Shown: piece after piece, positions 1 to 64,000 of the stretch | Numbering within the stretch: position 1 is the first letter of the stretch | Layout: each line of letters opens with the position of its first letter | NCBI RefSeq assembly: GCF_001523745.2 | Contig: NZ_CP013387.1 | Span: 2,046,001-2,110,000, forward strand | DNA: 64,000 nucleotides | From: Burkholderia mayonis | Lineage (GTDB): Bacteria > Pseudomonadota > Gammaproteobacteria > Burkholderiales > Burkholderiaceae | Direction of reading: 5' to 3' | Translations under genes and position numbers: made by a program | Notes under the pieces: model-generated | What the model was told of the DNA's origin: nothing | The model's database searches: none | What the model saw: only the letters and a program-made list of their open reading frames with translations

Positions 1-901
1 CGATGAGGTTCCGCGCGTTTTCCACCTGTCCCGTGGCGCGTGCATTGCCGACCTTGTGTACGATCAGCTCGATACCGAGCGACCGGCACAGATTGCGCGT
101 CATGGAGGCCGTGTTCGCCGAGCCCGCGTCAAGCATCAGAATGCGCGGAACTCCATGCAGCAGGTCGGCGCCGCCGCGTTCCTGCATTGCGTTAATGAGC
201 GTCGAGCAGAGGTTTTCACCTGATTCCGCGCCCATCACGTACTCGGTGTAAATCCAGTCGCTCGCGTGGTCGGAGATTTCGTAGCTCCACACGCGATCGG
301 CAGCGATCCGGGCGAGGTTCTTCGGCTTGTTCTTGTAGAACTCGGCGTGATCCATCACACGAAGTCCGTTCGCACGGGCGTCAGCAGCAGGCTTCAGGTA
401 GTACAGCACGCACAGGCTCGCGTCGATCTGCCATACGTGATTCGGATGCAGGCTCGCCAGCTCGGTCACCGGGGCCGGTGCAAGCAACTGGTCGGGATGC
501 ACGCCGTACATGCGCAACGCGCGTTGAATCGCGCTATCGGACAAGGGCCGCAGCTCGCCCGTGGACTCGTCGAGGAATTCCGCGCGGATCATGCCGTTCG
601 CGTGCAAGGTCTGGGCCGCGTCGCCGACCGAATACAGGCGCTTGCCATTCTTCCGGGTCGACTCGATGAGCGTCGCGGAAATCAGCATGGCTTCGTCACG
701 CGTCAGCGAGCTTTGACCGGCGTCGACACGGCGCTTGCGTTGCGTGGTCACAGTGGCTTCCTTCAGTTTGCGCATCAGGGTGGTGAAAGACAGGCCCAGC
801 TCGCGGCAGGCCGCGTTGTAGATCGCACCTTTCTTGCCGTGGCCGGCCGCGCGCGCTGCCTGGGCGACAGCCACAATGCGTTCGTTCAAGACGGCACTCA
901 T
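1..901 (-). CDS. Phage transposase (DDE, rve core), C-terminus beyond window
   Basis: This enzyme catalyses strand transfer for integration and replicative transposition. Translated from the ATG at 901, it shows an N-terminal helical DNA-binding region, then an rve-type RNase H fold with the triad D160 (motif WQIDAS), D258 (LMLDAGS) and E294 (GQVENAR). The last spacing is exactly 35 residues, the DD35E signature of the Tn552/IS-type transposases used by BcepMu-like phages rather than of classical MuA. The gene runs off the left edge shortly after the catalytic Glu. It lies 17 bp after the DUF3102-like gene on the same strand, in the leftward early operon. An ATPase partner is expected just outside the window. 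Confidence 0.9.
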   Translation of the reverse strand, partial: MSAVLNERIVAVAQAARAAGHGKKGAIYNAACRELGLSFTTLMRKLKEATVTTQRKRRVDAGQSSLTRDEAMLISATLIESTRKNGKRLYSVGDAAQTLHANGMIRAEFLDESTGELRPLSDSAIQRALRMYGVHPDQLLAPAPVTELASLHPNHVWQIDASLCVLYYLKPAADARANGLRVMDHAEFYKNKPKNLARIAADRVWSYEISDHASDWIYTEYVMGAESGENLCSTLINAMQERGGADLLHGVPRILMLDAGSANTASMTRNLCRSLGIELIVHKVGNARATGQVENARNLI

Positions 902-918
902 CGTCGCGGGCCCCCGAG

Positions 919-1830
919 TCAGATAGCGGCGCGTGAGTAGTCGTCAGCCGCAGTTGCCGTATCACGCAGCCATTGCGGGACGTCGTCACCGTCCGTAGCG
1001 GTCTTGACGCCGAACTCGCTTCGAAGCTGGTTGAGCGACAACTGGATTTGACCTAGGACGCCGGCCATGAAGTCGTCGTGCGGCGCACCGTTCGTCTCGG
1101 CGTGCTGAGCGAGGGTTTCGAACGCGGCACGCAGATTGCCGCGAATGACCGACTCCGCTTCGAAGGCGATCGCGCTGGTTTCCTTGCGGATTTCCGCGCC
1201 TTCCTGGTCCGGCGTGACCCGCTTGACGCGCGTTTTCTTCGCGGCCAGCTCGTCGATCTTCGCGTTTTTGTCGGACAGCAGGCGGGCCTGTGCCGTGGCG
1301 TTTTCATGCGCTTCCCGAAGCGCGGCACGCAGTTCGCGGCTGGTCATGCGGTCGATATCGTCGAGGTCCATCCCGGCGATCGTGCCGCCGTCCGCGAGCG
1401 CCGCCAGCTCTTCGTCATCCTCCGTCATCAGCTCGAAGAGCTTCGTTTTTCCCAAATGTGCCAGCGCTGGCAGATTTGCCTTTAACGTCGGCGATGAATA
1501 CTTGACAGCGGCTTGCATCATTCGGGCGGCTGTTCGATGCGGAAGCCCGAGTTGTTCCTGGGCGATCTGAATGAACTCCCCATGCGGCTCGTTCTCCTTC
1601 AGAAGGATCAGGCGCTTACCGGCTTCCAGCATCGCTTCAGCGGATTGCGCCATGTAAAAGCGGGCCTCGTTCACAACACGATGGCGCTCGTACGGCAAGC
1701 CATCGCCGAACTGCTTCGAAATTTCGCTGGAGCGTGCTGCGAGTTTGTTCGCTGCGTCGGTGAGCGCAGGAAGAACCTCCAGGGTGTTGTCCGCGGGAAC
1801 GGCGGTAGTTTCTTGAGTTTTGCGGCCCAT
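919..1830 (-). CDS. DUF3102-like early phage protein
   Basis: A 303-aa soluble protein. The N-terminal 60-130 region resembles DUF3102 proteins (motifs MLEAGKRLILLKENEPHGEF and LGLPHRTAARMM), a helical segment common in phage early regions and plasmid loci. Residues about 170-225 are charged and Ala-rich, probably a coiled coil, followed by a Glu/Asp-rich tail. It sits between a winged-helix protein and the transposase, all reading leftward with gaps under 20 bp, so it belongs to the early operon. The molecular function is unknown; a DNA-associated role in replication or its control is an inference from position only. Confidence 0.75.
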   Translation of the reverse strand: MGRKTQETTAVPADNTLEVLPALTDAANKLAARSSEISKQFGDGLPYERHRVVNEARFYMAQSAEAMLEAGKRLILLKENEPHGEFIQIAQEQLGLPHRTAARMMQAAVKYSSPTLKANLPALAHLGKTKLFELMTEDDEELAALADGGTIAGMDLDDIDRMTSRELRAALREAHENATAQARLLSDKNAKIDELAAKKTRVKRVTPDQEGAEIRKETSAIAFEAESVIRGNLRAAFETLAQHAETNGAPHDDFMAGVLGQIQLSLNQLRSEFGVKTATDGDDVPQWLRDTATAADDYSRAAI

Positions 1831-1842
1831 AGCCTTCTCCAG

Positions 1843-2148
1843 TTAGACGTACTTCTTCAAGCGGTTTTCGGTTTCATCAATGCGAGCGCGGGCGCTATCC
1901 AAGCTGCGCAAGATGCCTACGGCGTGTTGCGCCAGCTTCACGGACGGTCGAATCCGCCCCGTCTCAGGAATCCGCTCGGCGAATCCCATCGCCTCAAGCG
2001 TCGCTACGTAGCGCGTGATGTTCGAAGGCGACAGGTTCGTCGCCTTGGCGACTTCACCCGGCGTCAGACCGTGCGCGAAATGACCGAGCAGGACGTTGAG
2101 AACCTCCAACACTTTCTCGGCGGACTTCGTGGTTGCGTTCGTGGTCAC
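1843..2148 (-). CDS. Winged-helix (IclR-type HTH) phage regulator
   Basis: A 101-aa protein with one IclR-like N-terminal winged HTH: residues about 12-60 contain LEVLNVLLGHFAHGLTPGEV, the recognition segment LSPSNITRYVATLEAMGFA and a wing. There is no ligand-binding domain; the short C-terminal helix may mediate dimerisation. The start is GTG at 2148, overlapping the TGA of the upstream gene (GTGA), so the two are translationally coupled. It lies in the leftward early operon ahead of the transposase, suggesting control of early transcription or of transposition. Its target is unknown. Confidence 0.78.
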   Translation of the reverse strand: MTTNATTKSAEKVLEVLNVLLGHFAHGLTPGEVAKATNLSPSNITRYVATLEAMGFAERIPETGRIRPSVKLAQHAVGILRSLDSARARIDETENRLKKYV

Positions 2149-2624
2149 TCGGGCGCCCCCAGGTCGAGCTCGGGTTGGACATGGCGCTCAACGTTGCCGC
2201 GATGCCATGCGAGCCCCTCCATTGCTTGCTGAATCGTCGAGATCGTTTCGTCGGCGTTGGCAGAGCCGGCGTAGAAGTCGAGCAGTTGTCCAACGGCCGC
2301 GTTGAGCGTGCGCTGCAAGACCTGCATGTCTTCAGCCGTGGCATCGCGACCGGTCGGGATGTCGATGATCAGACGGCCGGCGCTGGCTGCGACCCAGCGA
2401 GTAACAAAATCGGCACCGCAGGCGTCTTCGAACGGGCGGATCAGCGAGATCGGCATGCGGCCTGACTGGAACCACTTGTAGAGGGTCCAGTGGTCGGCAA
2501 GCCCCATGTGTTCGGAGATTCGCTCGACACTGAGGTTGCGCCGCTCGCGTGCATGCTCTTTGCAGAGTTCTAGCGCGTGCCGGAGGCTATGCGGCTGAAT
2601 ACGTTTCCAATTGCGGCGGCTCAT
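2145..2624 (-). CDS. CI/CII-like HTH early phage regulator
   Basis: A 159-aa protein from the ATG at 2624, chosen over the upstream in-frame start at 2693 because the extra residues look like non-coding sequence. Residues 1-75 contain a Cro/CII-like HTH (VERISEHMGLADHWTLYKW, then GRMPISLIRPFEDACG) of the kind seen in short regulators of Mu-like phages. The C-terminal half is helical and ends DLGAPE. It is the first gene of the leftward early run after the 78-aa gene on the other strand, and its stop overlaps the next start. A role as a transcriptional switch is inferred. Confidence 0.72.
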   Translation of the reverse strand: MSRRNWKRIQPHSLRHALELCKEHARERRNLSVERISEHMGLADHWTLYKWFQSGRMPISLIRPFEDACGADFVTRWVAASAGRLIIDIPTGRDATAEDMQVLQRTLNAAVGQLLDFYAGSANADETISTIQQAMEGLAWHRGNVERHVQPELDLGAPE

Positions 2625-2744
2625 TGGGAATCCCCATTCAGAACGGTTTCCGGCCGATTCCAAACAAATTCCCGTTTTGCGCCTATGCAACAACGTTGCG
2701 ACTCGTAGAATGAAAAGCGGTTACTCTTACGGGAAAAATGTTCC

Positions 2745-2981
2745 ATGACGGACTCGGATTTCAGTGAGTTGGCGGCACGAGTAGATGCTGTTGGGCAGAC
2801 GATGCTTCGACTCATCGGCCACCTCGAAGAACAAGGCTGCGTCGACGGCGTACGCTTTTCGCAGGCGCTGCGCCGCTTTGGTGCTGCCCGTCGCCAGTTG
2901 CCGGACCAAATACAGGCTCGGGGCGGCGACGTCGTCCTGCAGATGGTGCAGATGCTGGACGAAGCGAGATCCTGCCGATGA
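2745..2981 (+). CDS. Small phage protein of unknown function
   Basis: A predicted 78-aa soluble helical protein reading opposite to its early-region neighbours. It starts MTDSDFSELAARVDAVGQ and has heptad-like Leu/Val spacing through residues 5-35. A weak ribosome site (GGGAA) precedes the ATG. The reverse strand also has a 60-aa open frame here, but the plus-strand product has a more natural amino-acid composition. I do not recognise a family. Position between two regulator genes suggests a role in lysogeny or early control, without direct support. Confidence 0.5.
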   Translation: MTDSDFSELAARVDAVGQTMLRLIGHLEEQGCVDGVRFSQALRRFGAARRQLPDQIQARGGDVVLQMVQMLDEARSCR

Positions 2982-3026
2982 TCGGGCTGTCGAACCGGAA
3001 GCCGAAGGCGTCGCGCATGATTCGCC

Positions 3027-3209
3027 TCAGGCGGCGGTTTGCTTGATGCCGGCCTTGACGGCAATGTCGTGCGCGCGGCCGAAATGCGCCTTGTCGACGC
3101 CGTTGAGGACGCGATAGACGGCGCTGGGCGGAAACTCGTTCTCTTCGGCCCATTGGCGGATGGTTTTGCCTTGGCTGCGGAGCCAGGCTTTGAATTTGGG
3201 TACAGTCAC
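3027..3209 (-). CDS. BcepMu gp16-family DNA-binding protein (Ner/Cro-like)
   Basis: A 60-aa single HTH protein. Motifs are FKAWLRSQGKTIRQWAEENE, then FPPSAVYRVLNG and a basic C-terminus with HDIAVKAGIK, matching the BcepMu gp16 family of phage-associated small DNA-binding proteins. The start is GTG at 3209, preceded by a strong GGAGG site. It is the first gene transcribed leftward from the promoter at 3287-3315 and diverges from the XRE repressor, the classic position for a Ner- or Cro-type protein that turns down repressor synthesis when lytic growth begins. That role is inferred. Confidence 0.82.
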   Translation of the reverse strand: MTVPKFKAWLRSQGKTIRQWAEENEFPPSAVYRVLNGVDKAHFGRAHDIAVKAGIKQTAA

Positions 3210-3286
3210 GGTTAGCCTCCGTGGTGGTTCGAGGGAGACAGTGGCGAAGCATCTTTGCCGGTGAATTCGCCGCTGTTTGTGAGTGA

Positions 3287-3315
3287 AGTATGGTATGCGT
3301 TTGATTACCTGTCAA
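3287..3315 (-). promoter_or_regulatory. Leftward early promoter
   Basis: On the minus strand a perfect -35 TTGACA (3315-3310) is followed after exactly 17 bp by CATACT (3292-3287). It sits upstream of the gp16-like gene and is overlapped by the dyad at 3303-3332, which would let the repressor block it. No transcript data are available. Confidence 0.7.
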
Positions 3316-3332
3316 GCGCAAATTGGGTAATC
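3303..3332. promoter_or_regulatory. Putative prophage repressor operator dyad
   Basis: GATTACC at 3303-3309 and GGTAATC at 3326-3332 form a perfect 7-bp inverted repeat with 23-bp centre-to-centre spacing. One arm is inside the spacer of the leftward promoter and the other abuts its -35, and the dyad also touches the translation start of the repressor gene. This geometry fits autoregulation plus repression of the lytic operon. Confidence 0.6.
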
Positions 3333-3334
3333 GT

Positions 3335-3763
3335 ATGGATTCGATAGGCGAGCGCCTGCGCGAAGAGCGTGAGCGATTGGGGTATAGCCAGACGGCATTC
3401 GGGGCGCTGGCGGAAGTGACCAAGCAATCGCAGATCAAGTACGAGAAAGGCGAGCGTTCGCCGGACGCTAGCTACCTCGCGGCAATCATGCGTGTCGGGG
3501 CTGATGTCCAGTACATCGTCGGGGCAATTCGGTCGTCGATGGCGTTAGCGCCCGATGAGCAAGAACTCGTCTCGCGATATCGGGCAGCGTCGCTTGAAGT
3601 CAAAGCCGCCGCAATCGGTGCGCTTACGGCCGCAAGCACGACAAAGAGCGCGACCCGTCAGGAACAGGTCTTTCACGGATCAGTAGGGCAGGCCGTAAAG
3701 GTCGAGGGGGGCCTCGATCAGCAGGGAATCAGTTTTTTCGGTAAAGGCAAGAAGAGAAAATGA
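3335..3763 (+). CDS. XRE-family prophage repressor
   Basis: A 142-aa protein from the ATG at 3335 (an upstream in-frame TTG at 3323 is less likely). Residues 1-65 are a typical HTH_3 domain: IGERLREERERLGYSQTAFG, then KQSQIKYEKGERSPDASYLA. A helical middle follows (LAPDEQELVSRYRA). The C-terminus has a short beta-type Gly/Val motif (HGSVGQAVKVEGG) instead of a LexA-type peptidase, so RecA-driven self-cleavage is not expected. Its stop overlaps the next gene's ATG (ATGA), so repressor and membrane protein are co-translated. It is probably the maintenance repressor of this prophage. Confidence 0.85.
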   Translation: MDSIGERLREERERLGYSQTAFGALAEVTKQSQIKYEKGERSPDASYLAAIMRVGADVQYIVGAIRSSMALAPDEQELVSRYRAASLEVKAAAIGALTAASTTKSATRQEQVFHGSVGQAVKVEGGLDQQGISFFGKGKKRK

Positions 3764-4530
3764 CCAATGACGCTAACGGGAAACAGGAGTTCAACAAGCG
3801 AGTCGGACAAGCCATACAGGCCGGAGAGGCACACATCGCCGATCGCTCGGTACATGTGCATGCCGGCGCAATCGGAAACATTGCTGGCCGGGACATCGTC
3901 AACCACGGCGTGCCGATCTCAAACAGCAATGTCGTGAACCTTCAGTTCGGTTCAAAGGAACCAGTCGAGTTCGTGACGAACCATCAGAAAGGCGTGATCA
4001 TGGAGCTGGTTGGCCAGATCGCGGACGCGACCGGGAATGACGTCCTCAAGATTTCCCGTGCAGTGCTGGCCCGCGCTGGCGCGAAGCGGGTCAAATGGAT
4101 TCGTAGCGATAGATACCTCGATGTTGAGCAATACCTGTCGTCGTGGTTAAACCGCGTGGCGATCAAGCAGGCAACGCCAAGCGAGACCCAACCGGAATCC
4201 ATCCGCCCAGCTCCCGTCGAAAGCCGTAGCGTCGACTTGTCTCCGCAACTTCAACTCGCCCAGGCGCAGCTCGCGTCCACCCGAACGACACTGAAAATCA
4301 CGCTGTTCGCAGCGCTCGCGGGGATCGCCGTGCTCGGTTACTACGGCTGGACCAGCCATCAGACGATCGGCCAGCTCCAGGCAGCATTCGGCGGATGCCA
4401 GTACGCGGGGAAAACGTACGCGGTAGGCGCCATCATCGATAACTCGGACGCACCCGACATCGAATGCGTTGTGACGTCAGACGGCAAACCCGGCATGTGG
4501 CGTGATCTCACGGCGCGGCGCAAGCGCTGA
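3760..4530 (+). CDS. Repressor-linked single-TM protein
   Basis: A 256-aa protein translationally coupled to the repressor. Residues 28-65 hold a GNIAGRDIVNHG-type Gly-rich beta motif similar in flavour to the repressor tail. Residues 70-135 are helical (ELVGQIADATGNDVLKISRA and SDRYLDVEQYLSSWLNR), somewhat like the ORF6C segment of phage antirepressors. About 178-196 is one membrane helix. The last 60 residues contain two Cys (C213, C236) and a Trp-Arg end, likely periplasmic. It could be an antirepressor, a membrane anchor for the repressor or a superinfection-exclusion factor. I do not recognise the full-length architecture. Confidence 0.7.
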   Translation: MTNDANGKQEFNKRVGQAIQAGEAHIADRSVHVHAGAIGNIAGRDIVNHGVPISNSNVVNLQFGSKEPVEFVTNHQKGVIMELVGQIADATGNDVLKISRAVLARAGAKRVKWIRSDRYLDVEQYLSSWLNRVAIKQATPSETQPESIRPAPVESRSVDLSPQLQLAQAQLASTRTTLKITLFAALAGIAVLGYYGWTSHQTIGQLQAAFGGCQYAGKTYAVGAIIDNSDAPDIECVVTSDGKPGMWRDLTARRKR

Positions 4531-4603
4531 TGATCGACCGGGCGCATCGACCAACCCGAATCTCAACGAGCATTAATTCCTTCTCGAAACAGCAGACAGC
4601 AAA

Positions 4604-4792
4604 ATGACCAATCCGAAGAACAACCCGAATTCCGATTCCAACAACAAGGGCGTGCCGGTATACGACAGCGTCGATCATGGGGAGCGCCGTGATTACGGCG
4701 ATCTCAACAAGGGTTTTGAAGTGGTCAACACGCTGCCGCCGCCTCCGCCGCTGCCGACACGGGATAACAGCAATGGGAACGACCAGTCTTGA
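4604..4792 (+). CDS. Small Asn/Pro-rich protein preceding SLATT gene
   Basis: A 62-aa hydrophilic, probably disordered protein: an Asn/Ser-rich N-terminus (NPKNNPNSDSNNKG), an acidic middle, a run of five prolines near residues 45-49 and an Asn/Asp-rich end. It overlaps the SLATT-like gene by 20 bp, which argues for a functional pair. No signal peptide or membrane segment is seen, and I do not recognise a family. It might bind or restrain the membrane partner; this is inferred from the overlap only. Confidence 0.6.
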   Translation: MTNPKNNPNSDSNNKGVPVYDSVDHGERRDYGDLNKGFEVVNTLPPPPPLPTRDNSNGNDQS

Positions 4793-5309
4793 ACTGCAGT
4801 GGCATAACCAGCTCTTCGACATTCGCCGGTCTATCCGCTACCACAACCGCCGCCGCGCGTTTTTCGATCGCCTCGACCAGATGACCAACATGCTGTCGGT
4901 GATCTTCGGGTCGACGGCGGTCTACGGCGTGCTCGAACAGCAATACAAGGCGGTCGCGCTCGTCGCGGCCGGGCTCGTCACGGTGCTGTCCGCGATCAAT
5001 CTGGTAGTCGGATCGTCGCAACGCGCGCGGGCGCATGCGGATTTCTCCCGGCAGTTCATCGGGTTGGAAAAGCGCATGGCGCTGTCGGTGCCGGATGATG
5101 CCGTGTTGCTGGCGGTGCGCGGGGAACGTTTGACGATCGAGGCCGAGGAGCCGCCGGTCCTGCACGTGCTCAACGTGATTTGCCACAACGAGCAAATGCG
5201 GGCGATGGGATACGCGGATGCCGACCTTGCGAAGGTGGGATTCTGGCAACGCGTGTTCTCCCAGCTTTTCGATTTTCGAGAGTACTTGTTGCGCGCACAA
5301 AAGCCGTAA
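4773..5309 (+). CDS. SLATT-like two-TM protein
   Basis: A 178-aa protein from the ATG at 4773. The layout fits SLATT domains (SMODS/SLOG-associating two-TM effectors): a basic N-terminal helix (HNQLFDIRRSIRYHNRRRAF), two membrane helices at about 38-54 and 59-79, then the amphipathic segment RARAHADFSRQFIGLEKRM and a cytoplasmic tail. SLATT proteins are predicted pore-forming effectors of nucleotide-sensing defence systems. No nucleotide cyclase or SLOG sensor is adjacent; the 62-aa gene is the only partner. Lying beside the repressor, it is well placed to act from the lysogen against other phages. The assignment rests on topology and motif flavour, not a search. Confidence 0.68.
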   Translation: MGTTSLELQWHNQLFDIRRSIRYHNRRRAFFDRLDQMTNMLSVIFGSTAVYGVLEQQYKAVALVAAGLVTVLSAINLVVGSSQRARAHADFSRQFIGLEKRMALSVPDDAVLLAVRGERLTIEAEEPPVLHVLNVICHNEQMRAMGYADADLAKVGFWQRVFSQLFDFREYLLRAQKP

Positions 5310-5323
5310 GAATTGAGGAAACA

Positions 5324-5704
5324 ATGTTTGCAAAGGATATTGAAACGTCTGAATTGCTTCGCGAAGCAACACGTTTTTCAGATACGGGGGACTTGGATAA
5401 GGCGATTGCATGTTTGAAAGAGACGCATCGACGAATGGCAATATCGCCGGTGTCATATCCTGTAGAGACTTGGCTGCGGCTGCCGCTTTATTTGCAGAAG
5501 GCCGGGCGCTTCGCTGAGGCGATGGATGAATTCGCAAAGCTTGTTGCAAACACGCCTACGCGCATCGCTCGCGAACAGCCCCATCTCTCCGCCGCGAAGC
5601 ACGAAAAATTCGTCACGCAAGATATTGCGATCATCGAGGGCAAAATTCGTCTTGCTTCGGAGCGTGAGGCCAAGACCAAAGCGAGAAAGAATGCGAAAAG
5701 CTAA
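5324..5704 (+). CDS. TPR-like small helical protein (phage cargo)
   Basis: A 126-aa protein from the ATG at 5324, with GAGGA about 6 bp upstream. Residues 10-75 read as one or two TPR-like helix pairs (REATRFSDTGDLDKAIACLK and LPLYLQKAGRFAEAMDEFAK); the C-terminus is a long charged, Lys-rich helix. The gene is visibly more AT-rich than the phage structural genes, a sign of separate origin. It is the last gene of the rightward lysogeny-side block that contains the SLATT-like protein. Proteins of this shape also occur as isolated ORFs in bacterial islands; the function is unknown. Confidence 0.65.
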   Translation: MFAKDIETSELLREATRFSDTGDLDKAIACLKETHRRMAISPVSYPVETWLRLPLYLQKAGRFAEAMDEFAKLVANTPTRIAREQPHLSAAKHEKFVTQDIAIIEGKIRLASEREAKTKARKNAKS

Positions 5705-5749
5705 GACGCACATCGGGTGAGCTTCTCAAGTTCTAGCTTCTGATTCGAC

Positions 5750-5778
5750 TTGCTACCGGCCGTATGTGTGCCTATGCT
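5750..5778 (+). promoter_or_regulatory. Putative sigma-70 promoter
   Basis: TTGCTA (5750-5755), a 17-bp spacer and TATGCT (5773-5778) lie 27 bp upstream of the small gene at 5805. The region between the cargo block and this gene is otherwise empty. Confidence 0.45.
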
Positions 5779-5804
5779 GGATGCTCCGTGCGGTGGAGTC
5801 CGAT

Positions 5805-6029
5805 ATGAACATTCATCCCGTCATAGCCGCATTCGAGCGTCAGGCGAAGATTCTCGACGTAATCGGTGACGCGCAGGATGCAGACGACGCGATCGCGCTG
5901 CTCGCTGGCTGGATCGACCTCGCACTTGAACACCTGACCGACGACGATGTGAGCGTACTCGTCAACGTTGGTGGGCTGCTGTTTCGCGACGGCCTGCAGC
6001 GTAAAAACGCTTCCGCGAGCGGCCCCTAA
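5805..6029 (+). CDS. Small conserved phage protein
   Basis: A 74-aa acidic, helical protein (IHPVIAAFERQAKILDVIGD, then DDAIALLAGWIDLALEHL) with a good ribosome site (GTGGAG) before the ATG at 5805. It has its own promoter-like sequence and lies just ahead of the phage late-type motif and the lysis genes. Its stop (6027-6029) overlaps the first bases of that motif. Function not recognised. Confidence 0.55.
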   Translation: MNIHPVIAAFERQAKILDVIGDAQDADDAIALLAGWIDLALEHLTDDDVSVLVNVGGLLFRDGLQRKNASASGP

Positions 6030-6052
6030 AGCGGATTAAAAGACCTACCCGT
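6027..6052 (+). promoter_or_regulatory. Putative phage late promoter/activator site (lysis operon)
   Basis: The AT-rich element TAAAGCGGATTAAAAGACC, followed by TACCCGT, lies 44-69 bp upstream of the holin start. Nearly the same 19 bases (18 of 19 identical) recur at 13354 upstream of the head operon. Repetition ahead of two late operons in a high-GC phage suggests a phage-specific activator site, functionally comparable to Mu Mor/C-dependent promoters. The activator is not identified in this window. Confidence 0.55.
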
Positions 6053-6095
6053 GCATGCCGTCCAAGATGACAGCATATCCACTACGGGAGGTCAT

Positions 6096-6443
6096 ATGCC
6101 CTTCATCAAGCGCTTCCCGCGGCTGACGAGCTGGCTCGTCGCCGCGATCATCCTCGTTGCAGCCATCGCGCTTTTCTCGCCGCAGCAACTGCCCGTCGCC
6201 CTCTACAAACTGAGTCTCGTGAGCCTCGCGGCCGTCGTCGCGTACTGGCTCGATCGCGGGCTTTTCCCGTACGCGCGCCCGGACAGCTACCTCGAACACG
6301 ACTGGCGATACGGCTCGCTCGAAGCGCCCCTCGACGCCGATTTTCGCGTCGTTTCCGGGTACGAGTTGGTGTTTGCCGCGGCCATGCTGCGGCGGGCGGT
6401 GATCGTGCTCGGCGTTGTGGTCGGCGTCGCGCTGGGCCTCTGA
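6096..6443 (+). CDS. Putative holin
   Basis: A 115-aa membrane protein from the ATG at 6096, preceded by GGGAG. Segments at about 12-28 (WLVAAIILVAAIALF) and 35-52 (LYKLSLVSLAAVVAYW), plus a C-terminal hydrophobic stretch (VIVLGVVVGVALGL), give two or three membrane passes. Sequence and position match putative holins of BcepMu-type phages. It would form the inner-membrane lesion that starts lysis. The transglycosylase follows 2 bp after its stop, so lysis genes are co-transcribed from the late element at 6027. Confidence 0.75.
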   Translation: MPFIKRFPRLTSWLVAAIILVAAIALFSPQQLPVALYKLSLVSLAAVVAYWLDRGLFPYARPDSYLEHDWRYGSLEAPLDADFRVVSGYELVFAAAMLRRAVIVLGVVVGVALGL

Positions 6444-6445
6444 TC

Positions 6446-7057
6446 ATGCGCGCGCTGATCGCCTTTGTCGTCGCGCTGCTCGGCGCCGCCGCACCGGTCG
6501 CCGCGCAAGTGCCGGCCGAAGCGTTGACGTATCGCGCCGAGCTGACGCGCAACGCGCGCGCCGTCTGGGGCATCGATGCGCCTGTCTCGTCGTTCGCGGC
6601 GCAAATCCACCAGGAAAGCCGCTGGCGCGCGGATGCCGTTAGCGTCGTTGGTGCCCGTGGCATGTCGCAGTTCATGCCGTCAACGGTCGACTGGATTGCG
6701 GGTGCCTACCCGGCCGAGCTGGGCGAGGCGCAGCCGTTCAACCCGTCCTGGTCGATTCGTGCGCTCGTGCGCTACGACCGGCACCTCTGGGAACGCATCA
6801 CGGCAGCCGGCGCATGCGAGCGCATGGCGATGACGCTGTCGGCCTATAACGGCGGCCTGGGCTGGGTCTATCGCGATCAGCGTGTGACGGCCGCCGCTGG
6901 CGCCGATCGGCAACGTTGGTTCAGCCATGTCGAGCGGTTCAACGCGGGCCGACATGCGGCGGCGTTCCGCGAGAACCGCGGCTACCCGCGCGTGATCCTG
7001 CGCACGTTCGAACCGCGCTACGTGAAGGCCGGGTTCGGGCCGGGAGCATGCTCATGA
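6446..7057 (+). CDS. Endolysin: lytic transglycosylase (SLT fold)
   Basis: A 203-aa enzyme cleaving the MurNAc-GlcNAc bond of peptidoglycan. Residues 1-20 form a hydrophobic signal or SAR-like segment ending in an Ala-rich stretch. The SLT catalytic Glu is E57 in QIHQESRW, followed by GARGMSQFMPST and SAYNGGLGW, the usual three motifs of lysozyme-like transglycosylases. Export by Sec would make it partly independent of holin. Its stop overlaps the ATG of Rz (ATGA). Confidence in the enzyme class is high; whether the N-terminus is cleaved is not determined. Confidence 0.9.
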   Translation: MRALIAFVVALLGAAAPVAAQVPAEALTYRAELTRNARAVWGIDAPVSSFAAQIHQESRWRADAVSVVGARGMSQFMPSTVDWIAGAYPAELGEAQPFNPSWSIRALVRYDRHLWERITAAGACERMAMTLSAYNGGLGWVYRDQRVTAAAGADRQRWFSHVERFNAGRHAAAFRENRGYPRVILRTFEPRYVKAGFGPGACS

Positions 7058-7653
7058 ACTTTCCTGTCTTGCTTTCGCGCGGCCAGTGCGTCGTCGCCGC
7101 TGTCGGCGCCGCGGCGATCGGCGCGATCGCCGCCGGCGCGATCGCGTACTTCGGCGGTTACCACGCGGGCGCGCTCGCCGGCGACGCGAAGGTCGCGAAG
7201 CTCGAACGCCAGTATGCGGACGGCGCACGCGACGCCGTCGAACAAGCGCGCATCAAGGAACGCGCGGAGACGCAGCGCGCGGCGGCGCTGGCGGGCGACC
7301 TGTTCGCCGAGAAAGCCCGGCACGCGCTCGAAGTCGACGAACTGAAACGGAGAATTCCCAGTGTCACGAGCCAATACCGCCCGGCGCCGGATGCGCCTCT
7401 TCAGGACTTGCCTCGCTGCGTTTTCACTGTCGGCTTTGTCGGCGTGTGGAACGCCACCGCCGGCGCCGCTGGTATGTCCGCGACCGGTGCTGTCGCCGGA
7501 GCTGCTACGCCGACCGGCACCGATGACGCCCTTGATTCCGGGGTACGCCAGGACGACATCCTCGCCCACCACGTCGACGCCAGCCGCCGCAGCCGCGACA
7601 TCGAATCGCAACTGAACAAGCTGATCGACTACATCGAGGGAGAAACGCGGTGA
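7054..7653 (+). CDS. Rz-like inner-membrane spanin
   Basis: A 199-aa type II membrane protein. The ATG at 7054 overlaps the lysin stop; an ATG two codons upstream is also possible. An N-terminal membrane helix (about 9-32, Ala/Gly-rich) is followed by a long charged periplasmic coiled coil (KLERQYADGARDAVEQARIK, then EKARHALEVDELKRRI). The C-terminal part is the translation of the region that also encodes Rz1 in another frame. With Rz1 it would fuse inner and outer membranes in the last lysis step. It is longer than lambda Rz (153 aa) because it continues through the whole nested Rz1 gene. Confidence 0.82.
   Translation: MNFPVLLSRGQCVVAAVGAAAIGAIAAGAIAYFGGYHAGALAGDAKVAKLERQYADGARDAVEQARIKERAETQRAAALAGDLFAEKARHALEVDELKRRIPSVTSQYRPAPDAPLQDLPRCVFTVGFVGVWNATAGAAGMSATGAVAGAATPTGTDDALDSGVRQDDILAHHVDASRRSRDIESQLNKLIDYIEGETR
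7361..7615 (+). CDS. Rz1-like outer-membrane lipoprotein spanin, nested in Rz
   Basis: An 84-aa lipoprotein encoded entirely inside the Rz gene in the +1 frame. From the GTG at 7361 (GGAGA upstream) the product has a basic N-region, a hydrophobic core and the lipobox LSAC followed by GTPPPAP; an internal ATG at 7391 would also give a complete signal. The mature part is Pro-rich, as in Rz1 proteins. The complete nesting repeats the lambda Rz/Rz1 arrangement. Which of the two starts is used is uncertain. Confidence 0.8.
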   Translation: MSRANTARRRMRLFRTCLAAFSLSALSACGTPPPAPLVCPRPVLSPELLRRPAPMTPLIPGYARTTSSPTTSTPAAAAATSNRN

Positions 7654-7988
7654 CGTTACAGGTGGAATTCTGGCAACTGGTGTCGATGCTCGCGACGTTC
7701 ATCGGCTTGCTGATCGCGGCCGGCAAGGTATTGCTTGTGCAAATCGAGCGTCAGCAGAGCGCCCGCGACAAGCGACAAGAGGACCAGCTCGAGACGCTGG
7801 GAAAGCAGCTCACGCGGCAAGCCGATTACACGGCGCGGCTGGAGCGCGACTTTCTGCGATTTCAGGCGGATCTACCGCTCCAGTACGTGCGCCGCGAGGA
7901 CTACGTGCGCAACCAGACGGTCATCGAAGCCAAGCTCGACGCGATCGCGCTCAGATTCGAAAACTTACAACTCCGGGGAAATCAATGA
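7650..7988 (+). CDS. DUF2730-like phage protein (Mu gp25-like)
   Basis: A 112-aa protein starting at the GTG at 7650, overlapping the Rz stop by 4 bp. It has an N-terminal membrane helix (residues about 7-29, WQLVSMLATFIGLLIAAGKVLL) followed by a charged coiled coil (ERQQSARDKRQEDQLETLGK). This shape and position, immediately before the gp26- and gp27-like genes, match Mu gp25/DUF2730. Function is unknown in Mu as well; it is conserved between the lysis and terminase genes. Confidence 0.7.
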   Translation: MTLQVEFWQLVSMLATFIGLLIAAGKVLLVQIERQQSARDKRQEDQLETLGKQLTRQADYTARLERDFLRFQADLPLQYVRREDYVRNQTVIEAKLDAIALRFENLQLRGNQ

Positions 7989-8317
7989 CGCCCACCAATC
8001 CGCTGGGAATCGACCACGCCAAGGTACGCCGCGAATCGCTGCGCTGGTATCTGATTCTGGCGCTGTACAACGCGCGACCCGAGGAAGTCGTCGAGGACGT
8101 GATCCAGATGACGATGCGCTCGATCTTCGCCGACATCACGGCGCTTGAAGTGCGCAAGGAGTTGGACTACCTCGCCGATCGCGTGCTGGTGAAGCTGCGC
8201 AAGGAACCGTCCGGCCGCTGGTGGGGCGACCTCACGCGCTACGGCGTCGACATCGCCGAGTACACGATCGATTGCGAGCCGGGCATTGCGCGGCCGGCCA
8301 AGTACTGGAGCCAGTGA
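7985..8317 (+). CDS. Mu gp26-like phage protein
   Basis: A 110-aa soluble protein with motifs RRESLRWYLILALYNARPEE and ALEVRKELDYLADRVLVKL, apparently a winged-helix-like alpha/beta fold. The ATG overlaps the stop of the DUF2730-like gene (ATGA). In Mu and BcepMu the same slot between gp25 and gp27 is held by a short protein of similar size and composition. A DNA-binding accessory role in packaging is suspected, not shown. Confidence 0.65.
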   Translation: MTPTNPLGIDHAKVRRESLRWYLILALYNARPEEVVEDVIQMTMRSIFADITALEVRKELDYLADRVLVKLRKEPSGRWWGDLTRYGVDIAEYTIDCEPGIARPAKYWSQ

Positions 8318-8318
8318 C

Positions 8319-8864
8319 ATGGGGCGCAGCAGCGGCGTGCAACGCCTACCGAAGGCCGTGCGCGAATGGCTCGAAAGCGCGCTCGTCGAGGGCAACTTCA
8401 CGGGCTACCAGGAGCTGGAGCAAACGCTTCGCGACAAGGGTTACCAGATCAGCAAGTCGGCGATCCATCGGTACGGGCAGCGCATCGAGCGCCGCTTCGC
8501 CGCGATCAAGGCGAGCACGGAAGCCGCACGCATCCTGACCGAAGGCGCCGCCGACGACCAGGACGCGCGCTCCGAAGCCGTCATCGCGCTCGTGCAGACC
8601 GAGATGTTTGAATCGATCGTCAACCTGCAGGAAGCGACCGACGAAGACGCTGATCCGGGCGAACGCATTGCGCTGCTGTCGAAGGCCGCGAAGAACATCG
8701 CGACGCTGGCCCGCGCGAGCGTGAACCAGAAGAAATTCCGCCTGGAGGTGCAGGCGCGCGCGGAAGCGGCAGCCGCGGCCGTCGACAAGGTCGTCAAGAG
8801 CGGCGGCCTGTCCGATGACGCGGCAGACGCGATCCGTCGTCAGATTCTCGGGATTGCCGGATGA
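8319..8864 (+). CDS. DUF3486 / Mu gp27-like, putative small terminase
   Basis: A 181-aa helical protein from the ATG at 8319. The N-terminus (RLPKAVREWLESALVEGNFT, then YQISKSAIHRYGQRIERR) is the HTH-like part of the DUF3486 family, Mu gp27. The C-terminal half is Ala/Asp-rich and probably coiled. The family lies directly before the large terminase in Mu-like phages and is thought to be the DNA-recognition subunit. It overlaps terL by 4 bp here, in keeping with a complex of the two. Confidence 0.85.
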   Translation: MGRSSGVQRLPKAVREWLESALVEGNFTGYQELEQTLRDKGYQISKSAIHRYGQRIERRFAAIKASTEAARILTEGAADDQDARSEAVIALVQTEMFESIVNLQEATDEDADPGERIALLSKAAKNIATLARASVNQKKFRLEVQARAEAAAAAVDKVVKSGGLSDDAADAIRRQILGIAG

Positions 8865-10363
8865 CGATCGTCGAAACCCGTGCAGATCGGGCGCCCGCCG
8901 TCCTGCTGCCGTATCAGCAGAAATGGGCCGCCGACACGTCGCCCGTCAAGGTGTGCGAGAAGTCGCGCCGCGTCGGTTTGTCCTGGGGCGAAGCGGCCGA
9001 TTCGGCGCTGCTCGCAGCCAGCCAGCGCGGCATGGACGTCTGGTACGTCGGTTACAACAAGGACATGGCGCAGGAGTTCATCCGGGACTGCGCCGACTGG
9101 GCCAAGTTCTACAGCCTCGCGGCCGACGAGATCGAGGAAACCGAGGAAGTCTTTCAGGACAAGGACGGCGACAAGTCGATCCTCGCGTTCGTGATCCGCT
9201 TCGCGTCGGGCTTTCGCGTGACGGCGCTGTCGTCGCGCCCGTCGAACCTGCGCGGCAAGCAAGGCCGCGTGATCATCGACGAGGCAGCGTTCCACGAGCA
9301 GCTCGGCGAGCTGCTGAAGGCGGCGATGGCGCTGCTGATGTGGGGCGGTCAGGTTCACATCATTTCGACACACGACGGCGTCGACAACGCGTTCAACGAG
9401 CTGGTCACGGATGTTCGCTCCGATAAGAAGCCGTACAGCCTGCATCGCATCACGTTCGAAGACGCGGTTCGTGACGGGCTCTACCAGCGAATTTGCTTGC
9501 GCAAGAACGAAGCCTGGACGGCCGAGGGCGAAGCCAAGTGGGTCAAGGACATTCGCGCGTCGTACGGCGCGGATGCCGAGGAAGAGCTGGACTGCGTGCC
9601 GAAGAACAGCGGCGGCGCATGGCTCTCGCGCGCGCTGATCGAGTTGCGCATGTCGTCCGATACGCCGGTGCTGCGCTGGGCCTGCAAGCAGGGTTTCGAG
9701 GTGCTTCCCGATCACATTCGCGCGGCCGAATGCCGGGACTGGCTCGACGCGACGCTCGGCCCGCTGCTCACGACGCTCCCGGCCGATGCCCGTTCGTACA
9801 ACGGCGAGGACTTCGGCCGCACGGGCGACCTGACGGTCCATGTGCCGCTGATCGAACAACAAAACCTGATCCGTCGCGTGCCGTTCATCGTCGAGCTGCG
9901 CAATGTGCCGTTCCGACAGCAGGAGCAAATCGCCTTCTACCTGCTCGACCGTCTTCCGCGCTTCACGGGCGGCGCCTTCGATGCGCGCGGCAACGGCCAG
10001 TACCTCGCAGAGATCGCCATGCAGCGCTACGGCGCGTCGCGCATCCAGCAAGTGATGCTGTCGGAGTCGTGGTATCGCGAACACATGCCGCCCGTGAAGG
10101 CCGCATTCGAAGACGGCACGCTCGACGGCCTTCCGAAAGATGCCGACGTGCTCGCCGACCTGCGCGCCGTGCAGGTCATCAAGGGCGTGCCGCGCGTCCC
10201 GGACGTGCGCACAACTGGACAGGACGACGGCAAGCGCCACGGCGACGCTGCCATTGCGGTGGCGCTTGCGTATTACGCGAGCCGAGAACTGAACAAGGGG
10301 CCGGTGACCGCCAAATCGCGGCGGCGCCGTTCCAGCGTCCGAATGACAGAGGGTTACGCATGA
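8861..10363 (+). CDS. terL: Large terminase subunit (Mu gp28-like)
   Basis: A 500-aa packaging motor. The ATPase half has a degenerate Walker A (KSRRVGLSWG, residues 34-43), a Walker B ending in D140-E141 (GRVIIDEAAF) and the coupling segment HIISTHDG near 167-173. The C-terminal RNase H-like nuclease carries the acidic residues D317 (GEDFGRTGDL), D374 (GGAFDARGNG) and the DDGKRHGDAA motif. Mu-type terminases package by headful from an integrated genome. Genes on both sides overlap by 4 bp (small terminase, portal), giving a continuous packaging operon. Confidence 0.93.
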   Translation: MTIVETRADRAPAVLLPYQQKWAADTSPVKVCEKSRRVGLSWGEAADSALLAASQRGMDVWYVGYNKDMAQEFIRDCADWAKFYSLAADEIEETEEVFQDKDGDKSILAFVIRFASGFRVTALSSRPSNLRGKQGRVIIDEAAFHEQLGELLKAAMALLMWGGQVHIISTHDGVDNAFNELVTDVRSDKKPYSLHRITFEDAVRDGLYQRICLRKNEAWTAEGEAKWVKDIRASYGADAEEELDCVPKNSGGAWLSRALIELRMSSDTPVLRWACKQGFEVLPDHIRAAECRDWLDATLGPLLTTLPADARSYNGEDFGRTGDLTVHVPLIEQQNLIRRVPFIVELRNVPFRQQEQIAFYLLDRLPRFTGGAFDARGNGQYLAEIAMQRYGASRIQQVMLSESWYREHMPPVKAAFEDGTLDGLPKDADVLADLRAVQVIKGVPRVPDVRTTGQDDGKRHGDAAIAVALAYYASRELNKGPVTAKSRRRRSSVRMTEGYA

Positions 10364-11835
10364 GCAAGGGTTTGTGGGTCAGCCCCACCGAGTTTGTAAA
10401 GTTCGGCGAGCCGGACAAGTCGCTGTCGTCGCAGATCGCGACGCGCGCGCGCAGCATCGATTTCTTCGCGCTCGGCATGTACCTGCCGAATCCGGACCCG
10501 GTGCTCAAGGCGCTCGGTAAGGACATCCGCGTCTACCGCGAGCTGCGCGCGGATGCGCACGTCGGCGGATGTGTGCGCCGCCGCAAGGCGGCCGTGAAGG
10601 CGCTCGAATGGGGCCTCGACCGTGGCAAGTCAAAGAGTCGCGTCGCGAAGTCGATCGCCGACGTCTTCGCCGACCTCGACCTGTCCCGGATCATCACCGA
10701 AATGCTGGACGCCGTTCTGTACGGCTATCAGCCGATGGAAATCACCTGGGGCAAGGTCGGCAACTACATCGTGCCGATCGACGTCGTCGGCAAGCCGGCC
10801 GACTGGTTCGTCTACGACCCGGACAACCAGCTCCGCTTTCGAAGCAAGGATCACTGGGTGCAGGGCGAAGAGCTGCCGGCCCGCAAGTTCCTGGTGCCGC
10901 GCCAGGAGGCGACGTACCTGAATCCGTACGGCTTCCCGGACCTGTCGATGTGCTTCTGGCCGACCACGTTCAAGAAAGGCGGCCTCAAATTCTGGGTGCA
11001 GTTCACCGAGAAGTACGGTTCGCCGATGCTGGTCGGAAAGCATCCGCGTAGCGCGTCGGACGCCGAAACCAACCTGCTGCTCGACCGCCTGGACGACATG
11101 GTGCAGGACGCCGTCGCGGTCATTCCCGACGATTCCAGCATCGAGATCAAGGAAGCGGCCGGCAAGTCCGGTAGCGCCGACGTCTACGAACGCCTGCTGC
11201 ACTTCTGTCGCGGCGAGGTGTCGATTGCCTTGCTCGGGCAGAACCAGACCACCGAGGCGACGTCCAATCGTGCGTCCGCGCAGGCCGGGCTTGAGGTGAC
11301 GGACGACATTCGCGACGGCGACAAGGCGATCGTCGGCGAGGCGATGAACATGCTGATTCGCTGGATTTGCGACCTGAACTTTGACGGCGCCGATCGGCCT
11401 GTCTTCGACATGTGGGAGCAGGAGCAGGTCGACGAGATCCAGGCCGGCCGCGACGAGAAGCTCACGCACGCCGGTGCGCGCTTCACGCCAGCGTATTTCA
11501 AGCGCGCATACAACCTGCAGGATGGCGACCTGGACGAGCGGCCACTGCCGGTGTCCGCCGTCGACGCGGTCGGCGCCGCATCCTTCGCAGAGTTCGAAGC
11601 ACCCGACCAGGATGCGCTCGACGCCGCGCTGAACACGCTGTCCGCGCGCGACCTGAATGCCGACGCACAGGCGCTGGTCGCACCGCTTTTAAAGCGGATT
11701 GCGAACGGAGCGAGTGCCGACGAGCTGCTCGGCATGCTCGCCGAGCTGTATCCGAACCTCGACGCAGACGCGCTGCAGGAGCGGCTTGCCCGCGCGATCT
11801 TCGTCGCGAACCTCTGGGGGCGTCTCCATGCCTGA
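10360..11835 (+). CDS. Portal protein (DUF935, Mu gp29-like)
   Basis: A 491-aa portal subunit; a ring of these is expected to form the DNA entry vertex and head-tail connector. Characteristic motifs are LRADAHVGGCVRRRKAAVKA near residue 65, AVLYGYQPMEITWGKVG near 122 and LGQNQTTEATSNRASAQAGL near 300. The ATG overlaps the terL stop, and the C-terminal end overlaps the MuF-type gene by 8 bp. Inside the coding region at 11690-11700 is an 11-base match to the late element (TAAAGCGGATT), likely chance given the reading frame. Confidence 0.92.
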   Translation: MSKGLWVSPTEFVKFGEPDKSLSSQIATRARSIDFFALGMYLPNPDPVLKALGKDIRVYRELRADAHVGGCVRRRKAAVKALEWGLDRGKSKSRVAKSIADVFADLDLSRIITEMLDAVLYGYQPMEITWGKVGNYIVPIDVVGKPADWFVYDPDNQLRFRSKDHWVQGEELPARKFLVPRQEATYLNPYGFPDLSMCFWPTTFKKGGLKFWVQFTEKYGSPMLVGKHPRSASDAETNLLLDRLDDMVQDAVAVIPDDSSIEIKEAAGKSGSADVYERLLHFCRGEVSIALLGQNQTTEATSNRASAQAGLEVTDDIRDGDKAIVGEAMNMLIRWICDLNFDGADRPVFDMWEQEQVDEIQAGRDEKLTHAGARFTPAYFKRAYNLQDGDLDERPLPVSAVDAVGAASFAEFEAPDQDALDAALNTLSARDLNADAQALVAPLLKRIANGASADELLGMLAELYPNLDADALQERLARAIFVANLWGRLHA

Positions 11836-12664
11836 AGCGGTCGATCTCGGCTACTGCATGAAGCTCCCGCCAAAGAAGGCGATCGAGTATTTGCGCAGCA
11901 AGGGCTACGAGATCACGTGGGACTGGGAAGAGCTTTGGCAGGACGCGCAGGCCAAGGCGTTCACCGTCGCCAAGGTGACGCGCCTGGATATCCTGCAGGA
12001 CATCCGCAACGCCGTCGAAACCGCGATCAGCGAGGGCAAGACGCTGCGCTGGTTCACGAAGGAGCTGACGCCCGTCCTGCAATCCAAAGGCTGGTGGGGA
12101 AAGCAGGAGCACGTTGACCAGGACACCGGCGAAGTCAGCCAGGTTCAGCTCGGCAGCCCGTGGCGCCTGCAGACGATCTACCGGACGAACCTGCAGACCG
12201 CCTACATGGCCGGCCGCTACGCCGAGCAAATGGCGAACGTCGACGATCGGCCGTACTGGATGTACGTGTCGATCCTCGACAGCCGCACGCGCCCGAGCCA
12301 TCGGGCAATGAACGGCAAGGTGTTCCGATACGACGATCCGTTCTGGCAGTCGTTCTATCCGCCGAACGGTTGGGGCTGCCGATGCCGCGTGGTTGCGCTG
12401 TCGCACGACGAGATCATCGTGCGGGGCATCAAGGTCGAGGCGGCCAGCGACCGCCTCGGCAAGACGCTCAAGCTGGTCAACGAGAAAACCGGCGAGATGC
12501 GCGAGGTCGCGACGTTCCGCACCATCGACCCGGTCACGCGTCGCGAGATCGTCGTGTCGCCGGACGTCGGCTGGAGCTACAACCCCGGCGCCGCGGCGTG
12601 GCAGCCTGACCTGTCTCGATACACGGGTGATCTCGGCACGATCGCCAGGAGGGAATTGCAATGA
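11828..12664 (+). CDS. Phage head morphogenesis protein (MuF family, gp30-like)
   Basis: A 278-aa minor head protein from the ATG at 11828. The C-terminal half has the MuF-domain signatures YVSILDSRTRPSHRAMNGKV and PPNGWGCRCRVVAL, including the Cys-rich CRCR end. MuF proteins are ejected or structural minor head proteins needed for capsid assembly next to the portal. The gene overlaps portal by 8 bp and the gpG-like gene by 4 bp. No toxin or effector extension is present; the length is that of a plain head protein. Confidence 0.9.
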   Translation: MPEAVDLGYCMKLPPKKAIEYLRSKGYEITWDWEELWQDAQAKAFTVAKVTRLDILQDIRNAVETAISEGKTLRWFTKELTPVLQSKGWWGKQEHVDQDTGEVSQVQLGSPWRLQTIYRTNLQTAYMAGRYAEQMANVDDRPYWMYVSILDSRTRPSHRAMNGKVFRYDDPFWQSFYPPNGWGCRCRVVALSHDEIIVRGIKVEAASDRLGKTLKLVNEKTGEMREVATFRTIDPVTRREIVVSPDVGWSYNPGAAAWQPDLSRYTGDLGTIARRELQ

Positions 12665-13188
12665 GCGATTTCGTGAAATTCCAGATCGATGACTCGGCTC
12701 TGCGCACGCGCTTGCTCCAGCTCGAACAAGCCGGCCATCAGAAGGCCGGCGCGATGCGCAAGATCGCGCAGGCCCTCGTGCTGGTCACCGAGGACAACTT
12801 CGCCGCGCAGGGGCGGCCGCGCTGGCAAGCGCTGTCGGACGCGACGATTCATATGCGCGTAGGCGGCAAGAAGGCGTACAAGAAAAACGGCGAGCTGACG
12901 GCGGCCGCGTCGCGTCGCAAGGCCGGATTGATGATCCTGCAGGACAGCGGGCAAATGGCGGCGAGCGTCTCGACCGATCACGACGACAATTCGGCTGTCA
13001 TTGGCAGCAACAAGGAGTACGCCGCGATTCACCAGTTCGGCGGGCAAGCTGGCCGCGGATTGAAGGTCACGATTCCCGCTCGGCCGTGGTTGCCCGTTAC
13101 TGCCGATGGCGAGCTGCAACCTGAAGCGGTTGAGCCGGTGCTCAACACCATCCTGCGTCACTTGATGGGCGCAGCGAATCGCCGCTAA
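12661..13188 (+). CDS. Virion morphogenesis protein gpG (Phage_tail_S-like)
   Basis: A 175-aa protein with the family's typical sequence: FQIDDSALRTRLLQLEQAG, then FAAQGRPRWQALSDATIHMR, LQDSGQMAASV and YAAIHQFGGQAGRGLKVTIPARPW. It corresponds to Mu gpG and the P2 gpS family, needed for tail completion and head-tail joining. It ends the first packaging/head operon; a 200-bp gap with late-promoter-like elements follows before the protease gene. Confidence 0.9.
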   Translation: MSDFVKFQIDDSALRTRLLQLEQAGHQKAGAMRKIAQALVLVTEDNFAAQGRPRWQALSDATIHMRVGGKKAYKKNGELTAAASRRKAGLMILQDSGQMAASVSTDHDDNSAVIGSNKEYAAIHQFGGQAGRGLKVTIPARPWLPVTADGELQPEAVEPVLNTILRHLMGAANRR

Positions 13189-13270
13189 CCTGTCGACGAG
13201 CCGATCGCGCTCTGCGCGCCTCCGGACCACCCGAGGCGCGCAACGATAGCCTCAGCACCCTGACGCTGCC

Positions 13271-13380
13271 TCGTAAAGTTTTATAAAGGCTTTATGGGTT
13301 TGGTTCGAACCCGCCGCGCTCCCTACATCGCGCGTACAGCCCCGGTTCAATCGTAAAGCCGATTAAAAGACCCGTCCCGT
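13271..13380 (+). promoter_or_regulatory. Putative late promoter region of head/tail operon (two elements)
   Basis: Two related AT-rich elements begin with TCGTAAAG: one at 13271 (TCGTAAAGTTTTATAAAGG, which also contains the palindrome ATAAAGGCTTTAT at 13283-13295), the other at 13351 (TCGTAAAGCCGATTAAAAG). They are 80 bp apart. The second matches the element upstream of the holin gene at 6027. The 200-bp gap holds no gene. I infer binding sites for a phage late activator. Confidence 0.55.
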
Positions 13381-13402
13381 TCGCCGCCCGATGATGGGCG
13401 GC

Positions 13403-14521
13403 ATGAACGCGAAACCACTCCACATTTTCCGGGCAGGCACACAGACCGACATGAGCGGTCGCGTGCTTGAGTTCGCCGAAACGGATCTCGCCGCGACGGC
13501 TGCCGCATACGACCCGAAGGTCCACGAAGCGCCGATCGTCATCGGCCACCCGCGCGACAACGCGCCGGCGTGGGGCTGGGTCGCTTCTCTCTCGGCGTCG
13601 GCCGGCAACCTGCAGGCCGAGCCCACCCAGGTCGATCCGGCGTTCGCCGAACTCGTCAGCGTTGGGCGCTTCAAGAAGATCAGCGCCAGCTTCTATCACC
13701 CCGATTCGCCGCACAACCCGACGCCCGGCGTCTACTACCTGCGCCACGTCGGCTTTCTCGGCGCGCAGCCGCCGGCGCTGAAGGGCCTGCGCGACGTGAA
13801 TTTCAGCGACGGCAACGAGGGTGTTGTCGAGTTCAGCGACTGGGGCCAGGAGCTGAACGCCGGCCTCTGGCGTCGCCTGCGCGAATGGCTGCTGACGCAA
13901 TTCGGCCAGGACACGGCTGACCTGGTCATTCCCGACTGGCAAATCGAATCGATCCGCGAAGTCGCACGGCAAGACGATGCGCCGACCAGCGCATTCGCCG
14001 AGCGCGGCTCGGCAACCAAACCCACCACCACTCAGCAGGAGAACGCCGCAGTGACCCCCGAAGAAAGGGCCGCCCTGGAGGCCGAAAACAACCAGCTCAA
14101 GCAGCAGCTCGCCGACGCGCAGGCGCGTGAACGCAAGGCAGCGGACGATCGCCGCCACGGCGAGCACGTGTCGTATGCCGAGCAGCTCGTCACCGGCGGC
14201 ACGCTCGCACCGAAGCACAAGGATGCGGTCGTCGCGGTGCTCGATTTCGCCGCGCGCGAGCCGTTCGAGTTCGGCGAAGGCGATGCCAAGCAACCACTGG
14301 CGACCGCATTCCGGTCGTTTCTCGGCGAGTTGCCGAAGGTCGTCGACTTCGGTGAGCACGCCACGCGCGAACGCGCTGGCGTGACGACGACGGACGCCGA
14401 CACCGTCGACTACGGCGAGAACGTCGATCCGAAGCGCGCCGAGCTGGACGGCCGCATTCGCGCGTACATGCGCGAGCACAACGTCGACTACGCGGCCGCC
14501 GCAAACGCGGTGATCCGCTAA
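13403..14521 (+). CDS. Prohead protease with C-terminal scaffold (Mu gpI-like)
   Basis: About 372 aa. The N-terminal half is Mu-type prohead protease: HIFRAGTQTDMSG, then APIVIGHPRDNAPAWGWVAS and FKKISASFYHPDSP, where the Ser in ISASF is the likely nucleophile and the His in IGHP a catalytic candidate. The C-terminal half is a charged coiled coil (EERAALEAENNQLKQQLADA) typical of scaffolding. Two in-frame ATGs at 13391 and 13394 precede the chosen one; none has a strong ribosome site. An internal start at 14051 may give a separate scaffold protein. Confidence 0.85.
   Translation: MNAKPLHIFRAGTQTDMSGRVLEFAETDLAATAAAYDPKVHEAPIVIGHPRDNAPAWGWVASLSASAGNLQAEPTQVDPAFAELVSVGRFKKISASFYHPDSPHNPTPGVYYLRHVGFLGAQPPALKGLRDVNFSDGNEGVVEFSDWGQELNAGLWRRLREWLLTQFGQDTADLVIPDWQIESIREVARQDDAPTSAFAERGSATKPTTTQQENAAVTPEERAALEAENNQLKQQLADAQARERKAADDRRHGEHVSYAEQLVTGGTLAPKHKDAVVAVLDFAAREPFEFGEGDAKQPLATAFRSFLGELPKVVDFGEHATRERAGVTTTDADTVDYGENVDPKRAELDGRIRAYMREHNVDYAAAANAVIR
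14051..14521 (+). CDS. Possible separately initiated scaffold protein
   Basis: An internal GTG at 14051, in frame with the protease, is preceded by CAGGAGA with 8-9 bp spacing and would yield a 156-aa protein starting at the coiled coil (VTPEERAALEAENNQ). The same trick makes lambda Nu3 and the Mu scaffold Z from the 3' part of the protease gene. The ribosome site is far better than those at the protease start, supporting real use; not proven. Confidence 0.55.
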   Translation: MTPEERAALEAENNQLKQQLADAQARERKAADDRRHGEHVSYAEQLVTGGTLAPKHKDAVVAVLDFAAREPFEFGEGDAKQPLATAFRSFLGELPKVVDFGEHATRERAGVTTTDADTVDYGENVDPKRAELDGRIRAYMREHNVDYAAAANAVIR

Positions 14522-14566
14522 CCACCGGCGAAAGCCACTGCAAAGGCCATTGAGCCAGGAGAAATG

Positions 14567-15490
14567 ATGGGACGTCTCTCGAAACTGCGAATCGTCGACC
14601 CGGTGCTGACGAATCTCGCGATCGGCTACACGAACGCCGAATTCATCGGCCAGAGCCTGTTTCCGATCGTCGAAGTGGAAAAGGAAGGCGGCAAGATTCC
14701 GAAGTTCGGCAAGGAATCGTTTCGCCTCTACAAGACGGAACGTGCGCTGCGTGCGAAGTCGAACCGCATGAATCCGGAAGACCTGGGTAGCGTCGACGTG
14801 ATCCTCGACGAACACGACCTCGAGTATCCGATCGATTACCGCGAAGACCAGGAATCGGCGTTTCCGCTGGAACAGGCCGCCGTCCAGACTGCGACCGAAG
14901 CGATCCAGTTGCGCCGGGAAAAGATGACCGCGGACCTCGCACAAAACCCGAACAGCTACGCGGCGACCAACAAGAAACAGCTCACCGCGGCCGAGAAATT
15001 CACCGCGGCCGGCAGCGATCCGGTTGGCGTCGTCGAAGACGGCAAGGAAGCGATCCGCACGAAGATCGGCCGCCGGCCGAACACGATGGTGATCGGTGCG
15101 TCGGCCTACAAGACGTTGAAGAACCACCCGCAGCTCATCGAGAAGATCAAGTACTCGATGAAAGGCATCGTGACCGCTGACCTGCTGAAGGAAATCTTCG
15201 AGGTCGAGAACGTCGTGGTCGGCGAGGCGATCTACGCCGATGATCGCGACCGCTTCACCGACATCTGGGGCGCCAACATCGTGCTCGCCTACGTTCCCCT
15301 GCAGCGCGGCAGCCAGCAGCGCACGCCATACGAGCCGTCGTATGGCTACACGCTGCGCAAGAAAGGCAATCCGGTCGTCGACACGCGTGTCGAGGACGGC
15401 AAGCTCGAACTGGTACGCAGCACGGACATTTTCCGTCCGTACCTGCTCGGCGCAGACGCCGGCTACCTGATCTCGGGCATCAACGGCTGA
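14567..15490 (+). CDS. Major capsid protein
   Basis: A 307-aa protein from the second of two adjacent ATGs (14564, 14567); the AGGAG is too close to the first. Sequence features of BcepMu-type capsids are present: LRIVDPVLTNLAIGYTNAEF, FRLYKTERALRAKSNRMNPE, DIWGANIVLAYVP and a C-terminus with FRPYLLGADAGYLISG. It directly follows the protease/scaffold gene, the usual order, and precedes a DUF2190 head protein. HK97 fold is expected for the family. Confidence 0.88.
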   Translation: MGRLSKLRIVDPVLTNLAIGYTNAEFIGQSLFPIVEVEKEGGKIPKFGKESFRLYKTERALRAKSNRMNPEDLGSVDVILDEHDLEYPIDYREDQESAFPLEQAAVQTATEAIQLRREKMTADLAQNPNSYAATNKKQLTAAEKFTAAGSDPVGVVEDGKEAIRTKIGRRPNTMVIGASAYKTLKNHPQLIEKIKYSMKGIVTADLLKEIFEVENVVVGEAIYADDRDRFTDIWGANIVLAYVPLQRGSQQRTPYEPSYGYTLRKKGNPVVDTRVEDGKLELVRSTDIFRPYLLGADAGYLISGING

Positions 15491-15564
15491 TCGCGCGACG
15501 CGCCGAATCCCGTACTGACCACGTTTCGCCCTCGGGCGAGACCCACCCGAACGGAACATGACTC

Positions 15565-15897
15565 ATGAAAACGCATCAACCGATCCTTACCACTTCCGTT
15601 ACCGCTGCCGCCGGCCTGAACCGCTTCCAGTTCGTCGGCTTCGATGGTGGCGTGTGCGCAGCCGGCGCGAAGGCGCTCGGCGTTGCCGAAACGACCGCCG
15701 ATGTCGGCGAGCAAGCGTCGGTCAACCTGCTCGGCGTCATCCTGGTCATGGCCGGTGCGCCGGTCGACGAGCACGCCGAGGTTGAGGCCGACGCTGCCGG
15801 CCAAGCCATTCCGAAGGCGACGGGCGCGTCGAACGGCTACGCGCTCGATGCCGCGACGGCTGCTGGCGACGTCATTCGCATCCTGCGGGGCATTTGA
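15565..15897 (+). CDS. DUF2190 capsid-associated protein
   Basis: A 110-aa protein with the DUF2190 pattern: TAAAGLNRFQFVGFDGGVCA, then GVILVMAGAPVDEHAEVEAD and DAATAAGDVIRI. DUF2190 members are small beta-rich proteins next to the major capsid gene, believed to be head decoration or stabilising proteins. A small GC-rich hairpin lies in the 74-bp gap after the capsid gene, which may lower expression relative to capsid. Confidence 0.85.
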   Translation: MKTHQPILTTSVTAAAGLNRFQFVGFDGGVCAAGAKALGVAETTADVGEQASVNLLGVILVMAGAPVDEHAEVEADAAGQAIPKATGASNGYALDAATAAGDVIRILRGI

Positions 15898-15898
15898 C

Positions 15899-16351
15899 GT
15901 GCGTTACTGCACGCTGGCCGACCTGAAGGTGGCCGTGCCGGAACGGACGCTCATCGAGCTGACGAACGACACGACCACCGATTACGGCGCACCGGCGCCG
16001 ACGACGATCAATTCCGACATCGTCGAAAGCGCCGTGCGCCAGGCGGAGGAGATCGTCGACGCGCACTTGCGTGGTCGCTACAACCTGCCGCTGTCGCCGG
16101 TGCCGACGGTCATCAAGGATGTCACGGTCAATCTGGCCCGGCACTGGCTGTATGCCCGCCGACCGGAAGGCGCCGCACTGCCGGACACCGTGTCGCAGAC
16201 CTTCAAGGCGTCGATGCACATGCTCGAAAAGATTCGCGACAACAAGCTGACGATCGGTGACCCGAGCGGTACGGCGACGCCGGAGCCCGGCGAAATGAAA
16301 GTACGCGCGCGCCGTCGCGAGTTCGGTTCGGACCTGCTGGAGCGCTATTGA
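15899..16351 (+). CDS. DUF1320 head-tail connector (Mu gp36-like)
   Basis: A 150-aa protein starting at the GTG at 15899, 1 bp after the preceding stop. Motifs are YCTLADLKVAVPERTLIELT, then AEEIVDAHLRGRYNLPL and LARHWLYARRPEG, the DUF1320/Mu gp36 signature of head-completion connector proteins. The stop overlaps the ATG of the next gene. This assigns the boundary between head and tail-terminator genes. Confidence 0.88.
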   Translation: MRYCTLADLKVAVPERTLIELTNDTTTDYGAPAPTTINSDIVESAVRQAEEIVDAHLRGRYNLPLSPVPTVIKDVTVNLARHWLYARRPEGAALPDTVSQTFKASMHMLEKIRDNKLTIGDPSGTATPEPGEMKVRARRREFGSDLLERY

Positions 16352-16815
16352 TGGCGACGACGCTTGAAATGGTCGACTCCGTTGTCGCGCGGCTTCGCTT
16401 GAAGCTGCCGGCGCTGGTGACCGAGTACTTCCCGGAGCGTCCGGACGATTACCGGCTCAACCATGCGGTCGGCGCGCTGCTGGTCAGCTATCCGGGCAGC
16501 CAGTACGACACGACCGTCGACACCGACATGGTTGTTCAGCCGCGGCGGGTGAAGTTCGCGGTTGCGATCGTGCTGCGCCAGCTCAACGGCCGCGGCGGTG
16601 CGATCGACGTGCTCGATCACGTTCGCACCGCCCTGGTGGGTTTCCGCCCGCCGGACTGCAAAAAGCTTGCGGCGGTCAGCGACAAGTTTCTCGGGGAGTC
16701 GGCCGGCTTGTGGCAGTACGTGATCGAGTTTTCGGCGGGCGCCGTGATTGTCGAGGACGCGGAGCCGAATGAAGGACCGCTGTTGACGCAAGTTACCTAT
16801 GAGGAGGAATCGTGA
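16351..16815 (+). CDS. Mu gp37-like tail terminator
   Basis: A 154-aa protein from the ATG at 16351. The sequence (VDSVVARLRLKLPALVTEYF, then VQPRRVKFAVAIVLRQLNG and LVGFRPPDCKKLAAVSDKF) fits the gp37 family found between the DUF1320 and sheath genes in Mu-like phages. Tail terminators cap the tube and sheath at the correct length and join the head. The gene overlaps both neighbours. Confidence 0.8.
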   Translation: MATTLEMVDSVVARLRLKLPALVTEYFPERPDDYRLNHAVGALLVSYPGSQYDTTVDTDMVVQPRRVKFAVAIVLRQLNGRGGAIDVLDHVRTALVGFRPPDCKKLAAVSDKFLGESAGLWQYVIEFSAGAVIVEDAEPNEGPLLTQVTYEEES

Positions 16816-17057
16816 AATACCAGTACAGCGGACCGACCAGCGGCGTCACGCTGCATGACGGCGAGAACGTCCAGGAAGTGATGCTTCACACGGGCGCCGA
16901 AGTCGAGTTGCCCGAGGGGCACGAGTACACGGCGACACTGTTGGCGATGGGCTATCTGACGCCCGCGTCGACGAAGCCCGCCAAGCCCGCGCGCACCGGC
17001 GCGATGGATGATCAACCGAAGACCGCGGACAACGCGGTCGTCGCGAAGGGAGTGTGA
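16812..17057 (+). CDS. Small phage protein before sheath gene (Mu gp38 position)
   Basis: An 81-aa protein starting at the GTG at 16812 with AGGAGG upstream. The N-terminal 50 residues look like a small beta domain (YSGPTSGVTLHDGENVQEVM, then AEVELPEGHEYTATLLAMGY); the rest is a Lys/Pro/Ala tail. It occupies the slot of Mu gp38 just ahead of the sheath gene but shows no clear DUF2635 pattern to me. Function unknown; it is probably a structural or assembly protein. Confidence 0.65.
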   Translation: MKYQYSGPTSGVTLHDGENVQEVMLHTGAEVELPEGHEYTATLLAMGYLTPASTKPAKPARTGAMDDQPKTADNAVVAKGV

Positions 17058-17060
17058 GCG

Positions 17061-18494
17061 ATGGCGGCAAACTACTTGCATGGCGTCGAAACCATCGAAA
17101 AGGAAACCGGCTCGCGGCCCGTCAAGGTCGTGAAATCGGCCGTCATCGGTCTAATCGGCACGGCGCCGATCGGGCCGGTTAATACGCCGGTGCAGTCGCT
17201 GTCCGACGTCGACGCCGCGCAGTTCGGGCCGCAGCTCACGGGTTTCACGATCCCGCAAGCGCTCGATGCGGTCTACGACTACGGCAGCGGGACGGTGATC
17301 GTGATCAATGTGCTCGATCCGGCGGTGCACAAGAGCAACGCGCCGAGCGAGCCCGTCACGTTCGACGCAGCAACGGGCCGAGCCAAACTCGCGCATCCGG
17401 CCGCATCGAATCTCGTGCTGAAGAACGACTCGGGCAGCGCGACGTATGCCGAAGGCACCGACTACGCCGTCGACCTCGTCAGCGGCATCATCACGCGGAT
17501 CAAGACCGGCGCGATTCCGGCTGGCGCGACGGCGGCCAAGGCGACCTACGACTACGCGGACCCGACGAAGGTCACGGCCGCCGACATCATCGGCGCGGTG
17601 AATGCGGCCGGCATGCGCACGGGGATGAAGGCGCTGAAGGATACGTACAACCTGTACGGCTATTTCTCGAAGATCCTGATCGCCCCGGCGTATTGCACGC
17701 AAAACTCGGTTGCGGTCGAGCTGGAAGCGATAGCCGTGCAGCTCGGCGCGATCGCGTACGTCGATGCGCCGATCGGCACCACGCTCGCGCAGGCGCTGGC
17801 TGGACGCGGGCCGGCGGGCACGATCAACTTCAACACGTCCAGCGACCGCGTACGCCTCTGCTATCCGCACGTGAAGGTCTACGATGCGACGACCAATGCC
17901 GACCGGCTGGAGCCGCTCTCATCGCGCGCGGCGGGTCTGCGGGCACGCGTCGACCTGGACAAAGGCTATTGGTGGTCGAGTTCGAATCAGCAGCTCCTCG
18001 GCGTGACGGGCGTCGAGCGGCCGCTGTCGGCCATGATCGACGATCCGAAGTCGGACGTGAACATGCTCAATGAGCAAGGCATCACGACGGTGTTCAACTC
18101 GTATGGCTCGGGCTTGCGCCTGTGGGGCAATCGTACGGCTGCATGGCCGACAGTCACGCACATGCGGAACTTCGAGAACGTGCGACGCACCGGCGACGTC
18201 ATCAACGAGTCCATCCGCTACTTCAGCCTGCAATTCACGGACGTGCCGATCGATCAGGCGGTCATCGACTCAATCGTCGAGTCGGTGAACGGATTCGCCC
18301 GTAAGCTGATCGGTGACGGCGCGCTGCTCGGCTTCAAGGCATGGTTCGACCCGGCGCGCAATCCGAAGGAAGAGCTGTCTGCCGGCCATCTGCTCATCAG
18401 CTACAAGTACACGGTGCCCCCGCCGCTCGAGCGGCTCACCTACGAAACCGAGATCACCTCGGAGTATCTGCTCACCCTGAAGGGAGGTAACTAA
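17061..18494 (+). CDS. Contractile tail sheath protein (Mu gpL-like)
   Basis: A 477-aa sheath subunit. The N-terminus (HGVETIEKETGSRPVKVVKS, then VIGLIGTAPIGP) and the C-terminal domain with RTGDVINESIRYFSLQFTD and LLISYKYTVPPPLERLTYE are those of Phage_sheath family proteins. Several hundred copies form the contractile tube around the tail core. It is 3 bp upstream of the tube gene, as in nearly all myophages, so this prophage encodes a contractile-tailed virion. Confidence 0.93.
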   Translation: MAANYLHGVETIEKETGSRPVKVVKSAVIGLIGTAPIGPVNTPVQSLSDVDAAQFGPQLTGFTIPQALDAVYDYGSGTVIVINVLDPAVHKSNAPSEPVTFDAATGRAKLAHPAASNLVLKNDSGSATYAEGTDYAVDLVSGIITRIKTGAIPAGATAAKATYDYADPTKVTAADIIGAVNAAGMRTGMKALKDTYNLYGYFSKILIAPAYCTQNSVAVELEAIAVQLGAIAYVDAPIGTTLAQALAGRGPAGTINFNTSSDRVRLCYPHVKVYDATTNADRLEPLSSRAAGLRARVDLDKGYWWSSSNQQLLGVTGVERPLSAMIDDPKSDVNMLNEQGITTVFNSYGSGLRLWGNRTAAWPTVTHMRNFENVRRTGDVINESIRYFSLQFTDVPIDQAVIDSIVESVNGFARKLIGDGALLGFKAWFDPARNPKEELSAGHLLISYKYTVPPPLERLTYETEITSEYLLTLKGGN

Positions 18495-18496
18495 TC

Positions 18497-19021
18497 ATGG
18501 CGGGTGGCGTCAAAATCAATCGGATCACGAACGCCAACGTGTATCTGAGCGGAAATTCGATGCTTGGCAAGGCCGAAGAAATCAAGCTGCCGGACGTCCA
18601 GGCGATCATGGCCGAGCACAAGGCACTCGGCATGATCGGCAAGGTGGAACTGCCCGGCGGCCTGGACAAGCTCGAGGGCGAGATCAAGTGGAACTCGCTC
18701 TATGCCGACGTGGCGAAGGCGATGGCCAATCCGTTCAAGGCGGTTGCGCTGCAATGCCGATCGAGCATCGAGATGTACGGCGCGCAAGGCCGTGTGCAGG
18801 AAGTCAGCCTCGTGACGTACCTGACCGTGATGTTCAAGAAGAATCCGCTCGGCACGTTCAAGCAACACGAGAACGCCGATTTCAGCTCGTCGTTCGGCGC
18901 GACCTACATCAAGCAGGTTATCGACGGCGAGGAAGTGCTGGAGCTGGACTATATGGCCAACATCTTCCGCGTCGGCGGCGAAGACATGCTCGCCGACTTC
19001 CGCGCCAACATCGGCGGCTAA
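18497..19021 (+). CDS. Tail tube protein
   Basis: A 174-aa tube subunit: KINRITNANVYLSGNSMLGK, then GMIGKVELPGGLDKLEGEIK and GVEALDYMANIF-like C-terminal beta strands (EEVLELDYMANIFRVGGE). This is the Phage_tube family of P2 FII and Mu gpM type. It ends with a good Rho-independent terminator at 19052-19075, which separates the very abundant sheath/tube mRNA from the tail chaperones. Confidence 0.93.
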   Translation: MAGGVKINRITNANVYLSGNSMLGKAEEIKLPDVQAIMAEHKALGMIGKVELPGGLDKLEGEIKWNSLYADVAKAMANPFKAVALQCRSSIEMYGAQGRVQEVSLVTYLTVMFKKNPLGTFKQHENADFSSSFGATYIKQVIDGEEVLELDYMANIFRVGGEDMLADFRANIGG

Positions 19022-19051
19022 CCCCACACCTGAGCAGTCGTCCTCGACTTT

Positions 19052-19075
19052 GGCCCGCTTCGGCGGGCCTTTTTT
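19052..19075 (+). terminator. Rho-independent terminator after tail tube gene
   Basis: GGCCCGC, a TTCG tetraloop and GCGGGCC form a perfect 7-bp stem, directly followed by six T residues. It lies 30 bp after the tube stop. Confidence 0.88.
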
Positions 19076-19143
19076 AATTCTCTCCTCGATACAGCTATCG
19101 CGCGCGTGTCGACAATGTGTGCTCTACCTCTACGGAGCACATC

Positions 19144-19473
19144 GTGAAAATCCCCCTCAAATTCCCCGTCAAACTCGCTACCGGCCAGACGCTCACGGAA
19201 CTGACGTTGCGCCGCGGCAAACGTAAAGAAATGGCTCTCGCGGCCAAGTACAGCGAAGACCCCGGCGAACAGGAAGACTTCCTGCTCGCCACGCTGACCA
19301 ATCTCACCGTCGAAGACATCGGCGAACTCGACCTCGCCGACTCGAAGCGGCTCATGGATTCCTTTCGCAGCATGGTTGAGGGACGGGATACCGCCGGAAA
19401 TGCGGGCGCCCAGCGACCAGCCGCGGAGCAAGGAAACGCAGACGCTGGACTCGGCGCTGCGACCGCTGGATGA
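19144..19473 (+). CDS. Tail assembly chaperone (upstream frame)
   Basis: A 109-aa protein from the GTG at 19144 with CGGAG upstream. Motifs are IPLKFPVKLATGQTLTELTL, then EDFLLATLTNLTVEDIGELD and DSKRLMDSFRSM. This is the Phage_TAC_7/Mu gp41-type chaperone that coats the tape measure before tube polymerisation. A second reading frame is open across its 3' half and continues past its stop, the signature of the gpG/gpGT frameshift pair in tailed phages. Confidence 0.85.
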   Translation: MKIPLKFPVKLATGQTLTELTLRRGKRKEMALAAKYSEDPGEQEDFLLATLTNLTVEDIGELDLADSKRLMDSFRSMVEGRDTAGNAGAQRPAAEQGNADAGLGAATAG

Positions 19474-19603
19474 GGTATTGCTACTGGTGCTGAAGATTCA
19501 GCCGTCCGAAATCGCTGACCTGGACATGGACGACTACTGGCACTGGATCGACGCCGCGGAGCGGGAAATCAAGCGACGCGTCGACACTTCGAAGGGATCT
19601 TGA
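19298..19603 (+). CDS. Tail assembly chaperone, frameshift extension
   Basis: This frame is open from 19298 to the stop at 19603 and lies in the +1 (equivalently -2) register relative to the upstream chaperone, overlapping it for 176 bp. The unique part has LDEVLLLVLKIQPSEIADLD then DYWHWIDAAEREIK, similar in style to the short P2 GpE / Mu gp41' product. No convincing ATG with ribosome site initiates it. The product is most likely made by a frameshift; Mu is reported to use -2. The slippery site was not located with confidence. Confidence 0.68.
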   Translation, partial: PISPSKTSANSTSPTRSGSWIPFAAWLRDGIPPEMRAPSDQPRSKETQTLDSALRPLDEVLLLVLKIQPSEIADLDMDDYWHWIDAAEREIKRRVDTSKGS

Positions 19604-19605
19604 GG

Positions 19606-19848
19606 TCAGGCGGACCGGCGGCCAAGCCGGCCGCACAGCCACACGACGGCCTTGATCGCCGCAGCGATGAGGTACGAGCCGGCCACCACGACCGGCCCGA
19701 GAAAGGCGAAAGCAAAAAACGCGACGATGCCGAAAACGATCGGCACGGACCACCAGGGCAGTTCGATGAACAGCCAGACCGCGAGCGCGACGCCCGCAAT
19801 TGCAATCACGGCGTAGGTAATGCCTTCGGCGATGGACTGGATGTTCAT
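19606..19848 (-). CDS. Antisense-oriented small membrane protein (moron candidate)
   Basis: An 80-aa protein from the ATG at 19848 (ACGAGG upstream), on the strand opposite to all tail genes around it. Three hydrophobic segments (about 8-28, 31-55 and 57-72; for example VIAIAGVALAVWLFIELPW) make it an integral membrane protein. It converges on the tail chaperone stop with 2 bp between them and starts 29 bp before the tape measure gene. The location and strand fit a moron expressed from the prophage, for example for superinfection exclusion. Its function is not known and no relatives are recognised. Confidence 0.68.
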   Translation of the reverse strand: MNIQSIAEGITYAVIAIAGVALAVWLFIELPWWSVPIVFGIVAFFAFAFLGPVVVAGSYLIAAAIKAVVWLCGRLGRRSA

Positions 19849-19877
19849 GGGTGGCCTCGTAATTTTCCGGTAAGGAT

Positions 19878-22490
19878 ATGGCAAGCGAATTCTATATCGG
19901 CGTAAAGATCGGCGCGACACTACTCGGTAGTTTCGGTGCCGCGCTGTCCGGCACGCGCACAACGCTGAACGGGCTCGGACGTGTCGCCGACGAGCTGCGT
20001 GCGAAGCATACCCGCCTCGGGGACGCAATGGCGCGGGCGGTCGCGCATCCGATGCGCAACGTCGCCGAGCTGCGCGGCCAGTACGACCGCCTGGGCCGGA
20101 CCATCGATCTGGTCCAGGCGAAGCAAGCGGCCCTTGCGACCCGGCTGGCACGCGGCGCCGCGCTGCGCGAGCAACGCCAGGGGCTTGGTGCGGACATGCT
20201 CGGCACCTATGCGACCGCCGTTGCGACGGCCGCGCCCGTCATTGGCTCTGTGAAGCAAGCAGCCAGCTTCGAGGCCGGGCTGCGCGATATCGCGATTACC
20301 GGCAACCTGACGCGCGATGAGGAGTTCCGTATCGGCGAAACGATGCGTCGGGCGGCTCTTGCGACGAGTCAGGGCCACAACTCCATTCTGGAAGGTGTCG
20401 GCACGCTAGTTGCCGCCGGGATGGACGCCAAGGAAGCCGGCCAGAAATCCAGCCTCCTCGGTCAAGTGGCGACAGCGACGAACGCCGACATGAAAGACCT
20501 CGCAGGTATGGTCTATTCGTTCTCCGAGACGCTTGGGATCAAGGGCGACGCGTCGCTGAAAGAAGCGTTCAACCGCGCCGCGTATGGCGGCAAGCTCGGC
20601 CGGTTCGAGCTGAAGGATATGGCCAAGGCCCTGCCTGAAATGACCGCGGCGTTCGCCGCCAAGGGCATCAAGGGACAAGACGCGTTGACGCAGATTATTG
20701 CGAGCCTCGAAGTCGGCCGCGAAGGCGCCGGCAGCGGCGACGAGGCTGTGACGAACCTGCGCAACTGGCTGTCGCACATGAACGCGAAAGCGACCATCGA
20801 CGCGTACAAGAAGGCCGGCGTCGACTACCAGAAGTCGATGTCCAATCTGGTCGCCGGCGGTTACTCCAGCTACGAGGGTTCGCTGCAGATCGCGCAGAAG
20901 TTCATCGCATCGCGCGGCGACGTCTTCATGAAGCAATGGAAGGCCGCCGGCGCCAAGGGCGATGAGGAAGCGCAGCGCAAGCTAATGGAGAGCTTCGGCC
21001 TGAACGAGGTGTTCCAGGACATCCAGACCATCAATCACCTGCTCGCGATGCGCCAAGGCTGGGACAAATACCAGCAGAACAAGAAGGATATGGGCAGCAA
21101 GCAGGCGCTGAACACGATCGACCAGGACTACGCGCGCCGCGCGGAACTGGCGACCGTCGCATGGGGCCGCTTTCAGACTCAGATTGTGGATCTCGGTATC
21201 ACGGTCGGCCGTGCGCTGTTGCCGTCGCTCACGGACCTGATGAACACGGTCACGCCGCTGATCCAGCGCACCGCACAGTTCGCGGCCGGCCATCCCGGCC
21301 TGATCCGCGGCTTGGTCGGTTTCGCAACGGCGGTTATCGGTATGAAGGTCGCAACGCTCGCGGCCGGCTGGGGCCTAAATTTCTTCGTCAAGTCGCCGCT
21401 GAACATGGTCAGCACGGCGCTGACGACCGTCGGGGCGAAGTGGACGCTGTTTCGGGCGCTCTGGATCGGCGGCGGTTCGCGCCTTTCCACCGTGTTTCAG
21501 ATTTTCGGGATGGGTGCAGGAACGGCCGGCAAGCTGGCGGCCGGAATCGGGCGCGCTGGGAGCCTGTTTATGGGATTGGGCCGTGGTGCGCTCGTGGTTG
21601 GCCGCGCGCTACTCCCGTTCGGTCAGGGCATGCTGATGACGATCATCGGGCCGCTGCGCCTGCTCATCCAGGGCGGGATGCTGCTCGGTCGCATTCTCGG
21701 CGGGCAGTTGGTCAATGGCCTGATGCTCGTCGGCCGCACGGTGCTCTGGCTCGGACGCGCGCTGATGCTCAATCCGATCGGCATCGCCATTACGGCGATC
21801 GCCGTCGGCGCTTACCTCATCTATCGCTACTGGACGCCAATCAAGCAATTCTTCGGTGGTATCTGGAACTCGATCCGCAGTGCGTTTAGCGGCGGAATTG
21901 GCAGCGTCATGCGGCTGATTATCAACTGGTCGCCGCTCGGCCTGTTCTACCGCGCGTTCTCGGGCGTACTTCGCTGGTTTGGCGTCGGGCTCCCGAAAAC
22001 CTTCGCCGAATTCGGCTCGCACCTGATCGACGGCCTGGTCAACGGTATCCGTAATCGCTTCACGAGCGCGAAAGACACGCTGGTGGAATTCGGAAGCAAC
22101 GTGAAAGCGTGGTTCGCCAATACGCTCGGCATCAAGTCTCCGTCCCGCGTGTTCATGGGGTACGGCGACAACATTGCACAGGGCGCCGCGATCGGCATCG
22201 GACGATCGTCCGCAATCGCCGCGCGCGCGGCCGCCGGGATGGCAACGCAAGCCGCGGCCGCAGCGTCCATACAGCGTATCAATGCGGCCCGTGGTGGCAC
22301 GCCGGCGGGCGCTTCGGTAGCCGGCGCTGGGATCACGGTTCACTTCTCGCCGACGATCACGGTTCAGGGCGGTTCGCCCGAAGGCGTCAGGGACCAGGTG
22401 AACCAAGGGCTCGGCCTGTCGTTGCGCGAACTGGAGCGGATGCTCGATAACCTGCTCGCGCAACGCGCGCGCCGCTCGTACGGGGGCTGA
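19878..22490 (+). CDS. Tail tape measure protein
   Basis: An 870-aa protein setting tail length. The N-terminal 130 residues are helical. The TP901-like core follows (FEAGLRDIAITGNLTRDEEF, then ILEGVGTLVAAGMDAKEAGQ). Hydrophobic stretches from about 480 to 650 probably insert in the host membrane during DNA entry. The C-terminal region has the P2/TP901 motif GIKSPSRVFMGYGDNIAQGA. Length corresponds to a moderately long contractile tail. It begins the P2-like distal tail segment. Confidence 0.93.
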   Translation: MASEFYIGVKIGATLLGSFGAALSGTRTTLNGLGRVADELRAKHTRLGDAMARAVAHPMRNVAELRGQYDRLGRTIDLVQAKQAALATRLARGAALREQRQGLGADMLGTYATAVATAAPVIGSVKQAASFEAGLRDIAITGNLTRDEEFRIGETMRRAALATSQGHNSILEGVGTLVAAGMDAKEAGQKSSLLGQVATATNADMKDLAGMVYSFSETLGIKGDASLKEAFNRAAYGGKLGRFELKDMAKALPEMTAAFAAKGIKGQDALTQIIASLEVGREGAGSGDEAVTNLRNWLSHMNAKATIDAYKKAGVDYQKSMSNLVAGGYSSYEGSLQIAQKFIASRGDVFMKQWKAAGAKGDEEAQRKLMESFGLNEVFQDIQTINHLLAMRQGWDKYQQNKKDMGSKQALNTIDQDYARRAELATVAWGRFQTQIVDLGITVGRALLPSLTDLMNTVTPLIQRTAQFAAGHPGLIRGLVGFATAVIGMKVATLAAGWGLNFFVKSPLNMVSTALTTVGAKWTLFRALWIGGGSRLSTVFQIFGMGAGTAGKLAAGIGRAGSLFMGLGRGALVVGRALLPFGQGMLMTIIGPLRLLIQGGMLLGRILGGQLVNGLMLVGRTVLWLGRALMLNPIGIAITAIAVGAYLIYRYWTPIKQFFGGIWNSIRSAFSGGIGSVMRLIINWSPLGLFYRAFSGVLRWFGVGLPKTFAEFGSHLIDGLVNGIRNRFTSAKDTLVEFGSNVKAWFANTLGIKSPSRVFMGYGDNIAQGAAIGIGRSSAIAARAAAGMATQAAAAASIQRINAARGGTPAGASVAGAGITVHFSPTITVQGGSPEGVRDQVNQGLGLSLRELERMLDNLLAQRARRSYGG

Positions 22491-22491
22491 C

Positions 22492-23382
22492 GTGTTCGCA
22501 ATTCTTGGCGATATCGAGTTCGACCTGATTGGCTACTTCGACGGTTTCGACGCGACCTTCGGCGCGGACTATGCCGAGCACGCGCTCCTGCAGGGCAAGC
22601 CGCGGCTGCAGCGCATGGGTGACAAGCTCGATGACATCCGGATTGCCCTGTCGTTTCACTACTGGTACTGCGACCCGGAGGCCGAGCTGGCGAAGCTGCG
22701 TGCGGCCGTGAGCGCGAAACAGGCCATGGCGCTTGTGTTCGGCAATGGCGATTACAAAGGCTGGTTCGTGCTGACCGAGGTTCAAGCGACCAGCAAACAG
22801 ACCGATACGTCAGGGACGGTGCTGTCACTCGAGGCGAACATTACGCTGCGCGAGTTCGTCGGCGACAAGAAGAACCCGCTCAAGCCGCCAGCCGTGCAGC
22901 CCAAGGTGCCTCCGGCGGCCGCACAGGCAGTTTCCAGCGTCGCGTCGGCAGTTTCCACAGCACGCGGCACGGTCCAGCAAGCCGTGACCTGGGCGAATCA
23001 AGCGCAGTCCGCGATGCGCGCGGCCGTCGATGCGGTCAAGGCCGTCCAGAAGCTGAAGGACGATCCGCTCTCCGCGTTGAGCCGCTCCTCAAGCGTGCTG
23101 ACCAACATCAAGCAAGCCGCCGATCCGTTGGCGAATCTATCACCGGCGCTGGCATCGCTGACGGACCAAATTCCCGAAGCGGCCGGCATTCTGCGAGCCA
23201 GCAATACCGCACTGGACGCTGTTCGATCGGCGGAAGGCCCTTTGGCGAATGCAACGATCGGCACGATTACGGGCGCGATCGACCATGCGGCCGGGCAGCT
23301 CACGACGGCGACCGGCGCGCTGAGTTCGGCCGCGCCCAGCCTCAGCAAACTGGCCGCGAAAGTTGCGACGCGGAGGATTTAA
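22492..23382 (+). CDS. P2 gpU-like tail protein
   Basis: A 296-aa protein starting at the GTG at 22492, 1 bp after the tape measure stop. The first 130 residues are the P2 GpU domain (FAILGDIEFDLIGYFDGFDA, then LDDIRIALSFHYWYCDPEAE and GDYKGWFVLTEVQATSKQTD). The remaining part is an Ala/Val/Ser-rich helical repeat region, so it is about twice the length of P2 gpU (159 aa); such extensions are common in Burkholderia phages. Expected role: tail completion/terminator-type or baseplate hub connection. Confidence 0.85.
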   Translation: MFAILGDIEFDLIGYFDGFDATFGADYAEHALLQGKPRLQRMGDKLDDIRIALSFHYWYCDPEAELAKLRAAVSAKQAMALVFGNGDYKGWFVLTEVQATSKQTDTSGTVLSLEANITLREFVGDKKNPLKPPAVQPKVPPAAAQAVSSVASAVSTARGTVQQAVTWANQAQSAMRAAVDAVKAVQKLKDDPLSALSRSSSVLTNIKQAADPLANLSPALASLTDQIPEAAGILRASNTALDAVRSAEGPLANATIGTITGAIDHAAGQLTTATGALSSAAPSLSKLAAKVATRRI

Positions 23383-23591
23383 TGTTTTTGACCCACATCA
23401 CAACCGACGGCGAGCGGTGGGACCAAATCGCCTACCGCTATTACGGCGACCCGTTTGCCTACGAGAGGATCATTGCCGCGAACCCGAGCGTGCCGATCAC
23501 GCCGCTTCTCGCGAGCGGCATTGCGCTGTCGATTCCGGTCGTTGCCGCCGACGACGTACTTGATGAGGAGCTTCCGCCGTGGATGCGGTAG
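23382..23591 (+). CDS. P2 gpX-like tail protein (LysM-like)
   Basis: A 69-aa protein with the gpX/LysM pattern: TDGERWDQIAYRYYGDPFAY, then ERIIAANPSVPI and GIALSIPVV. P2 gpX lies between U and D and is thought to help assemble the baseplate hub. The gene overlaps the preceding stop and, by 13 bp, the following gpD-like gene. Confidence 0.9.
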   Translation: MFLTHITTDGERWDQIAYRYYGDPFAYERIIAANPSVPITPLLASGIALSIPVVAADDVLDEELPPWMR

Positions 23592-24784
23592 TCGATACCC
23601 CGACGTCGGTTGCCGACGTTCCCGAGCCAGTTTTTACGCTCGTCTACGAGCAAAAAAACATTACCAACGACATCGCGCCCTACGTGGTGTCGGTGTCGTA
23701 CACCGATTTCCTGTCCGGGCAGTCCGACGAGATCGAGGTCGTGCTCGAGGACACGGACGGCCGCTGGCTGGACGCATGGTATCCGGGCAAAGGCGACGCA
23801 CTGACGCTGAAGATCGGCTATACAGGTGCGCCGCTGCTCGCGTGTGGGCGCTTCGAGATCGACGAGATCGGCTTTGACGAACCGCCCTCGACAGTCACGA
23901 TTCACGGGCTCGGCACCGGCGTGAAAGCGTCGGTCCGGAGCCGCAAAGCCAAGGCGTACGAGCACACGACGTTGGCTACGATCGCGGCGCGCGTCGCAAA
24001 ACGAAATCACCTGACGCTCACCGGTCGCATTCGGGATATCCGCATCGACCGGGTTACGCAGTATCAGGAACAGGATGTGGCGTTCCTGACGCGGCTCGCG
24101 CGCGAGTACGGGTATGCGTTCAAGATTTCGGGCAGCAAGCTCATCTTCAGCGAACTCGCGGACCTGAGAGGATCGGACGCTGTGCTGCAGTTCAAGCGCG
24201 AAGACCTCAAATCGGTCCGCCTGCGCGACAAGATCAAGGACGTCTACGCACAGGCCAAGGTCGGCTATCACAACCTGAAGACGAAGAAGCTCGTCGTCTA
24301 CGGTGTGGCCGGTGATTCCGTGGGCGTCGTCGGTCAGTCCGAGGTGGCGGCCGGCAAGCGTAAGTCTTCCGGTCAGGCGACGAGCGGCGACACGTTGCGG
24401 CTGTCGACTCGGGCCGGCTCGAAGGCAACGCTGCAGACGAAGGCCCGTGCGGCACTTGACCATGCGAACCTCAAGCAGACTGGCGGAACGGTCGAGATGA
24501 TCGGCGATACGAAGCTGGCCGCGGGTGCATCGATCGAGCTGCGCGAGCTTGGCAAGCTGTCCGGCAAGTATCTGATCGAGTCGGCACGGCATCGTCTCAA
24601 TCGCGGCGGTGGCTACCAAACGGAAGTTGAGCTGAAGCGCTCGGCGATCGCGGTCCAGGCCGGCAAAGGCGGCGGCGCCGCGAAGAAACCCACCAAGGGG
24701 CTGCAGGTCTACGGCGTCACGGCGAAGGGCGACGTCGGTGTCGTGGGATCTACGCCCGTTGCGGCGAAAGGCAAGAAGAAATGA
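23579..24784 (+). CDS. P2 gpD-like baseplate hub protein (late control D family)
   Basis: A 401-aa protein starting at the GTG at 23579. Motifs are VVSVSYTDFLSGQSDEIEVV, then GRFEIDEIGFDEPPSTVTIH, QEQDVAFLTRLAREYGYAF and TLQTKARAALDHANLKQTGG. This is the Phage_GPD hub family, equivalent to T4 gp27 and VgrG N-termini. Two Gly/Val repeats near residues 240 and 380 share the form VYGV..D-GVVG, an unusual internal duplication. It precedes the spike gene gpV as expected. Confidence 0.9.
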   Translation: MDAVVDTPTSVADVPEPVFTLVYEQKNITNDIAPYVVSVSYTDFLSGQSDEIEVVLEDTDGRWLDAWYPGKGDALTLKIGYTGAPLLACGRFEIDEIGFDEPPSTVTIHGLGTGVKASVRSRKAKAYEHTTLATIAARVAKRNHLTLTGRIRDIRIDRVTQYQEQDVAFLTRLAREYGYAFKISGSKLIFSELADLRGSDAVLQFKREDLKSVRLRDKIKDVYAQAKVGYHNLKTKKLVVYGVAGDSVGVVGQSEVAAGKRKSSGQATSGDTLRLSTRAGSKATLQTKARAALDHANLKQTGGTVEMIGDTKLAAGASIELRELGKLSGKYLIESARHRLNRGGGYQTEVELKRSAIAVQAGKGGGAAKKPTKGLQVYGVTAKGDVGVVGSTPVAAKGKKK

Positions 24785-25383
24785 ACGATACCCTCGACGA
24801 GTTCGGTGCAACGATCAAGTTCGGTACGGTCAGCGCTTCGAAGCCCGGCTTCGCGCGCGTGCGGCTGACCGACCTCGGCAACATGCGAACCATGTGGTTG
24901 CCGATCGCGTATCCGAAGACCTTGGCCGATCAGGCTTGCTGGACCTACGATGACGGCGAACAGGTCGCTGTGCTGCTGGACAGCCGCTGCGAGGACGGCG
25001 TCATTCTGGGCGCCATCTACTCCGATGCCGACAGACCGCCGGTGACCGATCCGAACAAGTTCATCGTGCGCTTCAAGGATGGCGCGGTGCTTGAATACGA
25101 TCGTGCAACCCACACGCTGACGTGCTCTGGCATGCAGACGGTGATCGTGGATTCGAAGACGGAAATTGTGCTGCGCGCGGGCGAGAAGGTAACTGTCGAC
25201 ACGCCGGAGGCCGAGTTCACCCGTAACGTCACGGTGAAGGGCAAGCTGACCTATCGGGGCGGCATGGCCGGCTCGGGCGGCGACGGCGCGGTGCTGACGG
25301 GCGACATGAAGATCAACGGCAACGTCGACGCATCGGGCACGATCATGGACGCCGGCGGTAACTCGAATCACCACAGCCACTGA
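24781..25383 (+). CDS. Baseplate spike protein (gpV/Mu gp45-like)
   Basis: A 200-aa trimeric spike. The N-terminal OB-fold region has GTVSASKPGFARVRLTD, then MWLPIAYPKT and EQVAVLLDSRCEDGVILGAI. The C-terminal beta-helix (EIVLRAGEKVTVDTPEAEFT, then KINGNVDASGTIMDAGGNS) ends in NHHSH, the HxH motif that binds iron at the tip in P2 gpV and Mu gp45. The tip would pierce the outer membrane on contraction. The gap after it contains an inverted form of the late element. Confidence 0.92.
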   Translation: MNDTLDEFGATIKFGTVSASKPGFARVRLTDLGNMRTMWLPIAYPKTLADQACWTYDDGEQVAVLLDSRCEDGVILGAIYSDADRPPVTDPNKFIVRFKDGAVLEYDRATHTLTCSGMQTVIVDSKTEIVLRAGEKVTVDTPEAEFTRNVTVKGKLTYRGGMAGSGGDGAVLTGDMKINGNVDASGTIMDAGGNSNHHSH

Positions 25384-25436
25384 GCTTTTAGCCGGCTTTA
25401 ATATCCCTTCGCGCGGTCGCGCGGCAACATTGCTGC

Positions 25437-25790
25437 ATGACCCAGCTCTCAGAAATCACCTCCGTTCACTGGCAACCGGCCCTTAACCGCGACGGCGTGG
25501 TTGAGGGCTTGGACGACATCAATCAGGCGATCAGCCTGATTCTGGGAACGCCACAGGGTAGCGACCCGCATCGCCCCGATTTCGGTTCAAAGCTCTATCT
25601 GTACCTCGACATGCCGATCGACCGCGCCACACCGCATATCGTGCGTGAGTCGGTCGACGCGATCCGGCGCTGGGAACCGCGTTGCGAGGTCGTACGCGTC
25701 ATTCCGTCTATTGCAGAATCGCGCGAAACGATCCGCGTGCAGTGGCGGCTTGCCGACGGCGTCATTCGCGAGACGGAGGTGCCGCGATGA
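25437..25790 (+). CDS. Baseplate wedge protein gpW (gp25-like)
   Basis: A 117-aa protein of the GPW/gp25 family: VEGLDDINQAISLILGTPQG, then DPHRPDFGSKLYLYLDMPID and the conserved EPR in RRWEPRCEVVRV. It joins sheath and baseplate in contractile systems. The upstream 53-bp gap has an element (25385-25400) matching the reverse complement of the late motif at 14 of 16 positions, so a separate promoter for the baseplate operon is possible. Confidence 0.92.
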   Translation: MTQLSEITSVHWQPALNRDGVVEGLDDINQAISLILGTPQGSDPHRPDFGSKLYLYLDMPIDRATPHIVRESVDAIRRWEPRCEVVRVIPSIAESRETIRVQWRLADGVIRETEVPR

Positions 25791-26938
25791 CGCTCGACGA
25801 ACCGGATTTCATTGCCCGCGACCCCGAGGTCATTACGGCGGAGATTGTGGCCGACTACGAGGCGCGCACGGGGAAGACGCTGTATCCCGCGCAAGTCGAG
25901 CGTGTCCTCATCGACATCGTTGCCTATCGCGAAACCCTCGTTCGTGTCGGCGTCCAGGAAGCCGCGAAACAGAACCTCGTCGCGTTCGCTCGGGCTCCCA
26001 TGATCGATTACCTTGGCGAGCTCGTCGGTGTGACTCGGCTGCCCGCGCAGCCCGCGAAGACGACGCTCCGCTTCTCGACCGACGCGGCGTTGCCGTCGAA
26101 CCTGCTGATCGCTGCCGGCACACGCGTAGAAACGAGCGACGGTGCCGTCTCCTTTGCGACCGACGTCGACGTGACGCTCGTTGCAGGCCAGTTGACGATC
26201 GACGCGGCCGCGACCTGCGAAACGGCTGGTTCGATCGGGAATGGCTGGCAGCCGGGCCAGCTCGGCTCGCTCGTCGACGACTTGGGCGACGTCGACGTAA
26301 TCGTGGCCAACACCAAAATCAGCGCGGACGGGTATGAAGAGGAGGACACCGACCGCCTGCGTGAGCGCATCAAACTGGCGCCAGAGGCATTCAGCACGGC
26401 GGGCTCGCGGCTCGCCTACGTGTTCCACGCAAAAAGTGCACATCAATCGATCATCGACGTCGGCATCATCCAGCCGGAAATGGAAATGCGAGATGGTCGG
26501 CTGGTTTCGGTCAACGGAGTGCCGCCCGGCTGCGTGCAGGTCTATCCGCTCGTCGACACGGGACTACCGAGCGACGCGATTCTCCAGCTCGTGCGAGACA
26601 ACCTCGACGACGAGCGCAAGCGCCCGCTGACCGACTACGTCGACGTCCGATCGCCGACGCCGGTCGATTATGCGATCGACGTGCGACTCACGCTATACAA
26701 GGACGCCGACGCCGACACGACGATCACGCAGGCGCGCGCCGCCGCGAAAACCTACCGCGCCGATCGTGCCGCCGGCCTGGGGCGCGACATCGTCCCGCGC
26801 CAACTCAGCCGCGCCGTCCAGGTTCAAGGCGTGTACGACGTGGACCTTCTCGGCCTCGAGCTGCGCGTGCTTGCCGGAAATGAATGGGCGCGGTGTACGG
26901 GCGTGAGCGTTGTGCCGATCGGAGTAGCAAATGGCTGA
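25787..26938 (+). CDS. Baseplate J-family protein (gpJ)
   Basis: A 383-aa wedge protein from the ATG at 25787 (overlapping the gpW stop). Motifs are LYPAQVERVLIDIVAYRETL near residue 34, then FARAPMIDYLGELVGVTRLP, TKISADGYEEEDTDRLRERI and AYVFHAKSAHQSIIDVGI. All are typical of Baseplate_J. It forms the baseplate periphery together with gpI and gpW. Length is similar to P2 gpJ (302 aa) with a slightly longer C-terminus. Confidence 0.92.
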   Translation: MTLDEPDFIARDPEVITAEIVADYEARTGKTLYPAQVERVLIDIVAYRETLVRVGVQEAAKQNLVAFARAPMIDYLGELVGVTRLPAQPAKTTLRFSTDAALPSNLLIAAGTRVETSDGAVSFATDVDVTLVAGQLTIDAAATCETAGSIGNGWQPGQLGSLVDDLGDVDVIVANTKISADGYEEEDTDRLRERIKLAPEAFSTAGSRLAYVFHAKSAHQSIIDVGIIQPEMEMRDGRLVSVNGVPPGCVQVYPLVDTGLPSDAILQLVRDNLDDERKRPLTDYVDVRSPTPVDYAIDVRLTLYKDADADTTITQARAAAKTYRADRAAGLGRDIVPRQLSRAVQVQGVYDVDLLGLELRVLAGNEWARCTGVSVVPIGVANG

Positions 26939-27512
26939 TTTGCTGTTACCGCCCGCTCTGGCGAAAGATGCGCGCTTCAAAGCACTCGCGCAGTTGGTCG
27001 AACGACTCGACAACGTTGACCTCTCTCCGCTCCTGGTCTATCTGATCGACGGTGTTGACGCGTCCGCTTTGCCGTTTCTGGCCGACCAGTTTTCCGTCAT
27101 GGGTGAGGACGGATGGAACCTCGCCGAGTCGGACGAAGCCAAGCGCGCGCTGATCAAAGGTGCGATCGAGCTTCATCGCTACAAGGGCACGCCGTGGGCA
27201 GTCCGCGAAGTCATCCGCCGTCTGGGCTTCGGCGAAGTCGAGCTCGTCGAGGGCATCGCGCGCGTGTTCTACGACGGTAAGCGCCGTTACAACGGCTGGA
27301 TGGTGCACGGAGATTCGGGTTTGTGGGCGGTCTACCGGGTCATCCTACTCGATCGGGCAATCACCAATGATCAGGCGGCGCTGCTGCGCGCGACGTTGGC
27401 CGCGTTCGCGCCGGCGCGCTGCGTGCTGGCCAGCCTCGAATACCGGGGCGTGCCGGTGCGTTACAACGGCGCCGCCCACTACGACGCACAGTACAACCAC
27501 GGGAGCAGTTAA
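26931..27512 (+). CDS. Tail protein I (gpI)
   Basis: A 193-aa protein of the Tail_P2_I family: LPPALAKDARFKALAQLVER, then LPFLADQFSVMGEDGWNLAE and ALIKGAIELHRYKGTPWAVR. The last block (HRYKGTPWAVREVIRRLGFG) is the family's most conserved part. It links the J wedge with the tail fibre. Stop and next start overlap by one base. Confidence 0.92.
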   Translation: MADLLLPPALAKDARFKALAQLVERLDNVDLSPLLVYLIDGVDASALPFLADQFSVMGEDGWNLAESDEAKRALIKGAIELHRYKGTPWAVREVIRRLGFGEVELVEGIARVFYDGKRRYNGWMVHGDSGLWAVYRVILLDRAITNDQAALLRATLAAFAPARCVLASLEYRGVPVRYNGAAHYDAQYNHGSS

Positions 27513-28594
27513 TGGACAAACTCGTCGAGTCTTCCCAATGGGAGGAAGACCTTTACCAAATCGAAACGTCTGATCCCGTCGAAGGCGGTCCGGATGGCGT
27601 TTCGAACAAGCAGGCGAAGCAGCTTGGCGGCCGCACGCGCTATCTGAAGCAGCATGTCGAACAGTCTCAGTCCGGTCTCGCGAGCCACATTGCCGCGGGT
27701 GATCCGCATCCGCAGTACGCGACCAAAGCAGACCTCGTCCAGGAACTTGGCAATCTGGTCGGTCAGGCTCCGGGGACGCTCGATACGCTGAATGAGATCG
27801 CCCAGGCGCTCGGGAAGGATCCGAATTTCGCAACGACGATGACGAATGCGCTGGCATTGAAGGCGCCAATCGATTCGCCGGTTTTCACCAGCGTTGCGAA
27901 AGGGGTAACACCTCCTCAGTTCGACAACAGCACGAAGCTGGCGACGACGGCGTTTGCGCAGCGTGCGCTCGGCAACCGTCAGGCGATCAGCTCGACAAAT
28001 ACGAATCAGACGCTCACTCTCGCTCAATGCGGACAGACGCTGCAATATTACAGCGCGTCGGGCGGCGTATGGACCCTTCCCACCGCCGCGACAATCCCGA
28101 ATGGCGCTGAATACGAAATTTTGAACGGGGGCAGCGGAACGCTCTTGATTCAAGTGGCTGGTGGCTCCGACAAGATCATTAGTAGCGCTGGCGTTGCCAT
28201 AGCGTCCGTTACCCTTCAGTCCGGCGACTCCATTCGGATCGTCGGGAGTGCTGGAAGTTATGTATATGCGACTGGCGGAACTGGGACGATTCAGTGGTCT
28301 GCTTCGTTCGGCTCGTCCATCGCGCTAAACGGCTATCAAAAGCTGCCGAGCGGTTTGATTATCCAGTGGGGGGCTTTTACCAGCAGTGCGTCCGGAGATA
28401 CGAGTGTCGCTTGGCCGATCGCGTTCCCGAGTACCTGTTTAAGTGTGATATCCACGCCAAATAACAATGGCTATTCAATGGTGACGCAATACAACAGCAG
28501 CAGAACCGGGGCGCTCTTCAATAACTGGCAGATGAGCGGTGGTAGCGCTGTGCGAATGGCCGGGGCTGTTCAATACGTGGCAATCGGAAACTGA
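27512..28594 (+). CDS. Tail fibre protein (host recognition)
   Basis: A 360-aa fibre. The N-terminal 100 residues (VESSQWEEDLYQIETSDPVE, then NKQAKQLGGRTRYLKQHVEQ) form the baseplate-attachment part. A repeat follows with KAPIDSPVFTSVAKGVTPPQ and STKLATTAFAQRAL, the collar-like motif of fibres. The C-terminal 110 residues start GYQKLPSGLIIQWG and end VQYVAIGN, the receptor-binding tip of many Burkholderia phage fibres. It is AT-richer in the distal half (28.0-28.6 kb), consistent with recombination of host-range modules. Confidence 0.9.
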   Translation: MDKLVESSQWEEDLYQIETSDPVEGGPDGVSNKQAKQLGGRTRYLKQHVEQSQSGLASHIAAGDPHPQYATKADLVQELGNLVGQAPGTLDTLNEIAQALGKDPNFATTMTNALALKAPIDSPVFTSVAKGVTPPQFDNSTKLATTAFAQRALGNRQAISSTNTNQTLTLAQCGQTLQYYSASGGVWTLPTAATIPNGAEYEILNGGSGTLLIQVAGGSDKIISSAGVAIASVTLQSGDSIRIVGSAGSYVYATGGTGTIQWSASFGSSIALNGYQKLPSGLIIQWGAFTSSASGDTSVAWPIAFPSTCLSVISTPNNNGYSMVTQYNSSRTGALFNNWQMSGGSAVRMAGAVQYVAIGN

Positions 28595-28598
28595 AATC

Positions 28599-29054
28599 AT
28601 GGGCCAAAAACAAGCAGCATACGACGCGAAAGGCAACATCGTTGCCTTCTACGATACGGTTGACAGCCCGGCGCCGCAGGGGGCGTCGGTGATCAACTTG
28701 ACTGATGAGGAATGGGTGGCTCTCGTGAATGCGCAGGCGGCCGGCAAGCGCATCGTTGTCGACAGTGCCGGGAAACCTGTTGCGCTCGATCCGCTGCCGC
28801 CAACGCGAGCAGAGATCGCAAGCGCCAAGCGCGCAGAGCGCGACTCGGCTCTCGGCGCGACCGACTGGCTCGTTGCTCGACACCAAGACGAAAAGTTGCT
28901 TGGCAACGGGACGACGCTGTCGGCCGACCAGTTCGTGATGTTGCTCGGCTATCGGCAGTCGCTGCGGGAATGCAGTTCAATGCCGAACTGGCCCGACGTA
29001 ACACTTCCGTCGCCCCCGCCGTTCGTGTACGAGCACGGGATGGCTTCTTCGTAA
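28599..29054 (+). CDS. Tail fibre assembly protein (Tfa-like)
   Basis: A 151-aa protein from the ATG at 28599. The N-terminus (AAYDAKGNIVAFYDTVDSPA) is a short beta domain typical for fibre-assembly proteins, and the C-terminal part (RDSALGATDWLVARHQDEKL, then LLGYRQSLRECSSMPNWPDV and PPPFVY) is the DUF4376/Tfa-like chaperone signature. It directly follows the fibre it would fold. It is the last structural gene, 137 bp before the com-like cargo operon. Confidence 0.82.
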   Translation: MGQKQAAYDAKGNIVAFYDTVDSPAPQGASVINLTDEEWVALVNAQAAGKRIVVDSAGKPVALDPLPPTRAEIASAKRAERDSALGATDWLVARHQDEKLLGNGTTLSADQFVMLLGYRQSLRECSSMPNWPDVTLPSPPPFVYEHGMASS

Positions 29055-29191
29055 AAGACAGAGCGACCGCCGTGGGTGTTGGAGCACCCGCGGCGGCCAC
29101 CGCATCACTGCTGTAGCCAGTGAATTGGCCAAGGCCCCGCCACCTTCCGGAAGGCGGGCGCCATTCTATCCTACGGAAAGGGCTTTCACAT

Positions 29192-29440
29192 ATGGCAAAC
29201 AGTCAGCGCGCGCCCACGCCGCAATTGGCGGCCGGCGCACTCGATATCCGTTGTGGCCAGTGCCGCCGCAAGCTGGCCTCGGGCCGGTACATCGAGCTGA
29301 GCATCAAGTGCCCCCGTTGCGGGGCGATCAATCATCTGAAGGCCGCGAGCCTCGAACCAGCGCGCCACCGAGCGCCCAGACACATGGAATTTTGTAATGG
29401 GCGCGAAAATGCCTCTCCCGGTCAAACAGCCGGGTCGTAA
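29192..29440 (+). CDS. com: Com-like zinc-finger translational regulator
   Basis: An 82-aa protein from the ATG at 29192. Cys21-x2-Cys24 and Cys40-x2-Cys43 (DIRCGQCRRKL, then IKCPRCGAINHL) form the zinc ribbon of the Mu Com family. Mu Com is known to bind the com-mom mRNA and open the mom translation start. Here the 3' end overlaps the next gene by 44 bp, and a hairpin covering that gene's AUG lies inside the com coding region (29372-29404), as in Mu. The C-terminus is longer than in Mu Com. I infer the same regulatory job for a different effector. Confidence 0.85.
   Translation: MANSQRAPTPQLAAGALDIRCGQCRRKLASGRYIELSIKCPRCGAINHLKAASLEPARHRAPRHMEFCNGRENASPGQTAGS
29372..29404 (+). promoter_or_regulatory. 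Translation-blocking hairpin over downstream start codon
   Basis: GCGCCCA (29372-29378) and TGGGCGC (29398-29404) pair perfectly, with a 19-nt loop. The 3' arm contains the last two bases of the ATG at 29397-29399, and the only ribosome-site candidate (GGA at about 29386) is in the loop. In phage Mu the mom start is hidden in a stem-loop and opened by Com; the match in layout suggests the same control here. Confidence 0.65.
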
Positions 29441-29561
29441 CGGGTACAAATACAAGCCGCGGTACGGCGTTGTCGTCGTCTGTCGGGATGAAGCTGAACA
29501 GCAGGCGGCCTATCAGGCTCTGCGCAAGCAGGGTTACAAGCTGAAGGTGGTGTGCGTATGA
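29397..29561 (+). CDS. 54-aa protein between com and the ABC/GNAT gene
   Basis: A small basic protein (MGAKMPLPVKQPGRNGYKYK at the N-terminus), ending in a beta-alpha-beta-like block (YGVVVVCRDEAEQQAAYQAL, then RKQGYKLKVVCV). Its ATG lies in the hairpin at 29372-29404 and its stop overlaps the ATG of the ABC/GNAT gene (ATGA), so it couples the translation of the effector genes to Com. It has two Cys, but no zinc motif. I do not recognise a family. It may be a real subunit or mainly a translational relay. Confidence 0.72.
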   Translation: MGAKMPLPVKQPGRNGYKYKPRYGVVVVCRDEAEQQAAYQALRKQGYKLKVVCV

Positions 29562-30685
29562 AGCTGGCCGTACACCACCGCTGCGCCGACTCGACGTCGT
29601 ATCGCGCAGCGCGCGTTAAATCTCTGTTCAACGTCGACGATGGCCGGCGCTTCGATCTCGAGGCGGATCTGCCGATCGACGACCAGGACTGGCAAATCGG
29701 CGTTATCGTCGGGCCGTCCGGCTCAGGGAAGACCAGCCTCGGAAAGGCGATCGGGCCGTTGTACGCACCCGCATGGCCGGCGCGCAAACCGATCATCGAC
29801 GCGATCGCGCCCAAGGGCTCCTTCGACGCGGTGACGGCGGCCTTGTCCGCCGTGGGTCTCGGTAGCGTGCCAACATGGCTCCGGCCATTTTCCGTGCTTT
29901 CCAACGGCGAGCAGTTCCGAGCGACCTTGGCTCGGCTCGTATGTGAAGCGCCGCAACTGGCTGTCATCGACGAATTCTCGTCTGTAGTGGATCGGCAGAT
30001 CGCGCGAATCGGCGCCGGCGCCTTCTCGAAGGCATGGAGGCGCACAGGCGGCCGCGTCGTGCTCCTGTCCTGTCACTACGACATCCTTGATTGGGTCCAG
30101 CCGGATTGGGTTTTCGACACCGCATCCGGCTCGTTTGAACGGGGGCATCTTCGGCGCCGGCCGCCCATCGAGTTGGACGTCCGGCAAACCGACTGGCAAT
30201 ACTGGCCTCTGTTTGAGCCGCATCACTATCTGAAGCTGCCCCGGATGATCGCGGCGACCAATTACGTCGGATGGATCGACGGCGCGCCTGTTGCGCACCT
30301 CGCCGTCAGCACACGTCCAGGTCTCATTGAGGCCCGCGCATGCCGCCTCGTCGTGATGCCTGAGTGGCAAGGCGCGGGCGTGGGCATGCGGTTTCTGAAC
30401 GTGGTTTGCGACGCCTGGAATCGCGGCCGCAACCGGTACGGCAGACCGATGCGGACGCTTTTCCATACGAGTCATCCGGGACTTGCGGCCGCGCTGCGCC
30501 GCGATCGACGCTGGACTCAGGTTTCCGGCGGCTTGGTTGGCGAGAGCCGGCAGCGTTCAGTTGAATCGCTGGCGGCCAGTCGCGCGCGCGCCGGCGCTGA
30601 GGGAAAGGCGACCGGCGGCTACGGCGGTCATTTCCGGGCGGTTCAAGGATTCCGTTTCCTTGGCGAGGAGGCGGCATGCGCTTGA
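29558..30685 (+). CDS. ABC-ATPase/GNAT fusion, putative DNA-modification enzyme
   Basis: A 375-aa protein. Residues 45-200 are an ABC-type ATPase without membrane domains: Walker A GPSGSGKT (52-59), signature LSNGEQ (114-119), Walker B LAVIDE (134-139, catalytic E139) and H-loop H173. Residues 215-330 are GNAT-like, with acetyl-CoA motif LVVMPEWQGAGVGMRFL (264-280) and a Mom-reminiscent block FHTSHPGLAAALRR (302-315). Mu Mom, which makes the hypermodified adenine of Mu DNA, is also GNAT-like and also sits behind com. I infer a Mom-like base or DNA acylation enzyme with an ATP-driven DNA or partner-handling module. RNA or protein as substrate cannot be excluded. Confidence 0.8.
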   Translation: MKLAVHHRCADSTSYRAARVKSLFNVDDGRRFDLEADLPIDDQDWQIGVIVGPSGSGKTSLGKAIGPLYAPAWPARKPIIDAIAPKGSFDAVTAALSAVGLGSVPTWLRPFSVLSNGEQFRATLARLVCEAPQLAVIDEFSSVVDRQIARIGAGAFSKAWRRTGGRVVLLSCHYDILDWVQPDWVFDTASGSFERGHLRRRPPIELDVRQTDWQYWPLFEPHHYLKLPRMIAATNYVGWIDGAPVAHLAVSTRPGLIEARACRLVVMPEWQGAGVGMRFLNVVCDAWNRGRNRYGRPMRTLFHTSHPGLAAALRRDRRWTQVSGGLVGESRQRSVESLAASRARAGAEGKATGGYGGHFRAVQGFRFLGEEAACA

Positions 30686-31290
30686 TGATCGTCGGCCAGA
30701 AATGGCTCGGCGCTGAGCTGCTCCGGCAGTGCGCGAGCGCCGGGCACGATGTAGCTGCCGTCGCCGCGCCGGGTGCGGTTGGCGAGGACTACGACCGCCT
30801 GTATGCGGCCGCGCAGCAGCTCGGGGTGCCGGCGCTCGTCGTCGGCCGTCGGCTCGACGCGGACGCTGTTCCGGACGGCGTGGACCTCATTCTTGCCGCC
30901 CACGCCCATGCGTTCATCCCGCGCGCCGCTCGCGAGCGGGCGCGGCTTGGCGTTCTGGGATACCACCCGTCGCTGCTGCCGCGCCATCGAGGGCGGGACG
31001 CCGTGCGCTGGGCTATTCACATGCGGGAGCCTATAACGGGCGGCACGCTCTACTGGCTCGACGATGGAGCAGACACCGGTCCGATCGCGTTACAGGATTG
31101 GTGCCATATCCGGCCGGAGGATACGCCGGCGTCGCTCTGGCGCCGGGAGCTAGGCCCAATGGGACTGCGCCTGTTTGCGGCTGCGCTGGCGATGATTGAA
31201 GAAGGCGAGTGCCGGCAGCTTGCGCAAGACTCCGCGCTGGCCACGTGGGAGCCGGCGTTTCATTCGAAGTCGCTGGCCGCGGCGGCGTAA
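30676..31290 (+). CDS. Formyltransferase-fold protein with altered active site
   Basis: A 204-aa single-domain protein of the formyl-transferase N fold: MIVGQKWLGAELLRQ start, GYHPSLLPRHRGRDAVRW (95-112) and DDGADTGPI (129-137). H97 and D133 of the usual Asn-His-Asp triad are present, but the Asn position (two before His) is Gly95. No C-terminal tRNA-binding domain exists, so it is not a tRNA formyltransferase. A GAGGAGG ribosome site precedes the ATG, which overlaps the ABC/GNAT gene by 10 bp. It likely acts with that enzyme, supplying or transferring a one-carbon or acyl group. Confidence 0.78.
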   Translation: MRLMIVGQKWLGAELLRQCASAGHDVAAVAAPGAVGEDYDRLYAAAQQLGVPALVVGRRLDADAVPDGVDLILAAHAHAFIPRAARERARLGVLGYHPSLLPRHRGRDAVRWAIHMREPITGGTLYWLDDGADTGPIALQDWCHIRPEDTPASLWRRELGPMGLRLFAAALAMIEEGECRQLAQDSALATWEPAFHSKSLAAAA

Positions 31291-31302
31291 CCGGGCGATT
31301 GC

Positions 31303-31350
31303 ATGGGCGGTTTGCAATTCGTTTGCGGCATGTGCAAACTCTGCCCATCC
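31303..31350. repeat. Repeats at the prophage right end (possible transposase sites)
   Basis: GTTTGC occurs at 31310 and 31321 (11-bp phase) and its complement GCAAAC at 31334. The flanks ATGGGC (31303-31308) and GCCCAT (31343-31348) make the whole stretch an imperfect inverted repeat. It follows the last phage gene and lies before host metZ, where the terminal transposase-binding sites should be. Exact junction not determined. Confidence 0.45.
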
Positions 31351-31470
31351 CAATTTATCGCGCGTGATCGCGTTCAAATATCGCGCCGCGCTTCACGCGG
31401 TGCCGCGCGGCTCGGCACGATGCGCATCAAGCACGATGCGCCGAGTCGAGCCGCGTCGAAACCGGCCGCG

Positions 31471-32661
31471 TCAGCCGGCGAGGCCGCGCGCGAGATCGCC
31501 GCGGATGTCCGCCGGATCCTCGAGCCCGACGGCGAGCCGGATCAGCCCTTCGGTGATTCCCGCCGCCTCGCGCGCTTCCGGCGCGATCCGGCTGTGCGTC
31601 GTCGTCGCCGGATGCGTGATCGTCGTGCGCGTGTCGCCGAGGTTCGCGGTGATCGACACGATCTTCGTGCCGTCGATCACGCGCCATGCGTTCGCGCGCT
31701 GCTGTTCCGGCGTGTCGCCCGTCAACTCGAACGACACGACCGAGCCGCCCGACTTCTGCTGACGCTTCGCGAGCGCGTATTGCGGATGCGATTCGAGCCC
31801 CGGATAGAACACGCGCTTGACGGCCGGATGCGCTTCGAGCCAGCGGGCGATCTCGAGCGCGTTCTCCGACTGCCGGTTCACGCGCAACGACAGCGTCTCC
31901 ATCCCTTTCAGCAGCACCCATGCGTTGAACGCGGAAAGCGTCGGCCCCGCAGTGCGCACGAACGGGAACACCTTCTCCATGATGAACGCCTTCGAGCCAA
32001 CGAGCGCGCCGCCCAGCACGCGGCCCTGGCCGTCGAGGAACTTGGTCGCCGAGTGCATCACGACGTCCGCGCCGAGCTTGAGCGGCTGCTGCAGCACCGG
32101 GCTGCAGAAACAGTTGTCGACGACAAAGAGCGCGTTCGCTTCCTTCGCGATCTTGCCGATCGCCTCGATGTCGGCGAGCTCGGTCATCGGATTCGACGGC
32201 GTCTCGAGGAAGAACATCTTCGTCTCGGGACGCACGGCGGCGCGCCACGCGTCGAGATCGGCCGGATCGACGAACGTCGTCGTGATGCCGAACTTCGCGA
32301 AGATCTGCCCGAACATGCCGAGCGTCGAGCCGAACAGGCTGCGCGAGCTGACGAGGTGGTCGCCCGCCTGCAGCGCGGCCATCACGACCGACATGATCGC
32401 CGCCATCCCGGACGCGGTCGCGATGCACGCCTCGCCGCCTTCGAGCGCCGCGAGGCGATCCTGAAACATCGTGACGGTCGGGTTCGTGAAGCGCGAGTAT
32501 GTGTAATAGTCTTCCGAATGCTTGAAGCGCTCGGCCGCCTCGGCCGCGCTCGCATAGCAGAAGCTCGACGTCAGGAAGATCGCTTCCGAATGCTCGTTGA
32601 ATTCGCTGCGCAGCGTGCCCGAGCGGACGGCGAGCGTGTCGAAGTTGAGAGAGTCGTCCAT
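31471..32661 (-). CDS. metZ: O-succinylhomoserine sulfhydrylase
   Basis: A 396-aa PLP enzyme from the ATG at 32661; upstream in-frame starts would enter the leader. It replaces succinyl of O-succinylhomoserine by sulfide to give homocysteine in methionine synthesis. Cys/Met-metabolism motifs are visible: YTYSRFTNPTVTMFQDRLAA, the PLP lysine in HSATKFLDGQGRVLGG and the C-terminal ANLGDTRTTITHPATTTHSR. A SAM-II-like aptamer lies in the 5' leader (32776-32873). The prophage is inserted downstream of its 3' end and leaves the gene intact. Confidence 0.93.
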   Translation of the reverse strand: MDDSLNFDTLAVRSGTLRSEFNEHSEAIFLTSSFCYASAAEAAERFKHSEDYYTYSRFTNPTVTMFQDRLAALEGGEACIATASGMAAIMSVVMAALQAGDHLVSSRSLFGSTLGMFGQIFAKFGITTTFVDPADLDAWRAAVRPETKMFFLETPSNPMTELADIEAIGKIAKEANALFVVDNCFCSPVLQQPLKLGADVVMHSATKFLDGQGRVLGGALVGSKAFIMEKVFPFVRTAGPTLSAFNAWVLLKGMETLSLRVNRQSENALEIARWLEAHPAVKRVFYPGLESHPQYALAKRQQKSGGSVVSFELTGDTPEQQRANAWRVIDGTKIVSITANLGDTRTTITHPATTTHSRIAPEAREAAGITEGLIRLAVGLEDPADIRGDLARGLAG

Positions 32662-32725
32662 GTTCCGTTCATCCGTTTTCAAGCGCATCGCCGCCATGCG
32701 CGCCGCGCGGCGAATGCGCAGACCA

Positions 32726-32762
32726 ACAAAAAGCCCGCTCATGCGTCGGCATCAGCGGGCTT
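32726..32762 (-). terminator. Terminator in the metZ leader / after purF
   Basis: On the minus strand AAGCCCGCT (32762-32754) and AGCGGGCTT (32739-32731) form a perfect 9-bp stem followed by a T-run (TTTTTG). It lies between the SAM-II-like aptamer and metZ, so it may serve as the riboswitch expression platform, or simply end the purF transcript. Confidence 0.8.
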
Positions 32763-32775
32763 AGTGTGCGGTACG

Positions 32776-32873
32776 AACAGCTATCGACTCGGGCCGGCGT
32801 GGCGCTCCTCGCCGGCCTTCGCTTTAGCTGTTTCGGGTTGCCCCGCGTCCGCAAGCTGAAATCAAATCGACGC
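32776..32873 (-). promoter_or_regulatory. SAM-II-like riboswitch upstream of metZ
   Basis: The RNA shows a P1 stem GCGUC (32873-32869) / GACGC (32849-32845), a loop with GAUUUGA and GCUUGC, and the 3' element GCUAAAGCG (32828-32820). These are the conserved blocks of SAM-II (SAM-alpha) aptamers as I remember them, with a longer insert between P1 and the 3' element. The 3' element overlaps AACAGCUA, which can instead pair perfectly with UAGCUGUU at 32783-32776, enclosing an 8-bp GGCCGGCG hairpin: a plausible alternative fold. metZ is a known type of SAM-II target. Confidence 0.68.
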
Positions 32874-32881
32874 AAGGCGCC

Positions 32882-32890
32882 ATCGTATCA
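32882..32890 (-). promoter_or_regulatory. Extended -10 promoter of metZ leader
   Basis: TGATACGAT on the minus strand is an extended -10 (TGn-TACGAT) without a good -35. It would start RNA about 5 bp before P1 of the SAM-II-like aptamer, which fits an aptamer at the very 5' end of the transcript. Confidence 0.45.
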
Positions 32891-32918
32891 CGCCTTTTCG
32901 GTCGCGTGCGCGCGGCGC

Positions 32919-34454
32919 TCACTCGACCGATAGCTGCAGGTTCATCTGCGAGCGCGCGGCGCCTTCGCCGCTCGGATCGCGATCCGCCTGCGACGCGGGC
33001 GCGAGACGCGCGCGCTCGATCGCGTCGAGATACTCGGGCGTGACGTCGCCCGTAATATAGTCGCCGTCGAAGCACGACGCCTCGAAGCGCTCGAGCGACG
33101 GGTTGATGTCGCGCACCGCGCGGCGCAGATCGTCGACATCCTGATAGATCAGGTAATCGGCGCCGATGATCTTCGCGACTTCCTCGTCGGTGCGGCCGTG
33201 CGCGACGAGCTCGCCGCGCGTCGGCATGTCGATCCCGTAGACGTTCGGGAATTTCACGGGCGGCGCCGCCGACGCGAAGATCACCGACTTCGCGCCCGCG
33301 TCGCGCGCCATCTGCACGATTTCGTGCGACGTCGTACCGCGCACGATCGAATCGTCGACGATCAGCACGTGCTTGTCCTTGAACTCGATGCTCATCGCGT
33401 TGAGCTTCTGGCGCACCGACTTCTTGCGCACCGCCTGGCCCGGCATGATGAACGTGCGGCCGACGTAGCGGTTCTTGAAGAAGCCTTCGCGATACTCGAC
33501 GCCGAGCTTCGCCGCGACCTGCATCGCAGCCGGACGCGACGAATCGGGAATCGGCATCACGACGTCGATCGGCACGTTCGGCAGCTCGCGCTTGATCTTC
33601 TCGGCGAGGTAATCGCCCATCCGCAGACGGACGTTGTAGACGGGCACGCCGTCGAGGCACGAATCCGGACGCGCGAGGTACACGTACTCGAACATGCACG
33701 GATTCAGGCTCGGCTTGTCCGCGCACTGGCGGCTGTGGAACTTGCCGTCGACGTCGATGAAGATCGCCTCGCCCGGCTGCACGTCGCGGACGAACTCGAA
33801 GCCGATGCCTTCGACCGCGACCGACTCCGACGCGACCATCCATTCGGTGCCGTGATCGGTTTCGAGCTTGCCGAGGCAAAGCGGGCGGATGCCGAACGGA
33901 TCGCGGAACGCGAGGAGGCCGTGGCCCGCGATCAGCGACACGATCGCGTACGAGCCGTGCGCGCGGCGATGCACGCCCGCGACCGCCCTGAACAGCGAAT
34001 CCGGATCGAGCTCGAGGCCCGTCGTCGACAACTGCAGCTCGTGCGCAAGCACGTTCAGCAGCACTTCGCTGTCGGAGTTCGTGTTGATGTGGCGGCGGTC
34101 GATCCGGAACATCTCGTCCTTCAACTGCTGCCAGTTCGTCAGGTTGCCGTTGTGCGCGAGGATGATGCCGAACGGCGCGTTCACGTAGAACGGTTGCGCT
34201 TCGGCTTCGCTCGACGCGGAGCCCGCCGTCGGGTAGCGGACCTGGCCGATCCCGGACGTGCCGGGCAGGCTGCGCATGTTGCGCGTGCGGAACACGTCGC
34301 GCACCATGCCGTTCGCCTTGTACATGTGGAAATTGCTGCCGTCCGCCGTCGCGATGCCCGCTGCATCCTGACCGCGATGCTGCAACAGCAGCAAGCTGTC
34401 ATAGACGAGCTGGTTGACCGGAGACTGGGAGATAACGCCTACGATGCCGCACAT
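32919..34454 (-). CDS. purF: Amidophosphoribosyltransferase
   Basis: A 511-aa enzyme for the first step of purine synthesis (PRPP + glutamine to phosphoribosylamine). The N-terminal nucleophile is Cys2 (MCGIVGVI), without propeptide. The glutaminase domain has LLLQHRGQDAAGIAT, and the C-terminal PRPP loop is VLIVDDSIVRGTTS. Length agrees with E. coli PurF (505). It lies 51 bp downstream of cvpA, the same cvpA-purF pairing as in enterobacteria. Confidence 0.96.
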   Translation of the reverse strand: MCGIVGVISQSPVNQLVYDSLLLLQHRGQDAAGIATADGSNFHMYKANGMVRDVFRTRNMRSLPGTSGIGQVRYPTAGSASSEAEAQPFYVNAPFGIILAHNGNLTNWQQLKDEMFRIDRRHINTNSDSEVLLNVLAHELQLSTTGLELDPDSLFRAVAGVHRRAHGSYAIVSLIAGHGLLAFRDPFGIRPLCLGKLETDHGTEWMVASESVAVEGIGFEFVRDVQPGEAIFIDVDGKFHSRQCADKPSLNPCMFEYVYLARPDSCLDGVPVYNVRLRMGDYLAEKIKRELPNVPIDVVMPIPDSSRPAAMQVAAKLGVEYREGFFKNRYVGRTFIMPGQAVRKKSVRQKLNAMSIEFKDKHVLIVDDSIVRGTTSHEIVQMARDAGAKSVIFASAAPPVKFPNVYGIDMPTRGELVAHGRTDEEVAKIIGADYLIYQDVDDLRRAVRDINPSLERFEASCFDGDYITGDVTPEYLDAIERARLAPASQADRDPSGEGAARSQMNLQLSVE

Positions 34455-34505
34455 GGCATGTCCTTCAACGATACAAAAAACGGTTCGGTCGGTGCGCTCG
34501 CGCGA

Positions 34506-35000
34506 TCAGACGTGAATGTACGCGGCGAGCCCGTCGGGCAAGAGCGGCTTCAGCTCGCGCACGCCCTGTTCGGCGAACGGACGCAGCAACGCGTCGCGCC
34601 AGAAATCCTGTTTCGGCAGCTCGGTCAGGCCGGCCGCGGCGACGAGCAGCACCACGAGCAGCACGCCGCGCACGAGGCCGAACATCATGCCGAGCGACCG
34701 GTCGACGCCGCCCAGGCCCGTCGCCTGCGCGATCCGCGACAACAGCGCGTTCGCGACGCCCGCGACGAGCACGACGCCGATGACGATCAACGCAAACGCG
34801 ATCACCCATTGGGTCAGCGCGCCGCCCGGCCAGGTCGCCGGAATGTAAGGCAGCACGACGCCGACGAAACGGCACGCGATCAAAAATGCGGCGATCCAGC
34901 CGATCAGGCCGAAGATCTCGCCGACGAAGCCGCGCCACGCGCCGCGCAACGCCGACAGACCGATCACCAGCAGGACGGCGTAGTCGAAAGCGGTCAGCAT
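34506..35000 (-). CDS. cvpA: CvpA family membrane protein
   Basis: A 164-aa inner-membrane protein with four predicted helices (FDYAVLLVIGLSALRGAWRG first, with the conserved RG; then IFGLIGWIAAFLIACRFVG). CvpA is needed for colicin V production and, in several bacteria, for envelope resistance to bile or deoxycholate. It lies between the SPOR protein and purF on the same strand with short gaps. Confidence 0.92.
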   Translation of the reverse strand: MLTAFDYAVLLVIGLSALRGAWRGFVGEIFGLIGWIAAFLIACRFVGVVLPYIPATWPGGALTQWVIAFALIVIGVVLVAGVANALLSRIAQATGLGGVDRSLGMMFGLVRGVLLVVLLVAAAGLTELPKQDFWRDALLRPFAEQGVRELKPLLPDGLAAYIHV

Positions 35001-35006
35001 CGCCCG

Positions 35007-35819
35007 TTACTGCGCGAGGCCCGCTTCGCGCACCTTCGCGATCGCGGCGGACGCGGCCGCGCGATCGGCGAACGGCCCCGCGCGCAACAGTGTAGCCGTA
35101 CTGCCGTCGGCCTGCTTGCGATGCTCGACATAGGCGGGCACCCCCGCCGCTTTCAACTTCGTCGCCCAGGTGCGGGCGGTCGAGTCGTCGCGGAACGAGC
35201 CGAGCTGCAGCGCAAAGCGCGCACCGGGCGGCGATGCGGGCGACGATGCATCGCCGTCGGCCGATGCCGTCGCGGCCGGCGTGCGAGGAGCCGCGGCAGT
35301 GTCCTGCGGCGGCATCGCGGCCGGCTTCTGCGCGGCGCTCGGCGCCTTCGCGGCGGCGGTTTGGGTCTTCCTGGCTTCCTGAACGCCCGACTTCGCGGCC
35401 GCAGCGGGCGCCGGCGCGACGCTCGCCGCCGCGACAGCCCCGGACGCGGGCGGCTCGTCGTGCGCGACGCCCGCCTGGACGTCCGATGCGTCTTCGTCGT
35501 TCGCGGCGGCCGCCTGGTGCGACGGACGGCTCGGGATGTCGATCGCGACGTCGTCGGTGACGGGCTTCGGATGCGAATCGAGCACCATCGGCAGCACGAT
35601 CACCGCGGCGACGACGAGCGCGATCGCGCCGACGAGGCGCCGACGCGCGCGTTGTTTTTCAGGAAGGGTCGGATCGAGCAGCAGTGCGTCGGTGTCGGGC
35701 CGCTCGGTGCGGCGCGACCGGCGCTCCACGCGTTCGGTGCGCACGGTCCGGGCGCCGGACCGCGACCCGCGCCTTTGCGGCGCGTCGTCATCTTTCTTGC
35801 CGAACGAAAAAATTCCCAT
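35007..35819 (-). CDS. SPOR domain protein (DedD-like)
   Basis: A 270-aa bitopic protein: basic N-terminal cytoplasmic part, one membrane helix at about 63-82 (LVGAIALVVAAVIVLPMVL), an Ala/Pro-rich periplasmic linker of about 100 residues, and a C-terminal SPOR domain (FALQLGSFRDDSTARTWATK, then VEHRKQADGSTATLLRAGPF). SPOR domains bind denuded septal peptidoglycan, so it is likely a division-site protein. Position between folC and cvpA is that of DedD in many proteobacteria. Confidence 0.9.
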   Translation of the reverse strand: MGIFSFGKKDDDAPQRRGSRSGARTVRTERVERRSRRTERPDTDALLLDPTLPEKQRARRRLVGAIALVVAAVIVLPMVLDSHPKPVTDDVAIDIPSRPSHQAAAANDEDASDVQAGVAHDEPPASGAVAAASVAPAPAAAAKSGVQEARKTQTAAAKAPSAAQKPAAMPPQDTAAAPRTPAATASADGDASSPASPPGARFALQLGSFRDDSTARTWATKLKAAGVPAYVEHRKQADGSTATLLRAGPFADRAAASAAIAKVREAGLAQ

Positions 35820-35848
35820 GTATGGCTGAACCCGAAGCTACTCGTCAG

Positions 35849-37162
35849 TCAGTGGTCATGGCGGCGGTCCACGACGGGCATCACCCCCGCTACCGTGTAG
35901 AAGCTACCGAAAACCACGATTCTATCATTGTCGGATGCGCTTTTTAGCGCATCGAGGAACGCATCGGCCGGCGTCGCGTGACGCGCGACGCTATGTTGCG
36001 CGCCATTTTCGACGCCCGCGCCGCGCAGCACGCGCTCGAGCACCTCGGCCGACGCCGCGCGCGGCAGCGGCAGATCGGTCAGATGCCAGTGGTCGATCGA
36101 GCCCTTCAGCCGCTCGACGATCCCGGCGAGATCCTTGTCGGCCATCGCGCCGAACACCGCGTACGTGTACGGGTAGTAGCCCATGCCGTCGAGATTCTGT
36201 GCGAGCACCGCGGCCGCGTGCGGGTTGTGCGCGACGTCGAGCAGCACGAGCGGCTTGCCGGGCAGCACCTGGAAGCGCCCCGGCAGTTCGACGTTCGCAA
36301 GCCCGAGCCGGATGTCCTGCGCGGACACGGGCAGCTTCTCGCGCAGCGCCTCGAGTGCGGCGAGCGCGGCCGACGCGTTGAGCAACTGGTTCGCGCCGCG
36401 CAGCGCCGGATACGCGAGCGCCGGATAGCGCTTGTCGCGGCCGACGTAGGCCCACTGCTGGCGCTCGCTGCCCGGCTGCGTCGCGAAGCGGAAGTCGCGC
36501 CCGACGAGCCACAGATCCGCGCCGATCGCAGCCGCGTGATCGATGAGTGTCTGCGGCGGCGTCGGGTCGCCGCAGATCGCGGGCTTGCCCGGACGGAAGA
36601 TGCCCGCCTTCTCGAACGCGATCTTCTCGCGGGTGTCGCCGAGATATTCGATGTGGTCGACGTCGATGCTCGTCACGATCGCGCAATCGGTATCGATCAC
36701 GTTGACCGCGTCGAGCCGGCCGCCGAGCCCCACTTCGAGGATCACCGCGTCGAGCCCGCGCGACGCGAACAGGTGCATGATCGCGAGCGTCGTGAACTCG
36801 AAGTACGTGAGCGACACCGGTTCCGGCAGGCTCGTGCGCGCCGCCTCGACCGCCTCGAAGTGCGGCAGCAGCTCGTCGTCTTCGACGATCCGCCCATCGA
36901 CGCGCGCACGCTCGTTGAAGCGCAGCAGGTGCGGCGACGTGTGGCAGCCGACCTTATAGCCCGCGCGCACGAGAATCGTCTCGAGGAACGCGCAGGTCGA
37001 GCCCTTGCCGTTCGTGCCGCCGACCGTGATCACCGGGCACGCGAACTGGAGCTTCAGCGCGTTCTTCACCTTGCCGATGCGGGTCAGGCCCATGTCGATG
37101 CCGACGGGATGCGCGCTTTCGAGGTGCGAGAGCCACGCGTCGAGAGTGGGAAAAGTGCTCAT
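35849..37162 (-). CDS. folC: Dihydrofolate synthase / folylpolyglutamate synthase
   Basis: A 437-aa Mur-ligase-like enzyme adding glutamate to dihydropteroate and folates. The P-loop is VITVGGTNGKGSTCAFLE; other motifs are DAVILEVGLGGRLDAVNVID and VLLDVAHNPHAAAVLAQNLD. The ATG at 37162 is preferred over the TTG at 37171. It lies downstream of accD as in E. coli. Confidence 0.95.
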   Translation of the reverse strand: MSTFPTLDAWLSHLESAHPVGIDMGLTRIGKVKNALKLQFACPVITVGGTNGKGSTCAFLETILVRAGYKVGCHTSPHLLRFNERARVDGRIVEDDELLPHFEAVEAARTSLPEPVSLTYFEFTTLAIMHLFASRGLDAVILEVGLGGRLDAVNVIDTDCAIVTSIDVDHIEYLGDTREKIAFEKAGIFRPGKPAICGDPTPPQTLIDHAAAIGADLWLVGRDFRFATQPGSERQQWAYVGRDKRYPALAYPALRGANQLLNASAALAALEALREKLPVSAQDIRLGLANVELPGRFQVLPGKPLVLLDVAHNPHAAAVLAQNLDGMGYYPYTYAVFGAMADKDLAGIVERLKGSIDHWHLTDLPLPRAASAEVLERVLRGAGVENGAQHSVARHATPADAFLDALKSASDNDRIVVFGSFYTVAGVMPVVDRRHDH

Positions 37163-37260
37163 CGAATTCAAAGCGAATCAAAGCGAATACGCCGAAAAAA
37201 CAAACGCGCCGCTCGGCGCAAGCCGAGCGACGCGCGGTCGTGCAATCACCCGCGTGGCCG

Positions 37261-38133
37261 TCAAGCCAGCGCGTCGGCCGGCTGGCGCTGCAGCAGCGCG
37301 AGCAGCTGCGCGATCTCGTCGCGCATCTTGCGGCGGTCGACGATCATGTCGATCGCGCCCGTCGTCAGCAGGAACTCGGCGCGCTGGAAGCCTTCCGGCA
37401 GCTTCTCGCGGACCGTCTGCTCGATCACGCGCGGGCCGGCGAAGCCGATCAGCGCCTTCGGCTCGGCGATCACGACGTCGCCGAGGAACGCGAAGCTCGC
37501 CGACACGCCGCCCATCGTCGGATCGGTCAGCACCGAGATGAACGGCAGCTTCGCCTCGGAGAGCTTCGTCAGCATCGCGGTGGTCTTCGCCATCTGCATC
37601 AGCGACAGCAGGCTTTCCTGCATCCGCGCGCCGCCCGAGGCGGTGAAGCAGATGAACGGCACCTGCTGCTCGAGCGCGTTCTGCGCGCCGCGCGCGAAGC
37701 GCTCGCCGACGACCGAGCCCATCGAGCCGCCCATGAACGAGAACTCGAAGCACGCGGCGACGACGGGCAGCGTGCGGATCGCGCCGCCCATCACGACCAT
37801 CGCGTCGGTTTCGCCCGTCTCCTCCATCGCTTCCTTCAGACGATCCGGATACTTGCGGCTGTCCTTGAACTTCAGCGAATCGACCGGGACGATCTCCTGT
37901 CCGATCTCGTAGCGGCCTTCCGAATCGAGCAGTGCGTCGAGGCGCTCGCGCGCGCCGATCCGCATGTGGTGATCGCACTTCGGGCACACGTGCTGATTCG
38001 CGTCGACGTCGTTGCGGTACAGCACCGCTTCGCACGACGGGCACTTGACCCACAGGCCCTCGGGAATCCCCTTGCGGCTTTTCGGATCGGTCTGCTTGAT
38101 CTTCGGCGGCAACAGTTTGTCGAGCCAGCTCAT
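37261..38133 (-). CDS. accD: Acetyl-CoA carboxylase carboxyltransferase beta subunit
   Basis: A 290-aa subunit transferring carboxyl from biotin to acetyl-CoA. The N-terminal zinc ribbon is intact ([15 protein letters not shown], then [13 protein letters not shown]). The carboxyltransferase core has [20 protein letters not shown] and [21 protein letters not shown]. coli AccD is 304 aa. It sits between trpA and folC, a common proteobacterial arrangement. Confidence 0.96.
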
Positions 38134-38216
38134 CGTATGGTTTCCTGTTCGGTGGCGGGCCGGGCAGTCTGCACCCGGGCCCGCCGTCAGCTATGTGTTG
38201 ACTTCTCGCGCGTCGC

Positions 38217-39032
38217 TTACGCGGCCGGCTTGCGTGCGCCGTCGATCGCGGCGCGCAGCTCGGCGACGAACCCCTTGAGCTCGGCGGCGGCGCTTTCCGG
38301 CGCGGCCTGCTCGAGCAATTGCACGAGGCGGCTGCCGATCACGACGGCGTCCGCCACCTCGGCCACCGCGCGCGCCGTCGCGGCGTCGCGGATGCCGAAA
38401 CCGACCCCGACGGGGAGCGGCACACGCGCCTTGATGGCGGGGATTTTACCTGCAATGCTCGAAACATCCAGATTTCCCGCGCCGGTCACGCCCTTGAGCG
38501 ATACATAGTAGACGTAGCCGCTCGCCACGTGGGCGACTGCGGCGATCCGGTCGTCGGTCGACGTCGGCGCGAGCAGGAAGATCGGATCGATGCCCGCCGC
38601 GCGCATCTTCGCGGCAAAATCGTGCGCTTCCTCGGGCGGGTAGTCGACGACGAGCACGCCGTCGACGCCCGCGGCGCGCGCGGCTGCCGCGAACGCATCC
38701 TCGCCCATCCGCTCGATCGGGTTCGCGTAGCCCATCAGCACGACGGGCGTCTTCGCGTCGCGCTCGCGGAAGCGCTTCACGTCGTCGAGCACGCTATGGA
38801 GCGTCACGCCCTTCTCGAGCGCGCGCTCGGACGAGCGCTGGATCACGGGACCGTCCGCCATCGGATCGGAGAACGGCACGCCGAGCTCGATGACGTCTGC
38901 GCCGCCTTCGGCGAGCGCGTGCATCAGCTCGACTGTCCTCGCCGGATCGGGATCGCCCGCGGTGATGAACGGGACGAGCCCTTTGCGCCCTTGGGCGGCG
39001 AGTGCGGCAAACGTATTCTGAATACGGGACAT
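38217..39032 (-). CDS. trpA: Tryptophan synthase alpha chain
   Basis: A 271-aa TIM-barrel converting indole-3-glycerol phosphate to indole and glyceraldehyde 3-phosphate. [20 protein letters not shown] precedes [20 protein letters not shown], which holds the catalytic Glu and Asp. Its ribosome site AGGAAAC is followed upstream by eight tandem 50-bp hairpin repeats, and trpB is separated from it by an adenine methyltransferase gene. The repeats lie in its RNA leader. Confidence 0.96.
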
Positions 39033-39046
39033 GACTGTTTCCTATG

Positions 39047-39440
39047 TCGATCCGGAGTTAGCGCTTTAGCGCTTACTCCGGTCCCATGCAAAGCTGTCGA
39101 TCCGGAGTTAGCGCTTTAGCGCTTACTCCGGTCCCATGCAAAGCTGTCGATCCGGAGTGAGCGCTTCGGCGCTTACTCCGGTCCCATGCAAAGCTGTCGA
39201 TCCGGAGTTAGCGCTTTAGCGCTTACTCCGGTCCCATGCAAAGCTGTCGATCCGGAGTGAGCGCTTTAGCGCTTACTCCGGTCCCATGCAAAGCTGTCGA
39301 TCCGGAGTGAGCGCTTCGGCGCTTACTCCGGTCCCATGCAAAGCTGTCGATCCGGAGTTAGCGCTTTAGCGCTTACTCCGGTCCCATGCAAAGCTGTCGA
39401 TCCGGAGTGAGCGCTTCAGCGCCTACTCCGGTCCCATGCA
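39047..39440. repeat. Tandem 50-bp repeat array, eight copies, each a hairpin
   Basis: Unit starts TCGATCCGGAGTTAGCGCTT and ends CCATGCAAAGCTG; copies begin at 39047, 39097, 39147, 39197, 39247, 39297, 39347 and 39397 (last one truncated). Each contains CCGGAGT(T/G)AGCGC-loop-GCGC(T/C)TACTCCGG, a stem of about 13 bp with TTTA, TTCG or TTCA in the loop. Differences between copies are confined to the loop and wobble positions, so the stem is kept. There are no unique spacers. It occupies the gap between the methyltransferase gene and trpA. Confidence 0.95.
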
Positions 39441-39473
39441 ACACAACGTTCGCTATCGCGCACGCCGCGCTAC

Positions 39474-40322
39474 TCAAGCGCCGGTCGGCGCCACCAGCGC
39501 CGTCACGCGCTCTCGCGCGATCGCGCAATAGCTTTCGTTGATCTCGTAGCCGACGAAGTCGCGCCGCTGCCGCGCGCAGGCCACCGCGGTCGTGCCGCTG
39601 CCCATGAACGGATCGAGCACGCGGCCGCCAGGCGGGCAACTCGCGAGCACCATCCGCTCGACGATCTCGAGCGGCTTCTGGGTCGGATGGTCGACCCGCT
39701 CCGCATGCTGGCGGTGCAGGCGCGACACGGACCAGACGTCCTTCGGGTTGTAGCCCATCTCCAGCCACTTGCTGCCTTCGAACAGCTTGCGCGAGCGCGC
39801 TTTCTTCGTATCGGCGTCGTACGGGATGCGGACCGGATCGAGATCGAAGTAATAGCCTTTCGACACCGCGAAAAAGCCTATGTTGTCGTGCACCGACGTG
39901 AAGCGGCGCGTCGTGCCGCCCATGCTCGGCACGCGCCGGTCCCAGATGATCTCGTTGACCATCGTGAGCTTCGTCTTCAGGAAGCTGAAGATCTCGGGCG
40001 CGTACTGCCATGTGCAGAACACGTACATCGAGCCGCTGGGCTTGAGCTTCGGAATCGCGAGATCGAGCCATTCGCGCGTCCACGCGAGATGCTCGTCGCC
40101 CGAGCGCTTGTCCGAGTCGTTGCCGTAGTCCTTGCCGAGCCCGTATGGTGGATCGGCGACGATCAGGTCGATCGACGCATCCGGCAGGCTCGCGGCTTCG
40201 GTCAGGAAATCGCGGTTGTGCAATTCGATGCCGGCGGGCAGCGCGCAGGCGGCGGACGCGGCCGGAACCGCTTCCGCTTCGCTCGCCGCGCCGCCCCCCG
40301 GCTCTTCGATCAGGTCGCGCAT
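39474..40322 (-). CDS. Orphan DNA methyltransferase (beta class, N6-adenine likely)
   Basis: A 282-aa enzyme from the ATG at 40322. Catalytic motif IV DPPY (IVADPPYGLGKDYG) precedes the SAM-binding motif I (LDPFMGSGTTAVAC), and HPTQKPLEIVERMV lies between: the beta-class order of CcrM-like N6A/N4C methylases. No restriction endonuclease is near. It separates trpB from trpA and must be co-transcribed with them. From memory, B. cenocepacia has an orphan methylase at the trp locus assigned the site GTWWAC; that specificity would be expected here but is not shown by the sequence. Confidence 0.9.
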   Translation of the reverse strand: MRDLIEEPGGGAASEAEAVPAASAACALPAGIELHNRDFLTEAASLPDASIDLIVADPPYGLGKDYGNDSDKRSGDEHLAWTREWLDLAIPKLKPSGSMYVFCTWQYAPEIFSFLKTKLTMVNEIIWDRRVPSMGGTTRRFTSVHDNIGFFAVSKGYYFDLDPVRIPYDADTKKARSRKLFEGSKWLEMGYNPKDVWSVSRLHRQHAERVDHPTQKPLEIVERMVLASCPPGGRVLDPFMGSGTTAVACARQRRDFVGYEINESYCAIARERVTALVAPTGA

Positions 40323-40332
40323 CGGTCGGGGT

Positions 40333-41526
40333 TCAGAGCGCGATGCCCGATCGCTCGGCGACCGTGTGCATGTCCTTGTCGCCCCGGCCCGACAGGTTGA
40401 CGAGCAGGATCTTCTCCTTCGGCAGCGTCGGCGCGAGCTTCGTCGCATAGGCGATCGCGTGGCTCGACTCGAGCGCCGGGATGATGCCCTCGATCCGGCA
40501 GCACTCGTGGAACGCCTTCAGCGCCTCGACGTCGGTAATGCCGACGTACTGCGCGCGGCCGCTGTCCTTGAGCCATGCGTGCTCCGGGCCGACGCCCGGA
40601 TAGTCGAGGCCCGCCGACACCGAATGCGTCTCGATGATCTGGCCGTCGTCGTCCTGCAGCAGGTACGTGCGGTTGCCGTGCAGGACGCCCGGGCTGCCGC
40701 CGATCAGCGACGCCGCGTGATGGCCGGTGTCGAGCCCGTCGCCCGCCGCCTCGACGCCGATCAGCTGGACGGCCGCGTCATCGATGTACGGATAGAAGAT
40801 ACCCATCGCGTTCGAGCCGCCGCCGACGCAGGCGATCACCGCGTCCGGCTGCCGGCCGGCGAGCTCGGGCATCTGCACCTTGCATTCGTCGCCGATCACG
40901 CGCTGGAAGTCGCGCACCATCATCGGGTACGGATGCGGGCCCGCGACCGTGCCGATGATGTAGAACGTGTTCTCGATGTTCGTGACCCAGTCGCGCATCG
41001 CTTCGTTGAGCGCGTCCTTCAGCGTGCGCGAGCCGGATTCGACGGGCACGACGGTCGCGCCGAGCAGCTTCATCCGGTAGACATTCGCGGCCTGCCGGCG
41101 CACGTCCTCGGCGCCCATGTAGACGATGCACTCCATGCCGAAGCGCGCGGCGATCGTCGCGGTCGCGACGCCGTGCTGGCCCGCGCCCGTCTCGGCGATC
41201 ACGCGCTTCTTGCCCATCCGCTTCGCGAGCAGCGCCTGGCCGATCACGTTGTTCACCTTGTGGGCGCCCGTGTGGTTCAGGTCTTCGCGCTTCAGGTAGA
41301 TCTGCGCGCCGCCGAGCATCTCGCTCCAGCGCTGCGCGTGATAAATCGGCGACGGACGGCCGACGAAGTGCTTCAGCTCGCGTTCGTACTCGGCGACGAA
41401 GTCGGGGTCGCTCTTGAATTTCTCGTACGCGGCACGCAGCTCGTCGAGCGCGTGAATCAGCGTTTCGGCGACGAACACGCCGCCATATGGGCCGAAATGG
41501 CCACGATCATCGGGGAGGTTGTACAT
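40333..41526 (-). CDS. trpB: Tryptophan synthase beta chain
   Basis: A 397-aa PLP enzyme joining indole and serine. The PLP lysine is in [20 protein letters not shown], the phosphate-binding loop is [11 protein letters not shown], and the catalytic Glu lies in [15 protein letters not shown]. Length and motifs are normal. The gene ends 10 bp before the methyltransferase start. Confidence 0.97.
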
Positions 41527-41595
41527 GACGTCACTCTCGGTTCGACCGCGCGGCGCGCCGGTTCTCGCTTCCGGCGCCCGCCGCGCGGGCTGGCA

Positions 41596-42318
41596 TCACC
41601 CGGCGTCCGCTTCGCGCACTGCGCGCACGAACGCCGCCATGCGGGCGCGATCCTTCACGCCCTTTGCGCCCGGCGTTTCGATGCCGCTCGAGACATCGAC
41701 CGCGAACGGACGCACCTGACGGATCGCATCACCGACGTTTTGCGCGTTCAACCCACCACTCAAAACGGCCCGACGCGCGAGCTCTGCTGGAATAAGTGAC
41801 CAATCGAAGACCTTGCCGCTGCCGCCATAGTGCTCGACGAGGGTGTCGAACAAGAAACCGCGGGCTGCCGAATATTGAAGTGCCGATTCTACCAAATCGG
41901 CCGGCCGAGTCGCCACGCCCACGCGCAACGCGCGCAGCCACGGCAGCCGCGCGGCGGCGGCGAGCGCCGCGCACTGCCCGGGCGTCTCGTCGCCGTGGAA
42001 TTGCAGCATCGACAGCGACACTTCGCTCGCGACGCGCGCGATCTCGTCCGCGGTCGGATTGACGAACAATCCGACGACCGACACGAACGGCGGCACGCGC
42101 TTCGCAAGCTCGGCCGCCTGCTCGATCGTCACCGCGCGCGGGCTCTTCGGATAGAACACGAGACCGATCGCGTCGGCGCCGAGCTCGGCCGCCCAGTCGA
42201 CGTCGCCGGGCCGCGACAGCCCGCAGAGCTTGATCCGCGTGCGCGGCGGCGGCGCGGCGCGCCCGGCTTCGTGGTGCGCGTCTGCGGACGGCGCGTCGTT
42301 CGTCGTATCGGTCATCAT
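41596..42318 (-). CDS. trpF: Phosphoribosylanthranilate isomerase
   Basis: A 240-aa TIM-barrel isomerase of tryptophan synthesis. Starts ATGATG at 42318, overlapping the truA stop. After a 27-residue Ala/Asp-rich N-terminal extension comes [20 protein letters not shown] with the catalytic Cys, and the catalytic Asp is in [19 protein letters not shown]. The extension is longer than usual. Followed by trpB after 70 bp. Confidence 0.95.
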
Positions 42319-43130
42319 GGTCGTCCGTCCAGATCGGCCCACACGCTGCTCCACGACACGCTGCCGAGCTGCGCGGGCGGCACCGCGAATTCGGCCGGAT
42401 AGCCGACGTGCGCGAGATAGAGCCCTTCGGGCATGAAAGTCGGCGCCGCGCAGTCGCGGTCGCGGCTGTCGAGCACGTCCGCGAGCCACGACGCCGGGTA
42501 GCGGCCGCGTCCCACCGCGACGAGGCAACCCATCAGGTTGCGCACCATGTGGTGCAGGAACGCGTTCGCGCGGAAGCGGAAATGGATGAAATCGCCGTCG
42601 GGACGGATGCCGATCTGGTACAGATGCTTGATCGGCGACTTCGCCTGACACTCGGACGAGCGAAACGCCGAGAAATCGTGTTCGCCGACGAGATATTCGG
42701 CGGCGTCGCGCATCGCGTCGACGTCGAGCGGCATGTGGACCCAGCCCGCGCGTCCGGCGAGCATCGGCGAGCGCACCGGATGCACGTAGAGCGCGTAGTA
42801 ATAGGTGCGCTCGAATGCGGCGAAGCGCGCGTGAAATGTGTCCGGCATCGGCTTCGCCCACTGCACGGAAACCGTGGATGGCAGGAACGCGTTCGTGCCG
42901 CGCACCCACGAGAAGTCCGCGCGGTCGAGCGCCGTATCGAAATGGACGACCTGGCCGAGGCCGTGCACGCCCGTGTCGGTGCGACCCGCGACCGTCGTGT
43001 GCAGCGAGGTCTGCGCGAATTCGGCGAGCGCCCGCTCGAGCGCGTCCTGGACGGTCTTGCCGTGCGGCTGCGACTGCCAACCGCAGAACGCCGCGCCGTC
43101 GTACTGAATGCCGAGTGCGATTCTCATCAC
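42315..43130 (-). CDS. truA: tRNA pseudouridine synthase A
   Basis: A 271-aa enzyme making pseudouridine at positions 38-40 of tRNA. The catalytic Asp is in [39 protein letters not shown] at the start and [19 protein letters not shown] near the end are canonical. It overlaps fimV upstream by 4 bp and trpF downstream, a coupling widely seen in proteobacteria. Confidence 0.96.
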
Positions 43131-45703
43131 GACAGATCGGCCAGTTTGGCGAGCATCACGTGCGCTTCGTCGCGCGTGTCGGCGTGACCGGCTTCGATCA
43201 CTTCGTGCAGCAGCGTGCGCGCGCCGGCGAGGTCGCCGAGCTCGACATATTCGGACGCGAGCTCGAGCTTGTTGCGCGCGATCTTCGCGAGCGCTTCGGG
43301 CGTGAACACCGGCAGCGACGCGCTCGGGCCGGTCGGCAGATCGAGGTCGAAATCGAGGCTCAGCGCGCCGAATTGCGCGACGCCGAGCGGCGGCAGGTTC
43401 GGAGACGATGCGGCCGGCTCGCGGCTCGGAGCGGCAGGCGACGGCGCGGCGAACGATGCGCCGGGCTGCGGAGCAGCCAACGGCGTCTCGGCGTGCCCAG
43501 GAAGCGCGTTCGGCAGTGCGAAGCCAGGCGTACTCGCTTCGTGCGGCGCGGCGGCCTGCGGCGATGCGTCTCCGGCCTGCTGCGGCGCAGTTTGCGGCGG
43601 CTCGTCCGCGTGCGGCGTAGCTTCGTTCGACGTCAGCGGCTGCGCCGCGCCGAGCGCCGCGGGCTGGGACAACGCGCCCGCCCCCGATCCGCCCGCTCCC
43701 GCCGCAAATGCCTGAGATTCGGCTCCCGACGCATCCTGCCTACGCTGCCCCTCCGATTGCGATTCGATCGCGGGCGATCCGGCCACCGGCGCCGCCGCTT
43801 CACCCTGTTCGGCTCCGCCCAGCGGTGTCGCCTGATGCGGCTCGGCCCCCCACGGGCGGGCCACGGGCGTTTCGTCGCGAAGCGATTCGCCCCCATCATG
43901 ATCCGCCCCTGGCGTTGCTTCGCCATGCGTTCCCACTTCACGCGAATCTTCCGCGCCAATTGGCCGGTGCGTGGCGGCTTGACCGTTAGTTGCGCTCTGC
44001 GCCGAACCCGAACCGGCCGGCTCGGCATGCTGCGATTCCGCCACTTGGCCCGCATCGTCCGAAATCGACGCGCGGGGTGGCAGCGGCATGTCGAGGCTGT
44101 CGAGCGCCGTGATCGCATCGTGCGGAAATGCCTGGCGCCACGCGTACGGCGCCGTCTTCGCGCCGGTCTGCGGAACACCGGACTGTGCGTCGTCCGATTC
44201 GGGCGTATGCGGCGCGCCGCTTCGCTCGTCCGGCTGCGGCATTTCCAGCGTCAATGGCTCGACGGGCGGCGTTTGCGGCCCACGAGTCGCAGCGATGTCC
44301 GGCCCGGTCGCAGGCGCCGACTTCGATTCGGCGATCGTCGATTCGGTCTTCGTCGGCGCAGTCTTCACTTCGGCGGGCGGCGCGATCGGCGACTCGCGAT
44401 GCGCGGCAGCCGTCGCAGCTTGCCCGCCTGCTTCGCGCTTTTCTTCGGCCGCCGCATCCGGCGCACCGGCAATGGCGGCGACCGCATCCGGATCGAGCGC
44501 CGGCGCCGGCGTGAATGCGCCCGGCTCGATCGCGTCGGCAGGCGGCCCCTTCTTGCGCCGGCGCAGCGCGAAGCCCGCGATCAGCGCGACGACGGCCGCG
44601 CCGACCGCGATCGCAGCCCCCGAATTGAACGACAGTTGCGGCACCGCGGTGCGCGGCGCGGTGCTCACGGGCGGCGTCACGGCAGGCGCGGAAGCGGCGC
44701 TCGTCGTCGATCCGGCCGTCGCCGCCGCTTCGGAACCGCCCTCCCCCGAGCGGGGCACAGCGGACGCCGCCGCGCTCGGCTGCGGCTTCTGCGCGCTTCC
44801 GGCCACCGGAGCGGGCGTCAGCGCGCCGTTCGCGGCAGGCTTGCCGATCCCGTGCTTCTGCAGTTCCATCAACACGCGATTCTTCAGCGCGAGCAGTTGC
44901 TGCAGGCTCGACGGCCGCGCTTGCGACGCGCCCGTCGCCACCTGCGCCGACGAACCCGACAGCGCCAGATTCGCGGCGCCAGGAACGAGCAACGCTTCCG
45001 CGCCGGCCGCCGACGCGCCGCTCGCGGCGGCGGGGGCTTGCTGAATCGAACCGCTCCAGACGTGCGGACCGCCGACACTGGACGATGCCGCGGGAGCCGC
45101 CGCCTGCGCGGCTGCGGACGGCGCATGCGTCGAAGCGGCGCCGGGTGCCGATGCGCCGTTCGCGCTCGACGCCGTGCCGGCGGCAGCGGAAGCCGCAAGC
45201 GCCGCCGCGGCGTGCGATGCCGTCGACATCGACGTCGCCGCCGGATGCGACGCCGCAGCCGTTGCCGCCGACGCGACCGCATGCGACGCCGCGCCCGCCG
45301 CCGAAGCCGCACCGCTCGCCGCGGCGCCGCTCGCGGCCGCACCGGCCGCCGCGCCTGTCGCATCGAGCGTCGGCACCGCCAATTGCGCGCCGATCTTCAA
45401 GCGGCTCGGATCGCGCTTCATGAACGCCTGCGGATTCGCATCGAAGAGCGCGCGGCCCACGCGGGCCAGCACGGCAGGATCGTGCGATTGCGTGACGGCG
45501 ACGGCGATGTCGTTGAGCGACTGGCCGGGTCGCACGGTGATCGTGAGCGGCGCGGCTGGGTCGCCCGCCGCGGCGCTCGCCGCATCCGGCGCCGCGTGCG
45601 CGACGGTCGCGCCGGCAAGTACGAGGACGGCGGCCGCGACAGCGCGTCGCGCGGACGGGCGGCCGTCAGAGATCGTCGTAGAAGAAAGGAATCGAAGCGT
45701 CAT
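43127..45703 (-). CDS. fimV: FimV-like peptidoglycan-binding protein
   Basis: An 858-aa envelope protein. The ATG at 45703 gives a signal-anchor ([19 protein letters not shown]); an upstream TTG at 45757 is less likely. A LysM-like region follows ([20 protein letters not shown], then [16 protein letters not shown]). A membrane helix near residue 365 ([20 protein letters not shown]) leads to a long Ala/Pro/Glu-rich linker, and the C-terminus is the FimV TPR-like domain ([20 protein letters not shown], then [20 protein letters not shown]). FimV organises polar type IV pili and twitching in Pseudomonas. Its place before truA is conserved. Confidence 0.9.
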
Positions 45704-45772
45704 CGGCTTGGTCGCCGCGGCATTACGCGGCCTGGGTTCGCGTTTGGAATGAGACAAAATCGGACCGCAAAT

Positions 45773-45802
45773 AAAAAAGCGTCGCGTGAAACGCGACGCT
45801 TT
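45773..45802 (-). terminator. Rho-independent terminator of asd
   Basis: AAAGCGTCGCGT (45776-45787) and ACGCGACGCTTT (45791-45802) form a perfect 12-bp stem with a 3-nt loop, followed on the minus strand by a T-run (TTTTTTA). It separates asd from fimV. Confidence 0.92.
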
Positions 45803-45837
45803 CGGGTTGTGTACGCGTCGTAATCGCGTAGTTTACT

Positions 45838-46959
45838 TTACTTGTCGAGCAGAATGCGCAGCATCCGGCGCAGCGGTTCGGCCGCGCCCCACAACAATTG
45901 GTCGCCGACGGTAAATGCCGACAGGTATTCGCCACCCATTGCGAGCTTGCGCAGCCGGCCGACCGGCACCGACAGCGTGCCCGTCACGACGGCGGGCGAC
46001 AGATCACGCATCGACGCTTCGCGCTCGTTCGGCACGACCTTCACCCAGTCGTTCGCCGACGCGAGGATGCCGTTGATCTCGTCGAGCGGCACATCCTTCT
46101 TCAGCTTGATCGTGAGCGCCTGCGAGTGGCAGCGCATCGCGCCGATCCGCACGCACAGGCCGTCAACCGGGATCGAGCCCGGCTCGCCCATCGCCGGCTT
46201 GCCGAGAATCTTGTTGGTTTCCGCGCCGCCCTTCCATTCTTCCTTCGACATCCCGTTGCCGAGATCCTTGTCGATCCACGGAATCAGCGAGCCCGCGAGC
46301 GGCACGCCGAACTGGCTCGTCGGCATCGCGTCGCCGTTCATCGCGGCGAGCACGCGGCGGTCGATGTCGAGAATCGCCGACGCCGGATCGGCGAGCTGCG
46401 CCTGAACCGCACCGTTCAGCGCGCCCATCTGCGCGAGCAGCTCGCGCATGTTCTGCGCGCCCGCGCCCGACGCGGCCTGGTACGTCATCGCCGTCATCCA
46501 GTCGACGAGGTTCTCGCGGAACAGGCCGCCCAGCGCCGTCAGCATCAGGCTGACCGTGCAGTTGCCGCCGATGAAGTTCTTCGTGCCCTTGACGAGCGCG
46601 TCCTTGATCACGCCGAGGTTCACGGGGTCGAGAATGATCACCGCGTCGTCCTTCATCCGCAGCGACGACGCCGCGTCGATCCAGTAGCCGTTCCAGCCGG
46701 CCGCGCGCAGCTTCGGAAACACGTCGTTCGTGTAGTCGCCGCCCTGGCACGTGATGACGACGTCGCACTTCTTCAGGTCGTCGATGCTCGTCGCATCCTT
46801 GAGCGTGGTCTCGTTTTTCGCGAATGACGGCGCCTTGCCGCCCGCGTTGCTGGTGCTGAAAAACACCGGCTCGATCAGATCGAAATCGCCTTCTTCCTGC
46901 ATGCGCTGCATCAGCACGCTGCCGACCATGCCGCGCCAACCTACGAGACCTACGTTCAT
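45838..46959 (-). CDS. asd: Aspartate-semialdehyde dehydrogenase
   Basis: A 373-aa enzyme reducing aspartyl phosphate to the semialdehyde, the branch precursor for Lys, Thr, Met and Ile. NADP loop: [18 protein letters not shown]; the catalytic Cys is in [18 protein letters not shown]; active-site His/Arg region [17 protein letters not shown]. Length is that of the Gram-negative type. AAGGA precedes the ATG. The leader contains a short Ile/Thr/Lys-rich ORF and a long hairpin directly before the ribosome site. Confidence 0.97.
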
Positions 46960-46982
46960 GACTCATCCTTTGCTGGAGCTTC

Positions 46983-47028
46983 CCCGCCTTTTCCGTCCCC
47001 GGCGCGACCGCGCGGGGAAACAGGCGGG
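46983..47028 (-). promoter_or_regulatory. Long hairpin between asd leader ORF and asd
   Basis: Outer arms GGAAACAGGCGGG (47016-47028) and CCCGCCTTTTCC (46983-46994) pair with one bulge, enclosing a CCCC/GGGG plus GCGC inner stem. It begins 15 nt after the leader stop and ends 14-15 nt before the asd ribosome site; no T-run follows. It could gate asd translation rather than act as an intrinsic terminator. Confidence 0.55.
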
Positions 47029-47043
47029 CACGACGGACGACGA

Positions 47044-47163
47044 TCAGATTTTCGTGATCGTTTTCGTGATGATGATTTTGCCGACGAGAATGGCGCGCGC
47101 ACCCGCACGGGCTTCATTGCCGTGGGGTTTCAAGACCGGGGAGATCAGGGAAGTCAGCGCCAT
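47044..47163 (-). CDS. Candidate asd leader peptide (Ile/Thr/Lys-rich)
   Basis: A 39-aa ORF starting at the ATG at 47163 and ending 84 nt before asd. The N-terminal part is ordinary (MALTSLISPVLKP); the last eleven residues are KIIITKTITKI: five Ile, three Thr, three Lys just before the stop. These are end products of the pathway that asd feeds. The pattern resembles the E. coli ThrL leader (Thr/Ile-rich), so ribosome stalling on scarce charged tRNAs could control asd. The predicted promoter would start RNA at or next to the A of the ATG, suggesting leaderless translation. Not previously known to me. Confidence 0.55.
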   Translation of the reverse strand: MALTSLISPVLKPHGNEARAGARAILVGKIIITKTITKI

Positions 47164-47169
47164 CGCTCG

Positions 47170-47198
47170 AGTCTACACAAACCCAAGAGGCCGCACAA
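47170..47198 (-). promoter_or_regulatory. Putative asd promoter
   Basis: On the minus strand TTGTGC (47198-47193), 17 bp and TAGACT (47175-47170). The seventh base after the -10 is the A of the leader ATG at 47163. Between leuB and asd this is the best promoter match seen. Confidence 0.5.
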
Positions 47199-47290
47199 CG
47201 GCCAGGAAAACCGGACGGACCCCGTTTTCGGGGCCGCCCGGCCGAACTGCGACGACGAACCGCTCCGAACGCGCGGCCCGTGCGCCGCGA

Positions 47291-48358
47291 TTACAGCGCG
47301 GCGACGACCGCGTCGCCCATCGCCGCGGTGCCGACCTGGCGGCAACCCGGCGTCGCGATGTCCGCCGTCCGGTAGCCCGCTTCGAGCACCTTCTTGACCG
47401 CGTTCTCGATCCGGTTCGCCTGTTCGGCGCGGTTCAGCGAGTAGCGCAGCAGCATCGCGGCCGACAGGATCGTCGCGAGCGGATTCGCGACGCCCTTGCC
47501 TGCGATGTCCGGCGCGGAACCGTGCGACGGCTCGTACAAGCCCTTGTTGTTCTTGTCGAGCGACGCCGACGGCAGCATGCCGATCGAGCCCGTCAGCATC
47601 GACGCTTCGTCGGACAGGATGTCGCCGAACATGTTGCCGGTCACGATCACGTCGAACTGCTTCGGCGCCTTCGCGAGCTGCATCGCCGCGTTGTCGACGT
47701 ACATGTGCGACAGCTCGACGTCCGCGTATTCCTTCGATACGTCGATCATGATGTCGCGCCAGAACTGCGACGTCTCGAGCACGTTCGACTTGTCGACCGA
47801 CAGCAGCTTCTTCGCGCGCTTCTGCGCGGCCTGGAACGCGACGTGCGCGATGCGGCGCACTTCCGGCTCCGAATAGCGCATCGTGTCGAAGCCTTCGCGC
47901 GCGCCGGCGAACGGGCCGTCGGGCGCTGCGCGCACGCCGCGCGGCTGGCCGAAGTAGATGTCGCCGTTCAGTTCGCGCACGATCAGGATGTCGAGGCCCG
48001 CGATCAGCTCGGGCTTCAGCGGCGACGCGTCGACGAGCTGCGGATAGCAGATCGCCGGGCGAAAGTTCGCGAACAGCTCGAGATGCTTGCGCAGACCGAG
48101 GATCGCCTGCTCGGGGCGCAGCGCGCGCTCGAGCGAGTCGTACTTCCAGTCGCCGACCGCGCCGAACAGGATCGCGTCCGCTTCCTTCGCGAGCGCGAGC
48201 GTCGCTTCCGGCAGCGGATGGCCGCTCGCCTCGTAGCCGGCGCCGCCGACGGGCGCCTGTTCGAGCTCGAACGTCTCGCCGAGCGCGTTCAGCACCTTCA
48301 CCGCTTCGTTGACGATCTCCGGACCGATGCCGTCGCCGGGCAGCACTGCAATCTTCAT
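47291..48358 (-). CDS. leuB: 3-isopropylmalate dehydrogenase
   Basis: A 355-aa NAD enzyme of leucine synthesis. [20 protein letters not shown] at the start, the catalytic Tyr region [20 protein letters not shown], Lys-Asp motif [15 protein letters not shown] and the NAD loop [20 protein letters not shown] are all intact. A small hairpin (CCCCGAAAACGGGG, about 47220-47233) downstream may end its transcript. It is the last gene of leuC-ecn-leuD-leuB. Confidence 0.97.
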
Positions 48359-48451
48359 GCGAAATTCCTGACTGGATGAATGAGTTGTTGGATTCGGACG
48401 AAGCGCGCGCGCCGGCCATCGGTCGCGGCGCGCGCTCGCGCGAGAGAGCCG

Positions 48452-49102
48452 TCAGCCGATCAGCCGGTTGTCGAGCCACGGCTGCTTCGCGAGCCGCTCC
48501 GCTTCGTACTGACGGATCTTGTCCGCGTGGCGCAGCGTGAGGCCGATATCGTCGAAGCCGTTCACGAGACAGTACTTGCGGAACGCGGTGATCTCGAACG
48601 GATACTCGCGGCCGTCCGGCGCGCGCACGACCTGCGCGTCGAGATCGATCGTGAGCTGATAGCCGTTGAACGCGTACGTCTCGTTGAACAGGTGGTCGAC
48701 CTGCTGCTCGGTCAGCACGATCGGCAGCAAGCCGTTCTTGTAGCAGTTGTTGAAGAAGATGTCGGCGAAGCTCGGCGCGACGATCGCGCGGAAGCCGTAC
48801 TGCTGCAGCGCCCACGGCGCATGCTCGCGCGAGCTGCCGCAGCCGAAGTTCTTGCGCGCGAGCAGGATCGACGCGCCTTGGTAGCGCGGCTGGTTCAGCA
48901 CGAAGTCCGGGTTCAGCGGACGTTTCGAGTTGTCCTGGCCGGGCTCGCCGTGATCGAGATAGCGCCACTCGTCGAACGCGTTCGGGCCGAAGCCCGTGCG
49001 CTTGATCGACTTCAGGAACTGCTTCGGGATGATCGCGTCGGTGTCGACGTTCTCGCGATCGAGCGGCGCCACGACGCCGGTATGCACATTGAATTTTTCC
49101 AT
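48452..49102 (-). CDS. leuD: 3-isopropylmalate dehydratase small subunit
   Basis: A 216-aa swivelling subunit of isopropylmalate isomerase. Start [20 protein letters not shown]; substrate loop [20 protein letters not shown]; then [20 protein letters not shown]. Length is normal for the proteobacterial type. It forms the heterodimer with LeuC encoded upstream; the two genes are separated by the entericidin-like gene. Confidence 0.97.
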
Positions 49103-49170
49103 GATCCGTCAACCAGATTGGAGGCCGGCCGCGCGGGCCGGCGAAATCGAATCGTCGCGCTCGCGCGCCG

Positions 49171-49317
49171 TCACTCCGCAGCCTTCTTGATCGCGTGGCC
49201 GGCGGCGTTGATGTCCTCGCCCATGCCCGCGACCGTGTTGCAGCCCGCAACGCCGAACGCGAAGCCCGCCAATGCGATCACGGCGGCGAGCCGCCCGAAA
49301 AATGCCGTTGCTTTCAC
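49171..49317 (-). CDS. Entericidin-like small lipoprotein
   Basis: A 48-aa lipoprotein starting at the GTG at 49317 with GGGGTGA upstream. The signal peptide (KATAFFGRLAAVIALAGFAFG) ends in the lipobox VAGC, and the short mature part CNTVAGMGEDINAAGHAIKK is the entericidin A/B signature. Entericidins are toxin/antidote-type lipoproteins induced in stationary phase in E. coli; single copies in Burkholderia are of unknown role. It starts 4 bp after the leuC stop and 68 bp before leuD, so it is co-expressed with the leucine genes. Confidence 0.82.
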   Translation of the reverse strand: MKATAFFGRLAAVIALAGFAFGVAGCNTVAGMGEDINAAGHAIKKAAE

Positions 49318-49321
49318 GCAC

Positions 49322-50731
<1,410 letters not shown>

Positions 50732-50823
50732 GGGTATGCGGGGTCGTTTGACTGCGAACATGCGTTCGGGTGCAGTCGATTATGCCACGCGAAGCCCGCA
50801 CCTTTGTACCAGGAAAACGAAAA

Positions 50824-50845
50824 AACCCATAAAAAACAGTGGGTT
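50824..50845 (-). terminator. Terminator of the Lrp-like gene
   Basis: AACCCA (50829-50824 arm) and TGGGTT pair across a T-rich loop and are followed on the minus strand by TTTTTTCG. The stem is only 6 bp. It lies between the regulator stop and leuC. Confidence 0.55.
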
Positions 50846-50929
50846 GAGTGGTACAGCCGATACGGGTATCAGGATTACCCGGCAAATCGGAAGGAAGGCA
50901 TCGCGCCGCCGGAATCGCGAACGCTTCGC

Positions 50930-51457
50930 TCACACCCATTCCTGCGGCGCGTCGTCGCCGTCGGCAAGCGTGAGCCCGTCCGCAGGCAGCGGCAATGCGG
51001 TCCGATAGCGGACCTGCTTGAGCGCGAAGCTCGACCGGATGTTCGACACGCCGGGAATCGTCGTCAGCTGATCGAGGATGAAGCGCTCGAGGCTCTTCAT
51101 GCTCGGCACGACGACGCGCAGCAGGTAGTCCGCGTCGCCCGACATCAGATAGCACTCCATCACCTCGGGCCGCTTGTCGATCGCCTCCTCGAAGCGGCGC
51201 AGCGCGTCCTCGACCTGCTTCTCGAGGCTCACCTGGATGAACACGTTGATCCGCAGCCCAAGCGGCTCCGGATTCAGCAGCGTCACCTGCTGCTTGATGA
51301 GACCGAGCTTCTCGAGCGCGCGGACGCGGTTGAAGCACGGCGTCGGCGACAGGTTCACCGCGCGCGCGAGCTCCGCGTTCGTGATCCGCGCGTTCTGCTG
51401 CAGTTGATTGAGGATGCCGATGTCGATCCGGTCCAGCCGGCGGGAAGGAGCGCTCAT
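50930..51457 (-). CDS. Lrp/AsnC family transcriptional regulator
   Basis: A 175-aa regulator from the ATG at 51457; in-frame starts further upstream lie in the operator region. The AsnC-type HTH is [20 protein letters not shown], then [20 protein letters not shown], followed by the RAM ligand domain ([20 protein letters not shown], then [13 protein letters not shown]). It diverges from the AceE-like gene. In Pseudomonas putida a similar E1 gene (mdeB) is paired with an Lrp-type regulator (MdeR), so control by methionine or 2-oxobutyrate-related signals is a fair guess. A dyad immediately upstream suggests autoregulation. Confidence 0.92.
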
Positions 51458-51458
51458 A

Positions 51459-51500
51459 GTACAAATATTCTGAAAACAGAGATTTTTCAGGAATTTGTAC
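51459..51500. promoter_or_regulatory. Operator-like dyad between lrp-type gene and aceE paralogue
   Basis: GTACAAAT (51459-51466) and ATTTGTAC (51493-51500) are perfect 8-bp inverted arms; the next bases (TTCTGA / TCAGGAA) extend the symmetry imperfectly. It starts 2 bp upstream of the regulator's ATG and is unusually AT-rich. Such long dyads are typical Lrp-family binding sites. Confidence 0.6.
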
Positions 51501-51618
51501 GTTACACGAAACCAAAATTCCAACCAAAAGAGATGCACATTCTGCGGCTGCGTGGATAACCTTGACGGCTGTTGCTGCCGATGTCGCTTCCTCGAACCCG
51601 CCCCATCTGGAGCCGCGC

Positions 51619-54342
<2,724 letters not shown>

Positions 54343-54440
54343 CGGCGCGAGCATGATGCGACCGACGCCCGTTTCAGCAGGTCGAGCGCGCGTCTCCGAC
54401 GCAATGGCTTCGCTCGGCGCGCGGCACGCAGGCATTTGCG

Positions 54441-54473
54441 GGCGCCGGGGCGATCGTATTTCGCCCCGGCGCC
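54441..54473. terminator. Bidirectional hairpin between convergent genes
   Basis: GGCGCCGGGGCGA (54441-54453) and TCGCCCCGGCGCC (54461-54473) form a perfect 13-bp stem with a 7-nt loop. It lies between the AceE-like gene and the DUF1479 gene, which converge. No T-run follows, so efficiency as an intrinsic terminator is uncertain. Confidence 0.6.
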
Positions 54474-54489
54474 AACGCCTGCCGACCGC

Positions 54490-55734
54490 TCACAACCCGA
54501 ACCCCATCTGCTCGCGCCCGAGCGCGGTCAGATCGTCCGCCTGCGCACGCCCGGCGAAATCCGTCTCGAAGTGATCGGCCGGAAAATCCGGCGGGCTCTC
54601 GCCGCGCAGGAAGCTCGGCAACTGCCGCGTCAGGTAAGCGTCGTTCTTCGCGCACCCCGGCGCCGACGCGATGTACATCACGTTGCTGTAGCCCGTCCCG
54701 CGATGCGCGTCCTCGACCGCGTGCACGACGTCGCCGTGCCAGAACACCGCGTCGCCCGGCTGCATCGGCGGAATCGGTGCGAGCGCGGCGAGGAGCGGCG
54801 CATGCCATTCGGGCAGCACCGATAGCGCACGGCCCGGCCGCGCGCCGCACAGGTCGTCGCCGGGCACGTCGTCCTGCAGCGCGCGCAGGACGACGTAGGC
54901 CATCGCGTTCGCGATCGGAATCAGTTGCAGCGTCCCGTCGCCGGGCCCCTGCGGCGTCAGCGCCGTCCAGCCCTGGAACGTGCGGAACATCGAGCAGACG
55001 GCGGGCGACGGAATCTCCTCGACGTCCGGCCGGAACGCCGCGTCGAACGGATCGTAGGCGCGCCAGTCACCCGCGAGCACGTGCCGATAGACGCGCCGGA
55101 AGTTCGGCCCGAGCCAGCGCTCGACCGAGCCGCCGTCGACGTGCGGCGACAAGCCGAGCGACGACGAGCCCGGCGGCCGCCGGCGGATGCGGTCCGCATA
55201 GGCCGGCACGCGCGCCGGATCGAAATGCACGCGCCCTTCGCTCTGCGCGCGCCACAGCCGGTTCAGGAAAACACGCGCCAGGGTCAGTTCGGGCGACTGG
55301 CGCGCGGCGATCTGCGGCTTCGACCAATAAACGCCGTAGATCTGCGGCTTGCTCGACGCGAGCGTGCCGAAATAGCGGTCTTCCGCGCGATGGGCGAGTT
55401 TGTCGTCGAGCCGGTTCGACTCGACGTACGCGGTGATCTCGTCGTTCCAATCGCTCGCCCGCCGCGCGTCGAACACGCCGCGGATCACGCAAGCGCCACG
55501 CGCCCTGAGCGCGGCGAGCGACGCCGAATCGACGCGATCCGCGGCGACGTCGGCGAAGCGCAGCACGGGGATCGTGTCGCGGCCTTGCGCGCGATCGGTC
55601 AGGATCGAGTCGGCTTGCCGCGCGATCTCGCCCTCGAGCTCGCGAAACACCTGCGCGCGGTTCGGCAGTGCGGCGCGCAGCGCCGCTTTCGTCGTGCGGA
55701 TCGCCGCCGGCAGGTCGTCGATATGAAACGGCAT
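54490..55734 (-). CDS. DUF1479 family protein (Fe(II)/2-oxoglutarate oxygenase fold)
   Basis: A 414-aa protein of the YbiU/DUF1479 family: AALRARGACVIRGVFDARRA, then YGVYWSKPQIAARQSPELTL, LGLSPHVDGGSVERWLGPNF with the H-x-D iron site and GDAVFWHGDVVHAVED with the distal His. These fit a cupin-type non-haem oxygenase, but the substrate of the family is unknown. It is monocistronic and converges with the AceE-like gene. Confidence 0.88.
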   Translation of the reverse strand: MPFHIDDLPAAIRTTKAALRAALPNRAQVFRELEGEIARQADSILTDRAQGRDTIPVLRFADVAADRVDSASLAALRARGACVIRGVFDARRASDWNDEITAYVESNRLDDKLAHRAEDRYFGTLASSKPQIYGVYWSKPQIAARQSPELTLARVFLNRLWRAQSEGRVHFDPARVPAYADRIRRRPPGSSSLGLSPHVDGGSVERWLGPNFRRVYRHVLAGDWRAYDPFDAAFRPDVEEIPSPAVCSMFRTFQGWTALTPQGPGDGTLQLIPIANAMAYVVLRALQDDVPGDDLCGARPGRALSVLPEWHAPLLAALAPIPPMQPGDAVFWHGDVVHAVEDAHRGTGYSNVMYIASAPGCAKNDAYLTRQLPSFLRGESPPDFPADHFETDFAGRAQADDLTALGREQMGFGL

Positions 55735-56023
55735 CGGGTGTCTCCTTGATCTGATTCTGGATGGGTGCGGCGTACGTCAACGCACCCATTCAGCGTAGAT
55801 CGCCTGATCCGTGAGAAGTGATGCAATTGCGCCAACCATCGATAGGATTACGCCAGCCGTCCGGACAAGCGCGCCGAAGGCCGAAAGAACCGCCACGCGG
55901 CCTGGCGCGGGAGCAGTGCACGACGCGCGACGGCACGGCTTTCGGCGTTGCAACGCATCCGATCGGGGAGAGCGACGACGACGCGGCAACTGCCGCGTCC
56001 GCGTCCGTCGCGGGACCGCGCGA

Positions 56024-56366
56024 TCAGCGCGCTATCACCGGCGGCGCGAGCATGTAGTGCTCGCTCGAGAACATCGCGGCGCGATGCTCGTCGCACAGCG
56101 ACTGGGCCGTCTCGCGAGCGCGGCGTGTTCGACATCGCCGCGGCGTCATAGGTGGCCATCGCAACGAGCGCGTGCGCCCAGCCGGGCGATGCGTCGCGCT
56201 GCGCGCCGACAAAGACGGGCTGCGCCCATTGCCGGCAGTCGGCCGCCGTCGATCGTACGGGCATCGGAAGCGCGGCCCGCTGCACGTTGTCCTCGGCGAC
56301 GCCGGCAATTGCGCCTTCGATCGCCAGCAACCAGGCGAGCGCCACGACAAACCGCATTGCGCACAT
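56024..56366 (-). pseudogene. Probable frameshifted secreted protein
   Basis: From the ATG at 56366 (GAGG upstream) the product has a signal peptide (RFVVALAWLLAIEGAIAGVA), then a plausible mature part to about MATYDAAAMSN. After that the frame turns Arg-rich and runs on to 55848 with no natural composition. In the neighbouring frame a sensible ending appears, CDEHRAAMFSSEHYMLAPPV, with a stop at 56024. The two halves together look like one small secreted protein of about 110 aa broken by an indel near 56105-56130. A sequencing error or two overlapping genes are alternatives. Confidence 0.42.
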
Positions 56367-56552
56367 ACGCTCCACCTCGCAAAAGATAGGGAATGCACGC
56401 ATTCCAGACGGCTGCGCGCGGTGCCATATGCCGATTCGGCCGCATCGCGCCCATTCTCTCCCGCCGCGCGATCGCCGGCCGCACGACTGCCGTCGAAGGG
56501 CTTTGGCTACGCGCCGACGCTTATTCCCGCCTCGAAGCGGAGACGCGCACGT

Positions 56553-56942
56553 CTACTCCGGCTCGTGGCAGCATACGCACAGCTTGTTGCCGTCGAGATC
56601 GCGAAAGTACGCGCCGTAGTAGTTCGGGTGGTAGCGGGGTCGCAAGCCGGGCGCCCCTTCGCTCGTGCCGCCCGCTCGCAGCGCGAGCGCGTACACGCGG
56701 TCGACCATCGCGCGATTCGCCGCGAGAAACGCGGTCATCTGACCGTTGCCGGGCGCGTGCTGCGCGCCGTCGAACGGCCGGCCGATCAGGAACACCGGAC
56801 GCGGCGCGTCGGCCGGCATCCAGCCGGTCCAACCGTCGGGATCGCGAAACTTGAGCGCGAACTGCAACGCTTCCATCAACGGCGCGTAGAACGCATAAGC
56901 GCGTTCTACGTCGGTTACGCCCATGCAGACATGTGAGAACAT
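56553..56942 (-). CDS. VOC family (glyoxalase/bleomycin-resistance-like) protein
   Basis: A 129-aa protein from the ATG at 56942 with GGGAGG upstream. VOC features: FSHVCMGVTDVERAYAFYAP at the start, FLIGRPFDGAQHAPGNGQMT in the middle and NYYGAYFRDLDGNKLCVCCH at the end. Metal-ligand candidates are His4, His64 and Glu/His near the C-terminus. Substrate unknown. Divergent from an AraC regulator 63 bp away, which probably controls it. Confidence 0.88.
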   Translation of the reverse strand: MFSHVCMGVTDVERAYAFYAPLMEALQFALKFRDPDGWTGWMPADAPRPVFLIGRPFDGAQHAPGNGQMTAFLAANRAMVDRVYALALRAGGTSEGAPGLRPRYHPNYYGAYFRDLDGNKLCVCCHEPE

Positions 56943-57005
56943 TCGCGTGCCTCCCGGATCGTCGAAACCCGACGATGATGCCACGCCCACCCGCCACGCG
57001 GACGA

Positions 57006-57980
57006 ATGGACGCCGACATGAAGCCGCGCTACGAACGCATCGCGATTCCCGAAGGCTGCTCGGTCCGCGTCTATCGGCGCAGGCTCGCGCAGATTCCGTT
57101 CGAATGGCACCACCATCCGGAATACGAGCTGACGCTCACGCTGAACAGCCGCGGCAAGCGCTTCGTCGGCGATCACGTCGCCGATTACGCCGGCGACGAT
57201 CTCGTGCTCGTGCCGCCGAACCTGCCGCATACGTGGGCGTCGGACGCGCGTATCGATCCGGACGCGCCGCTCGTCGCACTCGTCGTCTGGTTCGACGGCG
57301 ACTGGGCACAGCGCATCGCCGACTGCTGCCCTGAATTCGCAGGCTTGCGCACGCTGCTGCGCCGAGCCGCGCCAGGGCTCGCGTTCGGGCCGGACGCCGC
57401 GGCCGAGATGCGCTCGCGGCTGCCCGCGCTCGTCGACCGCGCGCCGCGCGTGCGGCTCACGACCGCGCTCGACGTCCTCGCTTTCCTCGCCGACGCGCAC
57501 GCGACGCCGCTCGCGACGGCCGCCGCCTACCACACCGCCGACGGCGCCGCGCTCGCGCCCGAAGCCGAGCGCCTCGACCGCGTGCTCGACCTGCTCGACC
57601 GCCGCTTTCACGAACCGCTGCGCATCGCCGAACTCGCGGCAGTCGCGCACCTGTCCGAGCGCTCGCTGCAACGGCGGTTCGCGCAGCACGTCGGCGAAAC
57701 CATCGGCCGCTATCTGCAGCGGCTGCGGCTCGCGCACGCGGCACGGCTGCTCGCGTCGACCGACTGGCCGGTGTCGCTCGTCGCGACGCGCTCCGGCTAT
57801 GCGAATCTCGCGAACTTCAATCGCCAGTTCCTCACCGCGCGACAGATGACGCCGCGCGCATACCGGCAATTTCTCGCGGAGCACGACCGCCCGCCCGACG
57901 ACGCGCCGGCACGGACGAAAGGCATCGACGTGCGCCCGCCGTCGCTCGAGCGCGGTACGACCACGAAAACGCGCCGCTGA
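57006..57980 (+). CDS. AraC family transcriptional regulator
   Basis: A 324-aa regulator (start at 57006 or the ATG at 57018). The N-terminal cupin has IPFEWHHHPEYELTLTLNSR and YAGDDLVLVPPNLPHTWASD; the C-terminal double HTH has IAELAAVAHLSERSLQRRFA and SLVATRSGYANLANFNRQFL. The cupin is of the kind that binds small ligands through its HHHPE motif. It diverges from the VOC gene and ends at a shared bidirectional terminator with gltA. Confidence 0.92.
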   Translation: MDADMKPRYERIAIPEGCSVRVYRRRLAQIPFEWHHHPEYELTLTLNSRGKRFVGDHVADYAGDDLVLVPPNLPHTWASDARIDPDAPLVALVVWFDGDWAQRIADCCPEFAGLRTLLRRAAPGLAFGPDAAAEMRSRLPALVDRAPRVRLTTALDVLAFLADAHATPLATAAAYHTADGAALAPEAERLDRVLDLLDRRFHEPLRIAELAAVAHLSERSLQRRFAQHVGETIGRYLQRLRLAHAARLLASTDWPVSLVATRSGYANLANFNRQFLTARQMTPRAYRQFLAEHDRPPDDAPARTKGIDVRPPSLERGTTTKTRR

Positions 57981-57985
57981 AAAAC

Positions 57986-58018
57986 AAACACCCCGACGGG
58001 CGAACCGTCGGGGTGTTT
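57986..58018. terminator. Bidirectional terminator between araC-type gene and gltA
   Basis: AAACACCCCGACGG (57986-57999) and CCGTCGGGGTGTTT (58005-58018) form a perfect 14-bp stem with a 5-nt loop. A/T runs at both ends make it functional for the AraC gene on the plus strand and gltA on the minus strand. Confidence 0.92.
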
Positions 58019-58077
58019 CATTCAGCGTTGCACGCACCACGCGCGGCGGACTGGCCGCACGCGCTGCGCGCCGCCGA

Positions 58078-59379
58078 TCAGCGCTGATCGATCGGCTTCG
58101 CCGTACGCGGGGTCTCGCCGATGAAGAGCTGCCGCGGGCGACCGATCTTCTGCTCGGGATCGGCGATCATCTCGTTCCACTGCGCGATCCAGCCGACCGT
58201 GCGCGCCATCGCGAAGATACAGGTGAACATCGACGTCGGGATGCCCAGCGCGCGCTGAACGATGCCCGAGTAGAAATCGACGTTCGGGTACAGCTTGCGC
58301 GACACGAAGTATTCGTCTTCGAGCGCGATCTTCTCGAGCTGCATCGCGAGCTTGAAGAGCGGATCGTCGTGCAGGCCCAGTTCGTTCAGCACTTCGTAGC
58401 AGGTCTCGCGCATCAGCTTCGCGCGCGGATCGTAGTTCTTGTACACGCGGTGGCCGAAGCCCATCAGCTTCACGCCCGAGTTCTTGTCCTTCACCTGCTT
58501 GATGAACTCGGGGATGTTGTCCGGCGTGCCGATCTGCTCGAGCATGTTCAGCGCGGCTTCGTTTGCGCCGCCGTGCGCCGGGCCCCACAGACACGCGATG
58601 CCGGCCGCGATACACGCGAACGGGTTCGCACCCGACGAGCCCGCGAGACGGACCGTCGACGTCGACGCGTTCTGCTCGTGGTCGGCGTGCAGGATCAGGA
58701 TGCGGTCGAGCGCGCGGACGAGCACGTCGTTGACCTTGTACTCTTCGCACGGGTTCGCGAACATCATGCGCATGAAGTTCGCGCTGTACGACAGGTCGTT
58801 GCGCGGATAGACGAACGGCTGGCCGATGCTGTACTTGAACGCCATCGCGACGAGCGTCGGCAGTTTCGCGATCATGCGGATCGCCGACACTTCACGGTGA
58901 CGCGGGTCGTTGATATCGAGCGAATCGTGGTAGAACGCGGACAGCGCGCCGACCGCGGCGACGAGAATCGCCATCGGGTGCGCGTCGCGGCGGAAGCCGC
59001 GGAAGAAGAACTGCATCTGCTCGTGCACCATCGTGTGCTTCGTGACGGTGGCGACGAATTCCTTCTTCTGCGCGGCGTTCGGCAGCTCGCCCTTCAGCAG
59101 CAGATAGCAGGTTTCGAGGAAGTCCGCGTTTTCAGCGAGATTGTCAATCGGAAAGCCGCGGTACAGCAGTTCGCCCTTGTCGCCGTCGATGTACGTGATC
59201 GCCGAGTTGCAAGACGCCGTCGACATGAAGCCCGGGTCATACGTGAACTTGCCGGTCTGGCCGTACAGCTTGCGGATATCGATTACGTCCGGGCCCATCG
59301 TACCCTTGTAAATCGGCAGTTCGACGCTCGGCGAATTGTCGCTGAACGATAGCGTGGCTTTAACATCAGACGGGGTCAT
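58078..59379 (-). CDS. gltA: Citrate synthase (type II)
   Basis: A 433-aa enzyme condensing oxaloacetate and acetyl-CoA. Catalytic His regions: [20 protein letters not shown] and [20 protein letters not shown]; the catalytic Asp is in the C-terminal [14 protein letters not shown]. Length and N-terminal domain are those of the hexameric, NADH-regulated Gram-negative type. It is the last gene of the sdhCDAB-sdhE-gltA run. Confidence 0.97.
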
Positions 59380-59431
59380 GACACATCCTCAATCGAAAAA
59401 AGAAACGGATTCGATAACGGGCACAACGCTC

Positions 59432-59704
59432 TCAAACGCTGCGCAGCATCTCCAGCAGCCTGGACATGTCCGGGCCGGCAAAGTCGCCTTCTGGTTCCTT
59501 GCGTGCGAGCAGCAAGTCCATCAGGTCGTTGTCGCTTAGATCCAGCAGGCGCGACAGTGCGCTCACGTCCGCGTCGCTGAGGTCGTGCTCGTGTCTGTCG
59601 AAGAAACGCTCGAAAATGAGATCGTTCTCCAGCAGACCGCGCCGCGCGCGCCAGCGAAGCCGCGCGCGGCGATGCGGGTCGGATTGATGCGACGATTCGC
59701 TCAT
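59432..59704 (-). CDS. sdhE: FAD assembly factor SdhE
   Basis: A 90-aa helical protein needed for covalent flavinylation of SdhA. The RGxxE motif is present (RARRGLLENDLIFERFFDRH), followed by LSDADVSALSRLLDLSDNDL and the family's LARKEPEGD-type end. It follows sdhB by 1 bp and precedes gltA, the standard betaproteobacterial position. Confidence 0.95.
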   Translation of the reverse strand: MSESSHQSDPHRRARLRWRARRGLLENDLIFERFFDRHEHDLSDADVSALSRLLDLSDNDLMDLLLARKEPEGDFAGPDMSRLLEMLRSV

Positions 59705-59705
59705 G

Positions 59706-60407
59706 TCAGACCGCGCGGCGAACCATCAATTCCTTGATCTTGCCGATCGCCTTCGTCGGGTTCAGGCCCTTCGGGCACACGTCGACGCAGTTCATGATCG
59801 TATGGCAACGGAACAGACGGTACGGATCGTCGAGGTTGTCGAGGCGCTCGCCCGTCGCACGATCGCGGCTGTCCGCGATGAAGCGATACGCCTGCAGCAG
59901 GCCCGCCGGACCGACGAACTTGTCCGGATTCCACCAGAAGCTCGGGCACGACGTCGAGCAGCTCGCGCACAGAATGCACTCGTACAGGCCGTCGAGCTCG
60001 TCGCGCTCTTCCGGCGACTGCAGGCGCTCCTTCTCGGGCGGCGGCTCGTCGTTGATCAGGTACGGACGGATCGAGTGGTACTGGTTGAAGAACTGCGTGA
60101 AATCGCAGATCAGGTCGCGCACGACGGGCAGACCCGGCAGCGGCCGCAGCACGATCTTCTGCGGCAGGTCGTTCAGGTTCGTCAGGCACGCGAGGCCGTT
60201 CTTGCCGTTGATGTTCATCGCGTCCGAACCGCATACGCCTTCGCGGCACGAGCGGCGGAACGACAGCGTCTCGTCGACCGACTTCAGCTTGACGAGCGCG
60301 TCGAGCAGCATCCGCTCGTGCTGGAGCTCCAGCTCGTACGTCTGCATGCGCGGCGCGGCGTCCTTGTCCGGATCGTAGCGGTAGATTTCGAAAATGCGTT
60401 TGGCCAT
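59706..60407 (-). CDS. sdhB: Succinate dehydrogenase iron-sulfur subunit
   Basis: A 233-aa electron-transfer subunit. 2Fe-2S ligands: [20 protein letters not shown]; 4Fe-4S and 3Fe-4S ligands: [16 protein letters not shown] and [20 protein letters not shown]. All cysteines are intact. It carries electrons from SdhA flavin to ubiquinone at SdhCD. Confidence 0.97.
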
Positions 60408-60428
60408 TTCAGATTCCTTTGCGCTGGC

Positions 60429-62204
60429 TTAGAACGTACGCGCCTTCGGCGGCACGGACTCGACCGTCAGCGGCTTCATATGGACGGGCTTGTAGTCGAG
60501 GCGATCGCCTTCGCTGAACCACAGCGTGTGGCGCAGCCAGTTGTCGTCGTCGCGGTGCTCGTAGTCGCTGTGCGCGTGCGCGCCGCGGCTTTCCTTGCGC
60601 GCTTCCGCCGACACCATCGTCGCGCGCGCGACCTCGATCAGGTTCGCCAGCTCGAGCGCTTCGACGCGCGCGGTGTTGAACACCTTCGACTTGTCCTTCA
60701 GGTGCACGTGCGTGACGCGCTCCTTCAGGCCCGCCATCTGCTGAACGCCCTCTTCCAGCAGCTTCGACGTGCGGAACACGCCCGCATGCTTTTGCATCGT
60801 CGCGCGGATGTCGTTCGCGATGTCCTGCGTGTACTCGCCCGACGTCGACTTCTCGAGCTTCGCGAGGCGCTCGAGCGAGAATTCGGCGGCGTCCGCCGGC
60901 AGCGGCTTGTGCTCGCGCTGGTTCTTCACGTGCTCGACGATGTGGTTGCCGGCAGCGCGGCCGAACACCACCAGATCGAGCAGCGAGTTCGTGCCGAGGC
61001 GGTTCGCGCCGTGCACGGACACGCACGAGCATTCGCCCACGGCGTAGAAGCCGTTGATCGGCTCTTCGTGGCCGCGCGGCGTGCCGACGACCTGGCCGTG
61101 GATGTTGGTCGGGATGCCGCCCATCTGGTAATGGATCGTCGGCACGACCGGGATCGGTTCCTTGATGCAATCGACGTTCGCGAACTTCAGCGCGATCTCG
61201 CGAATCGACGGCAGACGCTTCATGATCGTCTCGGCGCCGATGTGCGACAGGTCGAGCAGCACGTGGTCCTTGTTCGGGCCGACGCCGCGGCCTTCCTTGA
61301 TTTCCTGATCCATCGAGCGCGACACGAAATCGCGCGGCGCCAGATCCTTCAGCGTCGGCGCGTAGCGCTCCATGAAGCGCTCGCCGTTCGAGTTGCGCAG
61401 AATGCCGCCCTCGCCGCGCACGCCTTCGGTGATCAGCACGCCCGCACCCGCGACGCCCGTCGGGTGGAACTGCCAGAACTCCATGTCCTGCAGCGCGACG
61501 CCCGAGCGGGCCGCCATGCCGAGGCCGTCGCCCGTGTTGATGAACGCGTTCGTCGACGCCGCGAAGATCCGGCCCGCGCCGCCCGTCGCAAACAGCGTGG
61601 TCTTGCCTTCGAGGATGTAGACGTCGCCCGTTTCCATTTCGAGGGCGGTCACGCCGAGCACGTCGCCGTCCGCGTCGCGGATCAGGTCGAGCGCCATCCA
61701 TTCGACGAAGAATTGCGTCTTCGCCGCGACGTTCTGCTGGTACAGCGTGTGCAGCAGCGCATGACCGGTGCGGTCTGCCGCCGCGCACGCTCGCTGGACC
61801 GGCTTCTCGCCGTAGTTCGCGGTGTGGCCGCCGAACGGGCGCTGGTAGATCGTGCCGTCCGCATTGCGGTCGAACGGCATGCCGAAGTGCTCGAGCTCGT
61901 ACACGGCGTTCGGCGCTTCACGGCACATGAACTCGATCGCGTCCTGGTCGCCGAGCCAGTCGGAGCCCTTGATCGTGTCGTAGAAGTGATAGTGCCAGTT
62001 GTCTTCGCTCATGTTGCCAAGCGACGCGCCGATCCCGCCTTGCGCGGCGACCGTGTGCGAACGGGTCGGGAACACTTTCGACAGCACGCAGACGGAGAGA
62101 CCCGCGCGCGACAGTTGCAGGGACGCGCGCATCCCCGAGCCGCCCGCGCCGACGATCACCACGTCGAACTTGCGACGCGGCAGGGAAGTTTTGATTGCAG
62201 CCAT
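60429..62204 (-). CDS. sdhA: Succinate dehydrogenase flavoprotein subunit
   Basis: A 591-aa catalytic subunit oxidising succinate. FAD loop: [20 protein letters not shown]; the FAD-linked His is in [20 protein letters not shown]; active-site region [20 protein letters not shown] and [20 protein letters not shown] are intact. Separated from sdhB by 21 bp. Confidence 0.97.
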
Positions 62205-62208
62205 TCTT

Positions 62209-62577
62209 TTAAACTCTCCAGAGAATCTGCGCAGCGTAGCCCGCGCACGCGAGCAGCCAGACGATCGTCAGCGATTGCAGCAGCAGGCGCACACCGACGG
62301 GCTTCACGTAGTCCATCCAGATGTCGCGCACGCCGACCCATGCGTGATAGAAGAGCGAAAGCAGCGTGACGAAGGTCGCGAGCTTCATCCATTGCGTCGC
62401 GAAGATCGACGCCCAGCCCTCGTACGAGAAATCGCGCGCCGTGAAGAACCAGACGAGCAGGATGACGGTGTAGATCGCCATCACGGTGGCGGTGACGCGC
62501 TGCGCGAGCCAGTCGCGCAGACCATAGTGAGCGCCGACGACGAGGCGCTTCGAGCCGATACGGTTATTCGCTGCCAT
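62209..62577 (-). CDS. sdhD: Succinate dehydrogenase membrane anchor subunit
   Basis: A 122-aa membrane protein from the ATG at 62577 with three helices ([20 protein letters not shown], then [20 protein letters not shown] and [19 protein letters not shown]). The H-x-x-x-G-x-x-D block ([14 protein letters not shown]) contributes the haem/quinone site. Overlapping spacing of 4 bp to sdhA and sdhC indicates a single mRNA. Confidence 0.94.
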
Positions 62578-62581
62578 TTTC

Positions 62582-62998
62582 TTAGAATGCTCCGAACAGT
62601 TTGAGCGCGACGGCGATCGTGAGGACGGTCGACACGACGAACACGACGACCGACGTCTTCCGGCCGCGTTCCTTCGACACCGCATCGTGATTCATGTCCA
62701 TCATCAGATGGCGGACCCCGGCGCAGAAGTGGAACAGGAACGCCCACGACAGCGCGAGGACGATCAGCTTGACGACGATGTTGGAGAGGAATGCCTTGAA
62801 GACTTCGAAGCTGAGTTCGGACGTGAGGCTTTGGTCGAAGAGGTAAAGCAGGAAAGGAAGGAACAGGAACAGCAGCGCACCGCTCACCCGGTGCAGAATC
62901 GAAACCCGAGCCGCGAGCGGCATACGGTATTTGAGCGTGATGTCGCCGAACCCGATGTTCCGGTACTCCGGCCTCGGTTTTCTTACTGTTTCAGTCAT
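62582..62998 (-). CDS. sdhC: Succinate dehydrogenase cytochrome b556 subunit
   Basis: A 138-aa anchor with three membrane helices. RPEYRNIGFGDITLKYRMPL at the start and the haem His in HFCAGVRHLMMDMNHDAVSK are typical; SILHRVSGALLFLFLPFLLY is the first helix. It is the first gene of the operon; a 200-bp leader with direct repeats lies upstream. Confidence 0.95.
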   Translation of the reverse strand: MTETVRKPRPEYRNIGFGDITLKYRMPLAARVSILHRVSGALLFLFLPFLLYLFDQSLTSELSFEVFKAFLSNIVVKLIVLALSWAFLFHFCAGVRHLMMDMNHDAVSKERGRKTSVVVFVVSTVLTIAVALKLFGAF

Positions 62999-63153
62999 GC
63001 TAGACCCCTACTATGTTGTCACACTAATCCGTGATTTTAGCGCCTTTTTATTTCGCGCTGCAGCGAAAGCTCTGCTCTGGAGCGTTGCATTCCACGGAAT
63101 AAACGCGGCGCGAAACGTGCTATGCGCGTGGGGTGCGCAATTACCTGTCGTTT

Positions 63154-63187
63154 CGCCTTACCTTGATTCAGGCTGCGCCTTACCTTG
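63154..63187. promoter_or_regulatory. 12-bp direct repeat upstream of sdhC
   Basis: CGCCTTACCTTG occurs exactly at 63154-63165 and 63176-63187, a 22-bp period or two helical turns. It lies in the 199-bp gap between the GntR stop and sdhC, about 155-190 bp ahead of the sdhC start. It may be a regulator site for the TCA operon; a TAAAAT -10 candidate is at about 63041-63036 on the minus strand. Confidence 0.5.
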
Positions 63188-63197
63188 CATCCGAAAT

Positions 63198-63998
63198 TCA
63201 GCTCAAATCGTTCTGATAGTAGTACCCGGTTGTGACATACCATCCGCGCCGCACTTCGACGGGACGATCGCCATACGTGTACGACACGCGCTCGACCGAC
63301 AGCAGCGGAAAGCCCGACGGAACGCCGAGCAGGTCCGCGACGGAAGGCTCGGCCGCGATCGCGCGAATCTTCTCGCTCGCGCGGATCATCCGCGTGCCGA
63401 ACTCGCTCTCGAACATCGCGTACAGCGGCCCCTTGTATTCGCTCAGGCGCTCGAACGTGAGCCCGCGGAACATCGCGCCCGGCAGCCAGATCTCGTCGAG
63501 CACCGTGACGGCGCTGTCGAACTCGAGCAGGCGCCGCACCTGGACGACGGGATCGGCGGGCTTCAGATCGAGCTGGCGCGCGATCTCGGCGGGCGCGCGC
63601 ATCCGCCGGCACTCGAGCAGGCGGCTCACGTGCGGATGCTCGACGCCGTCGTCGGCGAGGAGCCGCAGGAAACGGAATTGCGCGCGCTCCTCGCTGTGGG
63701 TCGCGACGAACGTGCCCTTGCCCTGGCGGCGCACGAGCAGGTTGTCGGCCGCAAGCTCGTCGATCGCCTTGCGCACCGTGCCTTGGCTCACCTTATATCG
63801 GCCGGCGAGCTCCACTTCGCTCGGGATGATCTCGCCCGGTTTCCAGTCGCCCGCCTCGAGGCTCTGCGTGATCAGCGCCTTGATCTGCTGGTAAAGTGGG
63901 CTGAAAGTCGGCGAAGGCGCGGCCGCAGCCTCGCCGCCGGGCTGCGTGGAGCCGGCTGCGCCGTTCGGGTTGGGTGCGCTCGCCTGATTGGAAGTCAT
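63198..63998 (-). CDS. GntR/HutC family transcriptional regulator
   Basis: A 266-aa regulator complete within the window. After a Pro/Ala-rich N-terminus of 30 residues comes the GntR winged HTH (PLYQQIKALITQSLEAGDWK, then PSEVELAGRYKVSQGTVRKA, RRQGKGTFVATH) and a UTRA ligand domain (VRRLLEFDSAVTVLDEIWLP, then FPLLSVERVSYTYGDRPVEV). It is upstream of and co-directional with sdhC, so it is likely to regulate the TCA operon or a nearby pathway; the ligand is unknown. Confidence 0.92.
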   Translation of the reverse strand: MTSNQASAPNPNGAAGSTQPGGEAAAAPSPTFSPLYQQIKALITQSLEAGDWKPGEIIPSEVELAGRYKVSQGTVRKAIDELAADNLLVRRQGKGTFVATHSEERAQFRFLRLLADDGVEHPHVSRLLECRRMRAPAEIARQLDLKPADPVVQVRRLLEFDSAVTVLDEIWLPGAMFRGLTFERLSEYKGPLYAMFESEFGTRMIRASEKIRAIAAEPSVADLLGVPSGFPLLSVERVSYTYGDRPVEVRRGWYVTTGYYYQNDLS

Positions 63999-64000
63999 GG

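What the first reader, a model, noticed from the sequence alone, without database searches (positions are those of the whole stretch)
29192..31290. Com-led, Mom-like cargo operon with an ABC-ATPase/GNAT fusion and a formyltransferase-like enzyme
Seen: four overlapping genes at the prophage right end, where Mu carries com-mom. A Com-type zinc ribbon, a 54-aa protein, a 375-aa ABC ATPase fused to a GNAT domain, and a 204-aa formyltransferase-fold protein. Known: Mu Com activates translation of mom, and Mom is a GNAT-like enzyme making a hypermodified adenine that blocks restriction. Inferred: this is a different DNA hypermodification or anti-restriction pathway that needs ATP hydrolysis and a second group-transfer enzyme. 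I do not know an experimentally described system with this composition.
Basis: partly seen in the sequence, partly recalled or inferred. Interest (0 to 1): 0.88.

Follow-up and report, generated by a model that had tools for sequence, protein, structure and literature searches.

The report
Com-controlled phage DNA acylation operon
A prophage carries a four-gene operon, controlled by the same RNA switch that phage Mu uses for its DNA-disguising gene, that probably makes a formyl-CoA-type donor and attaches an acyl group to phage DNA; the chemistry is predicted, not yet measured.

Summary
All four genes are real at the stated coordinates. The fusion is not new in itself: ABC ATPase-GNAT proteins were already predicted to acylate phage DNA (passage of PMC7824862). 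Comparison adds four things. (1) Genuine Com control: twin, covarying CCNN(N)GAG hairpins precede the 54-aa gene, match the published Com SELEX consensus, and recur before DNA methylase and Mom genes in other Com phages. (2) The 54-aa protein is the C-terminal domain of a ParB-like partner; among the relatives examined Com and that ParB domain never occur together. (3) The formyltransferase has the H/S/D triad of thiol-acceptor enzymes (10-formyl-THF dehydrogenase, HypX) and never the Asn of amine formyltransferases (0 of 111), so it probably makes formyl-CoA for the GNAT. (4) A sister ABC-GNAT clade carries a class-III CoA-transferase-like protein, often with aspartate decarboxylase, instead: as if the acyl-donor enzyme were swapped. 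The GNAT half is not detectably related to Mom by sequence. Best reading: a Com-regulated, ABC-ATPase-driven DNA base acylation system, formyl being the likely group. DNA as target is inferred; no modified base has been seen. It is a new variant of a predicted kind.

The parts
29192..29440 (+). com: Mu Com-type zinc-ribbon translational activator, 82 aa
   Evidence: PF10122 E 5.6e-15; phrog_6417 E 5.1e-22
29340..29352 (+). Com operator hairpin 1: AGGC-CGCGA-GCCT, holding CCGCGAG
   Evidence: covariation across 110 loci
29362..29375 (+). Com operator hairpin 2: GCGC-CACCGA-GCGC, holding CCACCGAG
   Evidence: covariation across 110 loci
29397..29561 (+). 54-aa protein: stand-alone version of the C-terminal domain of a ParB-like partner
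   Evidence: phrog_28816 E 8.7e-31; same domain ends ParB-like proteins in Com-less relatives
29558..30685 (+). ABC ATPase-GNAT fusion, 375 aa: Walker A GPSGSGKT (G52-T59), signature LSNGE, Walker B VIDE, H-loop H173; GNAT motif A QGAGVG (Q271-G276). Numbers are 2 higher (counted from the upstream GTG)
30676..31290 (+). Formyltransferase-fold protein, 204 aa, triad H97/S99/D133, Gly95 in place of the amine-transfer Asn; proposed formyl-CoA (thiol) formyltransferase

Best explanation
A Com-switched phage DNA modification operon at the end of the late genes. Shown by sequence: Com's published RNA target stands twice, as covarying hairpins, just upstream of the first cargo gene, and the cargo genes overlap so that one translational switch can serve all. 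Inferred: Com opens translation of the 54-aa gene, and the ABC-GNAT and formyltransferase genes follow by coupling. The formyltransferase-like enzyme moves the formyl group of 10-formyl-THF onto the thiol of CoA. The GNAT half takes formyl-CoA and acylates an exocyclic amine (adenine N6 or cytosine N4) of phage DNA. The ABC half, a soluble dimerising ATPase, uses ATP to clamp or remodel DNA so that the base is reached. The 54-aa domain, which in relatives is the tail of a ParB-like protein, docks the ATPase or helps choose the DNA. The result would be resistance of packaged DNA to host restriction, as with Mom. How likely: DNA as target about 0.7; acyl-CoA-dependent GNAT chemistry about 0.65; formyl as the group about 0.4.
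Confidence: 0.52

Rival explanations
1. The ABC-GNAT acylates a host protein or RNA (ribosomal protein, RNA polymerase or tRNA) to take over the cell, and the formyltransferase is an Fmt-like helper.
Against: In 11 of 12 other Com phages read, com stands before a DNA methylase or Mom gene; ParB-like partner; FT lacks the Asn that Fmt has.
Confidence: 0.2
2. Two-step base hypermodification: the GNAT first puts an amine-bearing acyl group (for example glycyl) on a base and the formyltransferase then formylates that amine on DNA, by analogy with PurN acting on a glycinamide.
For: PurN and Fmt share the fold; the chemistry would parallel Mom's glycinamide-like mark (recalled) and give a stable formamide.
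Against: The Asn used for amine transfer is absent in 111 of 111 family members and the nearest relatives transfer to a thiol.
Confidence: 0.15
3. The formyltransferase-like protein is a 10-formyl-THF hydrolase that tunes folate or purine pools during replication, unrelated to the GNAT step.
For: Closest relative is a hydrolase domain.
Against: Its gene overlaps the ABC-GNAT end and is confined to one ABC-GNAT clade on the tree, which ties the two functions; in the full enzyme the FDH hydrolase domain serves a carrier-bound thiol.
Confidence: 0.1

Closest known systems
Predicted ABC ATPase-GNAT phage DNA acylation system (Iyer et al. 2013, as cited in PMC7824862)
   Same: Same ABC-GNAT family; Tenacibaculum phage pT24, named there, is in our tblastn list.
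   Different: The passage read names no Com, formyltransferase, ParB tail or donor-enzyme swap. Iyer 2013 itself is not held, so it may hold more.
Mu com-mom
   Same: Com zinc ribbon, gene overlap, Com hairpin before the cargo gene, position after tail fibre genes.
   Different: Cargo GNAT is not detectably related to Mom; has an ABC ATPase and formyltransferase; two hairpins of the kind counted here, against one in Mu.
Com-methylase modules (phages B3, AP3, KS5, Mana, Bise, UMP151 and others)
   Same: Com and the same hairpins before a DNA-modifying gene.
   Different: Cargo is a DNA methylase, not an ABC-GNAT.
10-formyl-THF dehydrogenase hydrolase domain and HypX N-terminal domain
   Same: Fold, and for FDH the H/S/D triad and loss of the Asn.
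   Different: Stand-alone phage protein beside a GNAT; no carrier, dehydrogenase or enoyl-CoA hydratase-like domain. HypX's own triad (H74/D80/D109 in the passage read) was not aligned here.

Membership tests
Mu Com family and Com-regulated operon | Com zinc ribbon domain | tested here: met
   PF10122 55 bits against cut-off 22.9
Mu Com family and Com-regulated operon | CC(N)2-3GAG hairpin just upstream of the regulated start | tested here: met
   Two in window; covariation; consensus from PMC6483171
Mu Com family and Com-regulated operon | Start codon held in an inhibitory stem (TIS) | tested here: inconclusive
   A stem includes the window's start region (z -0.77), but relatives show hardly any excess over shuffles
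Mom family (PF25680) | Sequence or profile match to Mom | tested here: not met
   hhalign probability 0.5%; no Mom hit in 60 members
Mom family (PF25680) | Mom fold (8bv8) | tested here: inconclusive
   8bv8 not among the 50 rows shown; not compared directly
ABC-GNAT predicted DNA acylation family | ABC ATPase joined to GNAT, homologous to pT24 protein | tested here: met
ABC-GNAT predicted DNA acylation family | Acyl modification of a DNA base | not testable with these tools
   No chemistry data; prediction only in the paper read
Thiol-acceptor 10-formyl-THF formyltransferases (FDH-Nt, HypX) | His-Ser-Asp triad (FDH H106/S108/D142) | tested here: met
   H97/S99/D133
Thiol-acceptor 10-formyl-THF formyltransferases (FDH-Nt, HypX) | Product is a formyl thioester | not testable with these tools
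   Needs an assay
Amine N-formyltransferases (PurN, Fmt, ArnA) | Asn two residues before the catalytic His | tested here: not met
   Asn in the three E. coli enzymes, Gly in window; 0 of 111 Asn

The most novel reading that the evidence does not exclude
Phages hold a modular CoA-thioester DNA acylation machine: one ABC-GNAT core, a ParB or Com front end in many clades, and a swappable enzyme that makes the acyl donor. With the FDH-type formyltransferase the mark is a formylated base; with aspartate decarboxylase plus a class-III CoA-transferase-like protein it would be beta-alanylated; with no partner it would take a host acyl-CoA such as acetyl-CoA. These would be new kinds of DNA modification, made with the help of an ABC ATPase.
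Probability: 0.3. Interest if true: 0.88.

Novelty: new variant of a known kind. Interest (0 to 1): 0.72.

Why it matters
If true, the family makes an open prediction (ABC-GNAT DNA acylation) directly testable with named masses (from the chemistry, not from a call): +28 Da for the formyl clade, +71 for the aspartate decarboxylase clade, +42 for bare clades. It would show that phages build their own acyl-CoA for DNA modification. It also gives a covariation-backed RNA operator by which Com-regulated DNA modification genes can be looked for in phage genomes, including genes now annotated as hypothetical.

Tried and rejected
Mom homology of the GNAT half: rejected at sequence level. In the VIA list of the GNAT model Mom 8bv8 is not among the 50 rows shown, which does not exclude it. 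Sequestration of the 54-aa start codon as a general feature: not supported (0.546 in 111 Com segments, 0.532 in mononucleotide shuffles, 0.452 at ABC-GNAT starts; start codons picked by rule). The bare CCNN(N)GAG motif is weak alone (at least one in 102 of 110, shuffled mean 40.5; two or more in 58, shuffled 15.3); the hairpin form carries the weight. The hairpin was first noticed by eye output and then counted in the same loci; covariation, other Com phages and the published SELEX motif are the independent checks. The structure tested is the window's own, which favours it against slid versions on percentage paired. One covariation measure is weaker than the rest: pairs with any double change 8 of 8 against 6.3 shuffled, 41 of 500 shuffles as high. 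A first count on 69 of the 110 segments picked by hand (13 of the 69 kept and 15 of the 41 left out lacked the hairpin under the rule) gave 78 double-changed cells against 23.0 and score 0.397 against at most 0.122 slid; I then repeated it on all 110. In TJ1 and DVM-2008 the only hairpin found lies near -100, unlike the others; the DVM-2008 cargo has no Pfam hit. The twelve Com phages read are a choice from lists of 26 and 31 records, several closely alike. Megablast of the window's phage genes against phage records gave nothing. Com as query in viral contigs gave only 14 loci, not used further. Literature: Iyer 2013 not held; nothing describing com + ABC-GNAT + formyltransferase, or ABC-GNAT with aspartate decarboxylase, surfaced in searches (listings). 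Selection bias: the search for related loci kept only the best 80 of 507 and 80 of 202, and some prophages appear in both sets, so counts are not of independent phages; one search removed exact duplicates, and the tree used 135 rows under 75% identity out of 320. One search left out loci with under 700 bases upstream (313 of 336 counted).

Full report
What is there. The window holds phage genes for lysis, packaging, head and tail (endolysin, terminase, Mu F-like protein, major head, sheath, tape measure, tail, fibre and fibre assembly). They end in four overlapping + strand genes, followed by a chromosomal Cys/Met PLP enzyme gene. The four are com, a 54-aa ORF, an ABC ATPase-GNAT fusion of 375 aa and a 204-aa formyltransferase-fold protein (FT), all confirmed by family searches. 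The operon DNA occurs once in the genome, which is unnamed, 6.59 Mb in two contigs. I did not find a transposase in the ORFs scanned, nor the prophage ends.

The family is large. 507 viral-contig and 202 genome stretches encode relatives of the ABC-GNAT, and 58 annotated phage records match it, some (such as the Rhizobium phages) in the ABC half only. [quoted passage not shown] pT24 is in our list; I matched the phage name, not the accession given in that paper. Its source, Iyer et al. 2013, is not held. So ABC-GNAT as a DNA acylase is a known prediction; I found no experiment.

Com control is real, not just a neighbouring gene. In the 3' end of com two small hairpins start 22 bases apart, at 29340 (AGGC-CGCGA-GCCT) and 29362 (GCGC-CACCGA-GCGC). 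Of 110 distinct Com loci 90 have at least one such hairpin and 53 have two; dinucleotide shuffles average 6.0 and 0.1. The stems take 26 forms. On an alignment of all 110 segments, standard pairs form in 90.6% of cells, 144 cells have changes on both sides (24.9 in shuffles, 0 of 500 as high), and the covariation score is 0.459, against 0.150 shuffled and at most 0.108 when partners are slid; the number of pairs with any double change is less telling (8 against 6.3, 41 of 500). In the stretch from 300 to 100 bases upstream of the ABC-GNAT ORF, 102 of 126 Com loci have the motif but 3 of 36 Com-less loci of the same clade do; control stretches give 22 of 111 and 9 of 33 (window not counted). 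The motif equals the published in vitro selected Com target, CC(N)2-3GAG in a hairpin loop (PMC6483171, abstract and passages). That paper also saw reactivity drop at two GA sites in Mu RNA.

Com leads DNA-modifying genes elsewhere. Twelve further annotated phages with Com relatives were read besides Mu and Komp_PAO1_1. After com stand D12 adenine methylases (B3, Bise, UMP151, TJ1 and, weakly, Mcat3), N4/N6 methylases (Mana and Smp131 by Pfam; AP3 and KS5 by annotation), an annotated adenine methyltransferase (Phipami28) and Mom (PAN70); one, DVM-2008, has an unknown gene. The hairpins start within 60 bases of the cargo start in ten of these twelve (singly in KS5) and in Komp_PAO1_1; TJ1 and DVM-2008 have one only near -100; Mu has one, at the annotated mom start. 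Thus the Com switch is shared by methylase, Mom and ABC-GNAT cargoes, which is the best evidence that the cargo here acts on DNA.

The 54-aa protein is half of something. In Com-less relatives the same domain is the last part of a ParB-like protein upstream of the ABC-GNAT, directly before it in most but not in L002 and L148. Of 15 long ORFs without Com, 13 look ParB-like (two of them, L023 and L089, are the same sequence) and two look like spurious extensions. Seven of the thirteen were scanned with Pfam: three pass the ParB_N cut-off, three fall about 1 bit under it and one (Gordonia AnClar) has no Pfam hit but matches a ParB PHROG. All 128 ORFs from Com loci are short. With a ParB_N model, clade A has Com in 126, adjacent ParB in 10, both in 0 and neither in 26 of 162 loci; the Pmp13 clade has ParB in 40 of 40; but the Jace clade has neither in 23 of 34 and the Nonlabens clade in 66 of 69, so the partner is not universal. 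Relatedness makes these counts non-independent. The ParB regions also match a phage DNA methyltransferase PHROG.

The GNAT half is an ordinary acyl-CoA GNAT by its motif and fold (model pLDDT 88.6) and not detectably a Mom. Mom itself has a solved structure, 8bv8, which I could not compare directly.

Donor-enzyme swap. On a tree of 135 rows, FT hits are confined to one ABC-GNAT clade: 41 of its 51 rows have FT, 7 none, 3 undetermined, SH-aLRT 100; 10 changes against 35.5 shuffled. The single FT among 85 distant loci, L281, falls inside that clade. A second clade (13 rows, SH-aLRT 97) has in 10 rows a class-III CoA-transferase-like protein. Among the 39 loci fetched with phage Jace's protein, 18 hold this gene and 14 hold aspartate 1-decarboxylase; seven of these (L253-L258, L263) carry the same CoA-transferase-like sequence, so the independent number is smaller. 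Two of each were scanned: Asp_decarbox E 5.1e-32 and 2.0e-33; CoA_transf_3 E 5e-05 (0.3 bits under cut-off) and 2.2e-08. The CoA-transferase-like proteins are about 220 aa, match only the first part of the Pfam model, and find no solved structure. Two unrelated enzymes of CoA-thioester chemistry beside the same core fit a GNAT whose donor differs by clade. That step is inference and is my most novel reading.

Limits. No chemistry; the target base, the need for ATP and the roles of the 54-aa domain and ParB are unknown. A formylated exocyclic amine is expected to be labile (recalled). FT is missing in 19 of 118 clade A loci with 800 bases downstream. Start-codon sequestration could not be shown. 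Host species was not determined, so bench work is proposed only with other, named phages.

Noticed in passing
L253-L258, L263 (loci): Two tandem ABC-GNAT genes flank aspartate decarboxylase and CoA-transferase-like genes; one copy may be a second specificity.
   Followed up: partly
L002 2312-2962 and other Gordonia phages: Gene 3, annotated 'tRNA-methyltransferase' in several records, is a relative of this formyltransferase.
   Followed up: partly
L374 1295-1328 (phage B3) and L389-L394, L397-L399: The same Com hairpins precede DNA methylase and Mom genes in Mu-like and P2-like phages, so the operator is portable across phage types.
   Followed up: yes
L171 3965-5028 (Streptococcus phage Javan141) and similar: The ABC and GNAT parts lie in two successive ORFs behind a ParB-like gene annotated as DNA modification methylase.
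   Followed up: no
L399 260-1291 (Pseudomonas phage Bise): A reverse transcriptase family gene sits next to the com-methylase pair.
   Followed up: no
L395 2025-2998 (DVM-2008): Com stands before an unknown 214-aa gene next to a holin and a colicin M-like gene; no Pfam hit.
   Followed up: partly
L057, in the 2.6 kb after the ABC-GNAT: No FT; instead a 502-aa ORF and an ORF whose start looks like a Dam-type methylase (by eye).
   Followed up: no
window 919-1830 (-): DUF3102 protein near the left edge of the window, with an HTH protein at 3323-3763.
   Followed up: no
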